A stretch of 64,000 bases of DNA, taken from contig NZ_FZOF01000002.1 of assembly GCF_900188405.1 (NCBI RefSeq), forward strand, positions 62,001 through 126,000. The letters run 5' to 3'. The notes under the pieces were generated by a model, which was not told where the DNA came from, did not search any database, and saw only the letters and a program-made list of their open reading frames with translations. Below are positions 1 to 64,000 of the stretch, one piece after another; within the stretch, counting starts at the first letter, position 1, and every line of letters begins with the position of its first letter. Origin of the DNA: Actinacidiphila glaucinigra. GTDB taxonomy: Bacteria > Actinomycetota > Actinomycetes > Streptomycetales > Streptomycetaceae. A program made the translations under genes and the position numbers.

Positions 1-681
1 CTCGGTGGCCAGCGCGAGGGCGTGCTCCAGGGAGTCCGCGCGCACGTCCAGGTAGCGGTGCTCGATGCGGCGCTCGATGGCGCGGGGGTCGACGTCGATG
101 CAGATCGCGACGCCGCCGTTCATGGTGACGGCGAGCGGCTGGGCGCCGCCCATGCCGCCGAGTCCGGCGGTGAGGGTGATGGTGCCGGCCAGGCTGCCGC
201 CGAACTTCTTCTCCGCGACGGCGGCGAAGGTCTCGTAGGTGCCCTGGAGGATGCCCTGGGTGCCGATGTAGATCCACGAACCGGCCGTCATCTGGCCGTA
301 CATGGTCAGCCCCAGCGCCTCCAGGCGGCGGAACTCCTCCCAGGTGGCCCAGTCGCCCACGAGGTTGGAGTTGGCGATGAGCACGCGGGGCGCCCACTCG
401 TGGGTCTGCATGACGCCGACCGGGCGGCCGGACTGGACGAGCATCGTCTCGTCCTGCTTGAGGCTCTGGAGGGTGCGCACCATGGCGTCGAAGGAGCGCC
501 AGTCGCGGGCGGCCTTGCCGGTGCCGCCGTAGACGACCAGCTTCTCGGGGTGCTCGGCGACCTCGGGGTCGAGGTTGTTCTGCAGCATGCGCAGTGCGGC
601 TTCCTGCTGCCAGCCCTGCGTGGTGAGCGCGCTGCCGCGCGGTGCGCGTACGGTCCTCGGTCCGGCGCCGGTTCCGGTCAT
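1..681 (-). CDS. hutU: Urocanate hydratase (urocanase), N-terminal part
   Basis: Urocanase converts urocanate to imidazolonepropionate, the second step of histidine degradation in the cytosol. The 227 codons seen start at ATG 681 ([17 protein letters not shown]) and run off the left edge, so only about 40 percent of a ~550-residue enzyme is present. Family signatures visible are [15 protein letters not shown], the NAD-binding-like stretch [18 protein letters not shown], and [11 protein letters not shown]. The product therefore carries the N-terminal half of the NAD+ site; the active-site region lies outside the window. No other hut gene is within view, in keeping with the scattered hut genes of Streptomyces. 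Family assignment is firm. Confidence 0.93.
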
Positions 682-1277
682 GCCCCTGCCTCCTCGCGAC
701 TGGATTGAGTCATTCACATCCTGGTCTGCTGAATAGCCCCAGTCAACCGGGCCGCCGGGACCTGCCCCGGACACGTTCCCCTTCCGGCCGGCTCGTACCC
801 ACCGGGCGGCTCCCCGGATCGGGCCCGAACCCTGGGCCCCGGCGGCCACGGACCCGCGGCCCGCCACTCCGCACCCCGGCACCGGCACCGGCACCGGCAG
901 CAGGGCGCCCGGCCCGGCCCGGTCGCGCCGGCACCCCGTACCGACCGGGGCGGACCCGGCGATCGGCGGCGACGCCCCGCACGATGCGCGGGCGGACCGC
1001 CCGGCCGAGACGGCGGAGCCCGGCCGGCCTCGGCACGCCCGTTGCCGGGCGGCTCCCAGGGCGAGCCGGACGGACAGCGGCGGTCCTGCGGGCGGGGAGC
1101 GCTGCGAGGCGCCACCCACCCGGGGGGTGACGCGCCCTGGACGGCGTGTGAGCGGACCGCAGGCCCGGGCCCGGGCGGCAGCCCACCGGCAGGCACCCTC
1201 CGGCGCCCCCGGCGCGGGCGTCACGCGCGCTCACCGGGACCCGGCCCCTCGCGGGCCCGGCCTGACACGATGGCCGT
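682..1277. other. Divergent intergenic region hutU / PLP decarboxylase
   Basis: About 600 bases separate the hutU start from the decarboxylase start. The first 60 bases next to hutU are relatively AT-rich and hold the partly symmetric TTGAGTCATTCA, a plausible hutU promoter or operator zone. The rest is uniformly GC-rich, low-complexity (runs of CCGG and CACCGG) and has no convincing coding signal on either strand: the open frames here lack ribosome binding sites and recognisable motifs. Confidence 0.5.
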
Positions 1278-2567
1278 ATGACCGAGGAACCTGCGGCACG
1301 ACGGGAACGGGCACTGCGCGCGGCTGTCGAACGGAGACTGATCGCCCCGGACAGGCCCGTGGTCGGGCTGCTCGACCTGGACGGGGTCCGGGCGGCCGCC
1401 GCCGATCTGCGGGCGGCCTTCGCCACCCCCGGGGTGGAGGTCACCCACACCTTCGCGGTCAAGGCGGCCTCGCTGGTGCCGGTGCTGCGGCTGCTGTCCG
1501 AGGAGGGCGTCGGCGCGGAGGTCGCCAGCCCCGGCGAGCTCGCCCTGGCCCGGGCGGCGGGCGTACCCCCCGGCAGGATCGTGCTGGACTCCCCCGCCAA
1601 GACCCCGGACGAACTGCGGGAGGCGCTGGCCCTCGGCATCGCCCTCAACGCCGACAACCCGCAGGAACTGGCGCGCCTGGACCGGCTGGTGCCGCCCGGC
1701 ACCGCCGCCGCCCCGCTGGGTCTGCGCGTCAACCCCCAGGTCGGCGCGGGCAGCATCGGGGCGATGAGCACGGCCACCGCCACGTCGAAGTTCGGCGTCG
1801 CCCTGCGCGACGAGGGCGCGGTGGACTGGGTGGTCCGCGCCTACCTCGACCGGCCCTGGCTGACCCGGCTGCACACCCACACCGGGTCGCAGGGCGTGCC
1901 CCTGGAGCTGATGGCGGCCGGCGTCCGCGCGGCCTACGAGCTCGCCGAGCGGATCAACACGGCGGCCGGGCGGCGGCAGGTCACCACCCTCGACATCGGC
2001 GGCGGCCTGCCGGTCAACTTCGCCTCCGACGAGGTCCGGCCGGGCTTCCGCGCCTACGCCGACGCGCTCCGCGCCGCGCTGCCCGGGCTCTTCGACGGGC
2101 GGTACGCGCTGGTCACGGAGTTCGGGCGGTCGCTGGTGGCCAAGGCGGGCACGATCCTGGCGCGGGTGGAGTACGCCAAGACCGCCGGGGGCCGCGCGAT
2201 CGCCGTGACGCACGCCGGCGCCCAGGTCGCCACGCGTACGGTCTTCGCGCCCGGCGCCTGGCCGCTGCGGGTGCTGGCGCTGGACCCTAAGGGGCGGCCC
2301 AAGGACGGCGAGCCGGTCGTCCAGGACGTCGCCGGGCCGTGCTGCTTCGCGGGCGACCTCGTCGCGGCGGCGCGCGAACTGCCGCTGCTCACCGAGGGCG
2401 ACCTCGTGGCCCTGCCCGACACGGGGGCGTACTACTTCTCCACGCACTTCGCGTACAACTCGCTGCCCCGCCCCGCCGTCCACGGCTACTCCGGGCCCGG
2501 CCCGGCCTTCCGCACCCTGCGCCGCGCGCAGACCCTCGAGGAGCTCGTACGGGAGAGCGGCGGCTGA
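1278..2567 (+). CDS. PLP-dependent decarboxylase (Orn/DAP/Arg decarboxylase 2 family)
   Basis: The 429-residue cytosolic protein has the alanine-racemase-type fold III of the LysA/ornithine decarboxylase family. Visible motifs are HTFAVKA (Schiff-base lysine K62), RLHTHTGSQG (histidine stacking on PLP), DIGGGLPVNF (phosphate-binding glycines), EFGRSLVAKAG and CCFAGD near the C terminus, where the family carries its cross-dimer cysteine and aspartate. It releases CO2 from an amino acid or a related carboxylated amine, but the substrate cannot be read from sequence. It is not next to lysine genes, so it is probably not the main lysA. It starts at ATG 1278 and stands alone. Confidence 0.85.
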   Translation: MTEEPAARRERALRAAVERRLIAPDRPVVGLLDLDGVRAAAADLRAAFATPGVEVTHTFAVKAASLVPVLRLLSEEGVGAEVASPGELALARAAGVPPGRIVLDSPAKTPDELREALALGIALNADNPQELARLDRLVPPGTAAAPLGLRVNPQVGAGSIGAMSTATATSKFGVALRDEGAVDWVVRAYLDRPWLTRLHTHTGSQGVPLELMAAGVRAAYELAERINTAAGRRQVTTLDIGGGLPVNFASDEVRPGFRAYADALRAALPGLFDGRYALVTEFGRSLVAKAGTILARVEYAKTAGGRAIAVTHAGAQVATRTVFAPGAWPLRVLALDPKGRPKDGEPVVQDVAGPCCFAGDLVAAARELPLLTEGDLVALPDTGAYYFSTHFAYNSLPRPAVHGYSGPGPAFRTLRRAQTLEELVRESGG

Positions 2568-2594
2568 ACCGGCGCCGCCCGTCACCCGGACGGC

Positions 2595-3191
2595 TCAGCC
2601 GGCCGCCGCGACGCGGCGGCGGGCGGAGCCGCCGGGACCGGCGTCACCGGCCACCGGCCCGGTGGCCTCGTAACCGGGGACGGAACGGGCGGCGGGACCG
2701 CGTCCCGCGTGCTCGGGCCGGACCCACAACAGCGTGTCGTGCGCCCGCTCCCAGCGCCCCAGGCGCACCGCCTTCGCCCACAGCCCCGCACCGGCGCCCG
2801 CGAGCAGCATCCCCGCCGTTCCCGGCGCCGCGACGCCGGACGCGAGGGCCGCCGCGAACGCCCCGAGCAGCCACCACCGGCGGGCCCGGACCCAGGCGCG
2901 GGCGGTCACCCGGCGGTCCTGCAGGAAGACGCTCCGGGGCGCGCGCTCCGCCGCCTCCGCGAGGGCCGTGTACCGCCGCCGGCGCGCCAGGAAGGCCACC
3001 GCGGCGGCGACCACGAAGAGCGCCGCACCGCCCAGCACCCCGATGCGGCGGCCGGTCAGTCCGGGCACGAAGACCCCGACGCCCGCGGCGACGACCCCCA
3101 GCCACCACAGCCACCGCCCCGGCACCCGTACCAGGACCGCCACCCGTGCCAGCACATACGTTCCACGCACCACCGCTGCCTCCTCCTCCAC
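2595..3191 (-). CDS. Small integral membrane protein of unknown function
   Basis: The 198-residue protein has roughly four hydrophobic segments: two around residues 27-46 and 50-69, and two around 108-125 and 127-140. They are separated by a basic loop (LARRRRYTALAEAAERAPR), and a charged tail follows. I recognise no family. It converges with the PLP decarboxylase, and its start lies 134 bp from the divergent ferredoxin start, so it shares that control region. ATG 3191 is preceded by the AT-richer stretch containing the 3225-3250 inverted repeat. It could be a two-component exporter subunit or an orphan; nothing seen decides. Confidence 0.6.
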   Translation of the reverse strand: MEEEAAVVRGTYVLARVAVLVRVPGRWLWWLGVVAAGVGVFVPGLTGRRIGVLGGAALFVVAAAVAFLARRRRYTALAEAAERAPRSVFLQDRRVTARAWVRARRWWLLGAFAAALASGVAAPGTAGMLLAGAGAGLWAKAVRLGRWERAHDTLLWVRPEHAGRGPAARSVPGYEATGPVAGDAGPGGSARRRVAAAG

Positions 3192-3224
3192 GGCTCGATC
3201 CGAGAGTGCTGGGGAGGGAGGTTA

Positions 3225-3250
3225 CTCACGGAACATCAGAATTCCGTGAG
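3225..3250. promoter_or_regulatory. 26-bp inverted repeat, candidate operator of the P450 operon
   Basis: Perfect 9-bp arms CTCACGGAA and TTCCGTGAG are separated by 8 bases. They lie 75 bp upstream of the ferredoxin ATG and 34 bp upstream of the divergent membrane-protein start. The length, symmetry and position fit a dimeric repressor site. No regulator gene is adjacent, so the binding protein is unknown. Confidence 0.5.
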
Positions 3251-3325
3251 AACGGCACCGCATGCGGGGCCCCGGAGGCAGTGATACGACTGAAAGCAGG
3301 GGCCTCTGGGGCTGGAGTGGTGCGT

Positions 3326-3535
3326 ATGAACATCGTGGTCGACCTCAATCGCTGCCAGGCCTACGCGCAGTGCGCGTTCCTCGCTCCCGAGGTCTTCGAA
3401 CTGCACGGCGAGGAGGCACTGCTGTACGTCCCAGCCGTCCCGGAGGACCAGCAGGAGCGCGTCCACCGGGCCGCGGTGGCGTGCCCGGTGCAGGCCATCC
3501 TCGTGGGCGGGGCGGCTGGTGCCGATGTCCGGTGA
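3326..3535 (+). CDS. 3Fe-4S ferredoxin, P450 redox partner
   Basis: The 69-residue one-electron carrier has the actinobacterial P450-ferredoxin pattern: C10, C16 (RCQAYAQC, with tyrosine where a fourth ligand would sit) and C53 in VACPVQAI, plus the typical APEVFEL stretch. Three cysteines imply a [3Fe-4S] cluster. Translation starts at ATG 3326, preceded closely by GGAGTG. The stop overlaps the reductase start by 17 bases, so the two are probably translated together. It should pass electrons from the reductase just downstream to the P450 at 4963. Confidence 0.88.
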   Translation: MNIVVDLNRCQAYAQCAFLAPEVFELHGEEALLYVPAVPEDQQERVHRAAVACPVQAILVGGAAGADVR

Positions 3536-4889
3536 GCTGCGCGACGGGCGCATCGTCGTCGTCGGCGCGTCCCTGGCCGGCCTGCGGGCCGCCGAGACGC
3601 TGCGCGACGAGGGGTTCGAGGGATCGCTGACCCTGGTGGGCGACGAGCCGCACCCGCCGTACGACCGGCCGCCGCTGTCGAAGCAGGTGCTGCTCGGCCG
3701 GGTGCCCGCGACGGGGACCGGGCTCCCCGCGCGCCGCCCGGTGGACGCGCAGTGGAAGCTGGGCGTCGCCGCCACCGGGGTCGACGGGATCGGCAAGCGG
3801 GTCTTCCTCGCGAACGGCGAGGAAGTGCCGTACGACCGCCTGCTGATCGCCACCGGCACCCGCGCGCGGCCCTGGCCGAACCCCGCCGAGGCCGCCCTGG
3901 ACGGCGTGTTCGCGCTGCGGACCAGTGACGACGCGGCCGGGCTCGCCGAGCGGCTGGACGCCGGGCCCCGGCGGGTGCTGGTGATCGGCGCCGGGTTCAC
4001 CGGCTCGGAGATCGCCTCCGCCTGCCGGGAGCGGGACATCCCCGTGACCGTGGTGGAGCGCGGCCCCGCGCCCCTGGTGGGGGCGCTCGGCGGGACACTC
4101 GCCGCGGTCGCCGCTGAGATGCACCGCAGGCACGGGGTCGACCTCCGCTGCGGGGTGCAGGTCACCTCACTGGAGGGTGACGGCCGGCTGACCGGCGCCC
4201 GGCTCTCGGACGGGAGCACCGTCGAGGCGGACGTGGCCGTGGTCGCCCTCGGCGCCGTCCGCAACACCGAGTGGCTGGCCGAGTCGGGCCTGGCCGCGGG
4301 CCCGCGCGGCGTGACGTGCGACGCCGGCTGCCGCGCCTTCAACATGTACGGCATCGTCACCGACGACGTGTTCGTCGCCGGGGACGTGGCCCGCTTCCCG
4401 CACCCGCTCTTCGGCTACCAGCTGATCGCCCTGGAGCACTGGGGCAACGCGGTCGCGCAGGCCGAGGTGGCGGCGCACAACATGGTCAGCGCGGGACCCT
4501 TCCGGCGGCCGCACCTGGCGGTGCCGACCTTCTGGTCCAGCCAGTTCGGCCACAACATCAAGTCGGTGGGCGTGCCCACCTACTCCGACCAGGTCGTCGT
4601 CGCCCAGGGCTCGCTGCGCGAGGCCCGGCTGGTCGTCGTCTACGGCTACAAGGGCCGCATCACGGCGGCGGTGTCGGTCAACCGGGCCAAGTGGCTGGAC
4701 TACTACCAGAACCTGATCGAGACGGCCGCGCCGTTCCCGCCCGAGCCCGGGGCCGCCGACCGCACCGCCCCGATGATCCCCCTGCCGTCCGACGTGCCCG
4801 ACCCCGCGGTGCTCTCGCACGGCCCGACGGTCGCCCTCACCGGTCATCTGCCGGACCGGCGCCTGACCCTGGTGCGTCCCGGCGGCTGA
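3519..4889 (+). CDS. NAD(P)H-dependent FAD ferredoxin reductase
   Basis: This flavoprotein of the putidaredoxin-reductase/rhodocoxin-reductase type oxidises NAD(P)H and reduces the ferredoxin. Seen are the FAD dinucleotide motif VVVGASLAGLRAAE near the N terminus, PYDRPPLSKQ, the NAD motif VLVIGAGFTGSEIAS near residue 155, and VFVAGDVARFPHP (second FAD contact), followed by HWGNAVAQ. The 456-residue length is somewhat longer than the usual ~400-420, because of a Pro/Ala-rich tail. The start is GTG 3519 or ATG 3525; both lie inside the end of the ferredoxin gene. It is the middle gene of a ferredoxin-reductase-P450 operon. Confidence 0.9.
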   Translation: MPMSGELRDGRIVVVGASLAGLRAAETLRDEGFEGSLTLVGDEPHPPYDRPPLSKQVLLGRVPATGTGLPARRPVDAQWKLGVAATGVDGIGKRVFLANGEEVPYDRLLIATGTRARPWPNPAEAALDGVFALRTSDDAAGLAERLDAGPRRVLVIGAGFTGSEIASACRERDIPVTVVERGPAPLVGALGGTLAAVAAEMHRRHGVDLRCGVQVTSLEGDGRLTGARLSDGSTVEADVAVVALGAVRNTEWLAESGLAAGPRGVTCDAGCRAFNMYGIVTDDVFVAGDVARFPHPLFGYQLIALEHWGNAVAQAEVAAHNMVSAGPFRRPHLAVPTFWSSQFGHNIKSVGVPTYSDQVVVAQGSLREARLVVVYGYKGRITAAVSVNRAKWLDYYQNLIETAAPFPPEPGAADRTAPMIPLPSDVPDPAVLSHGPTVALTGHLPDRRLTLVRPGG

Positions 4890-4962
4890 GGCCGCCGCCG
4901 ACCGCACCGCGGACGGGCCGTGGCAGGACGCCGGGGCCCCCGACGACGAGGAGCCCCCGCGC

Positions 4963-6183
4963 ATGGCTGCGGACACGCTGTTCCGAAGGATCACCGACTA
5001 CGCCAGCCGGCCCGATCCGTACCCGCTGTACGCCGAACTCCGCGAGAGCAAGGTGGCGCCGCAGGACGACGGCAGCTATCTCGTCGGCACCTACCACGAG
5101 ATCACGGCCCTGCTGCACGACCCGCGGATCAGCTCCGACCGGCGCCACCGCAGCGACCCGGAGGAGGCCCGGCTGGCCGCGGAACTGGCGCCGTCCTTCA
5201 TCGGCCTGGACGACCCCGAGCACGACCGGCTCCGCCGCACCACGATGCGGCCCTTCGGCCCGCCGCACACCCCCGGCCGGGTGGACGCCATGCACGGCGA
5301 GATCGTTCGCATCGCCGACGAACTCGTCGCCGGGCTCCGCGGCAGGCAGCGCGTCGACATCGTCGACGACTTCGCCTACCCGCTCCCCGTCACCGTGATC
5401 TGCCGGCTGCTGGGCGTGCCCCGGGAGGACGAGCCGAAGTTCCGCGGCTGGTCCGACGCGATCGTCGGCGGACTCGACCTCAACCCCGACCAGGACCCCA
5501 CCGAGCGCACGCAGGCCGCCACCGAGGCCCGCCGGGCGATGGGGGTATACCTGGGCGGACTGGCCGAGGGGCGGCGCGGCAAGCCCTCCGACGACCTGCT
5601 GTCGGCGTTCGTCAACGACCAGGACCCGGCCGGCGGGCTGAACCGGATCGAGCTGATGGTCACCTCGGTGCTGCTGCTCGTCGCCGGGCACGAGACCACC
5701 GTCAACCTGATCACCAACGGGATGCTCACCCTGCTGCGCCGGCCCGACCAGCTGGAACTGCTGCGCCGCGAACCGGCCCTGATGCCGCGAGCGGTGGAGG
5801 AACTGCTGCGGTTCGAGCCGCCCGTGCAGATGCTGCCCCAGCGCACCCCGCTGGTGGACGTCGAGGTCGCGGGGGTCACCGTGCCCAAGGGGGCGCCGCT
5901 GATCCTGGTGCTCGCCTCCGGCAGCCGCGATCCGCGGCGGTTCCGCGACCCCGACCGGTTCGACCCGCGGCGCACGGACAACCAGCACCTGGGCTTCGGC
6001 AGCGGCGTCCACAGCTGCTTCGGGGCGCCGCTCGCCCGGCTGGAGGCGCAGATCGCCCTCACCGCGCTGCTGCGCACCCTGGACGGCCTCCGGCTGGTGG
6101 ACGACCCGCCCCCGTACCGGCGCAGTCCGGTGCTGCGCGGTCCGCGCCATCTGCTCGTGGAGCACGACGGGGCGGGCGTCTGA
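4963..6183 (+). CDS. Cytochrome P450 (class I, bacterial)
   Basis: The 406-residue soluble monooxygenase has the I-helix oxygen-activating motif AGHETT (residues 241-246), the K-helix ExxR pair in EELLR (E280/R283), and the heme loop GFGSGVHSCFGAPLARLEAQ with axial cysteine C352. It is the last gene of an operon that also encodes its own ferredoxin and reductase, so the three form a complete NAD(P)H-to-P450 chain. ATG 4963 lies 73 bp after the reductase stop. The substrate is unknown. There is no polyketide or peptide synthetase nearby, so a biosynthetic tailoring role is not indicated; xenobiotic or fatty-acid hydroxylation is equally possible. Confidence 0.95.
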   Translation: MAADTLFRRITDYASRPDPYPLYAELRESKVAPQDDGSYLVGTYHEITALLHDPRISSDRRHRSDPEEARLAAELAPSFIGLDDPEHDRLRRTTMRPFGPPHTPGRVDAMHGEIVRIADELVAGLRGRQRVDIVDDFAYPLPVTVICRLLGVPREDEPKFRGWSDAIVGGLDLNPDQDPTERTQAATEARRAMGVYLGGLAEGRRGKPSDDLLSAFVNDQDPAGGLNRIELMVTSVLLLVAGHETTVNLITNGMLTLLRRPDQLELLRREPALMPRAVEELLRFEPPVQMLPQRTPLVDVEVAGVTVPKGAPLILVLASGSRDPRRFRDPDRFDPRRTDNQHLGFGSGVHSCFGAPLARLEAQIALTALLRTLDGLRLVDDPPPYRRSPVLRGPRHLLVEHDGAGV

Positions 6184-6207
6184 CCGTGGGCCGGACCCGG
6201 TCCCGGG

Positions 6208-7083
6208 TCACTCCACGAACAGGCCCTGCGCCGCGGCCTTGGCGTCGAACTCCTCCAGCCGCGCCTGCGCGTCCGGCAGCCCGTCGCACACGGCCTCCAG
6301 CAGCACCCGCCCGAGCAGCATCGGCGCGCACGCGGTGTCGAAGGCGAGCCCCGTGCCGACGGCCGCCGGGAGCAGGACGTCGGAGTGGGCGGCGACCGGC
6401 GCGAAGGCGCTGTCGGCGACGGTGACGACGGTCAGCCCGCACGAGCGTGCGTACTCCAGCGCCTCGACCACCTCGCGAGGGTGCCGGGGCAGCGCGAAGC
6501 ACAGCAGGGCGCTCGCCCCGGCCCGCACGGCGGCGTCGACGCGGTCGGCGAGCATGCTGCCGGCCTCGTCGAGGAGGCGGACGTCGGGGTGCACCTTGGC
6601 CGCGAAGTAGCAGAAGCCCCGGGCCTGGGCGGCCGCGGCGCGCAGCCCCAGCACGGGCAGCGGCCGGGACGCGGCGAGCAGGGCGCCCGCGCGGGCCACG
6701 GGGGCCGGGTCGGCGAGCAGCGCGGCGAGGTGCCGCAGGTTCTCGATCTCGGCCTGCACCGCTTCCTGGTACTCGTTGTACGCGTCCCCGGCCGGCTGCC
6801 CCTGGGGCCCCGCGGCGGGGGCGACCTCGCGCAGGTGGCGGCGGAGCGCGGGGTAGCCGTCGAAGCCGAGCGCGACGGCGAAGCGGGTCACGGAGGGCTG
6901 GCTCACCCCGGCGAGGTCCGCGACCTCGACGCTGGACAGGAAGGGCGCGTCGGCGGCCCGGCGGACGAGGCAGTGGGCGATGCGGCGCTGGGTGGGCGTG
7001 AGCCGGTGCGCTTCGAACAGCTTCACCAGGCGCGCCGACGCGGTGTCCGTCCCGTCGGCTCCGGTGGCGTTCTCGGTGGCCAT
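6208..7083 (-). CDS. RpiR/MurR-family transcriptional regulator (HTH + SIS)
   Basis: The 291-residue regulator has an N-terminal helix-turn-helix of the RpiR type: LSSVEVADLAGVSQPSVTRFAVALGFDGYPALRRHLRE, spanning roughly residues 50-90. A C-terminal sugar-isomerase (SIS) domain follows from about residue 130 (LLAASRPLPVLGLRAAAAQARGF). SIS domains usually sense a phosphosugar or other small ligand. It lies downstream of the acyl-CoA synthetase on the same strand (75-bp gap) and converges with the P450 operon. The gap holds a partial palindrome (7123-7138) that may be its own operator. Its target genes are not evident. Confidence 0.88.
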   Translation of the reverse strand: MATENATGADGTDTASARLVKLFEAHRLTPTQRRIAHCLVRRAADAPFLSSVEVADLAGVSQPSVTRFAVALGFDGYPALRRHLREVAPAAGPQGQPAGDAYNEYQEAVQAEIENLRHLAALLADPAPVARAGALLAASRPLPVLGLRAAAAQARGFCYFAAKVHPDVRLLDEAGSMLADRVDAAVRAGASALLCFALPRHPREVVEALEYARSCGLTVVTVADSAFAPVAAHSDVLLPAAVGTGLAFDTACAPMLLGRVLLEAVCDGLPDAQARLEEFDAKAAAQGLFVE

Positions 7084-7122
7084 GACGCCCTCTCCGCTCG
7101 GCCATTCATGTGCCGATGACTC

Positions 7123-7138
7123 TGCATGATTCCATACA
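7123..7138. promoter_or_regulatory. Partial palindrome upstream of the RpiR-type regulator
   Basis: TGCATGATTCCATACA has symmetric outer positions (TG-ATG / CAT-CA) and lies 40 bp before the regulator ATG in a locally AT-richer stretch. An autoregulatory site is a reasonable guess; nothing else supports it. Confidence 0.25.
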
Positions 7139-7158
7139 GGAGGGCAAGGCGCCCCGGC

Positions 7159-8511
7159 TCACACGGGCGGCAGCAGCTTCTTCTGCGGCTTGCCCATCGC
7201 GTTGCGCGGCAGTTCGGTCAGGAAGCGGACCTTGCGGGGGCGCTTGTGCGCCGACAGGTGGCCGGCCACGAAGTCGATCAGCTCGCGTTCGCCGACCCCG
7301 TCCGCCACCACGTAGGCCACGATCTCCTGGCCGAGGTCGGCGTGCGGGGCGCCCACCACGGCCGCCTCGCGCACCGCGGGATGGTCCAGCAGGGCGTTCT
7401 CCACCTCGCCCGCGCCGATCCGGTAGCCGCCGGACTTGATCAGGTCGGTGGACGCCCGTCCGACGATCCGGTGCATGCCGTCCGGCTCGATCGCCGCGAT
7501 GTCCCCGGTGCGGAACCAGCCGTCCTCGGTGTACGAGGCAGCCGTCGCCTCCGGCCGTCCCAGGTAGCCGTCGAAGAGGGTGGGTCCGGTGAGCTGGAGC
7601 TCGCCGATCTCCGCGCCCGGCTCGGCGGCGATCCGGGTGCGGATCCCCGGCAGCGGCAGCCCGACGGAACCGGGGCGCCGCTCCCCGGCCGCCCGGGTGC
7701 TGACCGTGATCAGGGTCTCGGTCATGCCGTAGCGCTCGACCGGCCGCTGCCCGGTCAGCGCCTCCAGGTCGCGGAAGACCGGCGCCGGCAGCGGCGCGCT
7801 GCCGGAGACCAGCAGCCGGGCGCCGCTCAGCGCCCGGGCGGACTCCGCGTCCCGCGCGACCCGGCCCCAGACGGTCGGCACGCCGAAGTACAGGCTGCCG
7901 CCCGCCGCCGCGTACGCCTGCGGTGTCGGGCGGCCGGTGTGGACCAGACGGCTCCCGGTGCGCAGCGCGCCGAGCACGCCGAGCACCAGACCGTGCACGT
8001 GGAAGAGCGGCAGCCCGTGGACGAGGGTGTCCTCCGGCGTCCACTCCCAGGCCCCGGCGAGGGCGTCCAGGTCGGCGGCGACCGCGCGGCGCGGGACGAG
8101 GACGCCCTTGGGCGCGCCGGTGGTGCCGGAGGTGTACAGGACGAGGGCCGTGGTGTCCGGGTCCGGCTCGGGGCCGTCCCAGGACCGCCGCTCGGTGAGG
8201 ACGGCCGGGGGCGCCTGCACGGCCCCGGAGTCGCGCAGGATGTGGTCGCGCTCGGAGGGCCCCGCGTCGGGCGGCACCGGGACGACCGGTACGCCCGCCA
8301 GGAGACCGCCGACGACCGCCGCGACCGTCTCCAGGGACGGTGTCGCGTGCACCGCGACCGCGGGGGCACCCGCGACGCGCGCCGCGAAGGCGCCCGCGGC
8401 GCCGAGCAGTTCCTCGCGTGAGCAGGTGCGTCCGTCGACGGTGACCGCGTCCGGGCGGTCGGACGGGGCGTCGTGGAGGGCGGTCAGCAGGCGCGGCACG
8501 GGTCCGGTCAC
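7159..8511 (-). CDS. Acyl-CoA synthetase, MatB (malonyl-CoA synthetase)-like
   Basis: This ANL-superfamily enzyme activates a carboxylate to its AMP ester and then its CoA thioester. Visible are the P-loop-like motif YTSGTTGAPKG (residues 126-136), GLPLFHVHGLVLGVLGALR, ERYGMTETL, WFRTGDIA and DLIKSGGYRIGAGEVENAL, with the C-terminal lysine region AMGKPQKKL expected to hold the adenylating lysine. The stretch RRAVAADLDALAGAWEWTPEDTLVHGL closely resembles, in my memory, Streptomyces MatB, so malonate or methylmalonate is the most likely substrate; this is inference. At 450 residues it is slightly shorter than typical. GTC-rich sequence precedes ATG 8511, which diverges from the next gene. Confidence 0.85.
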   Translation of the reverse strand: MTGPVPRLLTALHDAPSDRPDAVTVDGRTCSREELLGAAGAFAARVAGAPAVAVHATPSLETVAAVVGGLLAGVPVVPVPPDAGPSERDHILRDSGAVQAPPAVLTERRSWDGPEPDPDTTALVLYTSGTTGAPKGVLVPRRAVAADLDALAGAWEWTPEDTLVHGLPLFHVHGLVLGVLGALRTGSRLVHTGRPTPQAYAAAGGSLYFGVPTVWGRVARDAESARALSGARLLVSGSAPLPAPVFRDLEALTGQRPVERYGMTETLITVSTRAAGERRPGSVGLPLPGIRTRIAAEPGAEIGELQLTGPTLFDGYLGRPEATAASYTEDGWFRTGDIAAIEPDGMHRIVGRASTDLIKSGGYRIGAGEVENALLDHPAVREAAVVGAPHADLGQEIVAYVVADGVGERELIDFVAGHLSAHKRPRKVRFLTELPRNAMGKPQKKLLPPV

Positions 8512-8597
8512 GGGACGACCCTACTGGGGGCGACCCCTGAGAAGGTTCGGGGGTTTCCCCCAGTGCCACGGGACCGGCCGGTCCGTACGGTGGCGTC

Positions 8598-9044
8598 ATG
8601 GACGCCCGTGACCCAGAGCTCAAGAAGGAATTCGCCGCCACCATCCAGGCGCGCAAGGACCTGGGGGAGGAGTACGAGTCGGCCCTCATCGACTCCTTCC
8701 TGGAGAAGATGGACCGGCGCATCGACTCCCAGGTGGAGCGGCAGGTACGCCGCGAACTGGCCGAGAGCCAGACGGCGTTCGCCCGTGCCGGGCGCCAGGT
8801 CGGCCCGGAGGCGCGCGGCCGGGGCGGCAGCCGTTTCGGCGCCCGCTACGGCTTCGGGGCGTTCTCCCTGATCATGGCCATCCCGCTGTCGGCCATCGCG
8901 GCCGACAAGGCCGACCTGGCCGGGCTGCTCGTCGCCTGGATCGGCATCGTCGCCGTCAACGCCGCCCATTCGCTGGGCTGGCTGTTCCACGAGCGGAGCG
9001 CGGCCCCGCGCCGCGGCAACGACCCGGACGCCTGGGAGGACTGA
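8598..9044 (+). CDS. Conserved membrane protein with coiled-coil N terminus
   Basis: The 148-residue protein has a charged, probably helical first half (KKEFAATIQARKDLGEEYESALIDSFLEKMDRRIDSQVERQVRREL) that looks like a coiled coil. Two transmembrane segments follow at about residues 92-107 and 112-130. This layout is common among small Streptomyces proteins of unknown role that may dimerise at the membrane. ATG 8598 lies 86 bp from the divergent acyl-CoA synthetase start, so the two share a promoter region. I cannot assign a function. Confidence 0.72.
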   Translation: MDARDPELKKEFAATIQARKDLGEEYESALIDSFLEKMDRRIDSQVERQVRRELAESQTAFARAGRQVGPEARGRGGSRFGARYGFGAFSLIMAIPLSAIAADKADLAGLLVAWIGIVAVNAAHSLGWLFHERSAAPRRGNDPDAWED

Positions 9045-9262
9045 CGGCCTGACGGCGTCAGCCCGCCGCACCGGTCACGGCCGAAGGGCGGCGCGTGCAC
9101 GCTGCCGCACGGGCCCGCCGGGGCCCGCCCCCAAGGGAGCCGGCCGAACGATACGGGAACCCCCGGGCCGAAAGCCGCGGCAGGCCGTGCGCAGCCGGGG
9201 CCCGGCACAGGGGTGCCCGCTCCGTGGCCGCCGGCGACGGCCGACGGACGGCGGGCGCGCCG

Positions 9263-10093
9263 CTACGCGGTGAGCAGTCCCACGACGCGGCGGGCCGCGC
9301 TCTCGTCGCGCGCCGCGGCGAAGGGCAGCGGCCCCGCGGCCATGCGGAACGGCAGCCCGTCCGCGCCGAGCACCGTTCCGCCCGCCTCTGCGACCAGCAG
9401 GATGCCGGCGGAGTGGTCCCAGGGGTTGTCGTAGGCGTAGGTGGCCGCGTCCAGCCGCCCGAGCGCGACGTCGAGGTAGTCGCAGCCGGCGGAGCCGCTG
9501 GCCCAGGGCTTGACGCCGTGCGCCGCCCCCAGCTCGTACAGCCGCCGGTGCTGGTCGGCGGTGAGGTGCGCGGGCCGGGCGCCGGCCACCAGCAGCACCT
9601 CGTCCGCGTCCCTCGCGCCGCCGGGGGCCGCCCGCAGCGGCCGGCCGCCCGCGTGGGCGCCCTCGCCGCGCCGGGCGGTGGCGAGGATCCCCTCGACGGG
9701 CCGGTACGTCCAGGACGCGAGGAGCTCACCGCGCGCGGCGAGGGCGACCTGGGTGACGAACGCGGAGTCGCCGCGGACGAAGTTGGAGGTGCCGTCGACC
9801 GGGTCGACGATCCAGACGGGATCCTCGCCCAGCAGCGCCCCGAGCAGCGCGGGATCGGCGTGCACGGCCTCCTCGCCGATGACGGCGGAACCCGGCAGCA
9901 GACGGGTGAGCGTACGGGTGAGGCGTTCCTCGACACGGCGGTCGGCGACCGTGACGAGGTCCAGCGGGCCCTTCTTCTCGTCGACGTCGCCCTCGGCGAG
10001 GCGGCCGAAGCGGGCGAGCGCCTCCTCGTCGGCCACGGTGCGTATGGACTCCTCGACGGCTGCGAACGTCTGTGCGCTGATCACGGCGGCCAC
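9263..10093 (-). CDS. Inositol monophosphatase family protein
   Basis: This is a Mg2+-dependent, Li+-sensitive-type phosphatase fold. The metal motifs are all present: GEEAVH (residues 73-78), WIVDPVDGTSNF (94-105) and NPWDHSAGILLVAEAGG near residue 220. At 276 residues the length is normal. Possible substrates include inositol-1-phosphate, histidinol phosphate and PAP (3'-phosphoadenosine 5'-phosphate). It lies downstream of cbs on the same strand with a 347-bp gap, and is probably transcribed separately because a strong hairpin stands just upstream of its GTG start at 10093. PAP hydrolysis would fit the sulfur-metabolism neighbour cbs, but this is only a suggestion. Confidence 0.87.
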   Translation of the reverse strand: MAAVISAQTFAAVEESIRTVADEEALARFGRLAEGDVDEKKGPLDLVTVADRRVEERLTRTLTRLLPGSAVIGEEAVHADPALLGALLGEDPVWIVDPVDGTSNFVRGDSAFVTQVALAARGELLASWTYRPVEGILATARRGEGAHAGGRPLRAAPGGARDADEVLLVAGARPAHLTADQHRRLYELGAAHGVKPWASGSAGCDYLDVALGRLDAATYAYDNPWDHSAGILLVAEAGGTVLGADGLPFRMAAGPLPFAAARDESAARRVVGLLTA

Positions 10094-10100
10094 TCAACCA

Positions 10101-10136
10101 GAAGAGCGGCCCGCGCGTGGGCGCGGACCGCTCTTC
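10101..10136. terminator. Strong hairpin just upstream of the inositol-phosphatase gene
   Basis: GAAGAGCGG pairs with CCGCTCTTC, and inside it CCGCGC pairs with GCGCGG around GTGG, with one mismatch: a 15-bp stem with a 4-base loop. It ends only 8 bp before the GTG start at 10093 on the minus strand. It may terminate transcripts from the cbs side or form part of the leader of the phosphatase mRNA. Confidence 0.5.
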
Positions 10137-10440
10137 CACAGATTGCGCGGGAACCGCCGCACCCCCGGTCACCCGGGGGGCGGGACGACGGCGGTCCCCG
10201 CGAGGGACGCGGGCCGGATCAGGGCCGGGCCACGCGTCCTGGGGTCACCATGGAGGTCCGGGAGCCGCTCCGGAGGTCCTTGGCGCCACATCCGTGGTGT
10301 CGGCCGGGCGACCGGTGCGCCGTCCGCCGACATCCACCAATGTGCCGGAGCCGTGTTAAGGGCGTGCTGCGGGTACGTGACGTGGGTGTACCACTTCCGC
10401 GAACCTGCGGCGGAGCCGTCCGGGGACGTCCCGGGTGCCG
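10137..10440. other. Intergenic region downstream of cbs
   Basis: No gene is evident. The stretch next to the cbs stop contains the imperfect GC hairpin around GTCCGGGGAC/GTCCCGGGT that may terminate cbs, a short direct repeat GGAGGTCCGG (near 10252 and 10271), and CCCCCGGTCACCCGGGGG near 10163. The middle (10300-10360) is partly self-complementary, but I recognise no known structured RNA. Confidence 0.35.
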
Positions 10441-11829
10441 CTACTTGGCCTCCTCGGCGAGGAAGGCGAGCAGGTCCTGGCGGCTGACCACGCCCGTCGG
10501 CTTGCCCTCGACCAGCACGATCGCGGCGTCGGCCGAGCCCAGCACCGTCATCAGGTCGCCGACCGGCTCGCCGGAGCCCACCTGCGGCAGCGGCGCGCTC
10601 ATGTGCCGCTCCAGCGGGTCGTCGAGGGTGGCGCGCTTGGTGAACAGCGCGTCGAGCAGCTCCCGCTCCACGACGGAGCCGATGACCTCCGCGGCCATGA
10701 CGTCGGGGTGGCCGGCGCCCGGCTTGACGATCGGCATCTGCGAGACGCCGTACTCGCGCAGCACCTCGATCGCCTGGCCGACCGTCTCCTCGGGGTGCAT
10801 GTGCACCAGGTGCGGGATGCCGCCGTCCTTGCGGTCCAGCACGTCGGATACGCGGGCCTGGCCGGTGCCCTCCTCCAGGAAGCCGTAGTCGGCCATCCAC
10901 TCGTCGTTGAAGATCTTCGACAGATAGCCGCGGCCGGAGTCGGGCAGCAGGACGACCACCACGTCGTCCGGGCCGAGCCCCTCGGCCACGCGCAGCGCCG
11001 CGACGACGGCCATGCCGCAGGAGCCGCCGACGAGCAGGCCCTCCTCCTTGGCGAGGCGGCGGGTCATCTGGAAGGAGTCCTTGTCCGAGACCGGGACGAT
11101 CTCGTCCGCGACGGTGCGGTCGTAGGCGGTGGGCCAGAAGTCCTCACCGACGCCCTCGACGAGGTACGGGCGGCCCGAGCCGCCGCTGTAGACGGAGCCC
11201 TCCGGGTCGGCGCCGACGACCTTCACCCTGCCGTCCGAGGCGTCCTTCAGGTAGCGGCCGGTGCCGGAGATGGTGCCGCCGGTGCCGACGCCCGCCACGA
11301 AGTGCGTGATCTTCCCCTCGGTCTGCTCCCACAGCTCCGGGCCGGTGGAGTGGTAGTGCGAGGCCGGGTTGTTGGGGTTGCTGTACTGGTCCGGCTTCCA
11401 GGCGTTCGGGGTCTCGCGCACCAGCCGGTCGGAGACGTTGTAGTACGAGTCCGGGTGCTCGGGGTCCACGGCGGTGGGGCAGACCACGACCTCGGCGCCG
11501 TAGGCCCGCATGACGTTGATCTTGTCCGCGGAGACCTTGTCCGGGCAGACGAAGATGCAGTGGTAGCCCTTCTGCTGGGCCACGATCGCCAGGCCGACGC
11601 CCGTGTTGCCCGAGGTGGGCTCCACGATCGTGCCGCCGGGCTTGAGCTCGCCGCTCTTCTCCGCGGCCTCGATCATCCGCAGCGCGATGCGGTCCTTGAC
11701 CGAACCGCCGGGGTTGAAGTACTCGACCTTGGCCAGGACGGTCGCCTGGATTCCTGCCGTCACGCTGTTGAGCCTCACCAGCGGGGTGTTGCCGACGAGA
11801 CTGATCATCGAGTCGTGGAACTGCACCAT
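10441..11829 (-). CDS. cbs: Cystathionine beta-synthase
   Basis: This PLP enzyme condenses serine (or O-acetylserine) with homocysteine to give cystathionine, the first step of reverse transsulfuration. The catalytic fold-II domain starts VGNTPLVRLNSV and has the Schiff-base lysine K45 in NPGGSVKDR, EPTSGNTGVGLA and the phosphate loop GVGTGGTISGTG. Two C-terminal CBS domains follow from about residue 335 (VSDVLDRKDGGIPHLVHMHPEETVGQA and MIVLGSADAAIVLVEGKPTGVVSRQDL-like), which often bind adenosyl ligands. ATG 11829 gives 462 residues, the usual actinobacterial length; an upstream GTG-like extension is not supported. The C-terminal CBS pair separates it from plain cysteine synthase. Confidence 0.92.
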   Translation of the reverse strand: MVQFHDSMISLVGNTPLVRLNSVTAGIQATVLAKVEYFNPGGSVKDRIALRMIEAAEKSGELKPGGTIVEPTSGNTGVGLAIVAQQKGYHCIFVCPDKVSADKINVMRAYGAEVVVCPTAVDPEHPDSYYNVSDRLVRETPNAWKPDQYSNPNNPASHYHSTGPELWEQTEGKITHFVAGVGTGGTISGTGRYLKDASDGRVKVVGADPEGSVYSGGSGRPYLVEGVGEDFWPTAYDRTVADEIVPVSDKDSFQMTRRLAKEEGLLVGGSCGMAVVAALRVAEGLGPDDVVVVLLPDSGRGYLSKIFNDEWMADYGFLEEGTGQARVSDVLDRKDGGIPHLVHMHPEETVGQAIEVLREYGVSQMPIVKPGAGHPDVMAAEVIGSVVERELLDALFTKRATLDDPLERHMSAPLPQVGSGEPVGDLMTVLGSADAAIVLVEGKPTGVVSRQDLLAFLAEEAK

Positions 11830-11947
11830 TGTCTCCGGGTTCTCCGTGATTGTGAGGCCAGGGTAAGCGGTTTTCCCATCCGGGGCCGTCCCTGCCGGGA
11901 CCGGGCTCCGCATGCTTCACATTGGTGTTACCTACGCCCCGGAAGGT

Positions 11948-12017
11948 CCGGTTGTAGAGTCACACCGTGGCGCGATCACGACACGTCGCAGTTACGACAC
12001 CGGGCTTGTACAACCGG
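11948..12017. promoter_or_regulatory. Spaced inverted repeat in the cbs / LuxR-regulator control region
   Basis: CCGGTTGTA (11948-11956) and TACAACCGG (12009-12017) are perfect 9-bp arms 52 bp apart. The right arm abuts the GGGGGGTGAGCA ribosome-binding region of the regulator gene. The left arm overlaps a possible -10 element (TAGAGT). Two half-sites for looping or autoregulation by the LuxR-type protein are conceivable. Confidence 0.35.
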
Positions 12018-12027
12018 GGGGTGAGCA

Positions 12028-12867
12028 ATGCCTGACGAGAAGCACCCGGACACCGCCGCCGCGGGCACGGGCAACGCCGACTACGCCGCCGCCCTCAGCG
12101 GTCTGGCGGTCGTGGAGTCCGGTCTCGCCTCCGTGCGGGAACGGCTCACGGCGCTCGCCGCCGTACGCCCGTCGCGCCCGGCCGAGCCGGTGATGCCGGG
12201 CGGGATCGCCGAGGTGATCCACGGCGAGGCGGAGCAGCAGCACATGATCGAACAGCTGCAGCGCGAGGCCCGCAAGGAGGTGCTGACCTTCGTGCGGCCG
12301 CCGTACGTCTCCGCGGCGGGCAATATCGTACAGAAGGAGCGGCTCACCGCCGGGGTGGAGTATCGCTCGCTGTACGAGACGACGGCGCTGGTGTACCCCG
12401 GTGCGGCGGACATGCCGGGCTTCGTCGAGCCGGGCGAGCTGGCCCGGGCGGCGCCGAGCGTGCCGATGAAGCTGATGATCGTCGACGCCGAGCGGGCGCT
12501 GCTGCCGCTGTCCGGCGGCCGCGACCGCTCCGTGGTCTCCTCCGCCGGCCTCCTGCTGCTGCACCCCTCGGTGCTGGTGGACGCGCTGCTGGAGCTCTTC
12601 GAGGACCGCTGGCTGCGCGGCACGCCGCTGCGCATGCCCTCGCTCGGTGGCGAGGCCGAGGAGGACCCGGAGTTCCCCGGCTCCCCCGAACTGGACGAGC
12701 AGTTGCTCTCGCTGCTGATGTCCGGGCTGCCCGACAAGGCCATCGCCTCCCAGCTCGGGATATCCCTGCGCACGCTGCAGCGCAGGATCCGGTCCCTGAT
12801 GGAGTCCACCGGAACCGCCAACCGCACCCAGCTCGCCTGGTTCGTCGCCCAGCAGCGGCTGACCTGA
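12028..12867 (+). CDS. LuxR-type helix-turn-helix transcriptional regulator
   Basis: The 279-residue protein ends in a LuxR/GerE DNA-binding domain (residues ~225-279): LSLLMSGLPDKAIASQLGISLRTLQRRIRSLMESTGTANRTQLAWFVAQQ. The central part (residues ~65-200) resembles the phospholipase-D-like sensor region of TrmB/LuxR hybrids common in Streptomyces. Examples are VIHGEAEQQHMIEQLQREARKEVLTFVRPPY and MKLMIVDAERALLPLS. The ligand is unknown. ATG 12028 has a purine-rich leader (GGGGGGTGAGCA). It diverges from cbs and is followed by the SGNH hydrolase in the same direction, which may be its target or simply a neighbour. Confidence 0.87.
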   Translation: MPDEKHPDTAAAGTGNADYAAALSGLAVVESGLASVRERLTALAAVRPSRPAEPVMPGGIAEVIHGEAEQQHMIEQLQREARKEVLTFVRPPYVSAAGNIVQKERLTAGVEYRSLYETTALVYPGAADMPGFVEPGELARAAPSVPMKLMIVDAERALLPLSGGRDRSVVSSAGLLLLHPSVLVDALLELFEDRWLRGTPLRMPSLGGEAEEDPEFPGSPELDEQLLSLLMSGLPDKAIASQLGISLRTLQRRIRSLMESTGTANRTQLAWFVAQQRLT

Positions 12868-12968
12868 GTCCGGGCGGCCCAGCGGTTGCGGCGGGCATCG
12901 GACGGGGCAACAAATCGTTGTACGGGTCGGGCCACGGGGGTCCGCACACCCGGCGCGGGAGGTGGACG

Positions 12969-14009
12969 TTGTCCAGGGCAAGGGTGGCGCGGCGGATCGC
13001 GACGGCCGCCGCGTACGGAGGAGGCGGCATCGGGCTCCTGGGCGGCGCCGCGGTCGGCCTGCTGCTGACGGAGGGCGCGCTCGCCCGCAGGGCCGTGGGC
13101 GGTTCCGACGCGGTCCCGCCCCGCGCGGACGGCGTCTACGGCGCCGCCTTCGCGCTGAGCACCGACGAGCGGCCGATCGTGCTGGCCCTCGTGGGCGACT
13201 CCACGGCGGCGGGCCAGGGGGTGCACCGGGCGAGCCAGACCCCCGGCGCGCTGCTGGCGTCCGGGGTGGCGGCGGTGGCGGAACGGCCGGTGCGGCTGGT
13301 CAATGTGGCCAACCCCGGCGCACAGTCCGACGACCTGGCCCGCCAGGTCGATCTTCTGCTGGGGTCCGGCCCCGGCACCGCCCCCGGTCTGTGCGTGATC
13401 ATGATCGGGGCGAACGACGTGACCCGGCGGATGCCGCTGGCGGTCTCGGTGCGGCTGCTGTCCGACGCGGTGCGGCGGCTGCGCGAGGCGGGCTGCGAGG
13501 TGATCGTCGGGACCTGCCCCGACCTGGGCACCATCGAGCCGGTCTACCAGCCGCTGCGCTGGATCGCACGGCGGCTGAGCCGCCAGCTCGCGGCCGCGCA
13601 GACCATCGCGGTGGTCGGCCTCGGCGGCCGCACCGTGTCCCTGGGCGACATGCTCGGGCCCGAGTTCGAGTCACGCCCCCGCGAGATGTTCGGCCCGGAC
13701 AACTACCACCCGTCGGCCGAGGGGTACGCGACCGCGGCCATGGCGATGCTGCCGACCCTCTGCTCCGCCGTCGGGCTGTGGCCCGAGGAGGACGAGCGCC
13801 CCGACGCCCGGCGCGGCGAGGGCTTCCTCCCGGTGGCCCAGGCCGCCGCGGAAGCCGCGGGCGAGGCCGGCACCGAGGTGACCCCGGCCGCCGGCACGGT
13901 CTCCGGCCCCCGCGGCCGCTGGGCCCTGCTCAAGCGGCGGCGCCGTCGCCGCCTCCCCGACGCGACGGAGCCGGCCGCCACGGCGGCGGCCGAGGCCGCC
14001 CAGAACTAG
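12969..14009 (+). CDS. Membrane-anchored SGNH/GDSL hydrolase
   Basis: This esterase/lipase-type hydrolase has block I LALVGDSTAAGQG (nucleophile S78), block III MIGANDVTRR with catalytic-pocket asparagine, and block V DNYHPSAEGY with the histidine. An N-terminal hydrophobic segment (ATAAAYGGGGIGLLGGAAVGLLL, residues ~11-33) after basic residues suggests a signal anchor with the enzyme outside the membrane. I chose the rare start TTG 12969 because GGGAGGTGG lies ideally upstream; longer frames lack a ribosome binding site. The last ~60 residues are Ala/Glu-rich and end in a basic cluster (LLKRRRRRRL). The substrate is unknown. A block of non-coding repeats follows. Confidence 0.85.
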   Translation: MSRARVARRIATAAAYGGGGIGLLGGAAVGLLLTEGALARRAVGGSDAVPPRADGVYGAAFALSTDERPIVLALVGDSTAAGQGVHRASQTPGALLASGVAAVAERPVRLVNVANPGAQSDDLARQVDLLLGSGPGTAPGLCVIMIGANDVTRRMPLAVSVRLLSDAVRRLREAGCEVIVGTCPDLGTIEPVYQPLRWIARRLSRQLAAAQTIAVVGLGGRTVSLGDMLGPEFESRPREMFGPDNYHPSAEGYATAAMAMLPTLCSAVGLWPEEDERPDARRGEGFLPVAQAAAEAAGEAGTEVTPAAGTVSGPRGRWALLKRRRRRRLPDATEPAATAAAEAAQN

Positions 14010-14063
14010 GGCCTCCCGGCGGGGCGCGGGCCCGCGGACGGCGGTACGCGCCGCCGCCGTCCG

Positions 14064-14460
14064 GCGGGTCCGCTGCGCCTGCGGCGGGCCGTCCCCCACC
14101 CACCCGAACCCCGGACCACCAGCCACCGCAGGGGCACCCGCCGCGCACCGCCGCCCTCCGACGGAGGCGGCGTAGGCCCCGCACGGCAACCCGCCACCGT
14201 CCGGGGTCCGGCGAGACCTCCGCCCGGCGGTCCGCTGCGCCCGCAGCAAGGTCATCCCCCACCGCCGCCGTCCGCGGGTCCGCTGCGCCTGCGGCGGGCC
14301 GTCCCCCACCCACCCACCCGAACCCCGGACCACCAGCCACCGCAGGGGCACCCGTAGCGCACCGCCGCCCTCCGACGGAGGCGGCGTAGGCCCCGCACGG
14401 CAACCCGCCACCGTCCGGGGTCCGCTGCGCCCGCAGCAAGGTCGTCCCCCACCGCCGCCC
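14064..14460. repeat. ~210-bp imperfect direct duplication
   Basis: Two copies, starting near 14064 and 14274, share GCGGGTCCGCTGCGCCTG, a CCCCGGACCACCAGCCACC block, CCGACGGAGGCGGCGTAGG and CCGCACGGCAACCCGCCACC, over about 140 bases with few differences. The first copy carries about 24 extra bases after CCGTCCGGGG, and the second an extra CACC. The unit also holds the shorter module TCCGCTGCGCC-GCAG that recurs four times. I see no coding signal. Confidence 0.8.
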
Positions 14461-14642
14461 TCCACTGAAGGCGCCCGTGGGCTGGCGCCCGAGCGGGAGC
14501 CTGCCGCCGTCCACTGGTCGGCTGCGCCCGCGGCAGGGTCGCGGTCACGGACGCACAAGGCCGCCCTGTCAGCGCCCGCCGCACCGCGGCCACGACCCCT
14601 GGGCCCGAGCGCGGTGGCGGGCACGACGCCCCCGGCCCGCAA

Positions 14643-15110
14643 CCGCCACAGGACGGCCGCCGGAAACCGCCCCGCGGGCCGCCGGCAGCAGCCGACCCCG
14701 CGCGGCACAAGCACGACCACCGGCACGACACCCAGGCCCGCGCGCCACCCCGCGACCGCCACAGGACAGCAGCCGGAAACCGCCCCGCGGGCCGCCGGCA
14801 TCAGCCGACCCCGCACGGCATGAGCGCAACCACCGGCACGACACCCAGGCCCGCCCCGCCACCCCGCGACCGCCACAGGACGGCCGCCGGAAACCGCCCC
14901 GCGGGCCGCCGGCATCAGCCGACCCCGCACGCCACCCCGCGACCACCACGACGGCCGGCCCGGAAAACGGCCCCCGGGCGGCCGGGAACCCCGGGCCGCC
15001 GGCGTCAGCCGACCCCCCGCGGTGCGAGCACGAAGCGGACCACGCCGCAGGAGCGCCCGGAACACGGCAACCCAGGCCCGCCAGCGACCGCCACAGGACG
15101 GCCGCCGGCG
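14643..15110. repeat. ~113-bp tandem repeat array abutting a glyoxalase gene
   Basis: Units begin with CCGCCACAGG at 14643, 14756, 14870 and 15088 (spacings 113, 114 and 218, i.e. two units), with a diverged copy near 14943. Shared blocks are CGGAAACCGCCCCGCGGG, CCGGCATCAGCCGACCCC and CGGCACGACACCCAGGCCC. The last copy runs into the stop codon of the glyoxalase gene at 15111, and CCGGC(A/G)TCAGCCG in each unit copies that gene's end. The array thus seems to have grown by duplication of the gene's 3' flank. Confidence 0.8.
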
Positions 15111-15527
15111 TCAGCCGGCCTTGCGCTGGTTGAAGCGGAGCAGGTTCCCGGAGGGGTCGCGGAAGGCGCAGTCCCGGACGCCGTAGGGCTGGTCCATGGG
15201 CTCCTGCAGCACCTCGCCGCCCGCGTCGCGGATGCGCTCGAAGGTGGCGTCCACGTCACCGGTGGCGAAGATGACCCCGCGCAGCATGCCCTTGGCCAGC
15301 AGCTCGCTCATGGCCCGCTTGTCCGCGTCGGAGGCGTTGGGGTCCGCCAGGGGCGGTTCGAGGACGATCTCCACACCGGGCTGGTCGGGCGAGCCGACCG
15401 TCACCCAGCGCATGCCCTCGAACCCCACGTCGTTGCGGACCTCCAGGCCGAGGACGTCGCGGTAGAAGGGCAGCGCCTTGTCATGGTCGTCGACGGCGAT
15501 GAAGCACTGTGACAGCGTGATGTCCAT
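15111..15527 (-). CDS. VOC-family (glyoxalase/bleomycin-resistance-like) protein
   Basis: The 138-residue vicinal-oxygen-chelate protein has paired beta-alpha-beta-beta-beta modules, seen as SQCFIAVDDHDKALPFYRDVLGLEV and the second-half GVIFATGDVDATFERIRDAGGEV, ending in AFRDPSGNLLRFNQ. Metal-ligand-like residues include the glutamate of VEIVLEP; the role (lyase, dioxygenase or drug binding) is not determinable. ATG 15527 is preferred over ATG 15536, which overlaps the upstream stop. It follows the AraC-type regulator gene by about ten bases, so the two form an operon. The gene's 3' end is echoed in the tandem array just beyond it. Confidence 0.87.
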   Translation of the reverse strand: MDITLSQCFIAVDDHDKALPFYRDVLGLEVRNDVGFEGMRWVTVGSPDQPGVEIVLEPPLADPNASDADKRAMSELLAKGMLRGVIFATGDVDATFERIRDAGGEVLQEPMDQPYGVRDCAFRDPSGNLLRFNQRKAG

Positions 15528-15537
15528 GCGGACCACG

Positions 15538-15957
15538 CTAGGCCCGCGCCGCGGGCTTCGCTTCCTTGTTCCTGACCGGCCTGGTGTACCGCTTCGCGAC
15601 GCACGCGGGGATCGGCGCCCCCGGCTCGTGGTCGCGGGCGCGGTAGGCGCTCGGGGTCTCCCCGACGAGTTCGGTGAAGCGTGAGCTGAAGGAGCCGAGC
15701 GAGGTGCAGCCCACCGCGAAGCAGACCTCCGTGACCGTGAGGTCGCCGCGCCGGAGCAGGGCCTTGGCGCGTTCGATCCGGCGCGTCATGAGGTAGCTGT
15801 ACGGGGACTCGCCGTACGCGGCCCGGAAGCTGCGCGAGAAGTGGCCGGGGGACATCAGCGCCGCGCGGGCCAGCACGGTGACGTCGAGGGGATCGGCGTA
15901 GTCGCGGTCCATCGCGTCGCGGGCGCGCCGCAGCCGCACCAGGTCGTCCGGATTCAC
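15538..15957 (-). CDS. AraC-family transcriptional regulator (DNA-binding domain only)
   Basis: The 139-residue protein consists almost entirely of the two helix-turn-helices of AraC/XylS proteins. The first is DPLDVTVLARAALMSPGHFSRSFRAAYGESPYSYL, and the second is GDLTVTEVCFAVGCTSLGSFSSRFTELVGETPSAYR (roughly residues 22-105). No ligand-binding domain is present, and a basic tail follows. It is co-transcribed with the glyoxalase-like gene, as is common in Actinobacteria, where such pairs respond to reactive or toxic small molecules. ATG 15957 is the likely start. The upstream region is shared with the divergent thiolase. Confidence 0.9.
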   Translation of the reverse strand: MNPDDLVRLRRARDAMDRDYADPLDVTVLARAALMSPGHFSRSFRAAYGESPYSYLMTRRIERAKALLRRGDLTVTEVCFAVGCTSLGSFSSRFTELVGETPSAYRARDHEPGAPIPACVAKRYTRPVRNKEAKPAARA

Positions 15958-16010
15958 GGCCCCAGCATCGCACGGGGGGCGCGTTCGCCACGAGGATGCG
16001 CCATCATGGA

Positions 16011-16026
16011 CTAAGCAAGCGCTCAG
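16011..16026. promoter_or_regulatory. Imperfect palindrome upstream of thiolase, TetR-operator-like
   Basis: CTAAGCAAGCGCTCAG has five of six matching outer pairs and contains AAGCAAGCGCT, which resembles operators of TetR-family regulators of lipid catabolism (for example KstR2-type AAGCAAGCGCTTGCTT). It lies ~105 bp before the thiolase start. This is a resemblance only. Confidence 0.3.
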
Positions 16027-16130
16027 AAAGAGGTCCGCGTCACAGCCCCCAAGCCGTGACGCGTTCCGCTACGTACAGGTAACTTCCCAGAGAGTCCCAG
16101 CCGTACCCGCCGCCTCGTCGAGGAGTCGCG

Positions 16131-17351
16131 ATGCCCGAAGCCGTGATCGTCTCTGCCGCCCGTTCCCCCATCGGCCGGGCCGTCAAGGGATCCCTGAAGG
16201 ACCTGCGTCCCGACGACCTGACCGCCACGATCATCCAGACCGCCCTCGCCAAGGTGCCGCAGCTGGACCCGCGCGAGATCGACGACCTGATGCTGGGCTG
16301 CGGTCTGCCCGGCGGCGAGCAGGGCCACAACCTGGGCCGGATCGTGGCCGTGCAGATGGGCATGGACCACCTCCCGGGGTGCACGGTCACGCGCTACTGC
16401 TCCTCCTCGCTGCAGACGACCCGGATGGCGCTGCACGCCATCAAGGCGGGCGAGGGCGACGTCTTCATCTCGGCCGGCGTCGAGACCGTCTCCCGCTTCG
16501 TCAACGGCAGCTCCGACGGCATGCCCGGCACCCACAACCCGCTCTTCGCCGAGGCCGAGGCCCGCACCGCGGCCCGCGCCGCGCAGGGCGGGGGCGAATG
16601 GCACGACCCGCGCGCCGACGGGCTGGTCCCGGACGCGTACATCGCGATGGGCCAGACCGCGGAGAACCTGGCGGCCCTCAAGGGCGTCACCCGCGCCGAC
16701 CAGGACGAGTTCGGCGTCCGCTCGCAGAACCTGGCCGAGGAGGCCATCAAGAAGGGCTTCTGGGAGCGCGAGATCACCCCGGTGACGCTGCCCGACGGCA
16801 CGGTCGTCGCCAAGGACGACGGCCCGCGCGCCGGGGTCACCCTGGAGGCCGTGCAGGGCCTGAAGCCGGTCTTCCGCCCCGACGGCACCGTGACCGCCGG
16901 CAACTGCTGCCCGCTGAACGACGGCGCCGCGGCGCTGGTGATCATGAGCGACACCAAGGCGCGCGAGCTGGGTATCACCCCGCTCGCCCGGGTGGTCTCC
17001 ACCGGCGTCTCCGGCCTCTCCCCCGAGATCATGGGCCACGGCCCGGTCGAGGCGTCCCGCCAGGCCCTGAGGCGGGCCGGGCTGACCATCGACGACATCG
17101 ACCTGGTCGAGATCAACGAGGCCTTCGCGGCGCAGGTCATCCCGTCCTACCGGGACCTGGGCGTCGACATCGACAAGCTCAACGTCAACGGCGGCGCGAT
17201 CGCGGTCGGCCACCCCTTCGGCATGACGGGCGCCCGCATCACCACCACGCTCATCAACTCGCTGCAGTGGCACGACAAGCAGTTCGGCCTGGAGACCATG
17301 TGCGTCGGCGGCGGCCAGGGCATGGCCATGGTCATCGAGCGCCTGTCGTAA
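16131..17351 (+). CDS. Acetyl-CoA acetyltransferase (thiolase)
   Basis: The 406-residue type II/degradative-type thiolase interconverts acyl-CoA plus acetyl-CoA and 3-ketoacyl-CoA. The acylated cysteine is C90 in [12 protein letters not shown]. The C-terminal catalytic histidine lies in [19 protein letters not shown], and the second cysteine in [20 protein letters not shown] is also present. Length and motifs are complete. ATG 16131 is preceded by GAGGAGTCGCG. The gene is alone, followed by an ideal terminator. No hydratase or dehydrogenase partner is beside it, so its pathway (fatty acid beta-oxidation, cholesterol-type or branched acid degradation) is not fixed. Confidence 0.93.
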
Positions 17352-17412
17352 CGGGTCCCCACCAGCCCCCACCGCCACTCGGACGTTCGTTCGAGGCACA
17401 AGTCGCAATCGA

Positions 17413-17448
17413 ACCGCCCCCGGGATGTGACCTAATCCCGGGGGCGGT
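17413..17448. terminator. Thiolase terminator
   Basis: A perfect 14-bp stem, ACCGCCCCCGGGAT / ATCCCGGGGGCGGT, has an 8-base loop followed by CGTTT. It lies 62 bp after the thiolase stop. Confidence 0.85.
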
Positions 17449-17602
17449 CGTTTATGCAGGTCAGGGGTGTGTCACCCATACGGGCCAAGACTTTGGACCC
17501 TCCCATTTCGTGACGTTCCGCACTGCAGAGGCCATGGATTCCGGTGCAGAGTGGTGGTGTACAGGGGGCCAGGCTCGGGAAAGCACAGTCGGGAGTACGC
17601 CA

Positions 17603-18415
17603 GTGAGCGCCATGTTCCTCGTCCTGCTGACGGGTGCGGCAACCGCCGTGGCCGCCGGCTCCGCCGCGCTGTTCGCCACACGCGGCGTACGTCGTGACGT
17701 CGCGGCCCTGCGCGCGGACCTGGCCGAGGCCCGTGCCGAGCGAGGTGCCGCCGTGCCCGCCGCACGCACCACTCCGGACGCCGAAGCCATCCGCACGGCC
17801 GTCGCCGACGCGCTCGCCGACGAGCGGGAACGCGAACTGGCCGAGGCGCGCGCCTTCTGGGCGGCGCAGGAAGCCCCCCTGGGCTACGGAACGGGGGAGG
17901 CCGGCGAGGCCCTCGTCGACCCGCAGCTCGACGCCCAGCTCTTCGGCGGCCAGGGCGCCGGCCCCGTTCCCGGGGCCACCGGCACCGACTACGAGGTGCT
18001 GCCGTACGGCCCGTTCCTCCCCCGCCAGGCGGACCTCGCGGGGCTGGAGCCGGGCGGCGCGGCGCCCTTCCGGCACCCCTCCGACCCGGACTTCGGCGTG
18101 CCCACGCCGGTCGTGGCGAACCAGGAGCAGACCGCCGAGCGCCTCTCCGAACTCGCGGACCTGCGGATGCCGCTCGCTGACGTCCGCCCCGGCCCGCTCG
18201 GCACGCTCGACGTGTACGTCTTCGCCGACGGCACCACGCTCTGCATGACCCCGGGCGACCGGGACACCGCCGACCGGCTGTGCGAGGCCCTGGACCGCGG
18301 CGAGTCCCCGGTCCTGCTGGGCGGCTCCGCCGTCGCCGGCGGCTACGCGCTGACCTTCACCTACGGCGAGGAGTCCGTCTACGTGCTCGCCGACCGGGTG
18401 GTCGCCTCGCTGTAG
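17603..18415 (+). CDS. Membrane-anchored protein of unknown function
   Basis: The 270-residue protein has one N-terminal hydrophobic segment (MFLVLLTGAATAVAAGSAALF). A predicted coiled coil follows (VRRDVAALRADLAEARAER, and later ADALADERERELAEARAFWAAQE). A folded C-terminal half begins near residue 185 (LSELADLRMPLADVRPGPLGTLDVYVF). The chosen start GTG 17603 has CGGGAG seven bases upstream. I do not recognise a family; the pattern is that of conserved Streptomyces secreted or membrane proteins. It converges with the next gene, and the likely terminator lies inside that gene's 3' end (18441-18474). Confidence 0.75.
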   Translation: MSAMFLVLLTGAATAVAAGSAALFATRGVRRDVAALRADLAEARAERGAAVPAARTTPDAEAIRTAVADALADERERELAEARAFWAAQEAPLGYGTGEAGEALVDPQLDAQLFGGQGAGPVPGATGTDYEVLPYGPFLPRQADLAGLEPGGAAPFRHPSDPDFGVPTPVVANQEQTAERLSELADLRMPLADVRPGPLGTLDVYVFADGTTLCMTPGDRDTADRLCEALDRGESPVLLGGSAVAGGYALTFTYGEESVYVLADRVVASL

Positions 18416-18425
18416 CCGGCCCGTC

Positions 18426-18749
18426 CTACAGACCGCAGCGCGCGGCCGTGTCCCCGATCCGGGACACGGCCGCGTCGCGTTCGTGCGCCAGTTCCGGGTG
18501 CGGTTCCAGGGCGGCGGCCAGGTCGTGGGCGGCCACCGAGATCTGGTCGCCGATCGCGAAGACCCCCTCGTCCGGCATCGTCAGGGGTTCCCGTCCGGGG
18601 AACTCGATCCGCTGTGCGCGGGCGGCCAGTTCACGGGCGAGTTCCAGGCCCGCCCGGGCCACCTCGCCGCGGAGCCGGCTCTGCGGCAGGGAGCGGTAGC
18701 GCGCCGCCAGGAGTCCTGCGGCGTCACGGAGCGTCGTACAGTCCAGCAC
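18426..18749 (-). CDS. Small conserved hypothetical protein
   Basis: The 107-residue, largely helical, acidic-basic protein (LRDAAGLLAARYRSLPQSRLRGEVARAGLELARELAARAQRIEFPG) has no signal peptide or membrane segment. The helical heptad-like spacing and the ending DTAARCGL are the only features I can describe. Its last 16 codons contain a perfect 14-bp inverted repeat that probably serves as terminator for the converging upstream gene and for itself. Function unknown. Confidence 0.6.
   Translation of the reverse strand: MLDCTTLRDAAGLLAARYRSLPQSRLRGEVARAGLELARELAARAQRIEFPGREPLTMPDEGVFAIGDQISVAAHDLAAALEPHPELAHERDAAVSRIGDTAARCGL
18441..18474. terminator. Bidirectional terminator inside a coding 3' end
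   Basis: CGCGGCCGTGTCCC and GGGACACGGCCGCG form a perfect 14-bp stem with a 6-base loop, 26 bp after the plus-strand stop at 18415 and within the last codons of the minus-strand gene ending at 18426. Confidence 0.6.
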
Positions 18750-18855
18750 GCCGCGAGCCTACCGGTGCGTACACACAACCGAGCCCCCTGCACTGTTGCC
18801 AACGGTCGACGGCTCAGGCACGGTGGGGTGACCGGAACGCATACCGGAGGCGCCG

Positions 18856-19086
18856 ATGTCACAGACCTTCTCGGAAGAGACCCACCGGAACCTGCTCTCC
18901 CACATCCCGCACTGCACCGGCCGCGAGATCGGCGACTGGCTTCGCGCCGTCGACGACGGGCCCGCATTCCTCCGCTTCGAAGAGAAAGTCAGCTGGCTCC
19001 GCAGCGAGCACGACCTGTCCTACGGACACGCCAAGGCCATCGTCCACGAACACGACCTGAGGCGGGCCGCGCGGAGGTTCGGCTGA
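18856..19086 (+). CDS. DUF4287-type small protein
   Basis: The 76-residue protein has the DUF4287 layout: ETHRNLLSHIPHCTGREIGDWLRAVDDGP, then WLRSEHDLSYGHAKAIVHEHDL. The short helical domain with the GHAKAIVHEHD end is the family hallmark and is often found in Streptomyces with or without a partner DUF5655 domain. The molecular role is unknown. ATG 18856 is preceded by GGAGGCGCCG. The gene is followed at once by a bidirectional terminator shared with the converging Bax-inhibitor-like gene. Confidence 0.78.
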   Translation: MSQTFSEETHRNLLSHIPHCTGREIGDWLRAVDDGPAFLRFEEKVSWLRSEHDLSYGHAKAIVHEHDLRRAARRFG

Positions 19087-19107
19087 CGCCCCCCATCCGC
19101 GCATGCG

Positions 19108-19143
19108 AACGGGCCCCGAAAGGCACTGCCTCCGGGGCCCGTT
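19108..19143. terminator. Bidirectional terminator between DUF4287 and Bax-inhibitor genes
   Basis: AACGGGCCCCG pairs with CGGGGCCCGTT, and the interior AGGC/GCCT pair extends the stem. It sits between convergent stops at 19086 and 19181. Confidence 0.85.
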
Positions 19144-19180
19144 GAATGTCCGCGGCGCGTCGGCGCACCGGACGGTACTG

Positions 19181-20044
19181 CTAGTCGTCGCCGCGCAGGA
19201 TCGAGATCAGCCGGAGCATCTCCAGGTAGATCCAGACCAGGGAGAGCGTGAGGCCGAAGGCCGCCAGCCAGGACTCCTTGCGCGGAGCGCCGTACTGGAT
19301 GCCGTCCTCGATCTGCTTGAAGTCCAGCGACAGGAAGAACGCGCCCAGCGCGACCCCGATGATGCCGACGACGACGCCCAGGGCGCCGCTGCGCAGGCCG
19401 AGGCCGTCACCCCCGCCGATCATCGCGGCGATCACATTGACGAACGTCAGGATGACGAAGCCGATGGCGATCGCCATGCCGATGCGCGTGTAGCGGGCGG
19501 TGACCCGGATGAGGCGCGTGCGGTACGCCACCAGCATGCCGACGAAGACCGCCATCGTCCCCAGCACGGCCTGCAGCGGGATGCCCGGCCACATGAAGTT
19601 GAAGATCTTGCTCCAGACGCCGAGGAAGACGCCCTCGAAGACCGCGTAGCCGAGGATCAGCGCGGGCGAGGCCTCGCGCTTGAACGACTGGATCAGGCCG
19701 AGGACGAGCGCGACGAGCATGGCGCCGATGCCGAGCCCGTAGCTCTTCTCCGATACCGGCAGCGCGAACCACGCCACGAGCGCGCCGAGCACCACGGTGC
19801 CCAGGGTCATGGCGGTGCGCATGACGACGTCGTCCATCGTCATCCGGCCGGTCTGCGCGGGGGCCGACGGCGGGGCCTGGTACGCGGTGTCGTAGGCGTT
19901 TCCGCCCGCGTACGGGTTCGTGCCCGCGTAGGGGTTCCCGCCCGTGCCGGGGCTGCCCTGCGTCTGCGGCTGCCCGCCGAAGCCCGCGTAGCCCTCCCCG
20001 CGGGAGAACCCACGCCGCGAGAAGACCGGGTTGCTGCTCCTCAT
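19181..20044 (-). CDS. Bax inhibitor-1/YccA family membrane protein
   Basis: The 287-residue protein has a Gly/Tyr/Asn-rich cytosolic N terminus (GGNPYAGTNPYAGGNAYD, residues ~35-55) followed by seven hydrophobic segments. These include TLGTVVLGALVAWFALPVS, IGAMLVALVLGLIQSF, AVLGTMAVFVGMLVAY, IAIGFVILTFVNVIAAMI and GVVVGIIGVALGAFFLSLDF. The ending DFKQIEDGIQYGAPRKESWLAAFGLTLSLVWIYLEMLRL is typical of the family, whose members act as pH-sensitive ion (Ca2+) leak channels or stress modulators. ATG 20044 has GGAGGAGTGAC upstream. Physiological role in Streptomyces is not known. Confidence 0.92.
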   Translation of the reverse strand: MRSSNPVFSRRGFSRGEGYAGFGGQPQTQGSPGTGGNPYAGTNPYAGGNAYDTAYQAPPSAPAQTGRMTMDDVVMRTAMTLGTVVLGALVAWFALPVSEKSYGLGIGAMLVALVLGLIQSFKREASPALILGYAVFEGVFLGVWSKIFNFMWPGIPLQAVLGTMAVFVGMLVAYRTRLIRVTARYTRIGMAIAIGFVILTFVNVIAAMIGGGDGLGLRSGALGVVVGIIGVALGAFFLSLDFKQIEDGIQYGAPRKESWLAAFGLTLSLVWIYLEMLRLISILRGDD

Positions 20045-20203
20045 CTGTCACTCCTCCATGGCCGCGCGATACGGCTTCGCACCAAGAGTAATGGTATGGC
20101 AAAGCGGGTCGCCTACGCCTCAAGGAGGATCTTTTGCAGCGCCCACCATGCCTGTCACCACGCCTTTCCCCGTCCCCGCGGCGCCACACCGCCCGGCGAC
20201 GAA

Positions 20204-20246
20204 CGGCGGGTGCCGGGGAGGGGCGGGCCCTCCCCGGCACCCGCCG
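20204..20246. terminator. Alkaline phosphatase terminator
   Basis: A perfect 19-bp stem, CGGCGGGTGCCGGGGAGGG with its complement, has a 5-base loop and lies 16 bp beyond the phosphatase stop on the minus strand. Confidence 0.85.
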
Positions 20247-20261
20247 GGAGTGGATCCTCGA

Positions 20262-21557
20262 TCAGCGACGCGTCGCCAGGATCTCGCTCAGCACGTCGTG
20301 CACGTAGGTGTTGGCGTGCTTGCCGGTGAAGCGGTCCGCGAGCGGGCCGGCGGCGGTGACGGGGACGTCCACAGCGGTGTGACCCGAGGTGGTCCAGTCG
20401 ATGTAGAACGACTTGTCGCTGCCGCGGATGGCGAACGGGCCGTCCTCGGCGGAGATGCCGTCGCCGGACTCGTCGGCGGCGTCGGCCTCCTCGACGGCCA
20501 GGCCGCCGGTCTCGTGGTCACCGGTGACGACCAGCAGGGTGTCGGGGTGGGTGGCCACGTAGGCGCGGGCCACCGCGACGGACTTCTCCAGCTCCTGCAT
20601 GGACTGCAGGACACGGGCGCCGTTGTTGGAGTGCGCGAACTCGTCGACGCCCTCCTCCTCGACCATGAGGAAGAAGCCCTTCTTGCTCTTGTCCAGCGTG
20701 CTCAGGGCCTTGCTGGTCATGGTGGACAGGCCGACCACCGGGTTGTACACGTCACCCTGGCCCTCGGGGCGCTGCTGGAACATCTCCTCGTTGGCGAAGA
20801 GGCCGAGGAGCTTGCCGCTCTTGGCGCGGTTCAGCTCGTCCGCGCTGGAGACGTAGGTGTAGCCGGCCTTCTCGGCCTTCTTGATCAGGTCGCCCTTGGT
20901 GCCCTTGCTCGCCTCGGAGGTGTCCTCGGCGGGCTTGTCCTGGAAGGCGCCGGGGGTGCCCGCGGGCAGCCACCAGTCCTCGCCACCGCCCAGGATGACG
21001 TCGGGCTTGCTGACCTCGATGTACTGACGCGCGATCTCGTCCTGCGCCGACCGGTTGGCGGTGCTGGAGAAGAAGGCGGCCGGGGACGCGTCGGTGACCT
21101 GCGCGGTCGTGACCAGGCCGGTGGCCTTGCCCGCGGCCTTGGCCTGCTGGCCCAGGGTCGCCAGCGGGTTGCCGTCCACGTCGACGCTGATCGCGCCGTT
21201 GTAGGTCTTCTCACCGGTCGCCCACGCGGTCGCGGCCGCGGCGGAGTCGGTGACGACGGCCTTCGGGTCGTCCGGCTCGGTGGTCAGCTGACCCGAGTAG
21301 GGGAGCTTGTCCATCGCGAGCTGGCCGTTCATGCCGGCCAGGTGCAGGCGCGCGGCCTGCCGGGCGGCGGCACCCATGCCGTCGCCGTTGATGAAGATGA
21401 CGTTCTTCGCAGCCGGGGCCTTGCCCTTGCTTGCGGCCTGCGGGGCCGTGGCCGACGCACCCAGCGTCGGGTTGATCACCATGGTCACCACCGCCGCAGC
21501 GGCGGCGGCCGCCACGGGCGCGGCGAACCGTCGGGCCCTGCGAACACCCTCGGACAC
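20262..21557 (-). CDS. Secreted PhoA-type alkaline phosphatase
   Basis: The 431-residue phosphomonoesterase of the E. coli PhoA superfamily has metal and catalytic motifs FINGDGMG (D59), VTDSAAAATA (nucleophile S105), EEEGVDEFAHSNN and VTGDHETGG, with a late GHTAVDVP histidine. Residues 1-35 form a signal peptide (RRARRFAAPVAAAAAAAVVTMVI), so it works outside the cell, scavenging phosphate. The start GTG 21557 has CGGAGG upstream. The adjacent metallophosphoesterase on the same strand suggests a phosphate-starvation pair. The 9-mer GTTCACGCC, resembling PhoP (PHO box) half-sites, lies 36 bp upstream of the start on the coding strand. Confidence 0.92.
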   Translation of the reverse strand: MSEGVRRARRFAAPVAAAAAAAVVTMVINPTLGASATAPQAASKGKAPAAKNVIFINGDGMGAAARQAARLHLAGMNGQLAMDKLPYSGQLTTEPDDPKAVVTDSAAAATAWATGEKTYNGAISVDVDGNPLATLGQQAKAAGKATGLVTTAQVTDASPAAFFSSTANRSAQDEIARQYIEVSKPDVILGGGEDWWLPAGTPGAFQDKPAEDTSEASKGTKGDLIKKAEKAGYTYVSSADELNRAKSGKLLGLFANEEMFQQRPEGQGDVYNPVVGLSTMTSKALSTLDKSKKGFFLMVEEEGVDEFAHSNNGARVLQSMQELEKSVAVARAYVATHPDTLLVVTGDHETGGLAVEEADAADESGDGISAEDGPFAIRGSDKSFYIDWTTSGHTAVDVPVTAAGPLADRFTGKHANTYVHDVLSEILATRR

Positions 21558-21592
21558 AACGACCTCCGTTGCTCACTGCTTGCCAATGCTTG

Positions 21593-21601
21593 GGCGTGAA
21601 C
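21593..21601 (-). promoter_or_regulatory. PHO-box-like unit upstream of the alkaline phosphatase
   Basis: GTTCACGCC on the coding strand resembles the GTTCACC core of Streptomyces PHO boxes and lies 36 bp before the start codon. Only one clear unit is seen here, whereas functional PHO boxes usually have at least two 11-base direct repeats, so the call is weak. Confidence 0.25.
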
Positions 21602-21842
21602 TTAGGAGCCTTAGGGGGAAGGTTGACTAAGCGCAGATGGCCAGAACGCATCGAAACCTTCAGGTGTCGGTAAAAGACTAAGCCCGTACTTGTCCGTACA
21701 GGTGGCCGTCGCTCCCACGCCCACGGACGGCCTCATACCGCTGCATCCGGCTCGTTCGCGCAGATCACCGCCGCCGCGGGGCCTCGCGATGCGCGCAGCG
21801 GCGGAGGCCACGGGTGGGGTCCCGGAGGGATCCCACCGCGCC

Positions 21843-23372
21843 TCACGTCCGGTTCACGCCGTTCACGCCGTTCACGCCGGGCAAGGGGACGGTGAAATCG
21901 TCCTCGACGGGCGGGTCCAGTTCGTGTGCGAGCAGGCCCGTGGCGGCGAAGCACCGCACGCGCACGGCGGCCGGGCTGACGTCCAGCCGCAGGAAGCTCT
22001 TGAAGAACGGCGGGCTGTACGTCGCCGAGCCCGGGGACAGCAGACGGGTGAGCATCCGGCGGACGGGCAGGCGCAGCCGGCGCCTGCGGTCCGGGCGGGG
22101 CGGGGCACCCAGGACGCTCGCGACGAAGCGGGTCCGCAGGGTCACCCGCGCGCCGGTGGCCCGGGTGGCCGGAACGCCGAGGCGCCGGGCGAGGACCGCG
22201 GACGCCTCGTCGGGGGTCAGGTCGAACAGGCGGCGCAGGTGGAGCCGGCGGCCGTAGAGCCGGCTGTAGAAGGCGAGGGAGTCACCGCGCATCGGGTAGC
22301 AGCGGAACCGGTCCTCGGTGACGCCGCCGACCTCCACCCGGGGGATCGTGTGGGTGGCGTGCATGAAGGCGCCCCCGCCGCCGGAGACGACGTACTCGAT
22401 CCTGCGGCCGTCCACGTCGACCGGGTAGCGCTGGTAGTTGTGGATGTCTCCGCCGATCACGGCGACGAAGTTGCGCTCCGGATCGCGGACGACCTCGTCG
22501 ACCGTGCCGCCGCCCTCGATGGCGCAGGGGTGGTGCTCGCCGTCCACGTAGATCGGGGAACCGGTGACGAGGATCTTGGGGCGGGGTCCGCGGGAGACCC
22601 GGCGCAGCCACTCGCCCTGCTCCCCGTCGATGCCGCCGAGCAGCCCGGTGTCGATGCCTATGATCCGTATCGGCCCCGAGTCGATCGCCCAGTAGGGGCC
22701 GGGCTGGGACGCCGCCTGCGAGGGCGCGGAGCGCATCAGGCGGGCCTCGTCGAGCCGGGCGTCGTCGGGCACGTCGGGCTTCGCCCACAGCAGGGTGCGC
22801 CACCAGGCCCGGGACAGCGGACGGGGGCGCGGCGCGGGCGGCAGGGCGGGGGCCCGGCAGAAGACCCGCATGAAGCCGGTGAGGCCGTCGTACCAGTCGT
22901 GGTTCCCGGGGATGGCGTAGACGGGGGCGTCGTAGTCCCGGTAGGGCCGGAAGAACTTGGTGTCGTACTCGTTGGCGCTGCCGACCGGGTAGAGGACGTC
23001 GCTGCAGATCACGGCGTAGCGGGTGCCGGCGCCCGCCGCGAGCATCCCGGGCACGACGGCGTACTGCGGATCGTCGCCCTCGCCGGTGTCGCCGAGGAGG
23101 AGGAAGGAGAACGTGTCGGGGTCGTCCCGCTCGATCACCAGGTCCGCGCCGGCCGCCCCCCGCTCCCGCTGGCCGTCCACCCAGTGCCGGCGGTCCCGGC
23201 CGGTCGGGTCCCCGAACAGCGAGGCGAGCGGGCCGTTGCGGGCCTTCCACAGGGTCACCGGGTCCAGCCAGGAGAGGTTGACCACCCGGGCCGGCATCAA
23301 CTCCCGGTAGGCGCCGTGCTGCTGGCCCTCCCAGCCGGCGCCGGCCAGGGATTCACGCGAGGAGTCGGACAC
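21843..23372 (-). CDS. Metallophosphoesterase (calcineurin-like)
   Basis: The 509-residue binuclear-metal phosphoesterase has motifs in order: LLGDTGEGD, IPGNHDWYDG (residues ~165-175), GGDIHNYQRY and SGGGGAFMHATH. The aspartates and histidines needed for two metals are all visible. The C-terminal third (RRLRLPVRRMLTRLLSPG onwards) is not part of the phosphatase core and may be a separate lipid- or membrane-contacting region. No signal peptide is seen. I chose GTG 23372 (SDSSRESLAGAGWEG) because upstream sequence carries no coding signal. The gene precedes the alkaline phosphatase on the same strand with 285 bp between. The C terminus ends in three copies of Gly-Val-Asn. Confidence 0.88.
   Translation of the reverse strand: MSDSSRESLAGAGWEGQQHGAYRELMPARVVNLSWLDPVTLWKARNGPLASLFGDPTGRDRRHWVDGQRERGAAGADLVIERDDPDTFSFLLLGDTGEGDDPQYAVVPGMLAAGAGTRYAVICSDVLYPVGSANEYDTKFFRPYRDYDAPVYAIPGNHDWYDGLTGFMRVFCRAPALPPAPRPRPLSRAWWRTLLWAKPDVPDDARLDEARLMRSAPSQAASQPGPYWAIDSGPIRIIGIDTGLLGGIDGEQGEWLRRVSRGPRPKILVTGSPIYVDGEHHPCAIEGGGTVDEVVRDPERNFVAVIGGDIHNYQRYPVDVDGRRIEYVVSGGGGAFMHATHTIPRVEVGGVTEDRFRCYPMRGDSLAFYSRLYGRRLHLRRLFDLTPDEASAVLARRLGVPATRATGARVTLRTRFVASVLGAPPRPDRRRRLRLPVRRMLTRLLSPGSATYSPPFFKSFLRLDVSPAAVRVRCFAATGLLAHELDPPVEDDFTVPLPGVNGVNGVNRT
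21852..21878. repeat. Three tandem copies of GTTCACGCC
   Basis: Exact 9-bp units start at 21852, 21861 and 21870. They lie within the final codons of the metallophosphoesterase (GVN-GVN-GVN) and on the plus strand match the 7-base core GTTCAC(C) of PHO boxes. A coding microrepeat is the simplest explanation. Confidence 0.6.
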
Positions 23373-23425
23373 GGGCGCACTGTAGCAACCGGTCCCGGCG
23401 CCACCGGCGGCGCCCGGAACTCCCC

Positions 23426-23821
23426 TCAGCCCTCGGCGTCCTGCGGGTACCAGCGCAGTTCCACGGTGTTGCCGTCCGGGTCCGCGACATAGGTCGACTG
23501 CGCGGCGCCGCGCGCGCCGAAGCGCCGCACATCGGCCTCCAGGACCGTGAACACCCCGGAGGCGACGACCTCTTCCCAGTCCAGCGGTTCCACGGTGAGG
23601 CAGATGTGGTCGACGTTGGACTCGCCGCGGGGGCCCGCGACCAGGTCGATGATGGTCTCCGGGGTGACCCGCACCGACGGGAACGGGGCCTTCCCGGCCC
23701 GCCATTCGTCGACGCGCACGGGTTCCAGGCCGAGCGGCCCGGTGTAGAAGGCCAGGGACCGCTCGACATCGGCGACGTTGAGGACCAGGTGGTCGAAGGC
23801 CTTCACACGCAGCACGGTCAT
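23426..23821 (-). CDS. VOC-family (glyoxalase-like) protein
   Basis: The 131-residue protein of the vicinal-oxygen-chelate fold has FDHLVLNVADVERSLAFYTGPLGLEPV and a second half NVDHICLTVEP, ending VADPDGNTVELRWYPQ. The conserved H (residue ~10), H (~73) and E (~124) match metal-ligand positions of glyoxalase I/fosfomycin-resistance-type proteins, so it may be a metal-dependent lyase or transferase. Substrate unknown. ATG 23821 is preceded by GGAGGAGAC. It lies between the metallophosphoesterase and the DUF6461-like gene, all on the minus strand, with short gaps suggesting possible co-transcription. Confidence 0.87.
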   Translation of the reverse strand: MTVLRVKAFDHLVLNVADVERSLAFYTGPLGLEPVRVDEWRAGKAPFPSVRVTPETIIDLVAGPRGESNVDHICLTVEPLDWEEVVASGVFTVLEADVRRFGARGAAQSTYVADPDGNTVELRWYPQDAEG

Positions 23822-23880
23822 GTCTCCTCCAGGGGTGGTGTACCGGACGCCGTCCGCGAGCCGCCCGGGGGCCGGGCGGG

Positions 23881-24459
23881 CTAGAACGGGGCGAAGCTGA
23901 CCGCCGCGAGGGTGCCGTGTTCCACGGTGTCGCGCGGCAGGGTGAGGCCGAAGTGGCGTTCGCCCATCTCCAGGATCTCGTCCTCCCCGTCGGCGTCGGG
24001 CGCGGAGGTCCCGTCGGGAAGGAACAGGCCCACCTGCTGCATGGCCGGCACCAGCCGGCCCGGGTCCTCGCCGCCGAGCTGGGCGGCCTCGACACCGGGC
24101 TCGAAGTCAGCAACGAGCCGGCCGTCCTCGGCGTGCAGGAACCAGCGCGGCGGGACACCGGCGTTGAGGTACACGACCGCCTCGGTCCCCCGGGAGACCG
24201 CGCGGAGGGTCCCGCGGTCCATGCCCTCGTCGCTCCCGTGCTCCAGGGCGAAGGCCCATCCGCCGCAGGTGCCGAGCCGGGCCACCGGCCCCTTCTCGAA
24301 GGCCCAGTCCATGGCGTCGTCGGCGGAGAGCCCTTCGCGGATCGCCCCGGCGTCGCCGCCCATCCGGCGGACCAGTTCGCCGACGTCCAGCCCGCGGGCG
24401 AAGGTCAGGCAGTAGGTGTCGAAGGCCCCGGCGATCCACCGGATCCCGTCGTCCGTCAC
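23881..24459 (-). CDS. DUF6461-like hypothetical protein
   Basis: The 192-residue cytosolic protein starts DDGIRWIAGAFDTYCLTFARGLDVGELVRRMGGDAG. This opening matches my memory of the DUF6461 family, widespread in Streptomyces and without known function. The central GWAFALEHGSDEGM and AVVYLNAGVPPRWFLHAEDGRLVADFEPG fit too. The start GTG 24459 is chosen because GGGGGGACTT stands just upstream; a longer frame to 24507 lacks a ribosome binding site. The gene begins 122 bp downstream of the bldA tRNA and is transcribed in the same direction. Confidence 0.72.
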   Translation of the reverse strand: MTDDGIRWIAGAFDTYCLTFARGLDVGELVRRMGGDAGAIREGLSADDAMDWAFEKGPVARLGTCGGWAFALEHGSDEGMDRGTLRAVSRGTEAVVYLNAGVPPRWFLHAEDGRLVADFEPGVEAAQLGGEDPGRLVPAMQQVGLFLPDGTSAPDADGEDEILEMGERHFGLTLPRDTVEHGTLAAVSFAPF

Positions 24460-24580
24460 AAGTCCCCCCGCACGATGAGTGGCTTCGCGGTACACCGGGC
24501 GCAGCACGCGCTCCGCGTCCGCGAAGGGTCAGCCGACACACTACGCACCGGGACGGCCCGGCGGGCGCCGGTGGGAGAGG

Positions 24581-24666
24581 TGGTGCCCGGAACCGGATTT
24601 GAACCGGTACGCCCGCAAGGGGCAGCGAGGTTTAAGCTCGCCGTGTCTGCATTCCACCATCCGGGC
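24581..24666 (-). tRNA. bldA: tRNA-Leu (anticodon UAA), the bldA tRNA
   Basis: The minus strand reads GCCCGGATGGTGGAATGCAG at the 5' end and finishes TTCCGGGCACCA. The acceptor arms GCCCGGA/TCCGGGC pair, and CGAG-CTTAAAC-CTCG forms the anticodon arm with anticodon TAA. A long class-II variable arm (about 13 bases, CTGCCCCTTGCGGGCG) and the T-loop TTCAAAT follow, and CCA is encoded. This tRNA reads the rare UUA codon. In Streptomyces it is encoded by bldA and gates development and antibiotic production because UUA occurs almost only in regulatory or accessory genes. Confidence 0.95.
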
Positions 24667-24690
24667 ATGGCGGCGCGAGAGCGCAGTACG

Positions 24691-24720
24691 AGCCTATCCG
24701 GCGGGGCGGGTGGAACAGGG
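24691..24720 (-). promoter_or_regulatory. Possible bldA promoter
   Basis: On the minus strand, TAGGCT (complement of 24691-24696) fits a -10 element about 25 bases before the tRNA 5' end, with a weak -35 (CTGTTC region) about 17 bases further upstream. The match is modest; a start roughly 20 bases before the mature tRNA would fit. Confidence 0.35.
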
Positions 24721-24756
24721 CCCAGCATTCGTCATGTTGTCTGATTTTAAGGGTGG

Positions 24757-24771
24757 CTGACGGATCGTCAG
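24757..24771. promoter_or_regulatory. Palindrome between bldA and the ABC exporter
   Basis: CTGACGGATCGTCAG has perfect 6-bp arms around GAT and sits in an AT-richer pocket (TTTTAAGGG alongside). It lies between the divergent bldA tRNA and the ABC exporter. A repressor operator for the exporter is plausible. The remaining bases up to 25030 hold the exporter promoter region and no gene. Confidence 0.4.
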
Positions 24772-25030
24772 ATAGTGCCGGCTCGGAGGAAAGCACAGGC
24801 CCGGGGCGGTACGGGCGGCGGACCGGGCCCGCTGCATATGACGCGAAATCGCTTCCAACCGGGGGCGGGGTCTCGGGGTCCCCGTCATACCCAAGTAGTA
24901 CACCGGGGTCCGCGCGTACCTCTCGGGACTGCCTGCAGAACCACGATGTGGACGGATTCCGGCGACGTCTCCCGTCGGGACGATGGAGGGGTCCGATCGA
25001 CTCCCCCCGTCCCGACAGGAGCAGCGTGCC

Positions 25031-25801
25031 GTGACCACCACCACCGCACACCCCACCGCCACGGCCACGGCCGCCCGTGCCGTCGATCTGAGCAAGGTCT
25101 ACGGAGACGGCGAGACCCGGGTCGTCGCGCTCGACGCGGTGTCGGTCGAGTTCCGCGCCGGCGAGTTCACCGCGATCATGGGGCCCTCGGGCTCGGGCAA
25201 GTCCACGCTGATGCACTGCATGGCGGGTCTGGACACGGTCTCGTCCGGCTCCGCGCGGATCGGGGACACCGAGCTGTCCGCGCTGAAGGACAAGCAGCTC
25301 ACCAAGCTCCGCCGGGACAAGATCGGCTTCGTCTTCCAGGCGTTCAACCTGCTGCCCACGCTCACCGCCGCGGAGAACATCACCCTCCCGATGGACATCG
25401 CCGGCCGCAAGGCGGACAAGCAGTGGCTGGACCGCGTCGTCGACACCGTCGGGCTGTCCGAACGGCTCTCGCACCGGCCGTCCCAGCTGTCCGGCGGTCA
25501 GCAGCAGCGCGTCGCCGTCGCCCGGGCGCTGGCGAGCAGGCCCGAGATCATCTTCGCCGACGAGCCGACCGGCAACCTCGACTCCCGTTCCGGCGCGGAG
25601 ATCCTCGGCTTCCTCCGCAACTCCGTCAAGGAGCTCGGCCAGACCGTCGTCATGGTCACCCACGACCCGGTCGCCGCCTCCTACGCGGACCGCGTGGTCT
25701 TCCTCGCCGACGGCCGGATCGTCGACGAACTGCACGGCCCGACCGCGGACACGGTGCTGGAGCGCATGAAGCGCTTCGACGCCAAGGGCCGCACCAGCTG
25801 A
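25031..25801 (+). CDS. ABC transporter ATP-binding protein (MacB/LolD type)
   Basis: The 256-residue ATPase has Walker A GPSGSGKST (residues ~49-57), the Q-loop in VFQAFNLLPTL, signature LSGGQQQRV, Walker B IIFADEPTGNLDS and the H-loop VMVTHDP. The type with FNLLPTLT and GNLDS pairs with FtsX-like permeases that use ATP to drive mechanotransmission or export rather than import. Start GTG 25031 has AGGAG nine bases before it. The permease follows after 45 bp, forming a two-gene operon. Confidence 0.93.
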   Translation: MTTTTAHPTATATAARAVDLSKVYGDGETRVVALDAVSVEFRAGEFTAIMGPSGSGKSTLMHCMAGLDTVSSGSARIGDTELSALKDKQLTKLRRDKIGFVFQAFNLLPTLTAAENITLPMDIAGRKADKQWLDRVVDTVGLSERLSHRPSQLSGGQQQRVAVARALASRPEIIFADEPTGNLDSRSGAEILGFLRNSVKELGQTVVMVTHDPVAASYADRVVFLADGRIVDELHGPTADTVLERMKRFDAKGRTS

Positions 25802-25846
25802 TCCACGCCGCCGACCACGAGCCACGACCGAGAGACAACCCCTGAC

Positions 25847-28348
25847 ATGTTCCGTACCGCCCTGCGCAACGTGCTCGCGCACAAGGCCCGGCTGATGATG
25901 ACCGTGCTCGCCGTGATGCTCGGCGTCTCCTTCGTCTCCGGCACCCTGGTGTTCACCGACACCATCGGCAGTGCCCTCCGCAAGGCTTCCGCCAGGAGCT
26001 ACTCCGACGTCGCGGTCGCCGTCACCTACGGGGACGTCGACCATCCGCTCCCGCAGCGGCTGGTGGACGAGATCGGCCGACTGCCCGGCGCCGAGTCCAC
26101 CACCGCGACCGTGAGCGGTTTCACCGCCATCGCCGACAAGGAGGGCCGGCTGGTCGGCGACGGCTGGTCCACCCGCGGCGGCAACTACACGGGGACGGGC
26201 CGCTATCCGATGCTGGAGGGCCGCGCCCCGCACGGCTCCTCCGAGGTCGCGCTGGACTCCAGGACCGCCGAGCGGACGGGCTACACCGTCGGCGACACCC
26301 TGCGGATGTCCATCGACGGCCCGGTGATGCGGCAGAAGGTCACCGGCGTCTTCAGCACGGACGACGGCAACGTCGCGGCGGGCGGCAGCCTGGTGCTCTT
26401 CGAGACCGCCACGGCCCAGAAGCTCTTCGGCAAGCCCGGCAGCTACGAGGAGATCGACGTCAAGGCGGCCCCCGGCACCGCCCAGGCCACGCTGAAGGCC
26501 GGGATCGAGAAGCTGCTCCCGCGCTACGCCAAGGACGCCTCCGCGACCACCGGCCAGAACCTCGCGGACGAGGAGGCGCGGCGGATCGCCTCGGACCTCA
26601 GCAGCTTCAACACCGCCCTGCTCAGCTTCGCCGGCATCGCGCTCTTCGTGGGCATCTTCATCATCGCCAACACCTTCACGATGCTGGTCGCACAGCGCAC
26701 CAAGGAACTCGCCCTGCTGCGGGCGGTGGGCGCCAGCCGCCGGCAGGTGACCCGGTCGGTGCTGGTCGAGGCCCTCGTCGTGGGTGTGGTGGCCGGTGCC
26801 ACCGGCTTCCTGCTGGGCATCGGCATCGCGGCCGTGATGCGGGCGGTGCTCGCCTCGGCCGGCGCACTCCTGCCCGACGGCGCCCTGGCCGTGCAGCCCG
26901 GCACGGCGGGGGCGGCGCTCGCGGTCGGTGTGGGCGTCACCGTGCTCGCCGCCTGGCTGCCGGCCCGCCGGGCGGCGAAGATCCCGCCGGTCGCGGCGAT
27001 GAGCAGCGTGCACGCGCCGGCCACCGTCAAGGGCCTGCTCCTGCGCAACACGCTCGGCGCACTGCTGTCGGCGGCCGGTGCCGTCCTGGTGGTGGCCGGC
27101 TCGGGGATGAAGGACAACGGCAACATGGTCCTGGGCGGCGGCGCCGGGCTGCTGCTCATCGGCGTCTTCGTCCTCACCCCGCTGCTGTCCCGGCCGGTGG
27201 TCGCCGCGGCCGCGCCGCTGCTGCGGCCCTTCGGGGTCACGGGCAACCTCGCCCGGCAGAACTCCGTGCGCAACCCGCGGCGCACCGCCGCCACCGCCTC
27301 CGCGCTGATGATCGGCCTCACCCTGATCACCGCCCTGACGGTGGTGGCCATCTCGGTGAAGACGACGGTGGACGAACTGGCGGCCGCCCATCTGAAGGCC
27401 GACTACCAGATCACCATGGCCACCGGGCAGAACCTCTCCCCCGAGGTGGCCGAGAAGGTCGCCGGCGCCGACGGCGTCAGCGACTCCAGCGCGGTGCGCG
27501 ACGCGCACACCGAGCTGGACGGCGAGGACGAGTGGGTCACCGGCGTCGACGCGCCGCAGATCGGCCGGCTGCTCGCGCTGGACTTCAGCCACGGCTCCCT
27601 GGCCGCGGTGCACGGCGAATCCATGGTCGTGGACTCCGACACCGCCGAGCGGCGCGGCTGGCACGCCGGGCAGAGCCTGCCGGTGCGCTACGACGACGGA
27701 ACCAAGGGGCGGTTGACGATCGGCGGCGTCTTCGAGGGCGGCGACCTCATCAACGGCGTGATCATGGACAACGCCACGGTGACCCCGCACACCCCGAAGG
27801 CCGGGGACATGCGCATCCTGGTGAAGACGGCCGGTGGCGCCTCCGAGGCCCACCAGGACTCGCTGGTGAAGGCGCTCGGTGAGAACCCGGTGATCAAGAT
27901 CCAGGACAAGGCGGCCATCTCCCGCGAACTCAGCTCCACCATCGACCTGATGCTGAACATCCTCTACGGGCTGCTCGCGATGGCCGTGCTGGTCGCGGTG
28001 CTGGGCGTGATCAACACGCTGGCGATGTCGGTCTTCGAGCGCAAGCACGAGATCGGCATGCTGCGGGCGATCGGCCTGGACCGCGCCGCGGTCAAGCGGA
28101 TGATCCGGCTGGAGTCCCTGGTGATCTCGTTCTTCGGCGCGGTGCTCGGCCTGGGCCTCGGGGTCTTCCTCGCCTGGGCCGTCGGCGGGCTGATCAGGCC
28201 CGACCTGCCGAGCTACGCGATGGTGCTGCCCTGGGACCGGATCGGGGTGTTCCTGGCGATCGCCGCCCTGGTGGGCGTCCTGGCCGCGCTGTGGCCGGCC
28301 CGGCGGGCCGCCCGGCTGAACGTGCTGGAGGCCATCAAGGCCGAGTAG
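25847..28348 (+). CDS. ABC transporter permease, two FtsX domains
   Basis: The 833-residue membrane protein has an N-terminal transmembrane helix (LMMTVLAVMLGVSFVSGTLVF), a large extracytoplasmic domain, and then the first FtsX triple helix (LLSFAGIALFVGIFIIANTFTMLVAQRTKELALLRAVGASRRQV). A second, complete repeat ends with LMLNILYGLLAMAVLVAVLGVINTLAMSVFERKHEIGMLRAIG and the terminal helix. The two-domain single-chain permease is characteristic of Streptomyces MacB-like exporters of unknown substrate, often peptides or lipids, or sensing antibiotics at the envelope. It forms an operon with the upstream ATPase and ends at a bidirectional terminator. Confidence 0.92.
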   Translation: MFRTALRNVLAHKARLMMTVLAVMLGVSFVSGTLVFTDTIGSALRKASARSYSDVAVAVTYGDVDHPLPQRLVDEIGRLPGAESTTATVSGFTAIADKEGRLVGDGWSTRGGNYTGTGRYPMLEGRAPHGSSEVALDSRTAERTGYTVGDTLRMSIDGPVMRQKVTGVFSTDDGNVAAGGSLVLFETATAQKLFGKPGSYEEIDVKAAPGTAQATLKAGIEKLLPRYAKDASATTGQNLADEEARRIASDLSSFNTALLSFAGIALFVGIFIIANTFTMLVAQRTKELALLRAVGASRRQVTRSVLVEALVVGVVAGATGFLLGIGIAAVMRAVLASAGALLPDGALAVQPGTAGAALAVGVGVTVLAAWLPARRAAKIPPVAAMSSVHAPATVKGLLLRNTLGALLSAAGAVLVVAGSGMKDNGNMVLGGGAGLLLIGVFVLTPLLSRPVVAAAAPLLRPFGVTGNLARQNSVRNPRRTAATASALMIGLTLITALTVVAISVKTTVDELAAAHLKADYQITMATGQNLSPEVAEKVAGADGVSDSSAVRDAHTELDGEDEWVTGVDAPQIGRLLALDFSHGSLAAVHGESMVVDSDTAERRGWHAGQSLPVRYDDGTKGRLTIGGVFEGGDLINGVIMDNATVTPHTPKAGDMRILVKTAGGASEAHQDSLVKALGENPVIKIQDKAAISRELSSTIDLMLNILYGLLAMAVLVAVLGVINTLAMSVFERKHEIGMLRAIGLDRAAVKRMIRLESLVISFFGAVLGLGLGVFLAWAVGGLIRPDLPSYAMVLPWDRIGVFLAIAALVGVLAALWPARRAARLNVLEAIKAE

Positions 28349-28369
28349 CGGGACGACGGGAAGCGCCCT

Positions 28370-28400
28370 CGGGGCGGGGGTCTTGGCGGCCCCCGCCCCG
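28370..28400. terminator. Bidirectional terminator, ABC permease / cfa
   Basis: CGGGGCGGGGG pairs with CCCCCGCCCCG around a 9-base loop, between convergent stops at 28348 and 28408. Confidence 0.8.
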
Positions 28401-28407
28401 CGGTGCG

Positions 28408-29733
28408 TCAGGCCTGCCGGCCCGGGCCCAGCCAGTCGGCCCGGGTACGGGGCATCCCGGAACCGCCGTCCTTGTCCGGGCGGACGGCGAGGACCTGGTT
28501 GACGCCGATGCGGTTCTGCTCGAAGGAGAGCGCGGAGGCCGCCATGTAGAGCCGCCAGACGCGGGCGCGGCCGGCGCCGGCGAGGCGGACGGCCTCCGGC
28601 CAGTGGGCCTCCAGGTTGGCCACCCACTGCCGCAGGGTCAGGGCGTAGTGCTCGCGGATCGCCTCCACGTCCCGCACCTCCAGCCCGGCCTCCTCCAGCC
28701 GGGAGACGGTGGAGCCGACCGGGGCCAGCTCGCCGTCGGGGAAGACGTACCGGTCGATGAACTCGTCGACGTGGTAGGCCTCCTCGTCCGCCCAGGGGCG
28801 GCGGCCGATCTGGTGGTTGAGCAGCCGCCCGCCGGGCCGCAGGAGCCCGTAGAGCACCCCGGCGTACTGCCGGTAGCGCTCGCGGCCCACGTGCTCGGCC
28901 ATGCCGATCGAGGAGATGGCGTCGTACGGCCCGTCGTCGACCGCCCGGTAGTCCTGCACGCGGATCTCGATCCGGTCGGCGAGGCCGGCGTCGGCGACCC
29001 GCTTGCGCGCGTGGGAGGCCTGCTCGGTGGAGAGCGTGACGCCGGTGGCGCGGACGCCGTAGTGCTCGGCGGCGTGCAGCACCATGGAGCCCCAGCCGCA
29101 GCCGACGTCCAGCAGCCTCTGCCCGGGCCGCAGTTCCAGCTTGCGGCAGATGAGGTCCAGCTTGGCCCGCTGGGCGTCCTCCAGGGTCGCGTCCGGCCCC
29201 TCCCAGTAGGCGCAGGAGTAGACCATGGACGGGCCGAGCACCAGCTCGTAGAAGTCGTTGCCGACGTTGTAGTGGTGGCTGATCGCCTGCCGGTCGCGGA
29301 TCGGGCTGTGCAGCACGCCGGAGCGTCTGCGGACCTCCTCCGGCGGCGGGGGCGGCGGCAGTCCGGGACCGGCGAGGGCGAGCGCCTCGCGGGCCAGCCG
29401 GTAGGTCTCGGGGTCCCGCGCGATGCCGAGCAGACGGCGCGGTGAGGCCCCGCCCTCCTCGGCGGGGCGGTCCCAGACCAGCCCGGAGAGCCGGTCCAGC
29501 GCCTCGTACAGGTCGCCGTCGACGTCGAGTTCACCGGCCACCCAGGCGCGGACCAGGCCGAGTTCGCCGGGCTTCCACAGCAGCCGGCGCAGCGCCCTGC
29601 GGTGCCGTACGACCAGGGTCGGGGCGTCGGGCGGTCCGGTCTCGCTGCCGTCCCACGCGCGGATGCGCAACGGGACGGGGACGCCGAGCGCCTGCTCGGC
29701 GAGGGCGGTCAGTCGTCCGGCCGCATCGGCCAT
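28408..29733 (-). CDS. cfa: Cyclopropane-fatty-acyl-phospholipid synthase
   Basis: This SAM-dependent enzyme adds a methylene bridge to double bonds of membrane lipid acyl chains. The 441 residues include the N-terminal lipid-binding part (LVVRHRRALRRLLWKPGELGLVRAWVAGELDVDGDL), the methyltransferase motif I LLDVGCGWGSMVLHAAEHYG near residue 207, VGNDFYELVLGPSMVYSCAYW, EHVGRERY and the tail LTLRQWVANLEAHW. It lies downstream of ndh on the same strand. ATG 29733 is preceded by GGAGGTACGC. Confidence 0.92.
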   Translation of the reverse strand: MADAAGRLTALAEQALGVPVPLRIRAWDGSETGPPDAPTLVVRHRRALRRLLWKPGELGLVRAWVAGELDVDGDLYEALDRLSGLVWDRPAEEGGASPRRLLGIARDPETYRLAREALALAGPGLPPPPPPEEVRRRSGVLHSPIRDRQAISHHYNVGNDFYELVLGPSMVYSCAYWEGPDATLEDAQRAKLDLICRKLELRPGQRLLDVGCGWGSMVLHAAEHYGVRATGVTLSTEQASHARKRVADAGLADRIEIRVQDYRAVDDGPYDAISSIGMAEHVGRERYRQYAGVLYGLLRPGGRLLNHQIGRRPWADEEAYHVDEFIDRYVFPDGELAPVGSTVSRLEEAGLEVRDVEAIREHYALTLRQWVANLEAHWPEAVRLAGAGRARVWRLYMAASALSFEQNRIGVNQVLAVRPDKDGGSGMPRTRADWLGPGRQA

Positions 29734-29875
29734 GGCGCGTACCTCCGTGCCTCCATGAAGACGGGTCCACTGGGCTGGGAAACGGATGCGGGATACACCG
29801 ACATTCCCGCACTACCGCTTCTTTACCTCTACCCATCTCATGTCCTGTGCCCCGGGGCCAGGGACACGGGCACGA

Positions 29876-29913
29876 CGAAGGGCGCCCGCCCCACGGATGG
29901 CGGACGCCCTTCG
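29876..29913. terminator. ndh terminator
   Basis: CGAAGGGCG and CGCCCTTCG form a perfect 9-bp stem, extended inward by CGCC/GGCG, 17 bp past the ndh stop on the minus strand. Confidence 0.75.
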
Positions 29914-29930
29914 GCCGTACTGCTACCTGA

Positions 29931-31298
29931 TCAGGCCTTGGCCTTGACGGCCTCGGCGGTGGCCGCCGCGGCCGGAACCGGCTTGGCGGCCTCGTAGAAC
30001 TCCTCGCGGGGGTTCTCGATGGCGCCGAGCGAGACGACCTCGCGCTTGAGGAAGACCGCCAGCGTCCAGTCCGCGAGGACGCGGATCTTGCGGTTGAAGG
30101 TCGGGACCGCCATGCCGTGGTAGCCACGGTGCATGTACCAGGCCAGGCGGCCCTTGAACTTCAGCTTCATCTTGCCGAAGCGGACCAGGGCGACGCCCTT
30201 GTGCAGGCCGAGGCCGGCGACGGCACCCTTGTTGGCGTGCTTGTACGGCTTCTGCGGGAAGCCGCGCATGCCCGACACCACGTTGTCGCCGAGCACCTTG
30301 GCCTGGCGCAGCGCGTGCTGGGCGTTCGGCGGGCACCAGGCGCCGGGGCCGGAGGCCAGGTCGGGGACCTGGGCGTTGTCGCCGGCGGACCAGATGTAGT
30401 CCGTGCCCTGGACCTGGAGCGTCGCGGCGGTGTCCACGTGGCCGCGCGGGCCGAGCGGGAGGCCGTACTTGGCGAGCGCCGGGTTGGGCTTGACGCCCGC
30501 GGTCCACACGATCGTGGAGGCGTCGACCTCCAGGCCGTTGGCGAGTACCACGTGCTTGTCGACGCAGGAGGTCATGGAGGTGCTGAGGTAGACCTCGATG
30601 CCGCGCTCGCGCAGGTGCTCCAGACCCCAGGTGCCCAGCTCGGGACCGACCTCGGGGAGGATCTTGTCGGCGGCGTCGACGAGGATGAAGCGCATGTCCT
30701 CGCGCTTGACGTTGTTGTAGTACTTGGCCGCGTCGCGGGCCATGTCCTCGACCTCGCCGATCGTCTCGGCGCCGGCGAAGCCGCCGCCGACGAAGACGAA
30801 GGTGAGCGCCTTGCGGCGGACGTCCTCGTCGGTGGTGGAGTCGGCCTTGTCGAGCTGCTCCAGCACGTGGTTGCGCAGGCCGATGGCCTCCTCGACACCC
30901 TTCATGCCGATGCCGTGCTCCGCGAGACCCGGAATCGGGAAGGTGCGGGAGACGGCGCCGAGCGCGATCACCAGGTAGTCGAAGGGCAGTTCGTAGGTCT
31001 CGCCCACCAGCGGCTCGACGACCGCGACCTTGCGGTCCTGGTCGATGGTGGTGACCCGGCCGGTGAGGACCTCCGCCTTGGGGAGCACGCGGCGCAGCGG
31101 CACCACGACGTGGCGGGGGGAGATGCTGCCGGCGGCGGCTTCCGGCAGGAAAGGCTGGTACGTCATGTACGAGCGCGGGTCGACGACGGTGACCGTCGCT
31201 TCCGCGTAACGCATCTTCTTGAGGATGCGCCGCGCCGCGTACAGGCCGACGTACCCTCCGCCTACTACGAGGATCCTGGGACGCTCCGTGGTGCTCAT
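29931..31298 (-). CDS. ndh: Type II NADH dehydrogenase (NDH-2)
   Basis: This single-subunit, non-proton-pumping flavoenzyme oxidises NADH and reduces menaquinone at the inner membrane face. FAD motif RILVVGGGYVGLYAARRIL and NAD motif FVFVGGGFAGAETIGE are visible, with YIWSAGDNAQVPD as second FAD contact and a C-terminal amphipathic region (WTLAVFLKREVVSLGAI) expected to hold it at the membrane. 455 residues from ATG 31298; a seven-codon upstream ATG is less likely. Two sites resembling Rex operators lie upstream, matching the known NADH/NAD+-controlled regulation of ndh in S. coelicolor. Confidence 0.94.
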   Translation of the reverse strand: MSTTERPRILVVGGGYVGLYAARRILKKMRYAEATVTVVDPRSYMTYQPFLPEAAAGSISPRHVVVPLRRVLPKAEVLTGRVTTIDQDRKVAVVEPLVGETYELPFDYLVIALGAVSRTFPIPGLAEHGIGMKGVEEAIGLRNHVLEQLDKADSTTDEDVRRKALTFVFVGGGFAGAETIGEVEDMARDAAKYYNNVKREDMRFILVDAADKILPEVGPELGTWGLEHLRERGIEVYLSTSMTSCVDKHVVLANGLEVDASTIVWTAGVKPNPALAKYGLPLGPRGHVDTAATLQVQGTDYIWSAGDNAQVPDLASGPGAWCPPNAQHALRQAKVLGDNVVSGMRGFPQKPYKHANKGAVAGLGLHKGVALVRFGKMKLKFKGRLAWYMHRGYHGMAVPTFNRKIRVLADWTLAVFLKREVVSLGAIENPREEFYEAAKPVPAAAATAEAVKAKA

Positions 31299-31331
31299 GC
31301 TTCGAGTATTCACCACGCCCGAGGGGGTACC

Positions 31332-31349
31332 TCGTGAGCCCCTTCACAA
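31332..31349. promoter_or_regulatory. Putative Rex operator of ndh (proximal)
   Basis: TCGTGAGCCCCTTCACAA matches the Rex operator pattern TTGTGAA-N4-TTCACAA at 12 of 14 defined positions and lies 34 bp before the ndh start. The S. coelicolor ndh gene is, to my knowledge, a Rex target, so a redox-sensitive repressor site is the likely meaning. Confidence 0.7.
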
Positions 31350-31582
31350 GGTTTGCGGTGCCCTCTGCTACACTGCGCCGCTTCGTGATCAGGGCCACAG
31401 CACCCGGCGGGAACCCGCGGCGCCCTGCGGGCGTTGAGCGCCCCCTCCGACCAGCGGCGATCGGCATCCGGGGGTACCCCGCCACCTCCCCGCAACACAG
31501 CCGAAACACCGGTGCACCAAGGGCTTTGGGGGGTCCGGTGTGCCCCGGCCCCGGGAAGTTGGGCCGTCCGGCGGGAACTTTC

Positions 31583-31600
31583 ATGTGAAGAAATTCACGA
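31583..31600. promoter_or_regulatory. Second Rex-like operator (distal)
   Basis: ATGTGAAGAAATTCACGA has the core TGTGAA-N4-TTCAC of Rex sites in an AT-rich pocket 285 bp upstream of ndh and immediately next to the ppx terminator. Symmetry is better than the proximal site. Confidence 0.5.
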
Positions 31601-31604
31601 ACTT

Positions 31605-31635
31605 TTCGGGGCGGGCGTGTCACGCCCGCCCCGAA
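31605..31635. terminator. Terminator of the divIC-DUF501-ppx operon
   Basis: A near-perfect GC palindrome, TTCGGGGCGGGCGTG with its complement, 38 bp downstream of the ppx stop on the minus strand. Confidence 0.85.
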
Positions 31636-31673
31636 GGCCCGCTCAGATGGAAAAGGCCCTGCTCAGGCGATGC

Positions 31674-32615
31674 TCAGGCAATGCTCCAGGCGATCCCGTC
31701 GAGGATGTCGTGCTCCGAGACCACGACCTCCCGGGCGCCCGTACGCTCCATGATCCGCAGCAGCACCAGGGCCCCGGCGCCGATCACGTCGACCCGTCCC
31801 GGGTGCATCACCGGGATCGCGGCGCGCTCGGCGTGGGTGGCGGCCAGCAGGCGGGCGCTGATCTCGCGCACCGTCGCGACCGGGATGCGGGAGTGGTGGA
31901 TGGCGGCCCAGTCGTACTCGGGCAGGTCCAGCGCGATCGCGGCGACCGTGGTGACGGAACCGGCCAGCCCGACGAGGGTGCGGGCCTCGCGCAGCGGGAC
32001 GGTCTGCTCCGCGAGGTCGAGGGCGGCGTCGATGTCCCGCGTCATGGCGGCGATCTGACGGGCGGTCGGCGGGTCGGTGACCACGCCGTCGTGGACCAGG
32101 TGCCGCTCGGTCATCCGCACGCAGCCGACGTCGACCGAACGCGCGGCCCTGACGCGGTCGTCCCCGACGACGAACTCCGTGGAGCCGCCGCCGATGTCCA
32201 CGACCAGGAAGGGGCGTTCGAGGTCCGTCCGCCCGGTCAGCTCCTTGGTGGCCCCGGTGAAGGAGAACTCCGCCTCCTGGTCGCCGGTGATCACCTCGGG
32301 CTCGACGCCGAGGATGTCCACCACCCCGCGCACGAAGTCGTCGCGGTTGGCGGCGTCGCGGGAGGCGGAGGTCGCCACGAACCGGACCTCGCGCGCGCCC
32401 AGCTCCCCGATCACGCCCGCGTACTCACGGCAGGCCGCGAAGGTGCGCTCCAGGGCCTCGGGGGCGAGCCGGCCGGTACGGTCCACGTCCTGTCCGAGCC
32501 GGACGATGGTCATCCGGCGGTCCAGGTCCTTGATCTCGCCGGTCGCGGGGTCCGCGTCCGCGACGAGCAGGCGGATGGAGTTGGTGCCGCAGTCGACGGC
32601 GGCGACCCGGGTCAC
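31674..32615 (-). CDS. ppx: Exopolyphosphatase / guanosine pentaphosphate phosphohydrolase (Ppx/GppA)
   Basis: This ASKHA-fold enzyme removes terminal phosphate from polyphosphate or pppGpp. The 313 residues show AAVDCGTNSIRLLVAD (phosphate 1), VRFVATSASRDAANRDDF, FLVVDIGGGSTEFVVGD (phosphate 2) and GLAGSVTTVAAI. It starts at GTG 32615, overlapping the stop of the DUF501 gene by four bases (GTGA), so it is translationally coupled. The divIC-DUF501-ppx arrangement next to eno is conserved in Actinobacteria. Confidence 0.9.
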   Translation of the reverse strand: MTRVAAVDCGTNSIRLLVADADPATGEIKDLDRRMTIVRLGQDVDRTGRLAPEALERTFAACREYAGVIGELGAREVRFVATSASRDAANRDDFVRGVVDILGVEPEVITGDQEAEFSFTGATKELTGRTDLERPFLVVDIGGGSTEFVVGDDRVRAARSVDVGCVRMTERHLVHDGVVTDPPTARQIAAMTRDIDAALDLAEQTVPLREARTLVGLAGSVTTVAAIALDLPEYDWAAIHHSRIPVATVREISARLLAATHAERAAIPVMHPGRVDVIGAGALVLLRIMERTGAREVVVSEHDILDGIAWSIA

Positions 32616-33157
32616 TCGCCGTCCTCCTGCTGCCCGGCACCGCCGCAGGGGCTCACGCACGGGCCCTTGCGCCACCACTCGGGCAGCATCGCGATCGTCT
32701 CGTCGCCCAGCGGGTTCACCCCGGGCCCGGCCGCGAGGGAGTGGCCGACCAGGACGTGCAGGCACTTGACCCGGTCCGGCATGCCGCCGGCGCTGGGGAA
32801 GCCCTCCAGGACCTCGATGGCGTCCCGGCGGGCGATGTAGTCCTCGTGCGCGGCGCGGTAGGCGGCGGCCAGTTCCTCGTCCTCGGCGAGTCGGGCCGTC
32901 ATCTCCTTCATGACGCCCTCGGCCTCGAGGGTGCCGATCGCCGAGGCGGCGCGCGGGCAGGTCAGGTAGTACAGCGTCGGGAACGGAGTCCCATCCTCCA
33001 GGCGCGGCGCCGTCTCCACCACGTCGGGGTTGCCGCAGGGGCAGCGGTGCGCGATGGCCCGCAGGCCGCGCGGCGGTCGGCCGAGCTGCTCCTTGAAGGC
33101 GGCGATGTCCGCCTCGGTGGGCGGGGCGTGCTCGGTCTGCGGCGGGGGCTTTTCCAT
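32612..33157 (-). CDS. DUF501 family protein
   Basis: The 181-residue protein has the typical opening TEADIAAFKEQLGRPPRGLRAIAHRCPCGNPDVVETAPRLEDGTPFPTLYYLTCPRA and later GMPDRVKCLHVLVGHSLAAGPGVNPLGDE. Conserved cysteines (HRCPCGNP, LTCPR, VKCLH) look like a metal or structural set. Its function is unknown, but its fixed place between divIC and ppx in Actinobacteria points to a housekeeping role. ATG 33157; its stop overlaps the ppx start. Confidence 0.88.
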   Translation of the reverse strand: MEKPPPQTEHAPPTEADIAAFKEQLGRPPRGLRAIAHRCPCGNPDVVETAPRLEDGTPFPTLYYLTCPRAASAIGTLEAEGVMKEMTARLAEDEELAAAYRAAHEDYIARRDAIEVLEGFPSAGGMPDRVKCLHVLVGHSLAAGPGVNPLGDETIAMLPEWWRKGPCVSPCGGAGQQEDGE

Positions 33158-33186
33158 GCCTGGGCGTGTCTCTTTCGGGGCTGGCG

Positions 33187-33687
33187 TCAACGGTGTGCTG
33201 CTGCGGCGGCGTCCGCGTGGTCGACGCCGTCCCACAGGTTGGCGTACCAGGGGCGGCGGGCGGCGCTGTCGCTGTGGCGGGCGCCGGAGTCCTCGGGGGC
33301 CGCGGCCCCGCTGGGCTCCACCACCGTATACGCCGTCTCGCCCGGCAGTACGTAGTGCAGCCGGGCCCGGGCCTGCGCCTTGACGTACTCCGGGTCCTGC
33401 CAGCGGGCCTTCTCCTCGCGCAGCTCGTCCACCCGCTTGCGCGCCTGCTCGGCCTGCTTGCGCTGGTCGGCGATCTGCGAGCGCTGCGCGACGTACTGGC
33501 GCATGGGGTAGGCCAGGGCCACGACCAGGGCGCAGACGACCAGCGCCAGCAGCGCGGCCCGGCCGGTCAGCCGGTTGCGGCCGCGGGGCAGCGAGGGCCG
33601 AGGGCGGCCGGCCGCGCGGTAGACGCGGGCCTGCGCCTGTGCCCCGAGGGCACGGATGCGCGTCGCGGTGGAGAAGCGATCCGGCAC
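33187..33687 (-). CDS. divIC: Septum formation initiator, FtsB/DivIC family
   Basis: The 166-residue bitopic division protein has a basic cytosolic N terminus, one transmembrane helix (LTGRAALLALVVCALVVALAYPM, residues ~41-63) and an extracytoplasmic coiled coil (RQYVAQRSQIADQRKQAEQARKRVDELREEKARW). A conserved end YVKAQARARLHYVLPGETAYTVVEP follows. It joins FtsL/FtsQ-type proteins at the septum. Start GTG 33687 has GGAGG five bases upstream. It is followed by DUF501 after 29 bp. Confidence 0.92.
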   Translation of the reverse strand: MPDRFSTATRIRALGAQAQARVYRAAGRPRPSLPRGRNRLTGRAALLALVVCALVVALAYPMRQYVAQRSQIADQRKQAEQARKRVDELREEKARWQDPEYVKAQARARLHYVLPGETAYTVVEPSGAAAPEDSGARHSDSAARRPWYANLWDGVDHADAAAAAHR

Positions 33688-33730
33688 GTGCACCTCCGGT
33701 GGGGGTTCGGGTGGCCCTTGCCTGCGCACG

Positions 33731-33762
33731 GTGCCGCCCGCCGCGGGCGCGGCGGGCGGCAC
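33731..33762. terminator. eno terminator
   Basis: A perfect 14-bp stem, GTGCCGCCCGCCGC / GCGGCGGGCGGCAC, with a GGGC loop lies 13 bp past the eno stop. Confidence 0.88.
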
Positions 33763-33775
33763 CGGACGGCCGGTC

Positions 33776-35182
<1,407 letters not shown>

Positions 35183-35238
35183 TCAGCCCTCGTCCGCCGG
35201 GCGCGGGTGGACACCCGGCCCGGCGGCGCGCGGGCGGC

Positions 35239-36246
35239 TCAGCGGCCGAGGTCCAGGTACGAACCGGGGCTGATCGCGTTCGGGTCGTCGCCGATGACGT
35301 CGCGGTTGGCGTCGTACAGGCCGCGCCAGCCGCCCGCCACGTCCTGCTCCATCGCGATCTCGCAGAGCGAGTCGCCCTCCTGCACCAGGTAGCGCTTGCC
35401 GGTGGTGCTCTTGGCGCTCGCGTCGTTGTCCCGGCCGGTGTCGGCCTTCCTGGTCTCCGCGCGCGTGTCGGTGGAGAGCGGGATGACGCCCCAGGCCGCC
35501 TCGCCCTCCACGAAGTGGGCCGGCAGTCCGCTGGGGCCGTGCTCGAAGGTCCCGGCGGCACCCGTGGTGTCCCCGGTGGCGGGGCCGTCGGTGGCGGTGC
35601 CGGCCTCCGGCTTGCGGTGCTTGCCGGTGCCCTTGCCCTCGCCCTTGTCGCCGGCGGAGGGGGTCGCGGACGCGTCGGGGCCCGTGGTCGGGTCGGCGTC
35701 CGGGGTGGCGGCGGTGTCGTCGCCGGTGCCCGGGGTGGTGGTGCCGGTGGAGTCGTCGCCGGAGGTGGCGCCGTCGTCGGTGTCCTCGTCGCCGGTGCCG
35801 GTGCCGGTGGAGTCGCCCGATCCCTGGTCGTCGTGGCCGTGGCCGCCGTGCAGCAGGTCGTCGAGGGCGTCGGTGAGCCCCGAGGAGTCGGCGCAGCCGG
35901 ACCAGGCGTCCGGGCCGAGCTCGGCCAGGATCTTCTCGGCCACGGATATCTGCTCGTTGCGGCTGGCGAGGTCAGGACGCTCGGCGTACTGCTCGCCGCC
36001 GTACTGCTGCCAGGTCTCCTCGGTGATCTGCAGACCGCCGAAGAACCCGTTGCCGGTGTTCGAGCTCCACAGACCGCCGCTCTCGCACATGGCGACGGCG
36101 TTCCAGGTGCTGTTGGCGTCGGCGGCGCTGGCGCCGCTCGCTGCGAAGAGGGGGAGCGTGAGGCCCGCCCCGGTCGCCGCTACCGCGACCATTGCGGTCG
36201 GGGCCTGACGCGGCTTGCGGTGTCGGCCGTTCCCGGACTTCAGCAT
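35239..36246 (-). CDS. Resuscitation-promoting-factor-like muralytic protein with LysM
   Basis: The secreted cell-wall hydrolase of 335 residues has a signal peptide (residues 1-41, ending GASA). A transglycosylase/lysozyme-like Rpf domain follows (~42-115): NSTWNAVAMCESGGLWSSNTGNGFFGGLQ with catalytic E55. Next is a long Asp/Thr/Gly/Pro-rich low-complexity linker (~130-255), and a C-terminal LysM peptidoglycan-binding domain, YLVQEGDSLCEIAMEQDVAGGW. Rpf proteins cleave peptidoglycan to aid spore germination. ATG 36246 sits directly behind a hairpin that encloses the ribosome binding site (36247-36284). It lies downstream of the second P450. Confidence 0.92.
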   Translation of the reverse strand: MLKSGNGRHRKPRQAPTAMVAVAATGAGLTLPLFAASGASAADANSTWNAVAMCESGGLWSSNTGNGFFGGLQITEETWQQYGGEQYAERPDLASRNEQISVAEKILAELGPDAWSGCADSSGLTDALDDLLHGGHGHDDQGSGDSTGTGTGDEDTDDGATSGDDSTGTTTPGTGDDTAATPDADPTTGPDASATPSAGDKGEGKGTGKHRKPEAGTATDGPATGDTTGAAGTFEHGPSGLPAHFVEGEAAWGVIPLSTDTRAETRKADTGRDNDASAKSTTGKRYLVQEGDSLCEIAMEQDVAGGWRGLYDANRDVIGDDPNAISPGSYLDLGR

Positions 36247-36284
36247 GCGCCATCGCCTTTCACATTCGAATACTGCGATGGCGC
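36247..36284. promoter_or_regulatory. Hairpin enclosing the ribosome binding site of the Rpf-like gene
   Basis: Perfect 10-bp arms GCGCCATCGC and GCGATGGCGC flank an 18-base loop. The downstream arm ends at the base before the start codon, and the AAAGG binding site lies partly in the loop and partly in the arm. Translation would be impeded while the hairpin is closed. Confidence 0.55.
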
Positions 36285-36362
36285 CAGACCGTAGCCGCCT
36301 TGGCCCATGCATCACAAGTCGATGTCTCACGGATCACGCCAAGATCACGTTCTGACGTCACG

Positions 36363-37628
36363 TCAGTCACTTTCCGGCGTGAACGCGACGGGCAGGGTGC
36401 GCAGACCGCGCATGATCAGGCCGCCGCGCCACCTCAACTCAGCTGGTTCCGCCGCCAGTTGGAGGTCCGGCAGCCGGGTCAGCAGCGTCGCCAGCGCGGC
36501 CTGTGCCTCGAGCCTCGCGAGCGGCGCGCCAAGGCAGTAGTGGATGCCGTGACCGTAGCCGAGGTGCTGGTTGTCGCGGCGCGTGAGATCGAGGGCGTCC
36601 GGGTCGGCGAAGCGGGCCGGATCACGGTCGGCCGCCGCCAGGACGACGAGCACCGGGTCGCCGGTGGCGACGGACTGCCCGCCGACGGTGAGCGGTTCGG
36701 TGGCGAAGCGCCAGGTCGCCAGCTCCACCGGGCCGTCGTAGCGCAGCAGTTCCTCGACGGCGGTGCCCAGCAGCTCGTGCTCGCCGCGGGCGAGGGAGTC
36801 CTGCAGCCGCCGCCGCTGCTCGGGGTGGCGCAGCAGCGTGTAGGTGCCGTTGCCGATGAGGTTGACGGTCGTCTCGAAGCCCGCGAAGAGCAGGATGAAG
36901 GCCATCGCGGCGGCCTCGTTCTCGGTGAGGTGCTCACCGTGGTCGCTGGCCCGGATCAACCCCGAGATCAGGTCGTCGCCGAGTTCCGAGCGCTTGCGGT
37001 GGATCAGTTCCAGCAGGTAGGCGCGCATCTTCTTCACCGAGCGGGCCACTCCCCCGCGCGGCCCGCCGCCGTGCCGGATCATCATGCCCGCCCAGTCCCG
37101 GAAGTCGTCCTGGTCCTCGGCTGGGACGCCCAGCAGGTCGCAGATGGCGTAGATCGGCAGCGGGAACGCGAACTCATGGATGAGATCCGCCTCGCCCTTG
37201 CCGGCGAAACCGTCGATCAGCCGGTCGGTGAGCTCCTGCACCCGCGGCGCGAACCCGGCCACCCGGCGCGGGGTGAAGGCCTTGGAGACCAGCCGCCGCA
37301 GCCGGGTGTGGTCGGGCGGATCGATGTTGAGCAGGTGCGTCATGAGGTCGGCGCTGCGCTCACCCGGAATCCCCACCTTCCCCTTGGCGTGGGCGTGTTC
37401 GGAGTGGTGGACGGGGTTCTTGCTGAGCCGCGCGTCGGCCAGCGCCTGCTTGGCGTCCGCGTACCGGGTGACCAGCCAGGCCTCCACCCCGCTGGGCAGG
37501 GTCGTGCGGTGCACCGGGGAGTGCTCGCGCAGCCAGGCGTACGCGGGGTACGGATCGGTCGCGAACTGCCAGGTGAACAGCTCGGGGGCGGCCGGGATGC
37601 CGGGGTCGGGGGTCACACTGTCATGCAC
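36363..37628 (-). CDS. Cytochrome P450
   Basis: The 421-residue monooxygenase has AGFETT (residues 249-254, I helix; phenylalanine in place of the usual histidine), EELLR ExxR pair, RHPEQ region, and heme loop LGYGHGIHYCLGAPLARLEAQ with C365. Overall it resembles the CYP107 group of Streptomyces. No ferredoxin or reductase is adjacent, so it must use partners from elsewhere. The start at GTG 37628 overlaps the endonuclease V stop; GTG 37616 is a shorter alternative. It probably lies in one transcript behind nfi. Confidence 0.94.
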   Translation of the reverse strand: MHDSVTPDPGIPAAPELFTWQFATDPYPAYAWLREHSPVHRTTLPSGVEAWLVTRYADAKQALADARLSKNPVHHSEHAHAKGKVGIPGERSADLMTHLLNIDPPDHTRLRRLVSKAFTPRRVAGFAPRVQELTDRLIDGFAGKGEADLIHEFAFPLPIYAICDLLGVPAEDQDDFRDWAGMMIRHGGGPRGGVARSVKKMRAYLLELIHRKRSELGDDLISGLIRASDHGEHLTENEAAAMAFILLFAGFETTVNLIGNGTYTLLRHPEQRRRLQDSLARGEHELLGTAVEELLRYDGPVELATWRFATEPLTVGGQSVATGDPVLVVLAAADRDPARFADPDALDLTRRDNQHLGYGHGIHYCLGAPLARLEAQAALATLLTRLPDLQLAAEPAELRWRGGLIMRGLRTLPVAFTPESD

Positions 37629-38322
37629 CCCATGACGTTAGCCGGTCGCGGCTGAGCCGGTCGGCGAGCCTGGTCGTCTCCGGGAGGCGGTAGGCGGGGG
37701 CGAGGGCGAGCACATGACGGCAGGCGGTGTCCAGGTCGACGCCGTGGCCGGTCGAGACGTAGACCGGCTTCACCCCGGTCTGGGTCCGCAGCACCCGGCC
37801 CACCGTCTCCCCCGCGTCCACCAGCGGCGCGCTCGATCCCCGGGCGTCACCGAGGGCGGCCGGGTCCCAGGTGCCGACGAACGGCGTCTTCGCCACCCCC
37901 GCGGCCGGCAGGCCGGTGACCACCCCCAGATGGCAGGCGAGCCCGAAGCGGCGCGGGTGCGCCAGACCCTGGCCGTCGCAGAGCAGCAGGTCAGGGGTGA
38001 CGGAGAGCTTCTCCAGCGCCTCGATCAGCACGGGCAGTTCGCGGAAGGCGAAGAGCCCGGGCACGTACGGGAACGCGGCCCGGGCGGTGGCCGTGACCTG
38101 CTCGACCGGGGCCAGCGTCGCGGTGTCGAGCACGACGACGGCGGCGGCGACGGTGTCGCCCTCGGCACCGTGACCGCCGCCGTAGGCGACGTCCAGCCCG
38201 GCCACGTAGCGCGGGCGCTGCGGGCCGGGGCCGTGGTGGTCCGCCAGCGGGCGCAGCCGGTCCTGCAGGGCCAGGGCCTCCGCCTCGTCGCGCGGCCAGG
38301 CGTGCGGTACGTCGATGCGCAT
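37621..38322 (-). CDS. nfi: Endonuclease V (deoxyinosine 3' endonuclease)
   Basis: The 233-residue repair enzyme cuts DNA one base 3' to deoxyinosine (deaminated adenine). Motifs visible are VAGLDVAYG (first catalytic aspartate), FPYVPGLFAFRELPVLIEALE, LLLCDGQGLAHPRRFGLACHLGVVTG (second aspartate, HP and gly-rich) and GVAKTPFVG. ATG 38322; a much longer frame extending to the hairpin-rich upstream region is not supported. Its stop overlaps the downstream P450 by 8 bases. Confidence 0.92.
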   Translation of the reverse strand: MRIDVPHAWPRDEAEALALQDRLRPLADHHGPGPQRPRYVAGLDVAYGGGHGAEGDTVAAAVVVLDTATLAPVEQVTATARAAFPYVPGLFAFRELPVLIEALEKLSVTPDLLLCDGQGLAHPRRFGLACHLGVVTGLPAAGVAKTPFVGTWDPAALGDARGSSAPLVDAGETVGRVLRTQTGVKPVYVSTGHGVDLDTACRHVLALAPAYRLPETTRLADRLSRDRLTSWGA

Positions 38323-38423
38323 GGCCTGCAGCGTAGGGCGTGCCGCCACGTGAACTCCCCCGTCCGACGCTGGGAGGTGCCCCCAGGTGCCTCGTGGCGG
38401 GCCGCTCGGACGATTCGACAGGT

Positions 38424-38446
38424 CCCCCCGGCCGAAGGCTGGGGGG
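38424..38446. repeat. Poly-C/poly-G hairpin of the dispersed Streptomyces kind
   Basis: CCCCCCGGCC and GGCTGGGGGG pair (one G-U) around GAA. Upstream near 38366 stands a related element, CTGGGAGGTGCCCCCAGG. Sequences of this form (CCGAAGGCTGGGGGGGCAC) recur in intergenic regions of many Streptomyces. It lies between nfi and the DUF6479-like gene. Confidence 0.55.
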
Positions 38447-38512
38447 GCACGTGACGACACGGCCTCAGGGCCGCCTGCGGGCGGCGGCCGGCCCGGGCCG
38501 GCCGCCGCGCGG

Positions 38513-39067
38513 TCAGTGCTCTTCCTTGCCGCTCTCCTCCTGGCCCGGCCCGGAACGGGTCGGCGCGCCTCTGGGGACCCCGCCCGCCCCGCCCGCGGCG
38601 CCCGCCGGACGGCGGGTGCCCTCGGGGCTGCGGGCGCCGCTTTCGGGGCTCCGGGCGCCGGGGCCGCCCGTGCCGGGACTTCGGGTGCCGCCCTCCGGGC
38701 TGCTCACTCCGTGGGAGCCCCAGTTGCCGAAGCCCTTGAGGGAGTGCGGGAGGCGCCGGATGCCGTCCTGGGGCCATTCGTCCGGCTCCCGCCATTCGGT
38801 GAGCGTGTGCCGCTCGCCGTCCTGGTGGCCGGGCCCGTGGTCGGCCGGGGTCTCCCGGCCGTACTCCTGGCGGGTGTGCCACGCCCCGCCACGGGGCTGC
38901 GGTTTCTGCTCGGGGGGCGGTTCCTTGCCGCGGGCCCACATCCCGATCGACACGGCGCCGACCAGGATCCCGACCAGGAAGATGCCCACTACCAACGGCG
39001 CGATGCCGACGATGTAGTCGTGCGGCACGGCCAGCTGGATCTGTTCCAGTGCTCGCATACGTCCCAT
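38513..39067 (-). CDS. DUF6479-like membrane protein
   Basis: The 184-residue protein has one transmembrane helix near the N terminus (IVGIAPLVVGIFLVGILVGAVSIGMWA, residues ~19-45). A cytosolic Pro/Gly/Ser/Arg-rich tail with imperfect repeats of GARSPE / GTRSPG (residues ~125-155) follows. The layout and the GAVSIGMWARGKEPPP transition match DUF6479, a Streptomyces family of unknown function. The tail composition is disordered. The start may be ATG 39067 or, nine bases later, ATG 39058. Confidence 0.72.
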   Translation of the reverse strand: MGRMRALEQIQLAVPHDYIVGIAPLVVGIFLVGILVGAVSIGMWARGKEPPPEQKPQPRGGAWHTRQEYGRETPADHGPGHQDGERHTLTEWREPDEWPQDGIRRLPHSLKGFGNWGSHGVSSPEGGTRSPGTGGPGARSPESGARSPEGTRRPAGAAGGAGGVPRGAPTRSGPGQEESGKEEH

Positions 39068-39124
39068 TTACCCGCTGTGCCCCAGGCTGACGCACACCAG
39101 CGGAAGGAGATGTTCCGCGGCAGG

Positions 39125-40105
39125 TCAGCCCGTCTTCTCGGCCTCCAGGATCGCGTCCCGGTAGCGGCGCGCGGCGGCGCGCAGGGCGGACTCCGGGTCG
39201 ATGCCGGCCGCCTGGGCGGCGAGCGCGAGCGCCAGCAGGCGGTCACCGGTGTCGGCGGCGTCCTGGTCCGGCTCGGCCACGGACAGGCCCGCCTGACGGG
39301 CCCGGGAGCCGAGCTTGGCGGCGAGGGCGAGCGCGGGCTGGCCGAGGGGGATGCCCTCGGTGACCGAGCCGCGCCGCTTCTCCTCCGCCTTGGTGCGCAG
39401 CCAGTGCTCGCGGACGTCCTCAGCCGTCTCGGCGACGGCGTCGCCGAAGACGTGCGGGTGCCGGTGGATCAGCTTGTCCACGATGGTGGCGGCGACGTCG
39501 TCGATCGAGAACGGCTCCTCCGGGTCGTCCTGCGCGATCCGCGCGTGGAAGACGACCTGCAGCAGCACGTCGCCGAGCTCCTCGCGCAGGGCCTCCCGGT
39601 CGCCCTCCTCGGCGGCCTCGGCGAGCTCGTAGACCTCCTCGATGCCGTACTTCACCAGTTCCTCGGTGGTACGGACGCTGCTCCAGGGGCACTCGCGGCG
39701 GATCCGGTCCATCACCTGCACCAGGTCCAGCAGCCGCGCGCCCGGCAGGTCGTAGGAGCCGGGCAGCAGCTCCAGGTCCGGCATGTGGACCCGGCCGGAG
39801 CCGCCGAGCCGGGAGAGTTCGTCGGTGACGGCGCGGTCGCCCTCGCCGCCGGCCAGGTAGACCACCGTGCGCCCGCCCCCGGTGAGGTCGACCAGCTCCC
39901 GCCCGGTGGGCGCGGACGGCTCGACGGCGACCCCGGCCTCGCGCAGGTACGGCAGCTGCGGATTCCCCGGGTCGGGGCAGACGACCAGGTCGGCGGCGCG
40001 CAGCAGCTCCCAGGCGGGCCAGGAGAGCAGGCCGGGGGCGATCCGGTGGGTGGTGGTCAGCAGTACCAGGCGGCCCGGGAGGGCGGAGTCATCGGAGTGG
40101 TCCAC
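39125..40105 (-). CDS. mazG: Nucleoside triphosphate pyrophosphohydrolase MazG
   Basis: The 326-residue housecleaning enzyme removes non-canonical or damaged NTPs, giving NMP and PPi. The MazG core is visible as CPWSSVRTTEELVKYGIEEVYELAEAAEEGDREALREELGDVLLQVVFHARIAQ (residues ~140-190), with the EEVYEL / EELGD metal-binding glutamates and aspartate. The N-terminal ~110 residues (GLLSWPAWELLRAADLVVCPD) resemble the methylase-like YabN extension found in actinobacterial MazG. Start GTG 40105. Confidence 0.9.
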   Translation of the reverse strand: MDHSDDSALPGRLVLLTTTHRIAPGLLSWPAWELLRAADLVVCPDPGNPQLPYLREAGVAVEPSAPTGRELVDLTGGGRTVVYLAGGEGDRAVTDELSRLGGSGRVHMPDLELLPGSYDLPGARLLDLVQVMDRIRRECPWSSVRTTEELVKYGIEEVYELAEAAEEGDREALREELGDVLLQVVFHARIAQDDPEEPFSIDDVAATIVDKLIHRHPHVFGDAVAETAEDVREHWLRTKAEEKRRGSVTEGIPLGQPALALAAKLGSRARQAGLSVAEPDQDAADTGDRLLALALAAQAAGIDPESALRAAARRYRDAILEAEKTG

Positions 40106-40135
40106 CCGACGAAACTACCTCGCCGCGGAACGGCA

Positions 40136-40169
40136 CCGGGGCCGGGCCCGCGATCGGACCCGGCCCCGG
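40136..40169. terminator. Terminator after the SurA-like gene
   Basis: CCGGGGCCGGG pairs with CCCGGCCCCGG, with an inner CCG/CGG extension, 34 bp beyond the stop at 40203. Confidence 0.7.
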
Positions 40170-40202
40170 CCACGCCGCGTCCCGGGCCTGGCCCGGGCCG
40201 GC

Positions 40203-40844
40203 TCAGGCCTGTGCGGAACGGCGGCTGACCTCGGACAGCCACGGGTCCTTGGTGGCGTCCAGGTCGAGCTTGTCGGAGTTCCACTTGCCGTAGCGCGGGT
40301 TGACGTCGATGCGGAGGCTCTTCGACGTGTCCCGCAGTACCTTGATCAGCGCCGTCTGGCCCTCGGGGGTCTGCACGTCGGCGCCGTAGTGGGTGGCGAC
40401 CTTCTGCATCAGCAGGTCGGTGCGGATGCTCTCGTCGATGTCGGCGGGCACCATCGCGTAGGTCTGCAGCAGCTGGGCCTCCAGGGCCTCCTTGCCGCCG
40501 GCCTGCTGCTCGCTGTCCGTCCGGGCCTTCTGCAGCTCGCGCCGGCTGACGGAGACGCCGATGTCCTCGGCCGCCCGCTCGATCACCTCGTTCTGCACCA
40601 GCCGGTGCACGACGTTGCGCTGCAGATCGCTGCTGGCCTCGATGAGCTGGGCGGCCTGCGGGGTCTTCTCCTGTGCGTCACGCACGGCGGCGACCTTCGC
40701 CTGGACCGCCTCCACGGTGATCTGCTCGCCGCCCACGACGGCCGCGGCACCCGCGTGCGGTGTGCCGCAGGACGTCAGCAGTGGCGCTGCGAGCAGCACG
40801 GCTGCGGCGGCGGTGACGGAGAGCGCAGTCCTGCGGCGGAGCAT
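40203..40844 (-). CDS. SurA-N-domain lipoprotein (periplasmic-type chaperone)
   Basis: The 213-residue protein has a lipoprotein signal peptide (RRRTALSVTAAAAVLLAAPLLTSCG, cysteine lipidation near residue 26) and a SurA N-terminal chaperone domain. Examples are VVGGEQITVEAVQAKVAAVRDAQEK, RLVQNEVIERAAEDIGVSVSRRELQKARTDSEQQAGGKEALEAQLLQTYAM. The PPIase domains of SurA are absent, as in other actinobacterial homologues. Role: folding or delivery of extracellular proteins. ATG 40844 has GGGAGG upstream. Confidence 0.88.
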   Translation of the reverse strand: MLRRRTALSVTAAAAVLLAAPLLTSCGTPHAGAAAVVGGEQITVEAVQAKVAAVRDAQEKTPQAAQLIEASSDLQRNVVHRLVQNEVIERAAEDIGVSVSRRELQKARTDSEQQAGGKEALEAQLLQTYAMVPADIDESIRTDLLMQKVATHYGADVQTPEGQTALIKVLRDTSKSLRIDVNPRYGKWNSDKLDLDATKDPWLSEVSRRSAQA

Positions 40845-40974
40845 TTTTGCCTCCCGGCAAGGGATCGAGCGACGGTGCACGACCTGGCAGTGATGCAGTG
40901 ATCGAGGATATTGAGCGGGGCGCCGGGATATCCAGCACTCTGCACAACACACTGCGCAAACGATCCGCGGCACC

Positions 40975-41895
40975 TCAGGTGTCGCAGGCGACACCGTCGC
41001 CGTCGCGGTCCAGCGAACGCGAGTAACCGGGGTCGCCGCGGTGCAGCGGGGCGGCGCCCGCCTCGCGGGCCGCGGCGCAGTTCGCGTACGTGGCATCCGG
41101 CGCGGGGGCGGTGCCCTCCTTGCCGTCTCCGCCGCCGTCCTCACCGCCGGAATCCGGGCCGCCGGAATCCGGGCCGCCGCCGGACGCCACCGGCTTGCCG
41201 GCGTCCGGCAGGGGCTCGTCGGGGCAGGTGTCGAGCACCTTCACCATGGCGGCCTTCTCGGCCTCGGTGACCCACAGCCCGTACTTCTTCTTCACCGCGA
41301 CCTGGCGCGCCACGTACGGGCAGCGGAAGGCCTTGTCCGGCGGCAGCCAGGTCGCCGCGTCGCCGTCGCCCTTGCCGCGGTTGGTCGGCCCGTCGACGGC
41401 GAGGAGGTTGAGCGGGTCGTTGGCGATCTGCCTGCGCTTGTCGCGGGACCAGTACTTGGCGCCCTTCTGCCAGGCGTCGCTGAGCGCCACGACGTGGTCG
41501 ATGTCGACCGTGCTGCGGCCGCGCGTGAAGTCGATCCGCCTGCCGGTGTACGGGTCGGCGAGGGTGCCCGAGACGACCACGCAGTCCCCGCCCCGGTCGG
41601 CGCGGAAGGAGGTGCCGGTGAGGTCGCGGCGGAGTATGTCGTCGCGGGTGCCGCAGCCGTTGTGGTCGGTGTCCGCCCAGGCCGCGCCGAACTCGTCCCG
41701 CGCATAGCCCGTCTTGGGGGCTCTGCCCTTCACCGCCAGGTCGCCCACCGCCTTGAGCGCGCTGCCCTTCGGCCCGTCGCTCCCGGCGCCGCTGCCCGTG
41801 CCGCTGCCGAGGCCCTCGCCGGTGCAGCCGGCCAGACCCGCGCCGAGCAGCACGGCGACGGCCGCCGCTGCCGTTCCCGCCCTGGTTGTAAGCAC
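40975..41895 (-). CDS. Secreted HNH nuclease lipoprotein with Excalibur domain
   Basis: The 306-residue lipoprotein has a lipobox LAGC near residue 24. Its nuclease domain is of the DUF1524/GmrSD type: VDIDHVVALSDAWQKGAKYW and NDPLNLLAVDGPTNRGKGDGDAATWLPP give the H-N-H-like catalytic residues. A Gly/Ser/Asp linker follows, and then a C-terminal Excalibur calcium-binding motif (YANCAAAREAGAAPLHRGDPGYSRSLDRDGDGVACD). Its role is likely in extracellular nucleotide scavenging or an envelope interaction. Start GTG 41895. Confidence 0.88.
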   Translation of the reverse strand: MLTTRAGTAAAAVAVLLGAGLAGCTGEGLGSGTGSGAGSDGPKGSALKAVGDLAVKGRAPKTGYARDEFGAAWADTDHNGCGTRDDILRRDLTGTSFRADRGGDCVVVSGTLADPYTGRRIDFTRGRSTVDIDHVVALSDAWQKGAKYWSRDKRRQIANDPLNLLAVDGPTNRGKGDGDAATWLPPDKAFRCPYVARQVAVKKKYGLWVTEAEKAAMVKVLDTCPDEPLPDAGKPVASGGGPDSGGPDSGGEDGGGDGKEGTAPAPDATYANCAAAREAGAAPLHRGDPGYSRSLDRDGDGVACDT

Positions 41896-42002
41896 CTTGG
41901 CACTCTAGGGGGTGGGGCGTACGGCCCGGCAGGGGGCGTCCGGTGGCCGAACCGTGGGGCGTACGGCGCCCGGTGACGGCCCGGCGGGAGGGAAGCCGAC
42001 GG

Positions 42003-42025
42003 CCCCGGCGCGGCGTGCGCCGGGG
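42003..42025. terminator. Putative terminator of the lipoprotein gene at 42072
   Basis: CCCCGGCGC pairs with GCGCCGGGG around a 5-base loop, 47 bp past the stop on the minus strand. Confidence 0.6.
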
Positions 42026-42071
42026 TCGGGGCCGGGGCCGGGGCCAAGACCGGGGAAAGCAGCCGGCGGCC

Positions 42072-42809
42072 TCAGCCGGCCAGCTTGTCGACGTCGAGGA
42101 TGTCCTTGGCCGCCGGGGCGGTGACCTCCGCCGGCTCGTCGAAGTCGGAGAAGAGCAGGGTGCCGGGCTCCTTGCCGCCCTTGACGACCACCTTCAGCAC
42201 ATACGGCCTGCCCTCGGTCGCCACGTAGGCGGTGGTGGTCTCGGCGCCGTCCTTGCTGGTGATCGGCACGGCGGGCGTGCCGTCGACGGTGACGGGCTTG
42301 CCCTTCTTCCCGCCGAGGTCGCCGTCCGAGTCCTTCTCCAGTTCGGCGAGGAACGCGTCGAGGTCGCAGGTTTCGACGAGGTCCTTGTTGTCCGGCGCGT
42401 CGGCCTTGGTCTTCATCCACCGGCCGGCGAGAAGGTCCTTCAGCGCGGCACCGTCGGAGCCCTGTGCCTTCCAGAAGGCGTCGTCGCCCTTCATGTAGAG
42501 CGAGGGGCCCGCCTTGACGAGCTGCATGGTGCCGCCCTCGGCGGTGACCTCGCCCTCGCAGTCGCCGGTCCTGCCCATCGTCATACGGAACTTCATCGGC
42601 TCGCCGTCGGTGACGCCGTCGAGGGCGACGGTCATCGTCGCAGCGGACTTCATGGCGGCCAGGGACTTCTTGCCGATCGTGGCGACCGGCTGGTCGGCGA
42701 GGGCGGTGGAGGCCGGTGCCGCCGTGCCGCCGAGCGGGCCGCAGGCGGCCATGGTGAGGGCGGCGGCGGAGCAGCCGAGGGCCGTGAGCGCGCGGCGAGA
42801 GGTGGTCAT
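42072..42809 (-). CDS. Hypothetical lipoprotein
   Basis: The 245-residue lipoprotein has signal RRALTALGCSAAALTMAACG (lipobox MAAC, cysteine near residue 23). A beta-rich domain of the LppX/LprG-like or DUF kind follows: SAATMTVALDGVTDGEPMKFRMTMGR, GTMQLVKAGPSLYMKGDDAFWKAQGSD, GTPAVPITSKDGAETTTAYVATEGRPYVLKV. It may bind a hydrophobic ligand, but no substrate is indicated. ATG 42809 has AAGGGGGACGACC upstream. Confidence 0.85.
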   Translation of the reverse strand: MTTSRRALTALGCSAAALTMAACGPLGGTAAPASTALADQPVATIGKKSLAAMKSAATMTVALDGVTDGEPMKFRMTMGRTGDCEGEVTAEGGTMQLVKAGPSLYMKGDDAFWKAQGSDGAALKDLLAGRWMKTKADAPDNKDLVETCDLDAFLAELEKDSDGDLGGKKGKPVTVDGTPAVPITSKDGAETTTAYVATEGRPYVLKVVVKGGKEPGTLLFSDFDEPAEVTAPAAKDILDVDKLAG

Positions 42810-42878
42810 GTGGGTCGTCCCCCTTGGTGGACAGCGTGTGGATGACGGTTGCGGGCCGGCGGAACGCCGAGGGACTCC

Positions 42879-42985
42879 GTGAACCGATGGGTCAATCACA
42901 GCATGAGCTGTGAACCGAGTCAACATGAGATTTCGATTCACATGGATTCACGGCGTGAAGCCTCGGATCTCGCGTTCACCGGTAT
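42879..42985. promoter_or_regulatory. Cluster of GTGAAC/TTCAC motifs between divergent lipoprotein and methylase
   Basis: The AT-rich island upstream of the methylase holds several symmetric elements. CACAGCATGAGCTGTG (42897-42912) is a perfect 6-4-6 palindrome, TTCACGGCGTGAA (42947-42959) a 5-3-5 one, and GTGAACC, ATTCACAT and GTTCACCGG lie near them. They probably mark the promoter and operators of the divergent pair. Confidence 0.4.
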
Positions 42986-43030
42986 GCTCGTGGCCACAGC
43001 CGTACCCCGCGCGGGAAGGGAGCCAGCCAG

Positions 43031-45049
43031 GTGCCGGAGAACGCAAGCGAGGTGACCGCCGCCGGGATCGCGCGGCTGGCCGGGGTGGGACGGGCGGCCG
43101 TCAGCAACTGGCGCCGCAGGCACGCCGACTTCCCCAAGCCGGTGGGGGGCACCGACACCAGCCCGGCCTTCGCGCTGCCCGAGGTCGAGAGCTGGCTCCG
43201 GGCCCAGGGCAAACTCGCCGAGGTCCCGCTGCGCGAACGGGTCTGGCAGCGGGCCGAGTCGCATCCCGCGGGCACCGCGGCCGCGCTCCGGCAGGCCGGC
43301 GCCGTGTGCCTGCTGGTCCGTGAACGCCCCGACGCCGCGCCCCGGATGAAAGGCGCGCAGGACACGGAGGCCGCGGAGGCCGTACGGGAGGTCCTCGAGC
43401 GGCACTTCGGGGGACGCTTCACCCCCGGCGCGCCCGTCGACGCCGAACTGCTGCGCGGAGCGGCCGAACTCGCCGCCGGGATGGGACCGCGCCAGGCCTA
43501 CGAGTTCCTGCTCGGGCGCCATCTGGACGCCAACCCCCGGCAGCACACCCTGACCCCGCCCGCGCCCGCCGAGCTGATGGCCGCGCTGGCCGGCCCCGCC
43601 CGTACCGTGCTGGACCCCGCCTGCGGCACCGGCACCCTGCTGCGCGCCGCCGAGGCCCCGCACGAGGTGTACGGCCAGGAGGCCGACCCGGACCTGGCCG
43701 CGCTCGCGGCGCTGCGGCTGGCGCTGCACGCCGACCCGGCCGCGGCGGTACGGGTGGCGGGCGGCGACAGCCTGCGCGCCGACGCCTTCCCCGCGCTCGC
43801 CGCCGACGCGGTGCTGTGCCACCCGCCGTTCAACGAGCGCAACTGGGGCCACGAGGACCTCGCCTACGACCCCCGCTTCGAGTACGGCTTCCCGGCCCGC
43901 ACCGAGTCCGAACTCGCCTGGGTGCAGCACTGCCTGGCCCGGGTCCGGGAGGGCGGGACGGTCGTGCTGCTGATGCCGCCCGCCGCCGCCTCGCGCCGCT
44001 CCGGCCGCCGGATCCGCGCCGACCTGCTGCGGCGCGGCGCGCTGCGCGCGGTGGTCGCGCTCCCGGCCGGCGCCGCACCCCCGTACGGCATCCCGCTGCA
44101 CCTGTGGGTGCTCCGCAGGCCGGACGCCGGCACGCCGGCCTCCCCGCACCTGCTGCTGGTCGACACCGCGGGCTCGCAGGACGCCGCCCCCGGGGGCGAG
44201 AAGGTGCCCTGGCAGACGGTGCGCGCCACCGTGCTGGACGCCTGGCAGTCCTTCGACCGGCACGGCACCACCGAGGAGCGGCCCGGCGTGAGCCGCGCCC
44301 TGAAGGTCATCGACCTGCTCGACGACGACGTGGACCTGGCCCCCGCCCGGCATCTGCCGCCGCCCGCCGCGGGCGGCGGGGCGGCCGAGCTCGCCGGGGT
44401 GCGCGACCTGCTGGCGGCCACCCTGCTGCGCACCGCCGAACTCGCCCCCGCCCCCGCCGGGGCGGCCGAGCCCGCCCGCTGGCCGCTCACCACGGTCGGC
44501 GAACTGGCCCGCGCCGGGGCACTGGTGCTGCGCGCGGGCGGCAACGGGAGCGCCCGCCCCGACGGCGGTCCCGCCGTGCTCACCGAGCACGACGTCCTCG
44601 GCGGCGGCGCGCCCAGCGGCACCCTGCCCGAGGGGCCGCCCGGGGAGGAGCCGGTCCTGACGCAGGAGGGCGACGTCGTCGTCCCGGTGCTCGGCCGGGG
44701 TTCGGCCGCGCGCGTCGTCGACGCCGCCACCGCCGGGGCGGCCCTGGGCCGCAACCTCCATCTGCTGCGCCCCGACCCGGCCGCCCTGGACCCCTGGTTC
44801 CTCGCCGGCTTCCTGCGCGGCACCGCCAACAACCGCCAGGCCAGCAGCTACGCCTCCACCGCGACCCGGCTGGACGTCCGCCGCCTCCAGGTGCCGCGGC
44901 TGCCGCTGGCCGACCAGCGCCGGTACGGGGAGCGCTTCCGCACCCTGGCCGCCTTCGAGGAGGCCCTGCGGCTGGCGGGGCAGTTGGGCGAGCAGTTGGT
45001 GCAGGGGCTCTACGACGGACTGACCGACGGCACGGTGCGTCCCGAATAG
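43031..45049 (+). CDS. N6 DNA methylase-like protein with altered catalytic motif
   Basis: The 672-residue protein is of the HsdM/type I modification class. It has an N-terminal HTH (VTAAGIARLAGVGRAAVSNWRRRHADFP, residues ~8-34) and a class I methyltransferase core with the SAM site DPACGTGTLL (195-204) and an EADPDLAALAALRL acidic loop. The expected N/D-P-P-Y/F motif reads CHPPF (residues 263-267), so the residue that normally positions the target adenine is histidine. The C terminus (from ~520: WPLTTVGELARAGALVLR... RLDVRRLQVPRLPLADQRRYGERF) looks like a specificity-subunit target-recognition domain, hence an M-S fusion. No restriction subunit is adjacent. Start GTG 43031. Confidence 0.85.
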   Translation: MPENASEVTAAGIARLAGVGRAAVSNWRRRHADFPKPVGGTDTSPAFALPEVESWLRAQGKLAEVPLRERVWQRAESHPAGTAAALRQAGAVCLLVRERPDAAPRMKGAQDTEAAEAVREVLERHFGGRFTPGAPVDAELLRGAAELAAGMGPRQAYEFLLGRHLDANPRQHTLTPPAPAELMAALAGPARTVLDPACGTGTLLRAAEAPHEVYGQEADPDLAALAALRLALHADPAAAVRVAGGDSLRADAFPALAADAVLCHPPFNERNWGHEDLAYDPRFEYGFPARTESELAWVQHCLARVREGGTVVLLMPPAAASRRSGRRIRADLLRRGALRAVVALPAGAAPPYGIPLHLWVLRRPDAGTPASPHLLLVDTAGSQDAAPGGEKVPWQTVRATVLDAWQSFDRHGTTEERPGVSRALKVIDLLDDDVDLAPARHLPPPAAGGGAAELAGVRDLLAATLLRTAELAPAPAGAAEPARWPLTTVGELARAGALVLRAGGNGSARPDGGPAVLTEHDVLGGGAPSGTLPEGPPGEEPVLTQEGDVVVPVLGRGSAARVVDAATAGAALGRNLHLLRPDPAALDPWFLAGFLRGTANNRQASSYASTATRLDVRRLQVPRLPLADQRRYGERFRTLAAFEEALRLAGQLGEQLVQGLYDGLTDGTVRPE

Positions 45050-45147
45050 TTACGGGATCGGGTGACAGCCCGTCGGCGGCGGCGGATACTCTCGCGATAC
45101 CACTCGCAGCTGTCACCCGTACTGATGTCCCAGGGAGTCCGAGAGCA

Positions 45148-45741
45148 GTGACGAACGGCCCCGGCCCGGTCCCGCCGTACCCGCCCGCTCAGTCCAAGGC
45201 CACGGCGACCACCCTCCGCGCCATCTTCCTCGCGATCACCGCGATCAGCTGCGGCTTCCTGTCCTGCCTCCCCCTGCTGCACCTGGCCGTCCGGCGGCGC
45301 CGGGCCATGGACTGGGTCTTCTTCTGGACCGGCACCGCGGTGAGCATCGCCTCCTTCGCGACCATCGGCACGCTGTCGGACGAGAACCCCTGGACCGACG
45401 TGGCGCTGCTCACCGTCATCGCCCTCGTCCCCCTGGTCGGCGTCCACTACCTGGTGGCCGATCTGGCGCTGGCCCGGGCCGAAGGGGCGCCCGGCTACCC
45501 GTCGTACGCCACGACCGTGCCGTACCCGCCGCCGCACCAGCCGGCCCCGCCGCACCCGCAGGCGGACTACAACCCGTACCGCGCGACCCCGCCGGCACCG
45601 ACCCCGCCCCCGCCCCCCGCGCCGCAGGCCCACGTGCCGCCGCAGCCGCCCGCACCCCCGCACCAGCCGCGGATCAACCAGGTGCGGGCGGAACTGGACG
45701 AGCTGAGCGACCTGCTGCGCAAGCAGGAGGGCGGTCAGTGA
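45148..45741 (+). CDS. Proline-rich membrane protein
   Basis: The 197-residue protein has three probable transmembrane segments (TTLRAIFLAITAISCGFLSCLPLLHL, FFWTGTAVSIASFATI, VALLTVIALVPLVGVHYLVADL). A long Pro/Tyr-rich cytosolic tail follows (PPPHQPAPPHPQADYNPYRATPP). A terminal helical stretch (INQVRAELDELSDLLRKQE) looks like a coiled coil. It starts at GTG 45148 (GAGAGCA upstream). Its stop overlaps the kinase start by four bases (GTGA), so it is co-translated with the Ser/Thr kinase and may be a membrane partner or substrate. Confidence 0.8.
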   Translation: MTNGPGPVPPYPPAQSKATATTLRAIFLAITAISCGFLSCLPLLHLAVRRRRAMDWVFFWTGTAVSIASFATIGTLSDENPWTDVALLTVIALVPLVGVHYLVADLALARAEGAPGYPSYATTVPYPPPHQPAPPHPQADYNPYRATPPAPTPPPPPAPQAHVPPQPPAPPHQPRINQVRAELDELSDLLRKQEGGQ

Positions 45742-47267
45742 ACGGACGGATCGTCGCCGGCCGTTACGAGCTGGCCACGGTCCTCGGCCAGGGCGGCATG
45801 GGCCAGGTGTGGACCGCGTACGACCGGCGGCTGGACCGGCGGGTGGCCGTGAAGCTGCTGCGCCCGGACAAGGTGGCGGGCGGCGCCGACGCCGAGGAGC
45901 TGCGCCGGCGCTTCGTGCGGGAGTGCCGGGTCACCGCGCAGGTCGACCATCCGGGGCTGGTCACCGTCCACGACGCGGGCAGCGACGCCGACGAGCTGTA
46001 CTTCGTCATGCAGTACGTGGAGGGCGCCGACCTCGCCGACCACCTCGCCGAGCACGACCCCTACCCCTGGCCGTGGGCGGTCGCCGTCGCGGCGCAGCTG
46101 TGCGCCGTGCTGGCGGCGGTGCACGCGGTGCCGATCGTGCACCGCGACCTCAAGCCCCGCAACGTGATGGTGCGTCCGGACGGCACCGTGGTCGTCCTGG
46201 ACCTCGGTGTCGCCTCCGTGCTCGACACCGACACGACCCGGCTCACCCACACCGGCACGCCCATCGGGACCCCCGCGTACATGGCGCCGGAGCAGGCGAT
46301 GAGCGGCGCCGTCGGACCCCGCACGGACCTGTACGCGCTCGGGGTGCTGCTGCACGAACTGGTCAGCGGCACCGTCCCGTTCGCGGGTTCCACGGCGCTC
46401 GGCGTGCTCCACCGGCATCTGTACGAGCAGCCCGTGCCGCTGCGGCAGGTGCGCCCGGAGGTGCCGGAGCCGCTGGAGGCGCTGGTGCTGCAGCTGCTGG
46501 CGAAGGACCCGCAGCACCGGCCGTCCGACGCCCAGGAGACCTACCGCAGGCTGGCGCCGCTGCTGCCGGTGCCCGGTTCCGTCCACCGCCCCCTCGGGCC
46601 GATGGACCCCACGCGCCCCTTCCTGAGACCGCTCGCCCCCTGGCCGGACCGCCCGGCCGCCCCGTCGCAGCCGACCCCCGCCCCGGGCATGACCGCGGCC
46701 CCCGCGGGCCACGGCATCGCGGAGGCGGTCGACGAGGTGAAGCGGCTGCTCGACGCCGGGCGCATCACCCAGGCGGTCGACATCCTGGGCGGCGTGCTGC
46801 CGGCCGCCGCGGAGAAGCACGGCGAGCAGTCACCGGTCGTGCGGATGCTGCGCAAGCAGTACGCGGCCACCCTGATGGAGGACGGCCAGTACCGCCGGGC
46901 CCTGCCGGAGCTGCGCCGGCTCGCGGACGAACTCGCCGCGGAGTCGGGGCCGCTGGGACGTCAGTCGCTGCAGTACCGCTACGAGGCCGCGCAGTGCCTG
47001 GAGCAGTTGGGCGAGGCCCCCGCGGCGCTCGCCGAGTACCGGGCGCTGCTGCCCTCCTTCGAGCAGTACCGCGCCACCGACCCCGATCTGCCGCTGGAGG
47101 TGCGGCGCCGCATCGGCCACCTGCTGCTGTCGGTGGGCGACCGCATGGCCGCCCACGACGTGCTGTCCCGTCTGCTGTACGACTCCGACCGGGTGCACGG
47201 CCCGCACCACCCCTTCTCGCTGGAGGTCCGGCGGACGCTGACCTGGCTGGGGCAGGTGGGCCGCTAG
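45738..47267 (+). CDS. Serine/threonine protein kinase with C-terminal helical repeats
   Basis: The 509-residue kinase of the PknB type has glycine loop GQGGMGQVW, K39 (AVKLL), HRDLKPRNV (D137) and DLGVA in place of DFG, as often in Streptomyces. TPIGTPAYMAPEQ (APE) is also present. No transmembrane helix is seen after the kinase domain, so it is probably cytosolic. The linker (~280-330) is Pro-rich. Residues ~330-505 form TPR-like helical repeats (RRALPELRRLADELAAESGPLGRQSLQYRYEAAQCLEQLGEAPAALAEYRALLPSF) for partner binding. It forms an overlapping operon with the membrane protein upstream. Confidence 0.92.
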   Translation: MNGRIVAGRYELATVLGQGGMGQVWTAYDRRLDRRVAVKLLRPDKVAGGADAEELRRRFVRECRVTAQVDHPGLVTVHDAGSDADELYFVMQYVEGADLADHLAEHDPYPWPWAVAVAAQLCAVLAAVHAVPIVHRDLKPRNVMVRPDGTVVVLDLGVASVLDTDTTRLTHTGTPIGTPAYMAPEQAMSGAVGPRTDLYALGVLLHELVSGTVPFAGSTALGVLHRHLYEQPVPLRQVRPEVPEPLEALVLQLLAKDPQHRPSDAQETYRRLAPLLPVPGSVHRPLGPMDPTRPFLRPLAPWPDRPAAPSQPTPAPGMTAAPAGHGIAEAVDEVKRLLDAGRITQAVDILGGVLPAAAEKHGEQSPVVRMLRKQYAATLMEDGQYRRALPELRRLADELAAESGPLGRQSLQYRYEAAQCLEQLGEAPAALAEYRALLPSFEQYRATDPDLPLEVRRRIGHLLLSVGDRMAAHDVLSRLLYDSDRVHGPHHPFSLEVRRTLTWLGQVGR

Positions 47268-47285
47268 GCCGTGGCGGTACGGGGC

Positions 47286-48677
47286 CTACCGTCCGCCGCG
47301 GGCGCGCAGGCGGCGGGCCACGCGCACCATCCGGCGCACGGTGGTGTTGCCGCGCAGCCGCTGGGTGGCGCTGAGCGGGCCGCCGCCGGGCAGCCCCAGC
47401 GAGGTGAGGCGGCGCCGCCGGAAGTAGTGCTCGGTGTCCGGGCCGAGGTTGTCCCGCAGCCAGGCCGTCGTCTCCTCGCGCAGCCCGGGGTGCATCCTGG
47501 GCTGCATGCAGAAGCCCACGGCCCGTACGAGCGCGGCGAGTTCCCCGGCCGCGCCGCCCCGGCCGTCCGGGACGGCGACGTCGGGCACGAGGTGGTCGAC
47601 GATGGTCAGCGGGACGCGGTTGCTGTTCTGGTAGGGAGTGAGCCGGTCCAGCACCAGCCGGGTCCCGGCCCGTGCGATCGCGACGTCGTAGTAGGCGCTC
47701 GCGGTGAGCATCGCGGTGGAGAAGCAGCCGACGACCAGGCGCGGCCGGCAGACCTCGTACAGCGTCTCGGCCAGCAGCGGGCCGTCGAGGACGCGCAGCC
47801 GTGCGCCCTCGGCCGCCGCGGCCTCCTCCATCGCCCTGGAGTAGCCTGCCGGCGCCGTGGGGTGGGGCTTGAAGACGATCGAGCGGTGCCCCGCGGCGAT
47901 CGCGCCGCGGACCATGGTGACGTGCAGCTCCTCTTCCTCCTGCGGGCTGAGGATGCGCAGGGCGGCGAGGTACTGGCCGAGCAGCACCGCGGTCGGCGGG
48001 TCCTCGGCGAGCGCGGCGAGCCGGGGGTCGTCCGCCGCCTCGACGGCGATCTCCTTGAGGACGGCCCGGAAGGCGTCGTCGGGGACGAGTTCGGGTTCCG
48101 CGCCGGTCTCGGCCAGCAGCAGCGGGCGCAGCCCGGGGACCAGGTCGAGGTGGAGGACCCGCTGGACGCGGTTGCCGAGGGGGCCGGGCAGCTTCTCGCG
48201 GGTGGGCCCGTAGCTCATCAGGCCGTCCGCGTACACGTGGACGGCGCTCTCGGCGAAGATCGTGGCGAGCGCGCGTGCCGGGTTGACCTGGATCGACTCC
48301 ACCACGAGCTCGACGGGGACGTCGCCGAGGCCCCAGGAGTGCCGGAACAGCCGCTGCCAGATGGAGCTCTCGTCCTCCAACGGGGCCCACTTGGATGGGC
48401 GGTGCGGGTGGATCACCTCGTTCCACGAGACGACCTCGTCGAAGCGGGTGACGATCCGCCGGTACCCGTACATGTCGGAGAGCTGGACGACCGTCTCGGG
48501 GACCGGGGCGTTGTTGCTCACCAGCAGGACGCGCCGGGTGCCGGCACGCGGCCCGAAGGCACCGGCGTCCAGCGCGGCGGCGAGCGTCGCGGCGCCGTAG
48601 AGGGTCGAGACCTCGAAGATCTGGGCCCGGTCGTGGTTCATGCTCTCCTCGGCGGGGTCCGCCATGGTCACGGTCAT
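47286..48677 (-). CDS. Polysialyltransferase-family (POLYST-like) glycosyltransferase
   Basis: The 463-residue cytosolic protein resembles bacterial alpha-2,8-polysialyltransferases. It has an N-terminal VLLVSNNAPVPETVVQL, then VHVYADGLMSYGP (resembling the D/E-D/E-G motif of GT38/GT52), HRSIVFKPHPTAP (the HP motif binding the CMP donor) and RPRLVVGCFSTAMLTASAYYDV (S/T-pair region). The C-terminal ~50 residues are basic (RRRRLTSLGL... RRMVRVARRLRARGGR). Donor and acceptor are not known; a CMP-nonulosonate donor would be typical. Its ATG 48677 follows the upstream GT2 stop (48680) by two bases, so the pair is one operon. Confidence 0.8.
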   Translation of the reverse strand: MTVTMADPAEESMNHDRAQIFEVSTLYGAATLAAALDAGAFGPRAGTRRVLLVSNNAPVPETVVQLSDMYGYRRIVTRFDEVVSWNEVIHPHRPSKWAPLEDESSIWQRLFRHSWGLGDVPVELVVESIQVNPARALATIFAESAVHVYADGLMSYGPTREKLPGPLGNRVQRVLHLDLVPGLRPLLLAETGAEPELVPDDAFRAVLKEIAVEAADDPRLAALAEDPPTAVLLGQYLAALRILSPQEEEELHVTMVRGAIAAGHRSIVFKPHPTAPAGYSRAMEEAAAAEGARLRVLDGPLLAETLYEVCRPRLVVGCFSTAMLTASAYYDVAIARAGTRLVLDRLTPYQNSNRVPLTIVDHLVPDVAVPDGRGGAAGELAALVRAVGFCMQPRMHPGLREETTAWLRDNLGPDTEHYFRRRRLTSLGLPGGGPLSATQRLRGNTTVRRMVRVARRLRARGGR

Positions 48678-48679
48678 CG

Positions 48680-49648
48680 TCACGCCGCCTTCCGCGCGCC
48701 GGCGCGCAGCCGCAGGAGCACGTCCGCGCGCTGGATGTCCATCTCGGCCAGGGTCCGGTCCAGGACGTCCTGCGGCATGCGGGCCAGCGCCGCGGCGGAC
48801 TGCCGCCTGAGCTGCCGGCCGGTCTCGGCGTCGTAGCGCCGCACGTTGGACATGTGGAAGGCGATCAGCGCGCAGTAGGTGCGCACGATCTTGGGCAGGA
48901 AGCGGTCGGCCTCGCGGTCGGCGAGGACGCCGTCGAGTATCGCGTCGTGGGCCGGTATGAAGTCCAGCTGCCGGCCGTCGCTGATCTGGGTGAGCGAGTC
49001 GCTGACCCCGCGCCGGTAGAAGACGCCGAGCGGGCGGATCACCGCGAAGGACTCGGCCGTCAGGTGCAGCCGCCAGACCCACTCGCGGTCCTCCGCGGTC
49101 CGCAGGCCGGTGCTGTAGCGCATACCGCCGTCCTCGAAGAGCCGGCGGTGGTAGATCCCGGCCCAGACGAAGGGGTAGTCGACCATGGTGGACACGTGCG
49201 AGGGCGCGATCGCGTCGCGCGGGTCGAGCACGGCGTCCCAGCGCCTGGCCGGCGGGCGGTGCACGACCCGCTCGGCGCCGGTGGCCTTGACGTGCCCGGT
49301 GCGCACGAAGTCGCAGCCCAGGGTCTCGATGCCGGCGACGAGCTCGTCGAGGTAGCCGCGGGCGTACCAGTCGTCGCCGTCCAGGAAGGTCACGTACTGC
49401 CCGCGGGCCGCGTCCAGTCCGGTGTTGCGGGACTGGGCGACGCCCTTGTTCACCTCGTGCCGGATCACCCTCAGGCCCGGCAGCCGGCGCTCCCAGTGGT
49501 CGAGGATCTCCGGGGTGCCGTCCGTCGAGTGGTCGTCGACGAGGATGAACTCGGTGCCCTCCCCCGCGTTGTTGGCAAGCCCGCACAACATGTCCGGTGC
49601 GTATGCCTGAATATTGCGGAAGGGAACGATTACCGAAAGTTTGGGCAC
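48680..49648 (-). CDS. Family 2 glycosyltransferase
   Basis: The 322-residue GT-A enzyme begins VPKLSVIVPFRNIQAYAPDML, with FILVDDHSTDGTPEIL, GVAQSRNTGLDAARGQYVTFLDGDDWY (DxD-like metal site) and the acceptor region FVWAGIYHRRLFEDGGMRY and REWVWRLHL. It transfers an NDP-sugar to an acceptor glycan. GTG 49648 is chosen because the family's conserved start is there; an upstream frame to 49714 lacks homology. It is divergent from the GT29-like gene and in one operon with the POLYST-like gene. Confidence 0.88.
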   Translation of the reverse strand: MPKLSVIVPFRNIQAYAPDMLCGLANNAGEGTEFILVDDHSTDGTPEILDHWERRLPGLRVIRHEVNKGVAQSRNTGLDAARGQYVTFLDGDDWYARGYLDELVAGIETLGCDFVRTGHVKATGAERVVHRPPARRWDAVLDPRDAIAPSHVSTMVDYPFVWAGIYHRRLFEDGGMRYSTGLRTAEDREWVWRLHLTAESFAVIRPLGVFYRRGVSDSLTQISDGRQLDFIPAHDAILDGVLADREADRFLPKIVRTYCALIAFHMSNVRRYDAETGRQLRRQSAAALARMPQDVLDRTLAEMDIQRADVLLRLRAGARKAA

Positions 49649-50021
49649 CTGGGAATCCAGACGATCTCGAGGCGGGCCACGGACTCCGGCCCCCCGGACG
49701 GTGCCGGAGGGCAAGCGTATAGGACTAGATCCAGAACGGGCGTCGAGAATGCTTCCGCAGGGTGAACACAGGGAATACGGAATGCGAACTCCCGCTTTTC
49801 CGCACGTCGCCCGCGGTCCCCTCCGCCCGCCGCCCAGGTCGTTCGCATCCGATTAGATCCTCGTTCACTTGGACGTCACATCCGCTCCCTATGGTGATCG
49901 CCTCCGCCCCATGTGCCGTGCGCGTGTCCATGTGCGTCGAGGTGCCCCGGGCGGGGTCTGTTGATCCGCGCGGGAAACCCATGCAGTTCTCCCCAGCGGC
50001 CGTGTCATTGTTGGGAGCAGC
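49649..50021. other. Divergent promoter region of the glycosyltransferase genes
   Basis: 373 bases without gene between the minus-strand GT operon and the plus-strand GT29-like operon. The sequence is less GC-rich than its flanks, with TTCCGC and GGAATACGGAATGCG around 49770-49790 and ATTAGATCCTCGTTCACTTGG around 49852-49872. Promoters in both directions are expected here; none is certain. Confidence 0.5.
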
Positions 50022-51491
50022 ATGGTCAAGTTCCGGGCTGGATGGCTCGAGAAAAGATTGGACAACGCCGCGGGGGCGGATATTCCGATCGCTTCGGTTT
50101 CCGTGGCGGAGTGCGTCCGGTCCTGCGCCGTCCACGGCGGCAAGCTCGTCAAGAACCTGGACTGGAAGAAGGGCCAGCTCGCCGAAGCCATCCGGGAACT
50201 TCTCGCCCGGTACGCGGCCGCGATGACCGATCCCGGGGACGCCGCCGCGCTCTCCGGCGGGAAGAGCACCTGGCCGAAGTCGAACCCCGAGGTGTTCGAC
50301 GCCCTCCTCGAGGTGGGCAACAAGGCCGTGGACGTGCGGGGCGCCGACGAGCTGCGGCTCGCGACGCGCATCACCGAGACGATCTTCGGTGTCCGCAAGC
50401 AGTCCCGGGCCGGCTGGCGGCTGCGGGCGCGCCTGATGGACGCGCTGGGCGACGACGCCGCAACCATCGCCGCGTACGAGCGTTTCCTGGCCCTCACGCC
50501 CAACGACGACCTCAACGTCGCGGGCCGCATCACCAAGCTCCAGGAGAGCGGCGAGCGCCTGGCCGAGACGCTGGAGCTGCTTGAGCAGGAGGCCCCCGGC
50601 GCCCGTGAGTTCAAGGGCGCCCCGGACACCGAGCTGTGGGCGGAGGGCCTGGCCCTCAAGGAGGCCGGCGACTGGGAGCGTGCCGAGCCCCGGCTCGTGG
50701 CCGCGCTGGTCTCGATGGCCGAGCAGGACCGTCCCTCCACCTCCGTGCGCGCGGCGCTGACGGACTACGTGAACCTCCGTCTGGAGCGGGACCGCGGCCG
50801 GCTGGCCGGCTCGACCCGGCTGCTGGAGCTGTACGCCGACGACCGCCGGCTGCGCGAGCTGGACCCGATCGCGGACCCCGGGCTGACCGGTACCGAGATG
50901 GTCGCCCTCAGCGACTTCCGCAACCTGATAGCGGGGAAGACGATCTGCCTGGTCGCCAACTCCCAGCGGGTGGGCACCAGCACGATGGGTCAGGAGATCG
51001 ACTCCTACGACCTCGTCGTCCGCTTCAACTCCTACCGGATCGAGGCGCCGGCCACCGGCACCAAGACCGACATCCACGCGACGATCCACCTGCACAACTA
51101 CAACTGGGACAAGAAGGTCGAGACGCGGCTGGTCTTCAGCGGCAGCCACCACCAGTGGCGCAACTCGGTCCGCCGCCGCCTGGTCCCCGGCGCCCAGCGC
51201 TACGTGGGCGACCGGACGCTGCGCTGGCCGGTGCGCGAGATCGGCCGGGTCGGCGAGGACGTGATGCCCTCGATCCCCACCAGCGGCTTCAACATGCTGT
51301 GGCTGCTGGACTTCCTGGACGTCAGCCCGAAGATCGACCTCATCGGGTTCGACTTCTACGACAGCGGTGCCTACCGCCTTCAGGAAGCCATGAAGCTCCC
51401 GATCGCCACCGCGCACGGCTACTCGGACGAAAAGGCCTGGGTCATGGCCCGCGCCCAGGAAGTCACTGAAATGAGGATATCGCTCCGATGA
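50022..51491 (+). CDS. GT29 sialyltransferase-like protein with N-terminal helical domain
   Basis: The 489-residue protein has a C-terminal domain with the conserved sialylmotifs of family GT29. Motif L is residues 307-355 (TICLVANSQRV... GQEIDSYDLVVRFNSYR... GTKTDIHATI). Motif S is 416-446 (PSIPTSGFNMLWLL... KIDLIGFDFYD). The motif VS histidine-x4-glutamate pair is H465/E470 (HGYSDE). Residues 1-290 are helical and TPR-like (AIAAYERFLALTPNDDLN, ALKEAGDWERAEPRLVAAL). GT29 enzymes transfer CMP-sialic acid or similar sugars in eukaryotes and some bacteria. ATG 50022 has TTGGGAGCAGC upstream. Overlaps the next gene by four bases (ATGA). Confidence 0.78.
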   Translation: MVKFRAGWLEKRLDNAAGADIPIASVSVAECVRSCAVHGGKLVKNLDWKKGQLAEAIRELLARYAAAMTDPGDAAALSGGKSTWPKSNPEVFDALLEVGNKAVDVRGADELRLATRITETIFGVRKQSRAGWRLRARLMDALGDDAATIAAYERFLALTPNDDLNVAGRITKLQESGERLAETLELLEQEAPGAREFKGAPDTELWAEGLALKEAGDWERAEPRLVAALVSMAEQDRPSTSVRAALTDYVNLRLERDRGRLAGSTRLLELYADDRRLRELDPIADPGLTGTEMVALSDFRNLIAGKTICLVANSQRVGTSTMGQEIDSYDLVVRFNSYRIEAPATGTKTDIHATIHLHNYNWDKKVETRLVFSGSHHQWRNSVRRRLVPGAQRYVGDRTLRWPVREIGRVGEDVMPSIPTSGFNMLWLLDFLDVSPKIDLIGFDFYDSGAYRLQEAMKLPIATAHGYSDEKAWVMARAQEVTEMRISLR

Positions 51492-53806
51492 CCGCCTCTG
51501 TCCCGGTTCCGGCGCCCCGGAGCGAGACGCTGACCGGCAAGCGCCGCGTCGCCTTCGCGTCGTACGTCGACGAGAACTACCTGCCCGGCTTCCTCACCCT
51601 GCTGCGCAGCCTGGCACTGACCAACCCGACGGTGTGCGAGGACTTCGTCGTCCTCTACGACGACCTGCAGCCGGCGTCGATCACCGAGATCCGCAAGCTG
51701 CACCCGCGCATCGTCATGCGCCGCGTGGTCCCCGAGCGCTACGACGACTTCGTCAAGGGCGACCCGGAGAACTACCTGGTCCGCAAGGCGTACTTCATCC
51801 TCGACGTCTTCCGGATCCGCGACTACGACACGGTGATCACGCTCGACACCGACATGGTCGTCCTCGGCGACCTGGCCGAGCTGCTGCGGATGCGGGACGG
51901 CGTCGGCGCGGTGCCGCAGTTCCTGCTGGACCAGTCGAAGCTCAACAGCGGCCTGCTGGTGATCCAGAAGGAGTACCTCACCGACGAGTTCTGCGCGCAG
52001 ATCGACGCCGTCGGCACCGCCGGCACGTACGAGCTCGACAAGCACGACCAGGGCATCCTCAACGCCCTGCTCGCGGGCAAGTTCATCAAGGTCGACCCGC
52101 GCTACAACTTCGTGAAGCGCCGCCTGTCCGGGGACCGTTCCCCCGACGAGGAAGACGTCGTCATCCTCCACTTCACCGGCCGCCACAAGCCGTGGAACGG
52201 CGGCGAGCACGGCTACTCGGGCGCCGAGGCGGCGTGGAAGGAGTACGACCTCTCCCACGCGGACTTCGTCGAGCGCTTCCTGGCGCTGGACGACGAGAAG
52301 CACCCGGACCTGCTGATCCACTTCGGCCGCCACCTCGTCGCGAGCGAGGGCCGGCACGACGGCGTCCGCGAGGTCGCCGAGGCGTACCTGGCCAAGGGCC
52401 GCTACGAGGACGCGGTGGAGATCCTCGGCCGCTCCCCCATCCCCGCCGACGAGAGCCGTTCCCACGAGCTGCTCGGCCAGGCGCTGATGGCCACCTCCCG
52501 CTACGAGGAGGCCACCGCCCACCTGCTGCTCTCCACGGCGCACGCCCCGGCCGCCGCCCGCCCCTTCGGCCGGCTGGCGAACATGGCGTGGGTCCTCGGC
52601 GACAACGCGGCCTCCCGCGACTACGCCCTGGCCGGCCTCAACGCGGACGTCAGCGACCGCGCCTGCCGGATCTCGTACGAGCGCGCGGAGGCGATCGCCG
52701 CCCGCCCGGCCGAGGCCGGCAGCCCCTCCGAGCAGCTGGCGCACGTGGCCTTCTACATGGAGCGCCAGGGCAACGCGGGCGACAAGATCCTGCCCGAGAC
52801 GGTCCGGCTCTGCTTCGGCCCGGACACCGGCGACCGCAGCTGGCACTCCATCCACGCGCACAAGCTCTTCGACGAGGCGGCCCTGGAGCGGGTGAACTCG
52901 CGCCGCGGCCTGGTCATCGGCGGCGGCGGCCTGTTCATCCCGGACACCTCTCCGAACGGCAACAGCGCCTGGCAGTGGAACGTGCCGGACCGGCTGCTGG
53001 AGAAGATCGACGTCCCGCTGGCGGTCTTCGCCGTCGGCTACAACGCCTTCGACGGCCAGTCGTACACGCGCCGCCGCTTCGAGGAGAGCCTGCGGCTGCT
53101 GGTCTCCAAGTCGGCGTTCTTCGGTCTGCGCAACCACGGCTCGGTGGAGAAGGTCCGCGCGCTGCTCCCCGCGGAGCTGCAGGACCGGGTGCTCTTCCAG
53201 CCCTGCCCGACCACCGTCTCCCGCCAGCTGGTGCCCGGCTGGCAGGACCCGGTCACGCGCGACGACACGGTGCTGATCAACTGCGCCTACGACCGCGCGG
53301 GGCTGCGCTTCGGCCACGACTACGACCACTTCCTGCGGGAGATGGCCACCGCGGTCCGCGCCATCGGCAAGCACGCCGAGGTCCGCTACGCCGCCCACGC
53401 CCTGGACGACGAGCGCTTCGTCTTCGACCTGCGGCGTGAGTACGGCATCTCGATGCCGGTCGAGCCGATGTACGACTTCGACACCGACCAGCTGCGCACC
53501 GCCTTCGCGCGCACCAAGCTGGTGATCGGCATGCGCGGCCACGCGGGCATGATCCCGTTCGGCTGCGGCACGCCCATCATCAGCCTGATCTCCCACCCGA
53601 AGATGGCGTACTTCCTGTCCGACATCGAGCGCCCCGAGTGGGGCGTCTCGGTCCACGACCGGAACCTCGGCGCCATCCTCGCGGAGCGCTCCATCGGCAT
53701 CCTGGACAACCTGTCGGCAACGGTCGCCGACGTCCACGGACGCCAGGAGGCGCTGTGGAAGGTGACGCAGGACAACGTGGCGAAGCTGAAGACCATCCTC
53801 GGCTGA
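51488..53806 (+). CDS. GT8 glycosyltransferase - polysaccharide pyruvyltransferase fusion
   Basis: The 772-residue protein appears bifunctional. Residues ~20-250 form a GT8-type domain (ASYVDENYLPGFLTLLRSL, DTVITLDTDMVVLGDLAEL with metal motif DTD at 120-122, LNSGLLVIQKEY, VILHFTGRHKPW). Residues ~290-400 are TPR-like repeats (AEAYLAKGRYEDAVEILGRSP). Residues ~425-772 form a pyruvyltransferase domain (NAGDKILPETVRLCFG, LVIGGGGLFIPD, INCAYDRAGLRFGHDYDHFLREM, LVIGMRGHAGMIPFGCGTP). It would transfer a sugar and then a pyruvyl ketal. ATG 51488 overlaps the preceding stop. Confidence 0.85.
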   Translation: MTASVPVPAPRSETLTGKRRVAFASYVDENYLPGFLTLLRSLALTNPTVCEDFVVLYDDLQPASITEIRKLHPRIVMRRVVPERYDDFVKGDPENYLVRKAYFILDVFRIRDYDTVITLDTDMVVLGDLAELLRMRDGVGAVPQFLLDQSKLNSGLLVIQKEYLTDEFCAQIDAVGTAGTYELDKHDQGILNALLAGKFIKVDPRYNFVKRRLSGDRSPDEEDVVILHFTGRHKPWNGGEHGYSGAEAAWKEYDLSHADFVERFLALDDEKHPDLLIHFGRHLVASEGRHDGVREVAEAYLAKGRYEDAVEILGRSPIPADESRSHELLGQALMATSRYEEATAHLLLSTAHAPAAARPFGRLANMAWVLGDNAASRDYALAGLNADVSDRACRISYERAEAIAARPAEAGSPSEQLAHVAFYMERQGNAGDKILPETVRLCFGPDTGDRSWHSIHAHKLFDEAALERVNSRRGLVIGGGGLFIPDTSPNGNSAWQWNVPDRLLEKIDVPLAVFAVGYNAFDGQSYTRRRFEESLRLLVSKSAFFGLRNHGSVEKVRALLPAELQDRVLFQPCPTTVSRQLVPGWQDPVTRDDTVLINCAYDRAGLRFGHDYDHFLREMATAVRAIGKHAEVRYAAHALDDERFVFDLRREYGISMPVEPMYDFDTDQLRTAFARTKLVIGMRGHAGMIPFGCGTPIISLISHPKMAYFLSDIERPEWGVSVHDRNLGAILAERSIGILDNLSATVADVHGRQEALWKVTQDNVAKLKTILG

Positions 53807-53833
53807 GCCTCCCCGGAGGGCCGGTCGTTCGGT

Positions 53834-53866
53834 GAGGGGCGCCGTGTCGCTGACACGGCGCCCCTC
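53834..53866. terminator. Terminator of the GT29-like operon
   Basis: A perfect 15-bp stem GAGGGGCGCCGTGTC / GACACGGCGCCCCTC with GCT loop and downstream CTTC, 27 bp past the stop. Confidence 0.9.
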
Positions 53867-53936
53867 CTTCACGTCCTCCGCACCTCGCGCGCCGTCGCGC
53901 GCGTCCAACCGCTGTCAGAGAGGGAGTCAGCAGTCC

Positions 53937-55067
53937 ATGGAACAGCCGTCCGCCAGACCCGCCGGCACCACCGGTCCCGACCGGGGCAGGGACCCCTGGT
54001 GGGACAACGCCCGGTTCGTCTCGGCCACCCTGATCGTGATCCTGCACACGATGGGCAGCATCATGGCGCAGCACCACGCGCTGCACGCCCTGCACGTGTC
54101 CACCTGGGCGCTGCGCGTCCCCGCCTTCGTCATCCTCGCCGGGGTCTTCAGCAGCGCCGGGCCGCTGGGCCCGCGCCAGCTGCGCGCGGTGCTGCAGAGC
54201 ATCGTCGTGCCCGCGCTGCTGTTCAGCGTCCTGTTCTCGCTGGAGGCGTACTGGCTCGGCGCCGAATTCACCCTGCACATCGCGCAGCTCCCGTGGACCC
54301 TGTGGTTCCTGATGGCGCTCTTCTTCTGGCGGCTGCTGCTCCCGCTGGTCGTGCAGCTGCGGCATCCCCTGCTCGTCACCACCGTCGTGGCCCTGGCCGT
54401 CGGCTACATCGACGAGTTCGGGATGCTCTTCGCCGCCAGCCGCACCCTGGTCTACATGCCGCTGTTCTATCTCGGCTGGAGGATCGGCCAGGGCTCCCTG
54501 CGGACCTGGTTCACCAGCCGGTGGAGCCTGCCCCTGGCCGCCGCGGGTCTCGTCGCGGCCGGTGTGGTGGGGTGGCTGTGGCACCGGGACATCAGCGGCG
54601 CCTGGCTCTCCATGAGCGACACCTACCGGCCCGAGGACCCCATGAGCCTGCGGTGGGCCTGGCTGATCCGGCTCGCCGTGCTCGCCTCGGCGGCGTTCCT
54701 GGTGCTGTGCTTCCTGCGGCTGGTGCCGCGGCGACGCCTGCCGCTGCTCTCCGCGCTGGGCGCCGGCGGCTTCACCATCTACCTGCTGCACCCGCTGTTC
54801 ATCATGCCGGTGCGGGAGCACGGCCTGATCGCCAAGGTGAACACCCCCCTGGAGCAGATCGGCCTGGTGCTGTGCGCCCTGACCCTGTCGATGGTGCTCG
54901 GCTCCACTCTGGTGCGACGGGTGTTCCAGCCGCTGATCCGGCCGCCGGTCACCGGGCTGTTCGCCCGGACGCCGGTCGTCCAGCGGCCCGTGACGGCGCC
55001 CTGGGCCGCACCGCTGACACCGCAGGAACAGCCGTCGGCGCCGGAGCCGGCCGTGGCGGCACGCTGA
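53937..55067 (+). CDS. Acyltransferase 3 family membrane protein
   Basis: The 376-residue protein has ten or so transmembrane helices and the acyltransferase-3 pattern: DNARFVSATLIVILHTMG (residues ~24-41, with the conserved H) and VPAFVILAGVFS (the R/F-x-F loop). LPWTLWFLMALFFWRLLLPL and FTIYLLHPLFIMP at the end are also visible. It would O-acetylate (or succinylate) surface glycans. ATG 53937 has AGGGAG upstream; a longer frame from 53832 overlaps the preceding terminator and is unlikely. It is unlike the other two acyltransferases nearby in sequence. Confidence 0.88.
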   Translation: MEQPSARPAGTTGPDRGRDPWWDNARFVSATLIVILHTMGSIMAQHHALHALHVSTWALRVPAFVILAGVFSSAGPLGPRQLRAVLQSIVVPALLFSVLFSLEAYWLGAEFTLHIAQLPWTLWFLMALFFWRLLLPLVVQLRHPLLVTTVVALAVGYIDEFGMLFAASRTLVYMPLFYLGWRIGQGSLRTWFTSRWSLPLAAAGLVAAGVVGWLWHRDISGAWLSMSDTYRPEDPMSLRWAWLIRLAVLASAAFLVLCFLRLVPRRRLPLLSALGAGGFTIYLLHPLFIMPVREHGLIAKVNTPLEQIGLVLCALTLSMVLGSTLVRRVFQPLIRPPVTGLFARTPVVQRPVTAPWAAPLTPQEQPSAPEPAVAAR

Positions 55068-55074
55068 GGTGATC

Positions 55075-55111
55075 ACGACGGAGCCCCCCGCCGCGGCGGG
55101 GGCTCCGTCGT
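55075..55111. terminator. Bidirectional terminator between acyltransferases
   Basis: ACGACGGAGCCCCCCGCC and GGCGGGGGCTCCGTCGT form a 17-bp stem with one bulged C, between convergent stops at 55067 and 55121. Confidence 0.85.
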
Positions 55112-55120
55112 CGTACCGGG

Positions 55121-56236
55121 TCAGCCCAGCCAGCGGTTGAGCCGCAGGCGCGTCCACAGCAGGCTGGCGGCGAAGGAGAGCACCACCGTCCCCGTCACCA
55201 GCAGCGTGATCATGACGGCGGCGCCCAGCCAGCCCGCGTCGGCGGAGACGAGGTGCGGGGCGAGCGCCCGCAGGAACATCAGGTGCACCAGGTAGGCGCC
55301 GAAGGCCGCACCGCCGAGCCGGGACACCAGCGGCCGCAGGCGCTCGGGGATGCTGATCCGGTTGAGGGCCATCACCAGGGCGCCCGCCAGGAACGGCACG
55401 GCCAGCCCCGCGTAGGGCGAGGGGTAGTGCACCCAGTGCTCGTACGCCACGACCGCGGCCCACGCGCAGACCCCGCCCGCCAGCCACATCAGGCGCCGGC
55501 GGCGTCCGGTGGTGGCCGCCAGCGGCAGAGCGAGCAGCGCGGAGCCGGCGGCGGCGTAGGCGACCTGGTACGGGGAGAGGTTCCACTCGAAGTCGGGCAG
55601 GCCCACGTGGAGGACCTTGCCGACGTCGCCCAGGAAGGTCGGCGCGATGGCCAGCAGGACGAGCAGGCTGCCCAGGGCCCACGGCCGCTTCCCCGCCTTG
55701 ATCAGGGCGGCGAGCGAGAGCAGCAGGATCACCGGCACATAGGCGTACAGGTACCAGAGGTGGTAGGCGGGCTGGATGGAGCCGAAGAGCGACTCGAAGG
55801 CCAGCCGCTGGGTGGGCCGGGAGTTGGTGTCCCGGATCCAGTCCCAGGCGAGGTAGGCGGCGGTCCACACCCCCATCGGCACCACGATGCGGGTCAGCCG
55901 TCTGCGGACCTGCGTGCCGTCCCGGGGGGTGGCGCCGACCAGCACGACCCAGCCGGCGATCGCGAAGAAGAGCGGCACCGCGCACCGGGTCAGCCCGTCC
56001 GCGACGAGCCCGGTCCAGTAGACGGGCCGGCCCCCGGAGGGCTCGCGGCCCACGGCGTTGAGGAGCTGGCCCGCGGCGTGGCAGACGATGACACCGATGG
56101 AGCACAGGACGCGCAGCAGGTCGATGTCGTGTCTGTGCTCACGCGGCCGGGCGGCGGGCGCGGCGGACGCCTCGCTCGTCCCGGTCGCGTGACCGGTGGT
56201 GGGGGCGGGGGCGGCGGTGGTCGTCTGGGCGGAGAT
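55121..56236 (-). CDS. Acyltransferase 3 family membrane protein, start unresolved
   Basis: Membrane O-acyltransferase with DIDLLRVLCSIGVIVCHAAGQLL (first helix with the conserved H), VPLFFAIAGWVVLVGA, WTAAYLAWDWIRDTNSRPTQ, SIQPAYHLWYLYAYVPVILLL and FGAYLVHLMFLRAL. The homologous frame clearly continues upstream past GTG 56053 to about 56242 but contains no ATG, GTG or TTG in this part. A TGA stands at 56243, and GTG 56246 is one frame off. The best-spaced start candidate is the ATC at 56236, nine bases after GGGAG, or a one-base frameshift may separate the gene from GTG 56246. Paralogue of the acyltransferase at 59722. Confidence 0.75.
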   Translation of the reverse strand: MSAQTTTAAPAPTTGHATGTSEASAAPAARPREHRHDIDLLRVLCSIGVIVCHAAGQLLNAVGREPSGGRPVYWTGLVADGLTRCAVPLFFAIAGWVVLVGATPRDGTQVRRRLTRIVVPMGVWTAAYLAWDWIRDTNSRPTQRLAFESLFGSIQPAYHLWYLYAYVPVILLLSLAALIKAGKRPWALGSLLVLLAIAPTFLGDVGKVLHVGLPDFEWNLSPYQVAYAAAGSALLALPLAATTGRRRRLMWLAGGVCAWAAVVAYEHWVHYPSPYAGLAVPFLAGALVMALNRISIPERLRPLVSRLGGAAFGAYLVHLMFLRALAPHLVSADAGWLGAAVMITLLVTGTVVLSFAASLLWTRLRLNRWLG

Positions 56237-56246
56237 CGGCGGTCAC

Positions 56247-56757
56247 TCCCGGGTGCGCTCGCGGAGCGCGGCCGGGGTCCGGCCGGGCTCGGGGATCGGA
56301 TGGTGGTGGTGCGCTGCACGGACACCGCGGGCAGGGGTGTCCGCGGTCCGGTCCGTCGTCGCCGGCACGGTGGGCGGCGGACCGGCGGACCGGGCGGCCG
56401 GGCCGTCCGGGCCCGCCGGCCTCGGCACGAGGTTCATCCGCTCTCCGGACCGGGTGGTGTCGAACACTTCATGGACCTGCGTGTACCCCGTTTCCCCGGC
56501 TTCGCGCGGGAGATTCCGCGGGCGCCGGCGCCGCGCGTCGCGGTGGCGGGGCTCACGGCCTCCGGCGCCTCGGCGAAGACGGCGATGTCCATGGATCCGT
56601 TCCGGTCGCTGTCCGATTTCACCTGCCCCGGCAGACTATGGGACACCGTGGGGGCCGGGGGTGCGAACCTGGTGAAGCCCGGCGCTCCCGCTGTGGCGTC
56701 CAGGTGAACCTGGCGTGGAGGAGCACGGGCGTCGCAGGTCACAGGGGGTGGCGTCGC
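56247..56757. other. Intergenic region between acyltransferase and PAP2-like genes
   Basis: About 510 bases. No convincing gene: minus-strand frames here are Arg/Pro/Ala-rich without a ribosome binding site. The acyltransferase-proximal part may contain that gene's promoter. A short His run (HHHH) in one frame comes from ATGGTGGTGGTG-type microrepeats near 56300. Confidence 0.5.
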
Positions 56758-57651
56758 TCATGCGCGGCTCGTTGCCCGGGGCTGCGCCGCCCGGATGTAA
56801 TCACCGACCAGGGAGCCGAGCAGGGCACCGGCGAGGAGGTCGTCCCGCAGGTGGTCGGCGGTGTAGAGCCGGGCGTGCACCACCTGCGCCTGCATCCAGC
56901 GGTACTCGGCGGCGCGCCGCGGGGCGAGGGCACTGAGGACGGCGACGGCCGCCGAGGAGAGCGCGGCGGGCGCCGCCGGGTAGGCGCAGGCGCAGCCGGC
57001 GGTCGCAGCGGCCGTCCGGTCGGGGCGCAGAGCCGGGTCGAGGACGGCGGGGCGGTGCCGCCGGTAGTGCCCGGCGAGCCGGTCGTTGATCGTCCCGGCG
57101 AGTTCCAGCGCGGCGTCCAGACGGGCCCGGGCGGCCTCGCCCTCGGCCCGGGGCATCAGTTCGCGCTGGTCCTCCAGGTACAGGCGCCAGATGTCGCGCT
57201 CCCCGTGGGCGGTCAGCCAGGCGGCGGCCGTCCGGCCGGCGGCGGTCCGCGTACGGGCGAGCCCGCGGACCTGCGCCAGTCCGGCGGCGCGTCCGGCCGC
57301 CGGGGGCGGGCCGGGTACCTGCTCCGCCGCCCAGCGGACGAACGCCGGGTCGTCGCGGGCGGTGCCGTGCCCCGCCCGCCACCGGGCGTACAGCGCGTCG
57401 GCGGCCCGCCGCTGCCCGTCGAGCCGCGTGGTCCAGTCGCGCAGCTCGGCGTCCGGGAACAGCGGGGGCGGCGGGTCCTGCTCGATCCGCCGCACCGCGG
57501 TGCCCGTCCCGGATCCGGCGGGCGCGGTGGCGTGGGTGCCGATCAGGCCGAGGGCGACGGCCGCCGCGGCGGCGAGCGCGACGGCCGGGTACCGCCGGCC
57601 CGCACGGGGGGCCCGGGGGCGGGCGGGGGCCCTGCGGTGGGCCGTGCTCAC
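56758..57651 (-). CDS. Divergent PAP2-like membrane-associated protein
   Basis: The 297-residue protein starts with a short basic segment and a transmembrane helix (YPAVALAAAAAVALGLIGTH, residues ~24-43). The C-terminal part (residues ~230-295) resembles phosphatase PAP2/vanadium haloperoxidase family signatures but with altered residues. CACAYPAAPAALSSAAVAVLSAL stands where YPSGHA would be, and HARLYTADHLRDDLLAGALLGSLVGDY retains the SR-x5-H-x3-D spirit (H, D). Loss of the usual PSGH residues suggests an inactive or altered enzyme. Its GTG 57651 overlaps the VTC-domain gene stop, so it belongs to the three-gene unit. Confidence 0.65.
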   Translation of the reverse strand: MSTAHRRAPARPRAPRAGRRYPAVALAAAAAVALGLIGTHATAPAGSGTGTAVRRIEQDPPPPLFPDAELRDWTTRLDGQRRAADALYARWRAGHGTARDDPAFVRWAAEQVPGPPPAAGRAAGLAQVRGLARTRTAAGRTAAAWLTAHGERDIWRLYLEDQRELMPRAEGEAARARLDAALELAGTINDRLAGHYRRHRPAVLDPALRPDRTAAATAGCACAYPAAPAALSSAAVAVLSALAPRRAAEYRWMQAQVVHARLYTADHLRDDLLAGALLGSLVGDYIRAAQPRATSRA

Positions 57652-58478
57652 CGCGCGGGCCCGGCCGGGCCGGGGACCCGGGCGGCCGGTCCGGTGCGCA
57701 CGGGTGCGTGGAAGCAGTGCCGCACCAGGCGGAGCACGTCGTTGCCCGGGAGGCCGGGGACGAGCAGGACCTGTCCCACGACGTACTTGCTGAGCGGCAG
57801 CGGCCGCACCCCCAGGTCCATCAGCAGCCGGTCGGCGGTGCCCGGCCGGGGACCGCCCTTGGTCTCGACGAGGACGAAGCCCTGGTCGAGCGCGGCCGTC
57901 GCCCGGCCGCGGTGGCAGGTGAGCCGGCCGTCGACGGTGACCCGGCTGCCGGCCGCCAGGTCGGCGAGGGCCGCGCGGACGTAGCGGATCTCCCCCGCGG
58001 GGGCCAGCAGCCCGGCGCGGACCGGTACCCCGGCGCCGCCGAGCACGTCGTCGACGAAGGCGGCCGCCCCGGCGCCGATCAGCCCGTACTCCGAGGCGGC
58101 GAGGGTGCGGGCGTGCTTGACCGTGGCGCCGCGGCCGTCCTTGGTCTTGACCTCGACCCGGCACAGCGCGTCCTCGACGTAGAGCCGGGTGCGGACCTTC
58201 CAGCGCCTTCTGCGCCCCTGCACATGGGCGTGCCAGGCGCCGAGCCCTGCGGTGTCGAAGTACGTGCTGCGGTAGCCGGTGGTGCGGCGGCCGCCGAGGT
58301 CCAGCACGTGGTGCGTCGGCGCCAGGGCGGCGACCAGGCAGCGTGCCGACAGCACCGGCAGCAGGTACTTGCGGTCGACGCGGTGCTGCAGGGCCGCGGC
58401 GGCGTCGACCTCGGCGAGGCTCGCCCCCCGCAGCCGGGCCAGCCCGAGCACCTCGGCGAACGGTCCCCGGCCGGTCAT
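57648..58478 (-). CDS. VTC-domain polyphosphate polymerase-like protein
   Basis: The 276-residue protein matches the catalytic VTC domain (CYTH-related tunnel fold) that makes polyphosphate from ATP in yeast Vtc4. Visible are VDRKYLLPV, RSTYFDTAGLGAWHAH, RRWKVRTRLYVEDALCRVEVKTKDGRG, VRAGLLAPAGEIRYVRAAL and LVETKGG (metal-binding glutamate) ... SKYVVG. Basic residues (R/K) expected to line the phosphate tunnel are present. The neighbouring DUF4956 and PAP2-like genes form a conserved trio with VTC domains in bacteria. ATG 58478 overlaps the DUF4956 stop. Confidence 0.82.
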   Translation of the reverse strand: MTGRGPFAEVLGLARLRGASLAEVDAAAALQHRVDRKYLLPVLSARCLVAALAPTHHVLDLGGRRTTGYRSTYFDTAGLGAWHAHVQGRRRRWKVRTRLYVEDALCRVEVKTKDGRGATVKHARTLAASEYGLIGAGAAAFVDDVLGGAGVPVRAGLLAPAGEIRYVRAALADLAAGSRVTVDGRLTCHRGRATAALDQGFVLVETKGGPRPGTADRLLMDLGVRPLPLSKYVVGQVLLVPGLPGNDVLRLVRHCFHAPVRTGPAARVPGPAGPAR

Positions 58479-59122
58479 ACGAGCCTGCTCTCGAGCAGGC
58501 CGTCCTGGCCACCCCGCCCGGCGGCCGGCCCCGCCCCGTCGTCCGGCAGACCCCACCCCAGAGGCGAGTCACCGCGGTAGCGAACCGACACCCGGGTCGT
58601 CTCGCGCACGAAGTCGACCTCGTCGACGAGCACCGCCAGCGGTTCCTGGCCGAACCGCAGCACGACCTCCCGGTGGACCGCCGCGGGATCGGCGTACAGG
58701 CGGTCCAGGGTGAGGCGCACCACCCGGGTCGGCCGGTGGGCGTGCGGGTCGTCGACGACCAGGACGGCCGCGAGCACCAGCGCGTCCAGCGCCACGACCA
58801 GCCAGGTCTCCCGCTGCGGCAGACCCCCGCACAGGGCGATCACCAGCGCCGTGAAGGTGTAGGCGACGTCCCGGGCGGTGAAGGCGGTGCTGCGCAGCCG
58901 CACCAGGGAGAGCATCCCGAACAGCCCGAAGCCCACTCCGGCCGGGAACGAGCCCGCGCCCATCGCGCTCATCGCCGCGAACAGGCCGACGTTGAGGGAC
59001 GTCAGCACCAGCGGCATCTGCGGGGCCGGGCAGCCGCGCCGGTAGAGCAGGCCCACCAGCACCATCAGGGCCAGGATGTCCAGCCCCCCACGGGCGAGCA
59101 GGTCCCAGGGTCCGTGCGTCAT
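58475..59122 (-). CDS. DUF4956 membrane protein
   Basis: The 215-residue protein has about four hydrophobic segments in its first 120 residues (LARGGLDILALMVLVGLLY, MPLVLTSLNVGLFAAMSAM, FGLFGMLSLVRLRSTAFTARDVAYTFTALVIALCGGL, WLVVALDALVLAAVLVVDD). A cytosolic domain follows (LDRLYADPAAVHREVVLRFGQEPLAVLVDEVDFVRETTRVSVRYRG). DUF4956 proteins are regularly encoded next to VTC polyphosphate polymerases and may anchor them or move the product. First gene of the trio; ATG 59122; its stop overlaps the VTC gene (ATGA). Confidence 0.85.
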   Translation of the reverse strand: MTHGPWDLLARGGLDILALMVLVGLLYRRGCPAPQMPLVLTSLNVGLFAAMSAMGAGSFPAGVGFGLFGMLSLVRLRSTAFTARDVAYTFTALVIALCGGLPQRETWLVVALDALVLAAVLVVDDPHAHRPTRVVRLTLDRLYADPAAVHREVVLRFGQEPLAVLVDEVDFVRETTRVSVRYRGDSPLGWGLPDDGAGPAAGRGGQDGLLESRLV

Positions 59123-59721
59123 GCGCGGCGCCGGGCGGGCGGGTGTGGTCCGGGCACGTCTTCCTCCGGGGGCTGGGTCATGGGCCCGGGTCCCGGGGAT
59201 CCGTCCTGGAAAGGGGGATGGGGCGGCGGATCCCCGGGACCCGGGGGTCATCGGTGCGCGGGGCGGAGTGCCCGGCGTGGGCGGGCGCCGACGGACCCGG
59301 CGCCGTCCACCAACGCCGGACAGTTCGTCCAGCGATGCCGGACGCTAGCCCTGCGTCCCGCACCGGGCAAGCCGCCCGCAGGCGCCCCCGGACGCCGAAC
59401 CGGGAGGGAAACCCCAGGCGGGACGGGGGAACCCGGCACCGCGGACGCGTTCCGGCCACCGGACGGCGACACCCGAAGGAGTGAGAGAGGGCCGCGGCGG
59501 ATGACGCGAGAAGAACCCCGCACCACATCCGGGTGCACCAGCGGTGAACGGACGTACCGGCGGACGGACTTCCGCCGGCCCCACCGGGCACCCGCGACCC
59601 CGGGAGCCCCCGGATGAGGCGCGGGGCGCCCGTCGGAACGAGACCGTACCGATACCGCCGGGTCCCGGGGAGTTGGGCGACCGTTCGACTCCCCGACACC
59701 CACGTGCCCGATCATCGCGCG
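59123..59721. other. Divergent intergenic region DUF4956 / acyltransferase
   Basis: About 600 bases with the 19-bp inverted repeat at 59185-59245 and otherwise GC-rich sequence without a gene. The exact acyltransferase start in its right part is uncertain (59704 or 59722). Promoters for both operons must lie here. Confidence 0.5.
59185..59245. promoter_or_regulatory. 19-bp inverted repeat upstream of the DUF4956-VTC operon
   Basis: CCCGGGTCCCGGGGATCCG (59185-59203) and its exact complement (59227-59245) flank 23 bases. It lies 63 bp before the DUF4956 start. It could be a leader hairpin or terminator-like element of the trio, or a repressor target. Confidence 0.55.
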
Positions 59722-60807
59722 GTGTCGAATGAAACAGCCGTGCGACTGCCGTTGCAGCGCAGTTCCGCTTCCCCCGGACACTCCGCCGACGCGCGGGAAC
59801 ACCGCTACGACATCGACCTGATGCGGTTGCTGTGCTCCGCCACCGTCATGCTCGGGCACGTGGGCTCCCAGTTCATCCGCTCGACCGGGAACGACCCGTC
59901 CCACGGGGCCGGTTCCTACTGGGCGGGACATGTGGCCGAGGCGGTCAACCCGTTCGCGGTGCCCATGTACTTCGCGATCGCCGGATGGGCGGTACTGGTC
60001 GGCGCCCCGCCGCGGGACAGCGCCCGGATGTGGCAGCGGATCGTCCGCAACACCGTCCCGCTCTTCGCGTGGACGGCGGTGTACCTGGTGTGGGCCTGGC
60101 TCCGGGACCGCAACGAGCGGCCCATGACCGAGCTCGCGAGGGACTCGCTCCTCGGCTCCGTGCAGCCCGCCTACCACCTGTGGTTCATGTACACCTACAT
60201 CCCGATCATCGTGCTGCTCGCCTTCGCGATGCTGATCAAGGACGGCAAGCGGCCCTGGGGGCTGGGGGCGGCGCTGCTGGGCATCGCGGTCCTGCCGAGC
60301 GTCCTCTCCCTGGTCTCGGACTGGACCCACACCGATCTGCCCCCCGTGGCCTGGGGCGTCGGCACCTACTCCATGGTGTACGCGGTCGGCGGCGCCATGC
60401 TCTTCGCCCTCCCGGCCGGCGCCTTCCCCTGGCGCCGGTGGCTGTTCGTCCTCCTGCCGCTCACCATGGCCGCGTGCCTCTGGTACAACACGCGGGTCCA
60501 CTACGTGATCCCCAACGCCCATGTGTTCGTGGCCCTGATGAGCTTCTGCGTCCTGCTGCTGGTCAGCCGGGTCCGCGTCCCCGAGCGTTTCCAGCCGCGC
60601 CTGAAGCACCTGGCCGGCGCGGCGCTGGGCGCGTACATGGTGCACGTGCTCTTCGTCGAGGAACTGGTCCACCGCGTGGTCTCGCCGGACCTGAGCGGGC
60701 CGGTGGCCGCGGTGCTGCTGGTCGGGCTGGTCCTGGCGGTGATGGTGCTGTCGTTCTCCACCAGCCTGCTGTGGGGGCGGCTGAACCTCCGCCGCCTGCT
60801 GGGCTGA
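59722..60807 (+). CDS. Acyltransferase 3 family membrane protein
   Basis: About 361 residues from GTG 59722 (an alternative GTG at 59704 adds six). The motifs are HRYDIDLMRLLCSATVMLGHVGSQFI (helix 1 with H), VPMYFAIAGWAVLVGA, WTAVYLVWAWLRDRNERPMTE, SVQPAYHLWFMYTYIPIIVLLAF and LGAYMVHVLFVEELV. It is closely similar along its length to the acyltransferase at 55121, so the two are paralogues flanking the VTC trio. It probably O-acetylates a surface polymer. No clear ribosome binding site is seen, so the start is provisional. Confidence 0.85.
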   Translation: MSNETAVRLPLQRSSASPGHSADAREHRYDIDLMRLLCSATVMLGHVGSQFIRSTGNDPSHGAGSYWAGHVAEAVNPFAVPMYFAIAGWAVLVGAPPRDSARMWQRIVRNTVPLFAWTAVYLVWAWLRDRNERPMTELARDSLLGSVQPAYHLWFMYTYIPIIVLLAFAMLIKDGKRPWGLGAALLGIAVLPSVLSLVSDWTHTDLPPVAWGVGTYSMVYAVGGAMLFALPAGAFPWRRWLFVLLPLTMAACLWYNTRVHYVIPNAHVFVALMSFCVLLLVSRVRVPERFQPRLKHLAGAALGAYMVHVLFVEELVHRVVSPDLSGPVAAVLLVGLVLAVMVLSFSTSLLWGRLNLRRLLG

Positions 60808-60827
60808 ACCGCGGGGCACCACCCGAA

Positions 60828-60878
60828 CGGCAGGGCCCCGTCCGCGCGTCTCGACCTCGCGCGGACGGGGCCCTGCCG
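60828..60878. terminator. Strong bidirectional terminator, acyltransferase / mfd
   Basis: A perfect 21-bp stem, CGGCAGGGCCCCGTCCGCGCG with its complement and a 9-base loop, sits between convergent stops at 60807 and 60893. Confidence 0.92.
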
Positions 60879-60892
60879 CGTCCCCGGAGGGT

Positions 60893-64000
<3,108 letters not shown>

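Follow-up and report, generated by a model that had tools for sequence, protein, structure and literature searches.

The divergently transcribed genes at positions 47286-53806 of a 64,000-nucleotide stretch of the Actinacidiphila glaucinigra genome (contig NZ_FZOF01000002.1; this whole stretch is called the window) raise the question of what kind of glycan they help to make. The original prediction took their sialyltransferase- and polysialyltransferase-like products for what may be a distinct, undescribed glycopolymer system. GT29-fold sialyltransferases are known mainly from animals and some proteobacteria. From the analysis below, we favor as reasonably probable that this four-gene set forms an accessory module in the pathway for teichulosonic acid, a wall polymer of the Kdn-type nonulosonate kind.

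Results

Organization of the locus

Profile matches placed the four genes in two divergent operons, as had been predicted. On the minus strand, the first gene encodes a GT2 glycosyltransferase (48680-49714; PF00535, 103.9 bits) and is followed by a gene for a 463-residue polyST-family transferase (47286-48677; PF07388, E 2.5e-27, 96.7 bits against a cut-off of 23.3), the cassette-type copy PST2. The GT2 reading frame was listed from a TTG codon, and its similarity to relatives starts at a GTG near 49648. On the plus strand, a gene for a 489-residue protein with a TPR-type fold and a GT29-like domain (50022-51491; PF00777) precedes one for a 772-residue fusion of GT8, TPR, and polysaccharide pyruvyltransferase parts (51488-53806). 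The end of the GT29 gene and the start of the fusion gene overlap by 4 nt, and a 4-nt overlap was found in 64/70 loci. An acyltransferase gene follows the fusion gene (53832/53937-55067) but was rejected as a further part of the module, there being no similar gene in the nearest relative, L031, nor in L032.

The GT29 gene followed by the fusion gene on the same strand, here called the cassette, was seen in 70 of 73 loci. Cassette matches occurred in 74 genomes of the family; loci were taken from 72 of them (G342 and G359 were left out), and the 73rd locus, G701, lies outside the family. Motifs were counted on 70 loci because L134, L143, and L183 have no fusion gene directly next on the same strand. 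Outside the family, a separate cluster carries a fuller GT29 beside NeuA, NeuB, and pyruvyltransferase genes. A first contig scan of the genomes with the GT29-like protein as query found no relative, tblastn of this protein in plasmids gave no match, and the plasmid matches of polyST and of the fusion protein were few and distant.

Linkage to nonulosonate genes

The window encodes no NeuB or NeuA, and the original prediction had the donor coming from elsewhere. The single NeuB match of the genome and its NeuA-HAD fusion lie on another contig, beside polyST and GT2 paralogues, and are the likely donor pathway. Another CTP_transf_3 match (G000:C33:147187), located 21 kb outside the window, was dropped, as we take it to be GlmU by its N-terminus. 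The window and neu-locus copies of polyST are 54% identical over 452 positions, and those of GT2 58% identical over 308 residues, from residue 23 on. The window polyST grouped in a set of 32 rows with the cassette-side copies of relatives, apart from the genome's own neu-locus copy, in a quick tree made without a mixture model and with a long-branch warning. It keeps the PHP motif and has ADG in place of (D/E)(D/E)G; among 74 polyST relatives, PHP follows K, R, or D in 61, YA(D/E)G is present in 72, and Y(D/E)(D/E)G in none. A phmmer search of the PDB found no relative of polyST. The motifs (D/E)(D/E)G and HP are those given for bacterial sialyltransferases in the excerpt of PMC5811610 used here.

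When gene neighborhoods were compared for neuB/neuA-like genes, the best 80 of 148 named relatives had NeuA within 10 kb in 69 cases and NeuB in 58, with polyST in 77; these 80 loci overlap with the other cassette loci counted. NeuB was present in 73/74 cassette genomes versus 228/320 others (Fisher p 1e-8, not corrected for kinship). The sole cassette genome with no NeuB match, G013, belongs to the genus of the window genome, where NeuB is found in 34 of 35 genomes and co-occurrence therefore says nothing. At 10 of the 13 cassette loci of this genus, none of polyST, NeuA, and NeuB was found in the stretch examined.

The polyST/GT2 paralogy and the neuA/neuB linkage in relatives support the nonulosonate connection that had been proposed, and they speak against the proposal of a distinct system: the cassette is a variant of a known polymer system, and by sequence the window set looks like a displaced module, a part of teichulosonic acid assembly that was moved or duplicated. 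We think it rather unlikely, though credible, that the module, instead of modifying teichulosonic acid, serves to make a second nonulosonate polymer apart from it or a capsule. It does have its own polyST and GT2, with the polyST in a distinct clade and on another contig than NeuB, and the loci L145-L147, L181-L182, and L193 carry the polyST/GT2 pair with no neuA or neuB in the 15-kb stretch (in these genomes NeuB maps to a different contig or, in the case of G173, to a site 2.3 Mb distant). However, a domain scan of the seven genes at 45738-56053 detected no flippase, ligase, or exporter, and a second polymer sits poorly with the nearness of the cassette to neuA among the best-matching named relatives.

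Catalytic motifs and their loss

Of the three sialylmotifs attributed to the GT29-like protein, L and VS are present and S probably so. Motif L (50949-51083, plus strand) aligns residue by residue to ST3Gal1, including the CMP-binding Asn pair; the ST3Gal1 residues at the places of N313, S314, and N336 bind CMP, and its VS His is the base, as stated in the part of PMC6884586 consulted. By eye and by conservation, the S motif reads PTSGFN and the VS motif HGYSDE, an HxxxxE pattern from H465 to E470 (51414-51431, plus strand) that is kept in 33/70 cassettes. The pattern PT[ST]GF...GF occurs in 33/33 VS-positive sequences and aligns weakly to ST3Gal1 (2.4 bits), while N313, S314, N336, T420, and G422 are invariant in these 33 of 70 sequences, which were chosen for an intact VS motif. 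The fourth GT29 motif, motif III, the site of the catalytic acid His in ST3Gal1, is absent from the window protein: nothing resembling HYYE was seen by eye in the region from motif S to VS. Locus L183 carries HGHYYD.

The fusion protein matches GT8 (PF01501, 70.6 bits) and PS_pyruv_trans (PF04230, 56.7 bits against a cut-off of 25.3), and its TPR-like repeats score under their cut-offs. In the window, the GT8 part contains DTD and HFTGRHKPW, instances of DxD and the C-terminal HxxGxxKPW, which we take to be the GT8 catalytic motifs. Of the parts of the cassette, the pyruvyltransferase domain shows the strongest conservation, and its family match makes the suggested pyruvyl modification probable. 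CsaB-type pyruvyltransferases have the PF04230 domain in common with the window protein, in which it is fused to GT8 and TPR parts; with 27.1 bits against a cut-off of 213.1 for the CsaB equivalog (TIGR03609), the fusion is not a CsaB by that test.

Across the 70 cassettes, the VS His and the GT8 motifs were both kept in 32, both lost in 37, and split in one (69/70 concordant). Counted separately, the VS His is missing in 37/70 and the GT8 motifs in 38/70; the two transfer activities are therefore not essential for what is conserved. The tree of the pyruvyltransferase domain required two changes for GT8 and three for VS, giving two independent pairs on supported branches, a number with which a sign test cannot reach 0.05, so that coupled loss is not statistically established. 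Such losses, beside the strong conservation of the pyruvyltransferase domain, would suit a system in which pyruvylation is the main function, with the GT29-like and GT8 domains serving as scaffolds or persisting as relics. We give this explanation little credence for the window, where both sites are intact; since the other GT29 residues are also invariant wherever VS is present (33/33), it may fit other clades rather than that of the window.

Predicted fold of the GT29-like domain

The PF00777 match, at 23.2 bits just above its cut-off of 23, is confined to motif L (residues 310-354); beyond this motif, the sequence resembles GT29 weakly. A first model of the full-length protein, from a 13-sequence alignment, had a TPR-type fold at residues about 33-277 and a poor glycosyltransferase domain (pLDDT mostly <60), and the 50 entries in its list of fold matches all fell on the TPR half. 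With a deeper alignment, AlphaFold2 modeled the GT29-like domain (residues 252-489; 50775-51491, plus strand) at a pLDDT of 87.5. The claim of a GT29 fold held up when Foldseek was run with this model: PDB ranks 1-30 were all animal GT29 sialyltransferases. By VIA, the closest was ST6Gal1 (6qvt; Z 14.5, rmsd 3.6, 195 residues), GT29 enzymes overall gave Z 11.0-14.5 with 15-17% identity in the fold alignments, and the CstI/CstII entries gave Z 7.8-8.7, with GT42 a less likely yet credible alternative. As the top 30 fold matches hold only GT29 enzymes and the gene pair is conserved in 70/73 loci, the weak PF00777 score is not a matter of chance. It is very improbable that the domain uses another substrate with no link to Kdn (CMP-Kdo, or as an M. 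jannaschii HPPK-fold pyrophosphokinase): the M. jannaschii HPPK is the next fold match (Z 10.2) and motif III is missing, but GT29 enzymes score higher (the lowest of them by no more than about 1), motif L aligns throughout, and NeuA and NeuB are neighbors in many relatives.

Candidate PHO-like sites in the divergent promoter

The PHO box consists of 11-nt direct repeats with a GTTCACC core (PMC4415409, in the text available). By this description, the divergent promoter appears to hold one strong and one weak candidate site. The strong candidate, facing the GT2-polyST operon (49757-49789, minus strand; 11-nt units GTTCGCATTCC, GTATTCCCTGT, and GTTCACCCTGC), has 16/21 matches to three cores, the top score when both strands of the window are scanned. 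The weak one, facing the GT29 operon (49841-49873, plus strand; GTTCGCATCCG, ATTAGATCCTC, and GTTCACTTGGA), has 13/21 and is unremarkable alone; similar sites occur in L031 and L032. A pattern common to both, drawn from the sites themselves, occurs at only these two places in the window. A survey of relatives used the NeuA, NeuB, polyST, and fusion genes as inner controls, and its p-values are too small because related genomes and overlapping sets were counted. In S. coelicolor, PhoP targets the genes for teichulosonic acid and the polymer is phosphate-free, as PMC13011467 states in the section used, and the candidate sites here are in line with that control.

Discussion

For an accessory module of the teichulosonic acid pathway, we infer substrates, linkages, regulator, and partners as follows. 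CMP-nonulosonate would be made by NeuB and NeuA-HAD at the genome's other locus, and a nonulosonate/hexose chain would be extended by the polyST-type enzyme and GT2. The GT29-like enzyme would attach one more nonulosonate in alpha linkage and the GT8 domain a hexose, also in alpha linkage; a pyruvate ketal would be placed on the unit by the fusion's C-terminal domain. All steps would take place in the cytoplasm while the precursor is lipid-linked, the TPR parts would keep the enzymes together, and phosphate limitation would probably switch the module on through PhoP. Against the accessory-module reading stand the missing motif III, the weak GT29 similarity outside motif L, and a pyruvyl transfer that is predicted from one kind of evidence, the family match. 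So do the 10 cassette loci of the genus with no polyST, NeuA, or NeuB in the stretch examined, and the cassettes that have lost the VS His or the GT8 motifs.

The neu locus of the window genome (NeuB, NeuA-HAD, GT2, and polyST) is presumably of the same kind as the S. coelicolor teichulosonic acid locus (SCO4873-SCO4882). Unlike that locus, the window module has no neuA/neuB; it also carries GT29-like and GT8-pyruvyltransferase genes. The GT29-like protein shares with ST6Gal1, ST3Gal1, and ST8SiaIII the fold, motif L, the CMP-binding Asn pair, the VS HxxxxE, and probably the S motif core, but it differs from them in its lack of motif III, its N-terminal TPR half, and its low identity. Bacterial GT29-like proteins with sialylmotifs are also described in PMC5811610, whose excerpt names only proteobacteria and gives 23 bacterial sequences (19 alpha) with all four motifs, whereas the window protein lacks motif III. 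The teichulosonic acid of Promicromonospora citrea contains 7,9-pyruvyl-Kdn and alpha-Glc (PMC6801904, in the part consulted). To assemble it, a cell would need to transfer Kdn, transfer glucose in alpha linkage, and add pyruvate as a ketal, the activities suggested here, but it belongs to another organism, also carries sulfate, and is compared here by its polymer structure.

We advance tentatively, as plausible yet somewhat doubtful, a broader picture in which a GT29-fold sialyltransferase takes part in Gram-positive wall assembly. It would belong to a movable module of four genes under phosphate control, whose product is a pyruvylated nonulosonate/alpha-hexose unit. The GT29 and GT8 sites would work as one and would have disappeared as a pair on at least two occasions, with pyruvylation as the sole activity left. 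In the literature searched, we found no description of genes for pyruvylated teichulosonic acid or of this cassette, which is a concrete candidate for the genes of that chemically known polymer and would place a GT29-fold enzyme in Actinomycetota. If this holds, pyruvylated teichulosonic acids would have their genetic basis in the module, which would also be one source of the differences in wall polymers between species. Wall glycopolymers of Streptomyces decide the binding of umbrella toxin lectins, as PMC13274773 reports in the portion used for teichuronic-acid-like polymers, and variable decorating modules may therefore matter in competition.

Results

Positions 47286-53806 hold two divergent operons. 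In the minus-strand operon, a polyST-family gene (47286-48677; PF07388, 96.7 bits) lies downstream of a GT2 gene (48680-49714). In the plus-strand operon, the first gene (50022-51491) encodes a 489-aa protein whose N-terminal half is of TPR type and whose C-terminal domain is GT29-like; the second (51488-53806), which overlaps the first by 4 nt, encodes a 772-aa fusion protein with GT8, TPR, and polysaccharide pyruvyltransferase parts. We call this plus-strand pair the cassette. A gene for a protein kinase with TPR-like repeats (45738-47267) adjoins the polyST gene, likewise in L031 (the nearest relative) and L032 (another locus read), possibly as merely shared gene order. After the module come two converging acyltransferase-3 genes (53937-55067 and 55121-56053); neither L031 nor L032 has a counterpart of the first, while L031 retains the second (95%). 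They are not a conserved part of the module, and O-acetylation is a possible role.

The Pfam GT29 score of the 489-aa protein, 23.2 bits against a cut-off of 23, is marginal and the match covers motif L alone, so further tests were needed. A profile built from 71 C-terminal domains matched the solved structures of ST3Gal1 (E 1.4e-6) and ST6Gal1 (4mps; E 6.2e-4) in alignments that run through motif L. The original prediction of a GT29 fold was borne out by a structure-based search, as the 30 best Foldseek matches of the domain model (pLDDT 87.5) in the PDB were GT29 enzymes throughout, 14 of them with E <= 0.001. With a second structure aligner, ST6Gal1 reached Z 14.5 and ST3Gal1, ST6GalNAc2, and ST8SiaIII Z 11.0-12.8; below GT29 came Methanocaldococcus jannaschii HPPK (Z 10.2) and the GT42 enzymes CstI/CstII (Z <= 8.7). 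Motif III is absent from the window's protein, which we therefore term GT29-like and not a strict GT29 member. According to PMC6884586, CMP is bound in human ST3Gal1 by N147, S148, and N170, and H316 is the catalytic base; we equated motif L with ST3Gal1 through the profile alignment and the VS histidine by motif alone. The VS motif (H465, E470) is kept in 33 of 70 cassettes, and N313, S314, N336, T420, and G422 are invariant in those 33.

Of the same 70 cassettes, 32 retain the VS histidine along with DxD and KPW of GT8, and 37 retain neither the histidine nor the GT8 motifs; the sole mixed case (L033) has the histidine but lacks the GT8 motifs. N336 is kept in 2 and G422 in 7 of the 37 His-less cassettes; the window's cassette retains all of these features. 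Since the pyruvyltransferase tree needs two changes for GT8 and three for VS, and hence just two independent events, coupled loss of the two sites is suggestive, not significant.

The GT29-like gene was found in 13 of 35 genomes of the genus, 74 of 394 of the family (2 of 17 genera), and 3 of 396 of the phylum sample. Seventy-three loci were read, from 72 of the 74 family cassette genomes and from G701, a genome of a different family of the same class. In 70 of the 73, the fusion gene comes directly next in the same orientation, and 64 of those 70 show the 4-nt overlap. Within stretches of up to 15 kb, polyST lies near 3 of the 13 cassettes of the window's genus and NeuA/NeuB near none; for the 59 loci of the second cassette-bearing genus, the counts are 54 (polyST), 23 (NeuA), and 10 (NeuB). 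When named genomes were scanned with the pyruvyltransferase domain, the best 80 of 148 relatives (79 Streptomyces and one Planotetraspora) all carried the GT29-like gene, adjacent to the fusion in 79; in one named relative (L223) the fusion gene is split. Among these best 80, polyST (77), NeuA (69), and NeuB (58) occur within 10 kb of the cassette, some contigs being shorter. NeuB is present in 73 of 74 cassette genomes versus 228 of 320 others of the family sample (p 1e-8, kinship ignored). The top-scoring pyruvyltransferase relative among the named genomes (82%) is not from Streptomyces but from Planotetraspora thailandica (L194:7461-11068). It is preceded by a GT29-like gene, and polyST, NeuA, and NeuB were not found in its 14-kb stretch; transfer between families is possible.

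G701 encodes a 775-aa protein with a Glycos_transf_1 half and a GT29 match stronger than that of the window's protein (44.7 vs 23.2 bits); by eye, both motif III (HGHYYD) and VS (HEVERE) are present. Its gene sits immediately upstream of a NeuA-HAD gene, and NeuB as well as two PF04230 genes lie within the same 15-kb stretch. This meeting of GT29, NeuA, NeuB, and pyruvyltransferase in an unrelated neighborhood supports the nonulosonate reading.

The expectation that the donor would come from elsewhere is supported, as the window's genome encodes its single NeuB match and an adjacent NeuA fused to a HAD phosphatase (L027:9930-11207) on another contig. This NeuA-HAD fusion would fit a route via a 9-phosphate such as Kdn-9-P. 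Nearby lie a GT2 and a polyST gene that share 58% and 54% identity, respectively, with their counterparts in the window; between NeuA and GT2 is a DUF6716 putative glycosyltransferase gene (L027:11246-12553; 372.9 bits). NeuB occurs in 34 and polyST in 33 of the 35 genomes of the genus, at most 6 kb apart on the same contig in 32 (coordinates read by eye). This is the standard locus, and the window's GT2/polyST pair is an extra one. A relative sharing the window's arrangement (G029) has, beyond its standard-locus copy, a second full NeuB (G029:C1:6195337-6196050) about 92 kb from the cassette.

In a tree of 107 polyST rows, the window's copy groups with cassette-side copies of the second genus (32 rows, SH-aLRT 99), separate from its own genome's neu-locus copy; thus polyST and cassette, at minimum, are joined by descent. 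Six loci (L145-L147, L181-L182, L193) likewise have their own GT2 and polyST with the cassette, and neuA/neuB were not found in the stretches fetched. A third polyST-family gene of the window's genome (L028:1378-2820; G000:C44:1801-2736) has lost the HP motif, with APGPGAP for KPHPTAP, and may be decayed or repurposed.

The promoter between the operons holds two candidate PHO-box-like sites, scored against the core GTTCACC and 11-nt unit described for S. coelicolor PhoP in PMC4415409. The site facing GT2 has three 11-nt units and 16/21 core matches, the best in the 64 kb on both strands; the site facing GT29 is weaker (13/21). A pattern common to both, derived from these sites, is absent elsewhere in the window. 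According to PMC13011467, PhoP targets include the teichulosonic acid genes SCO4873-SCO4882. We surveyed two overlapping sets of upstream regions, related genomes included, at a score of at least 15. Such sites lie upstream of GT2 in 49/73 and 66/73, of GT29 in 24/73 and 23/79, and of other genes in 37/527 and 28/781; for inner operon genes of the first set there were none in 179 (NeuA 24, NeuB 11, polyST 74, fusion 70).

Discussion

GT29 enzymes are inverting and form alpha-linkages from CMP-beta-sialic acids, and GT8 enzymes are retaining and also yield alpha-linkages. A 2018 paper reported bacterial GT29 from proteobacteria (PMC5811610). Our search, mostly of open-access papers, found no report there of GT29 in Actinomycetota or of genes for pyruvylated teichulosonic acid. 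Streptomyces walls contain a phosphate-free Gal/Kdn polymer (PMC11481543), and a Promicromonospora polymer includes alpha-glucose and 7,9-pyruvylated alpha-Kdn (PMC6801904). Given these linkage types and polymers, the GT29-like, GT8, and pyruvyltransferase domains fit, and together would make, a pyruvylated alpha-Kdn/alpha-hexose unit.
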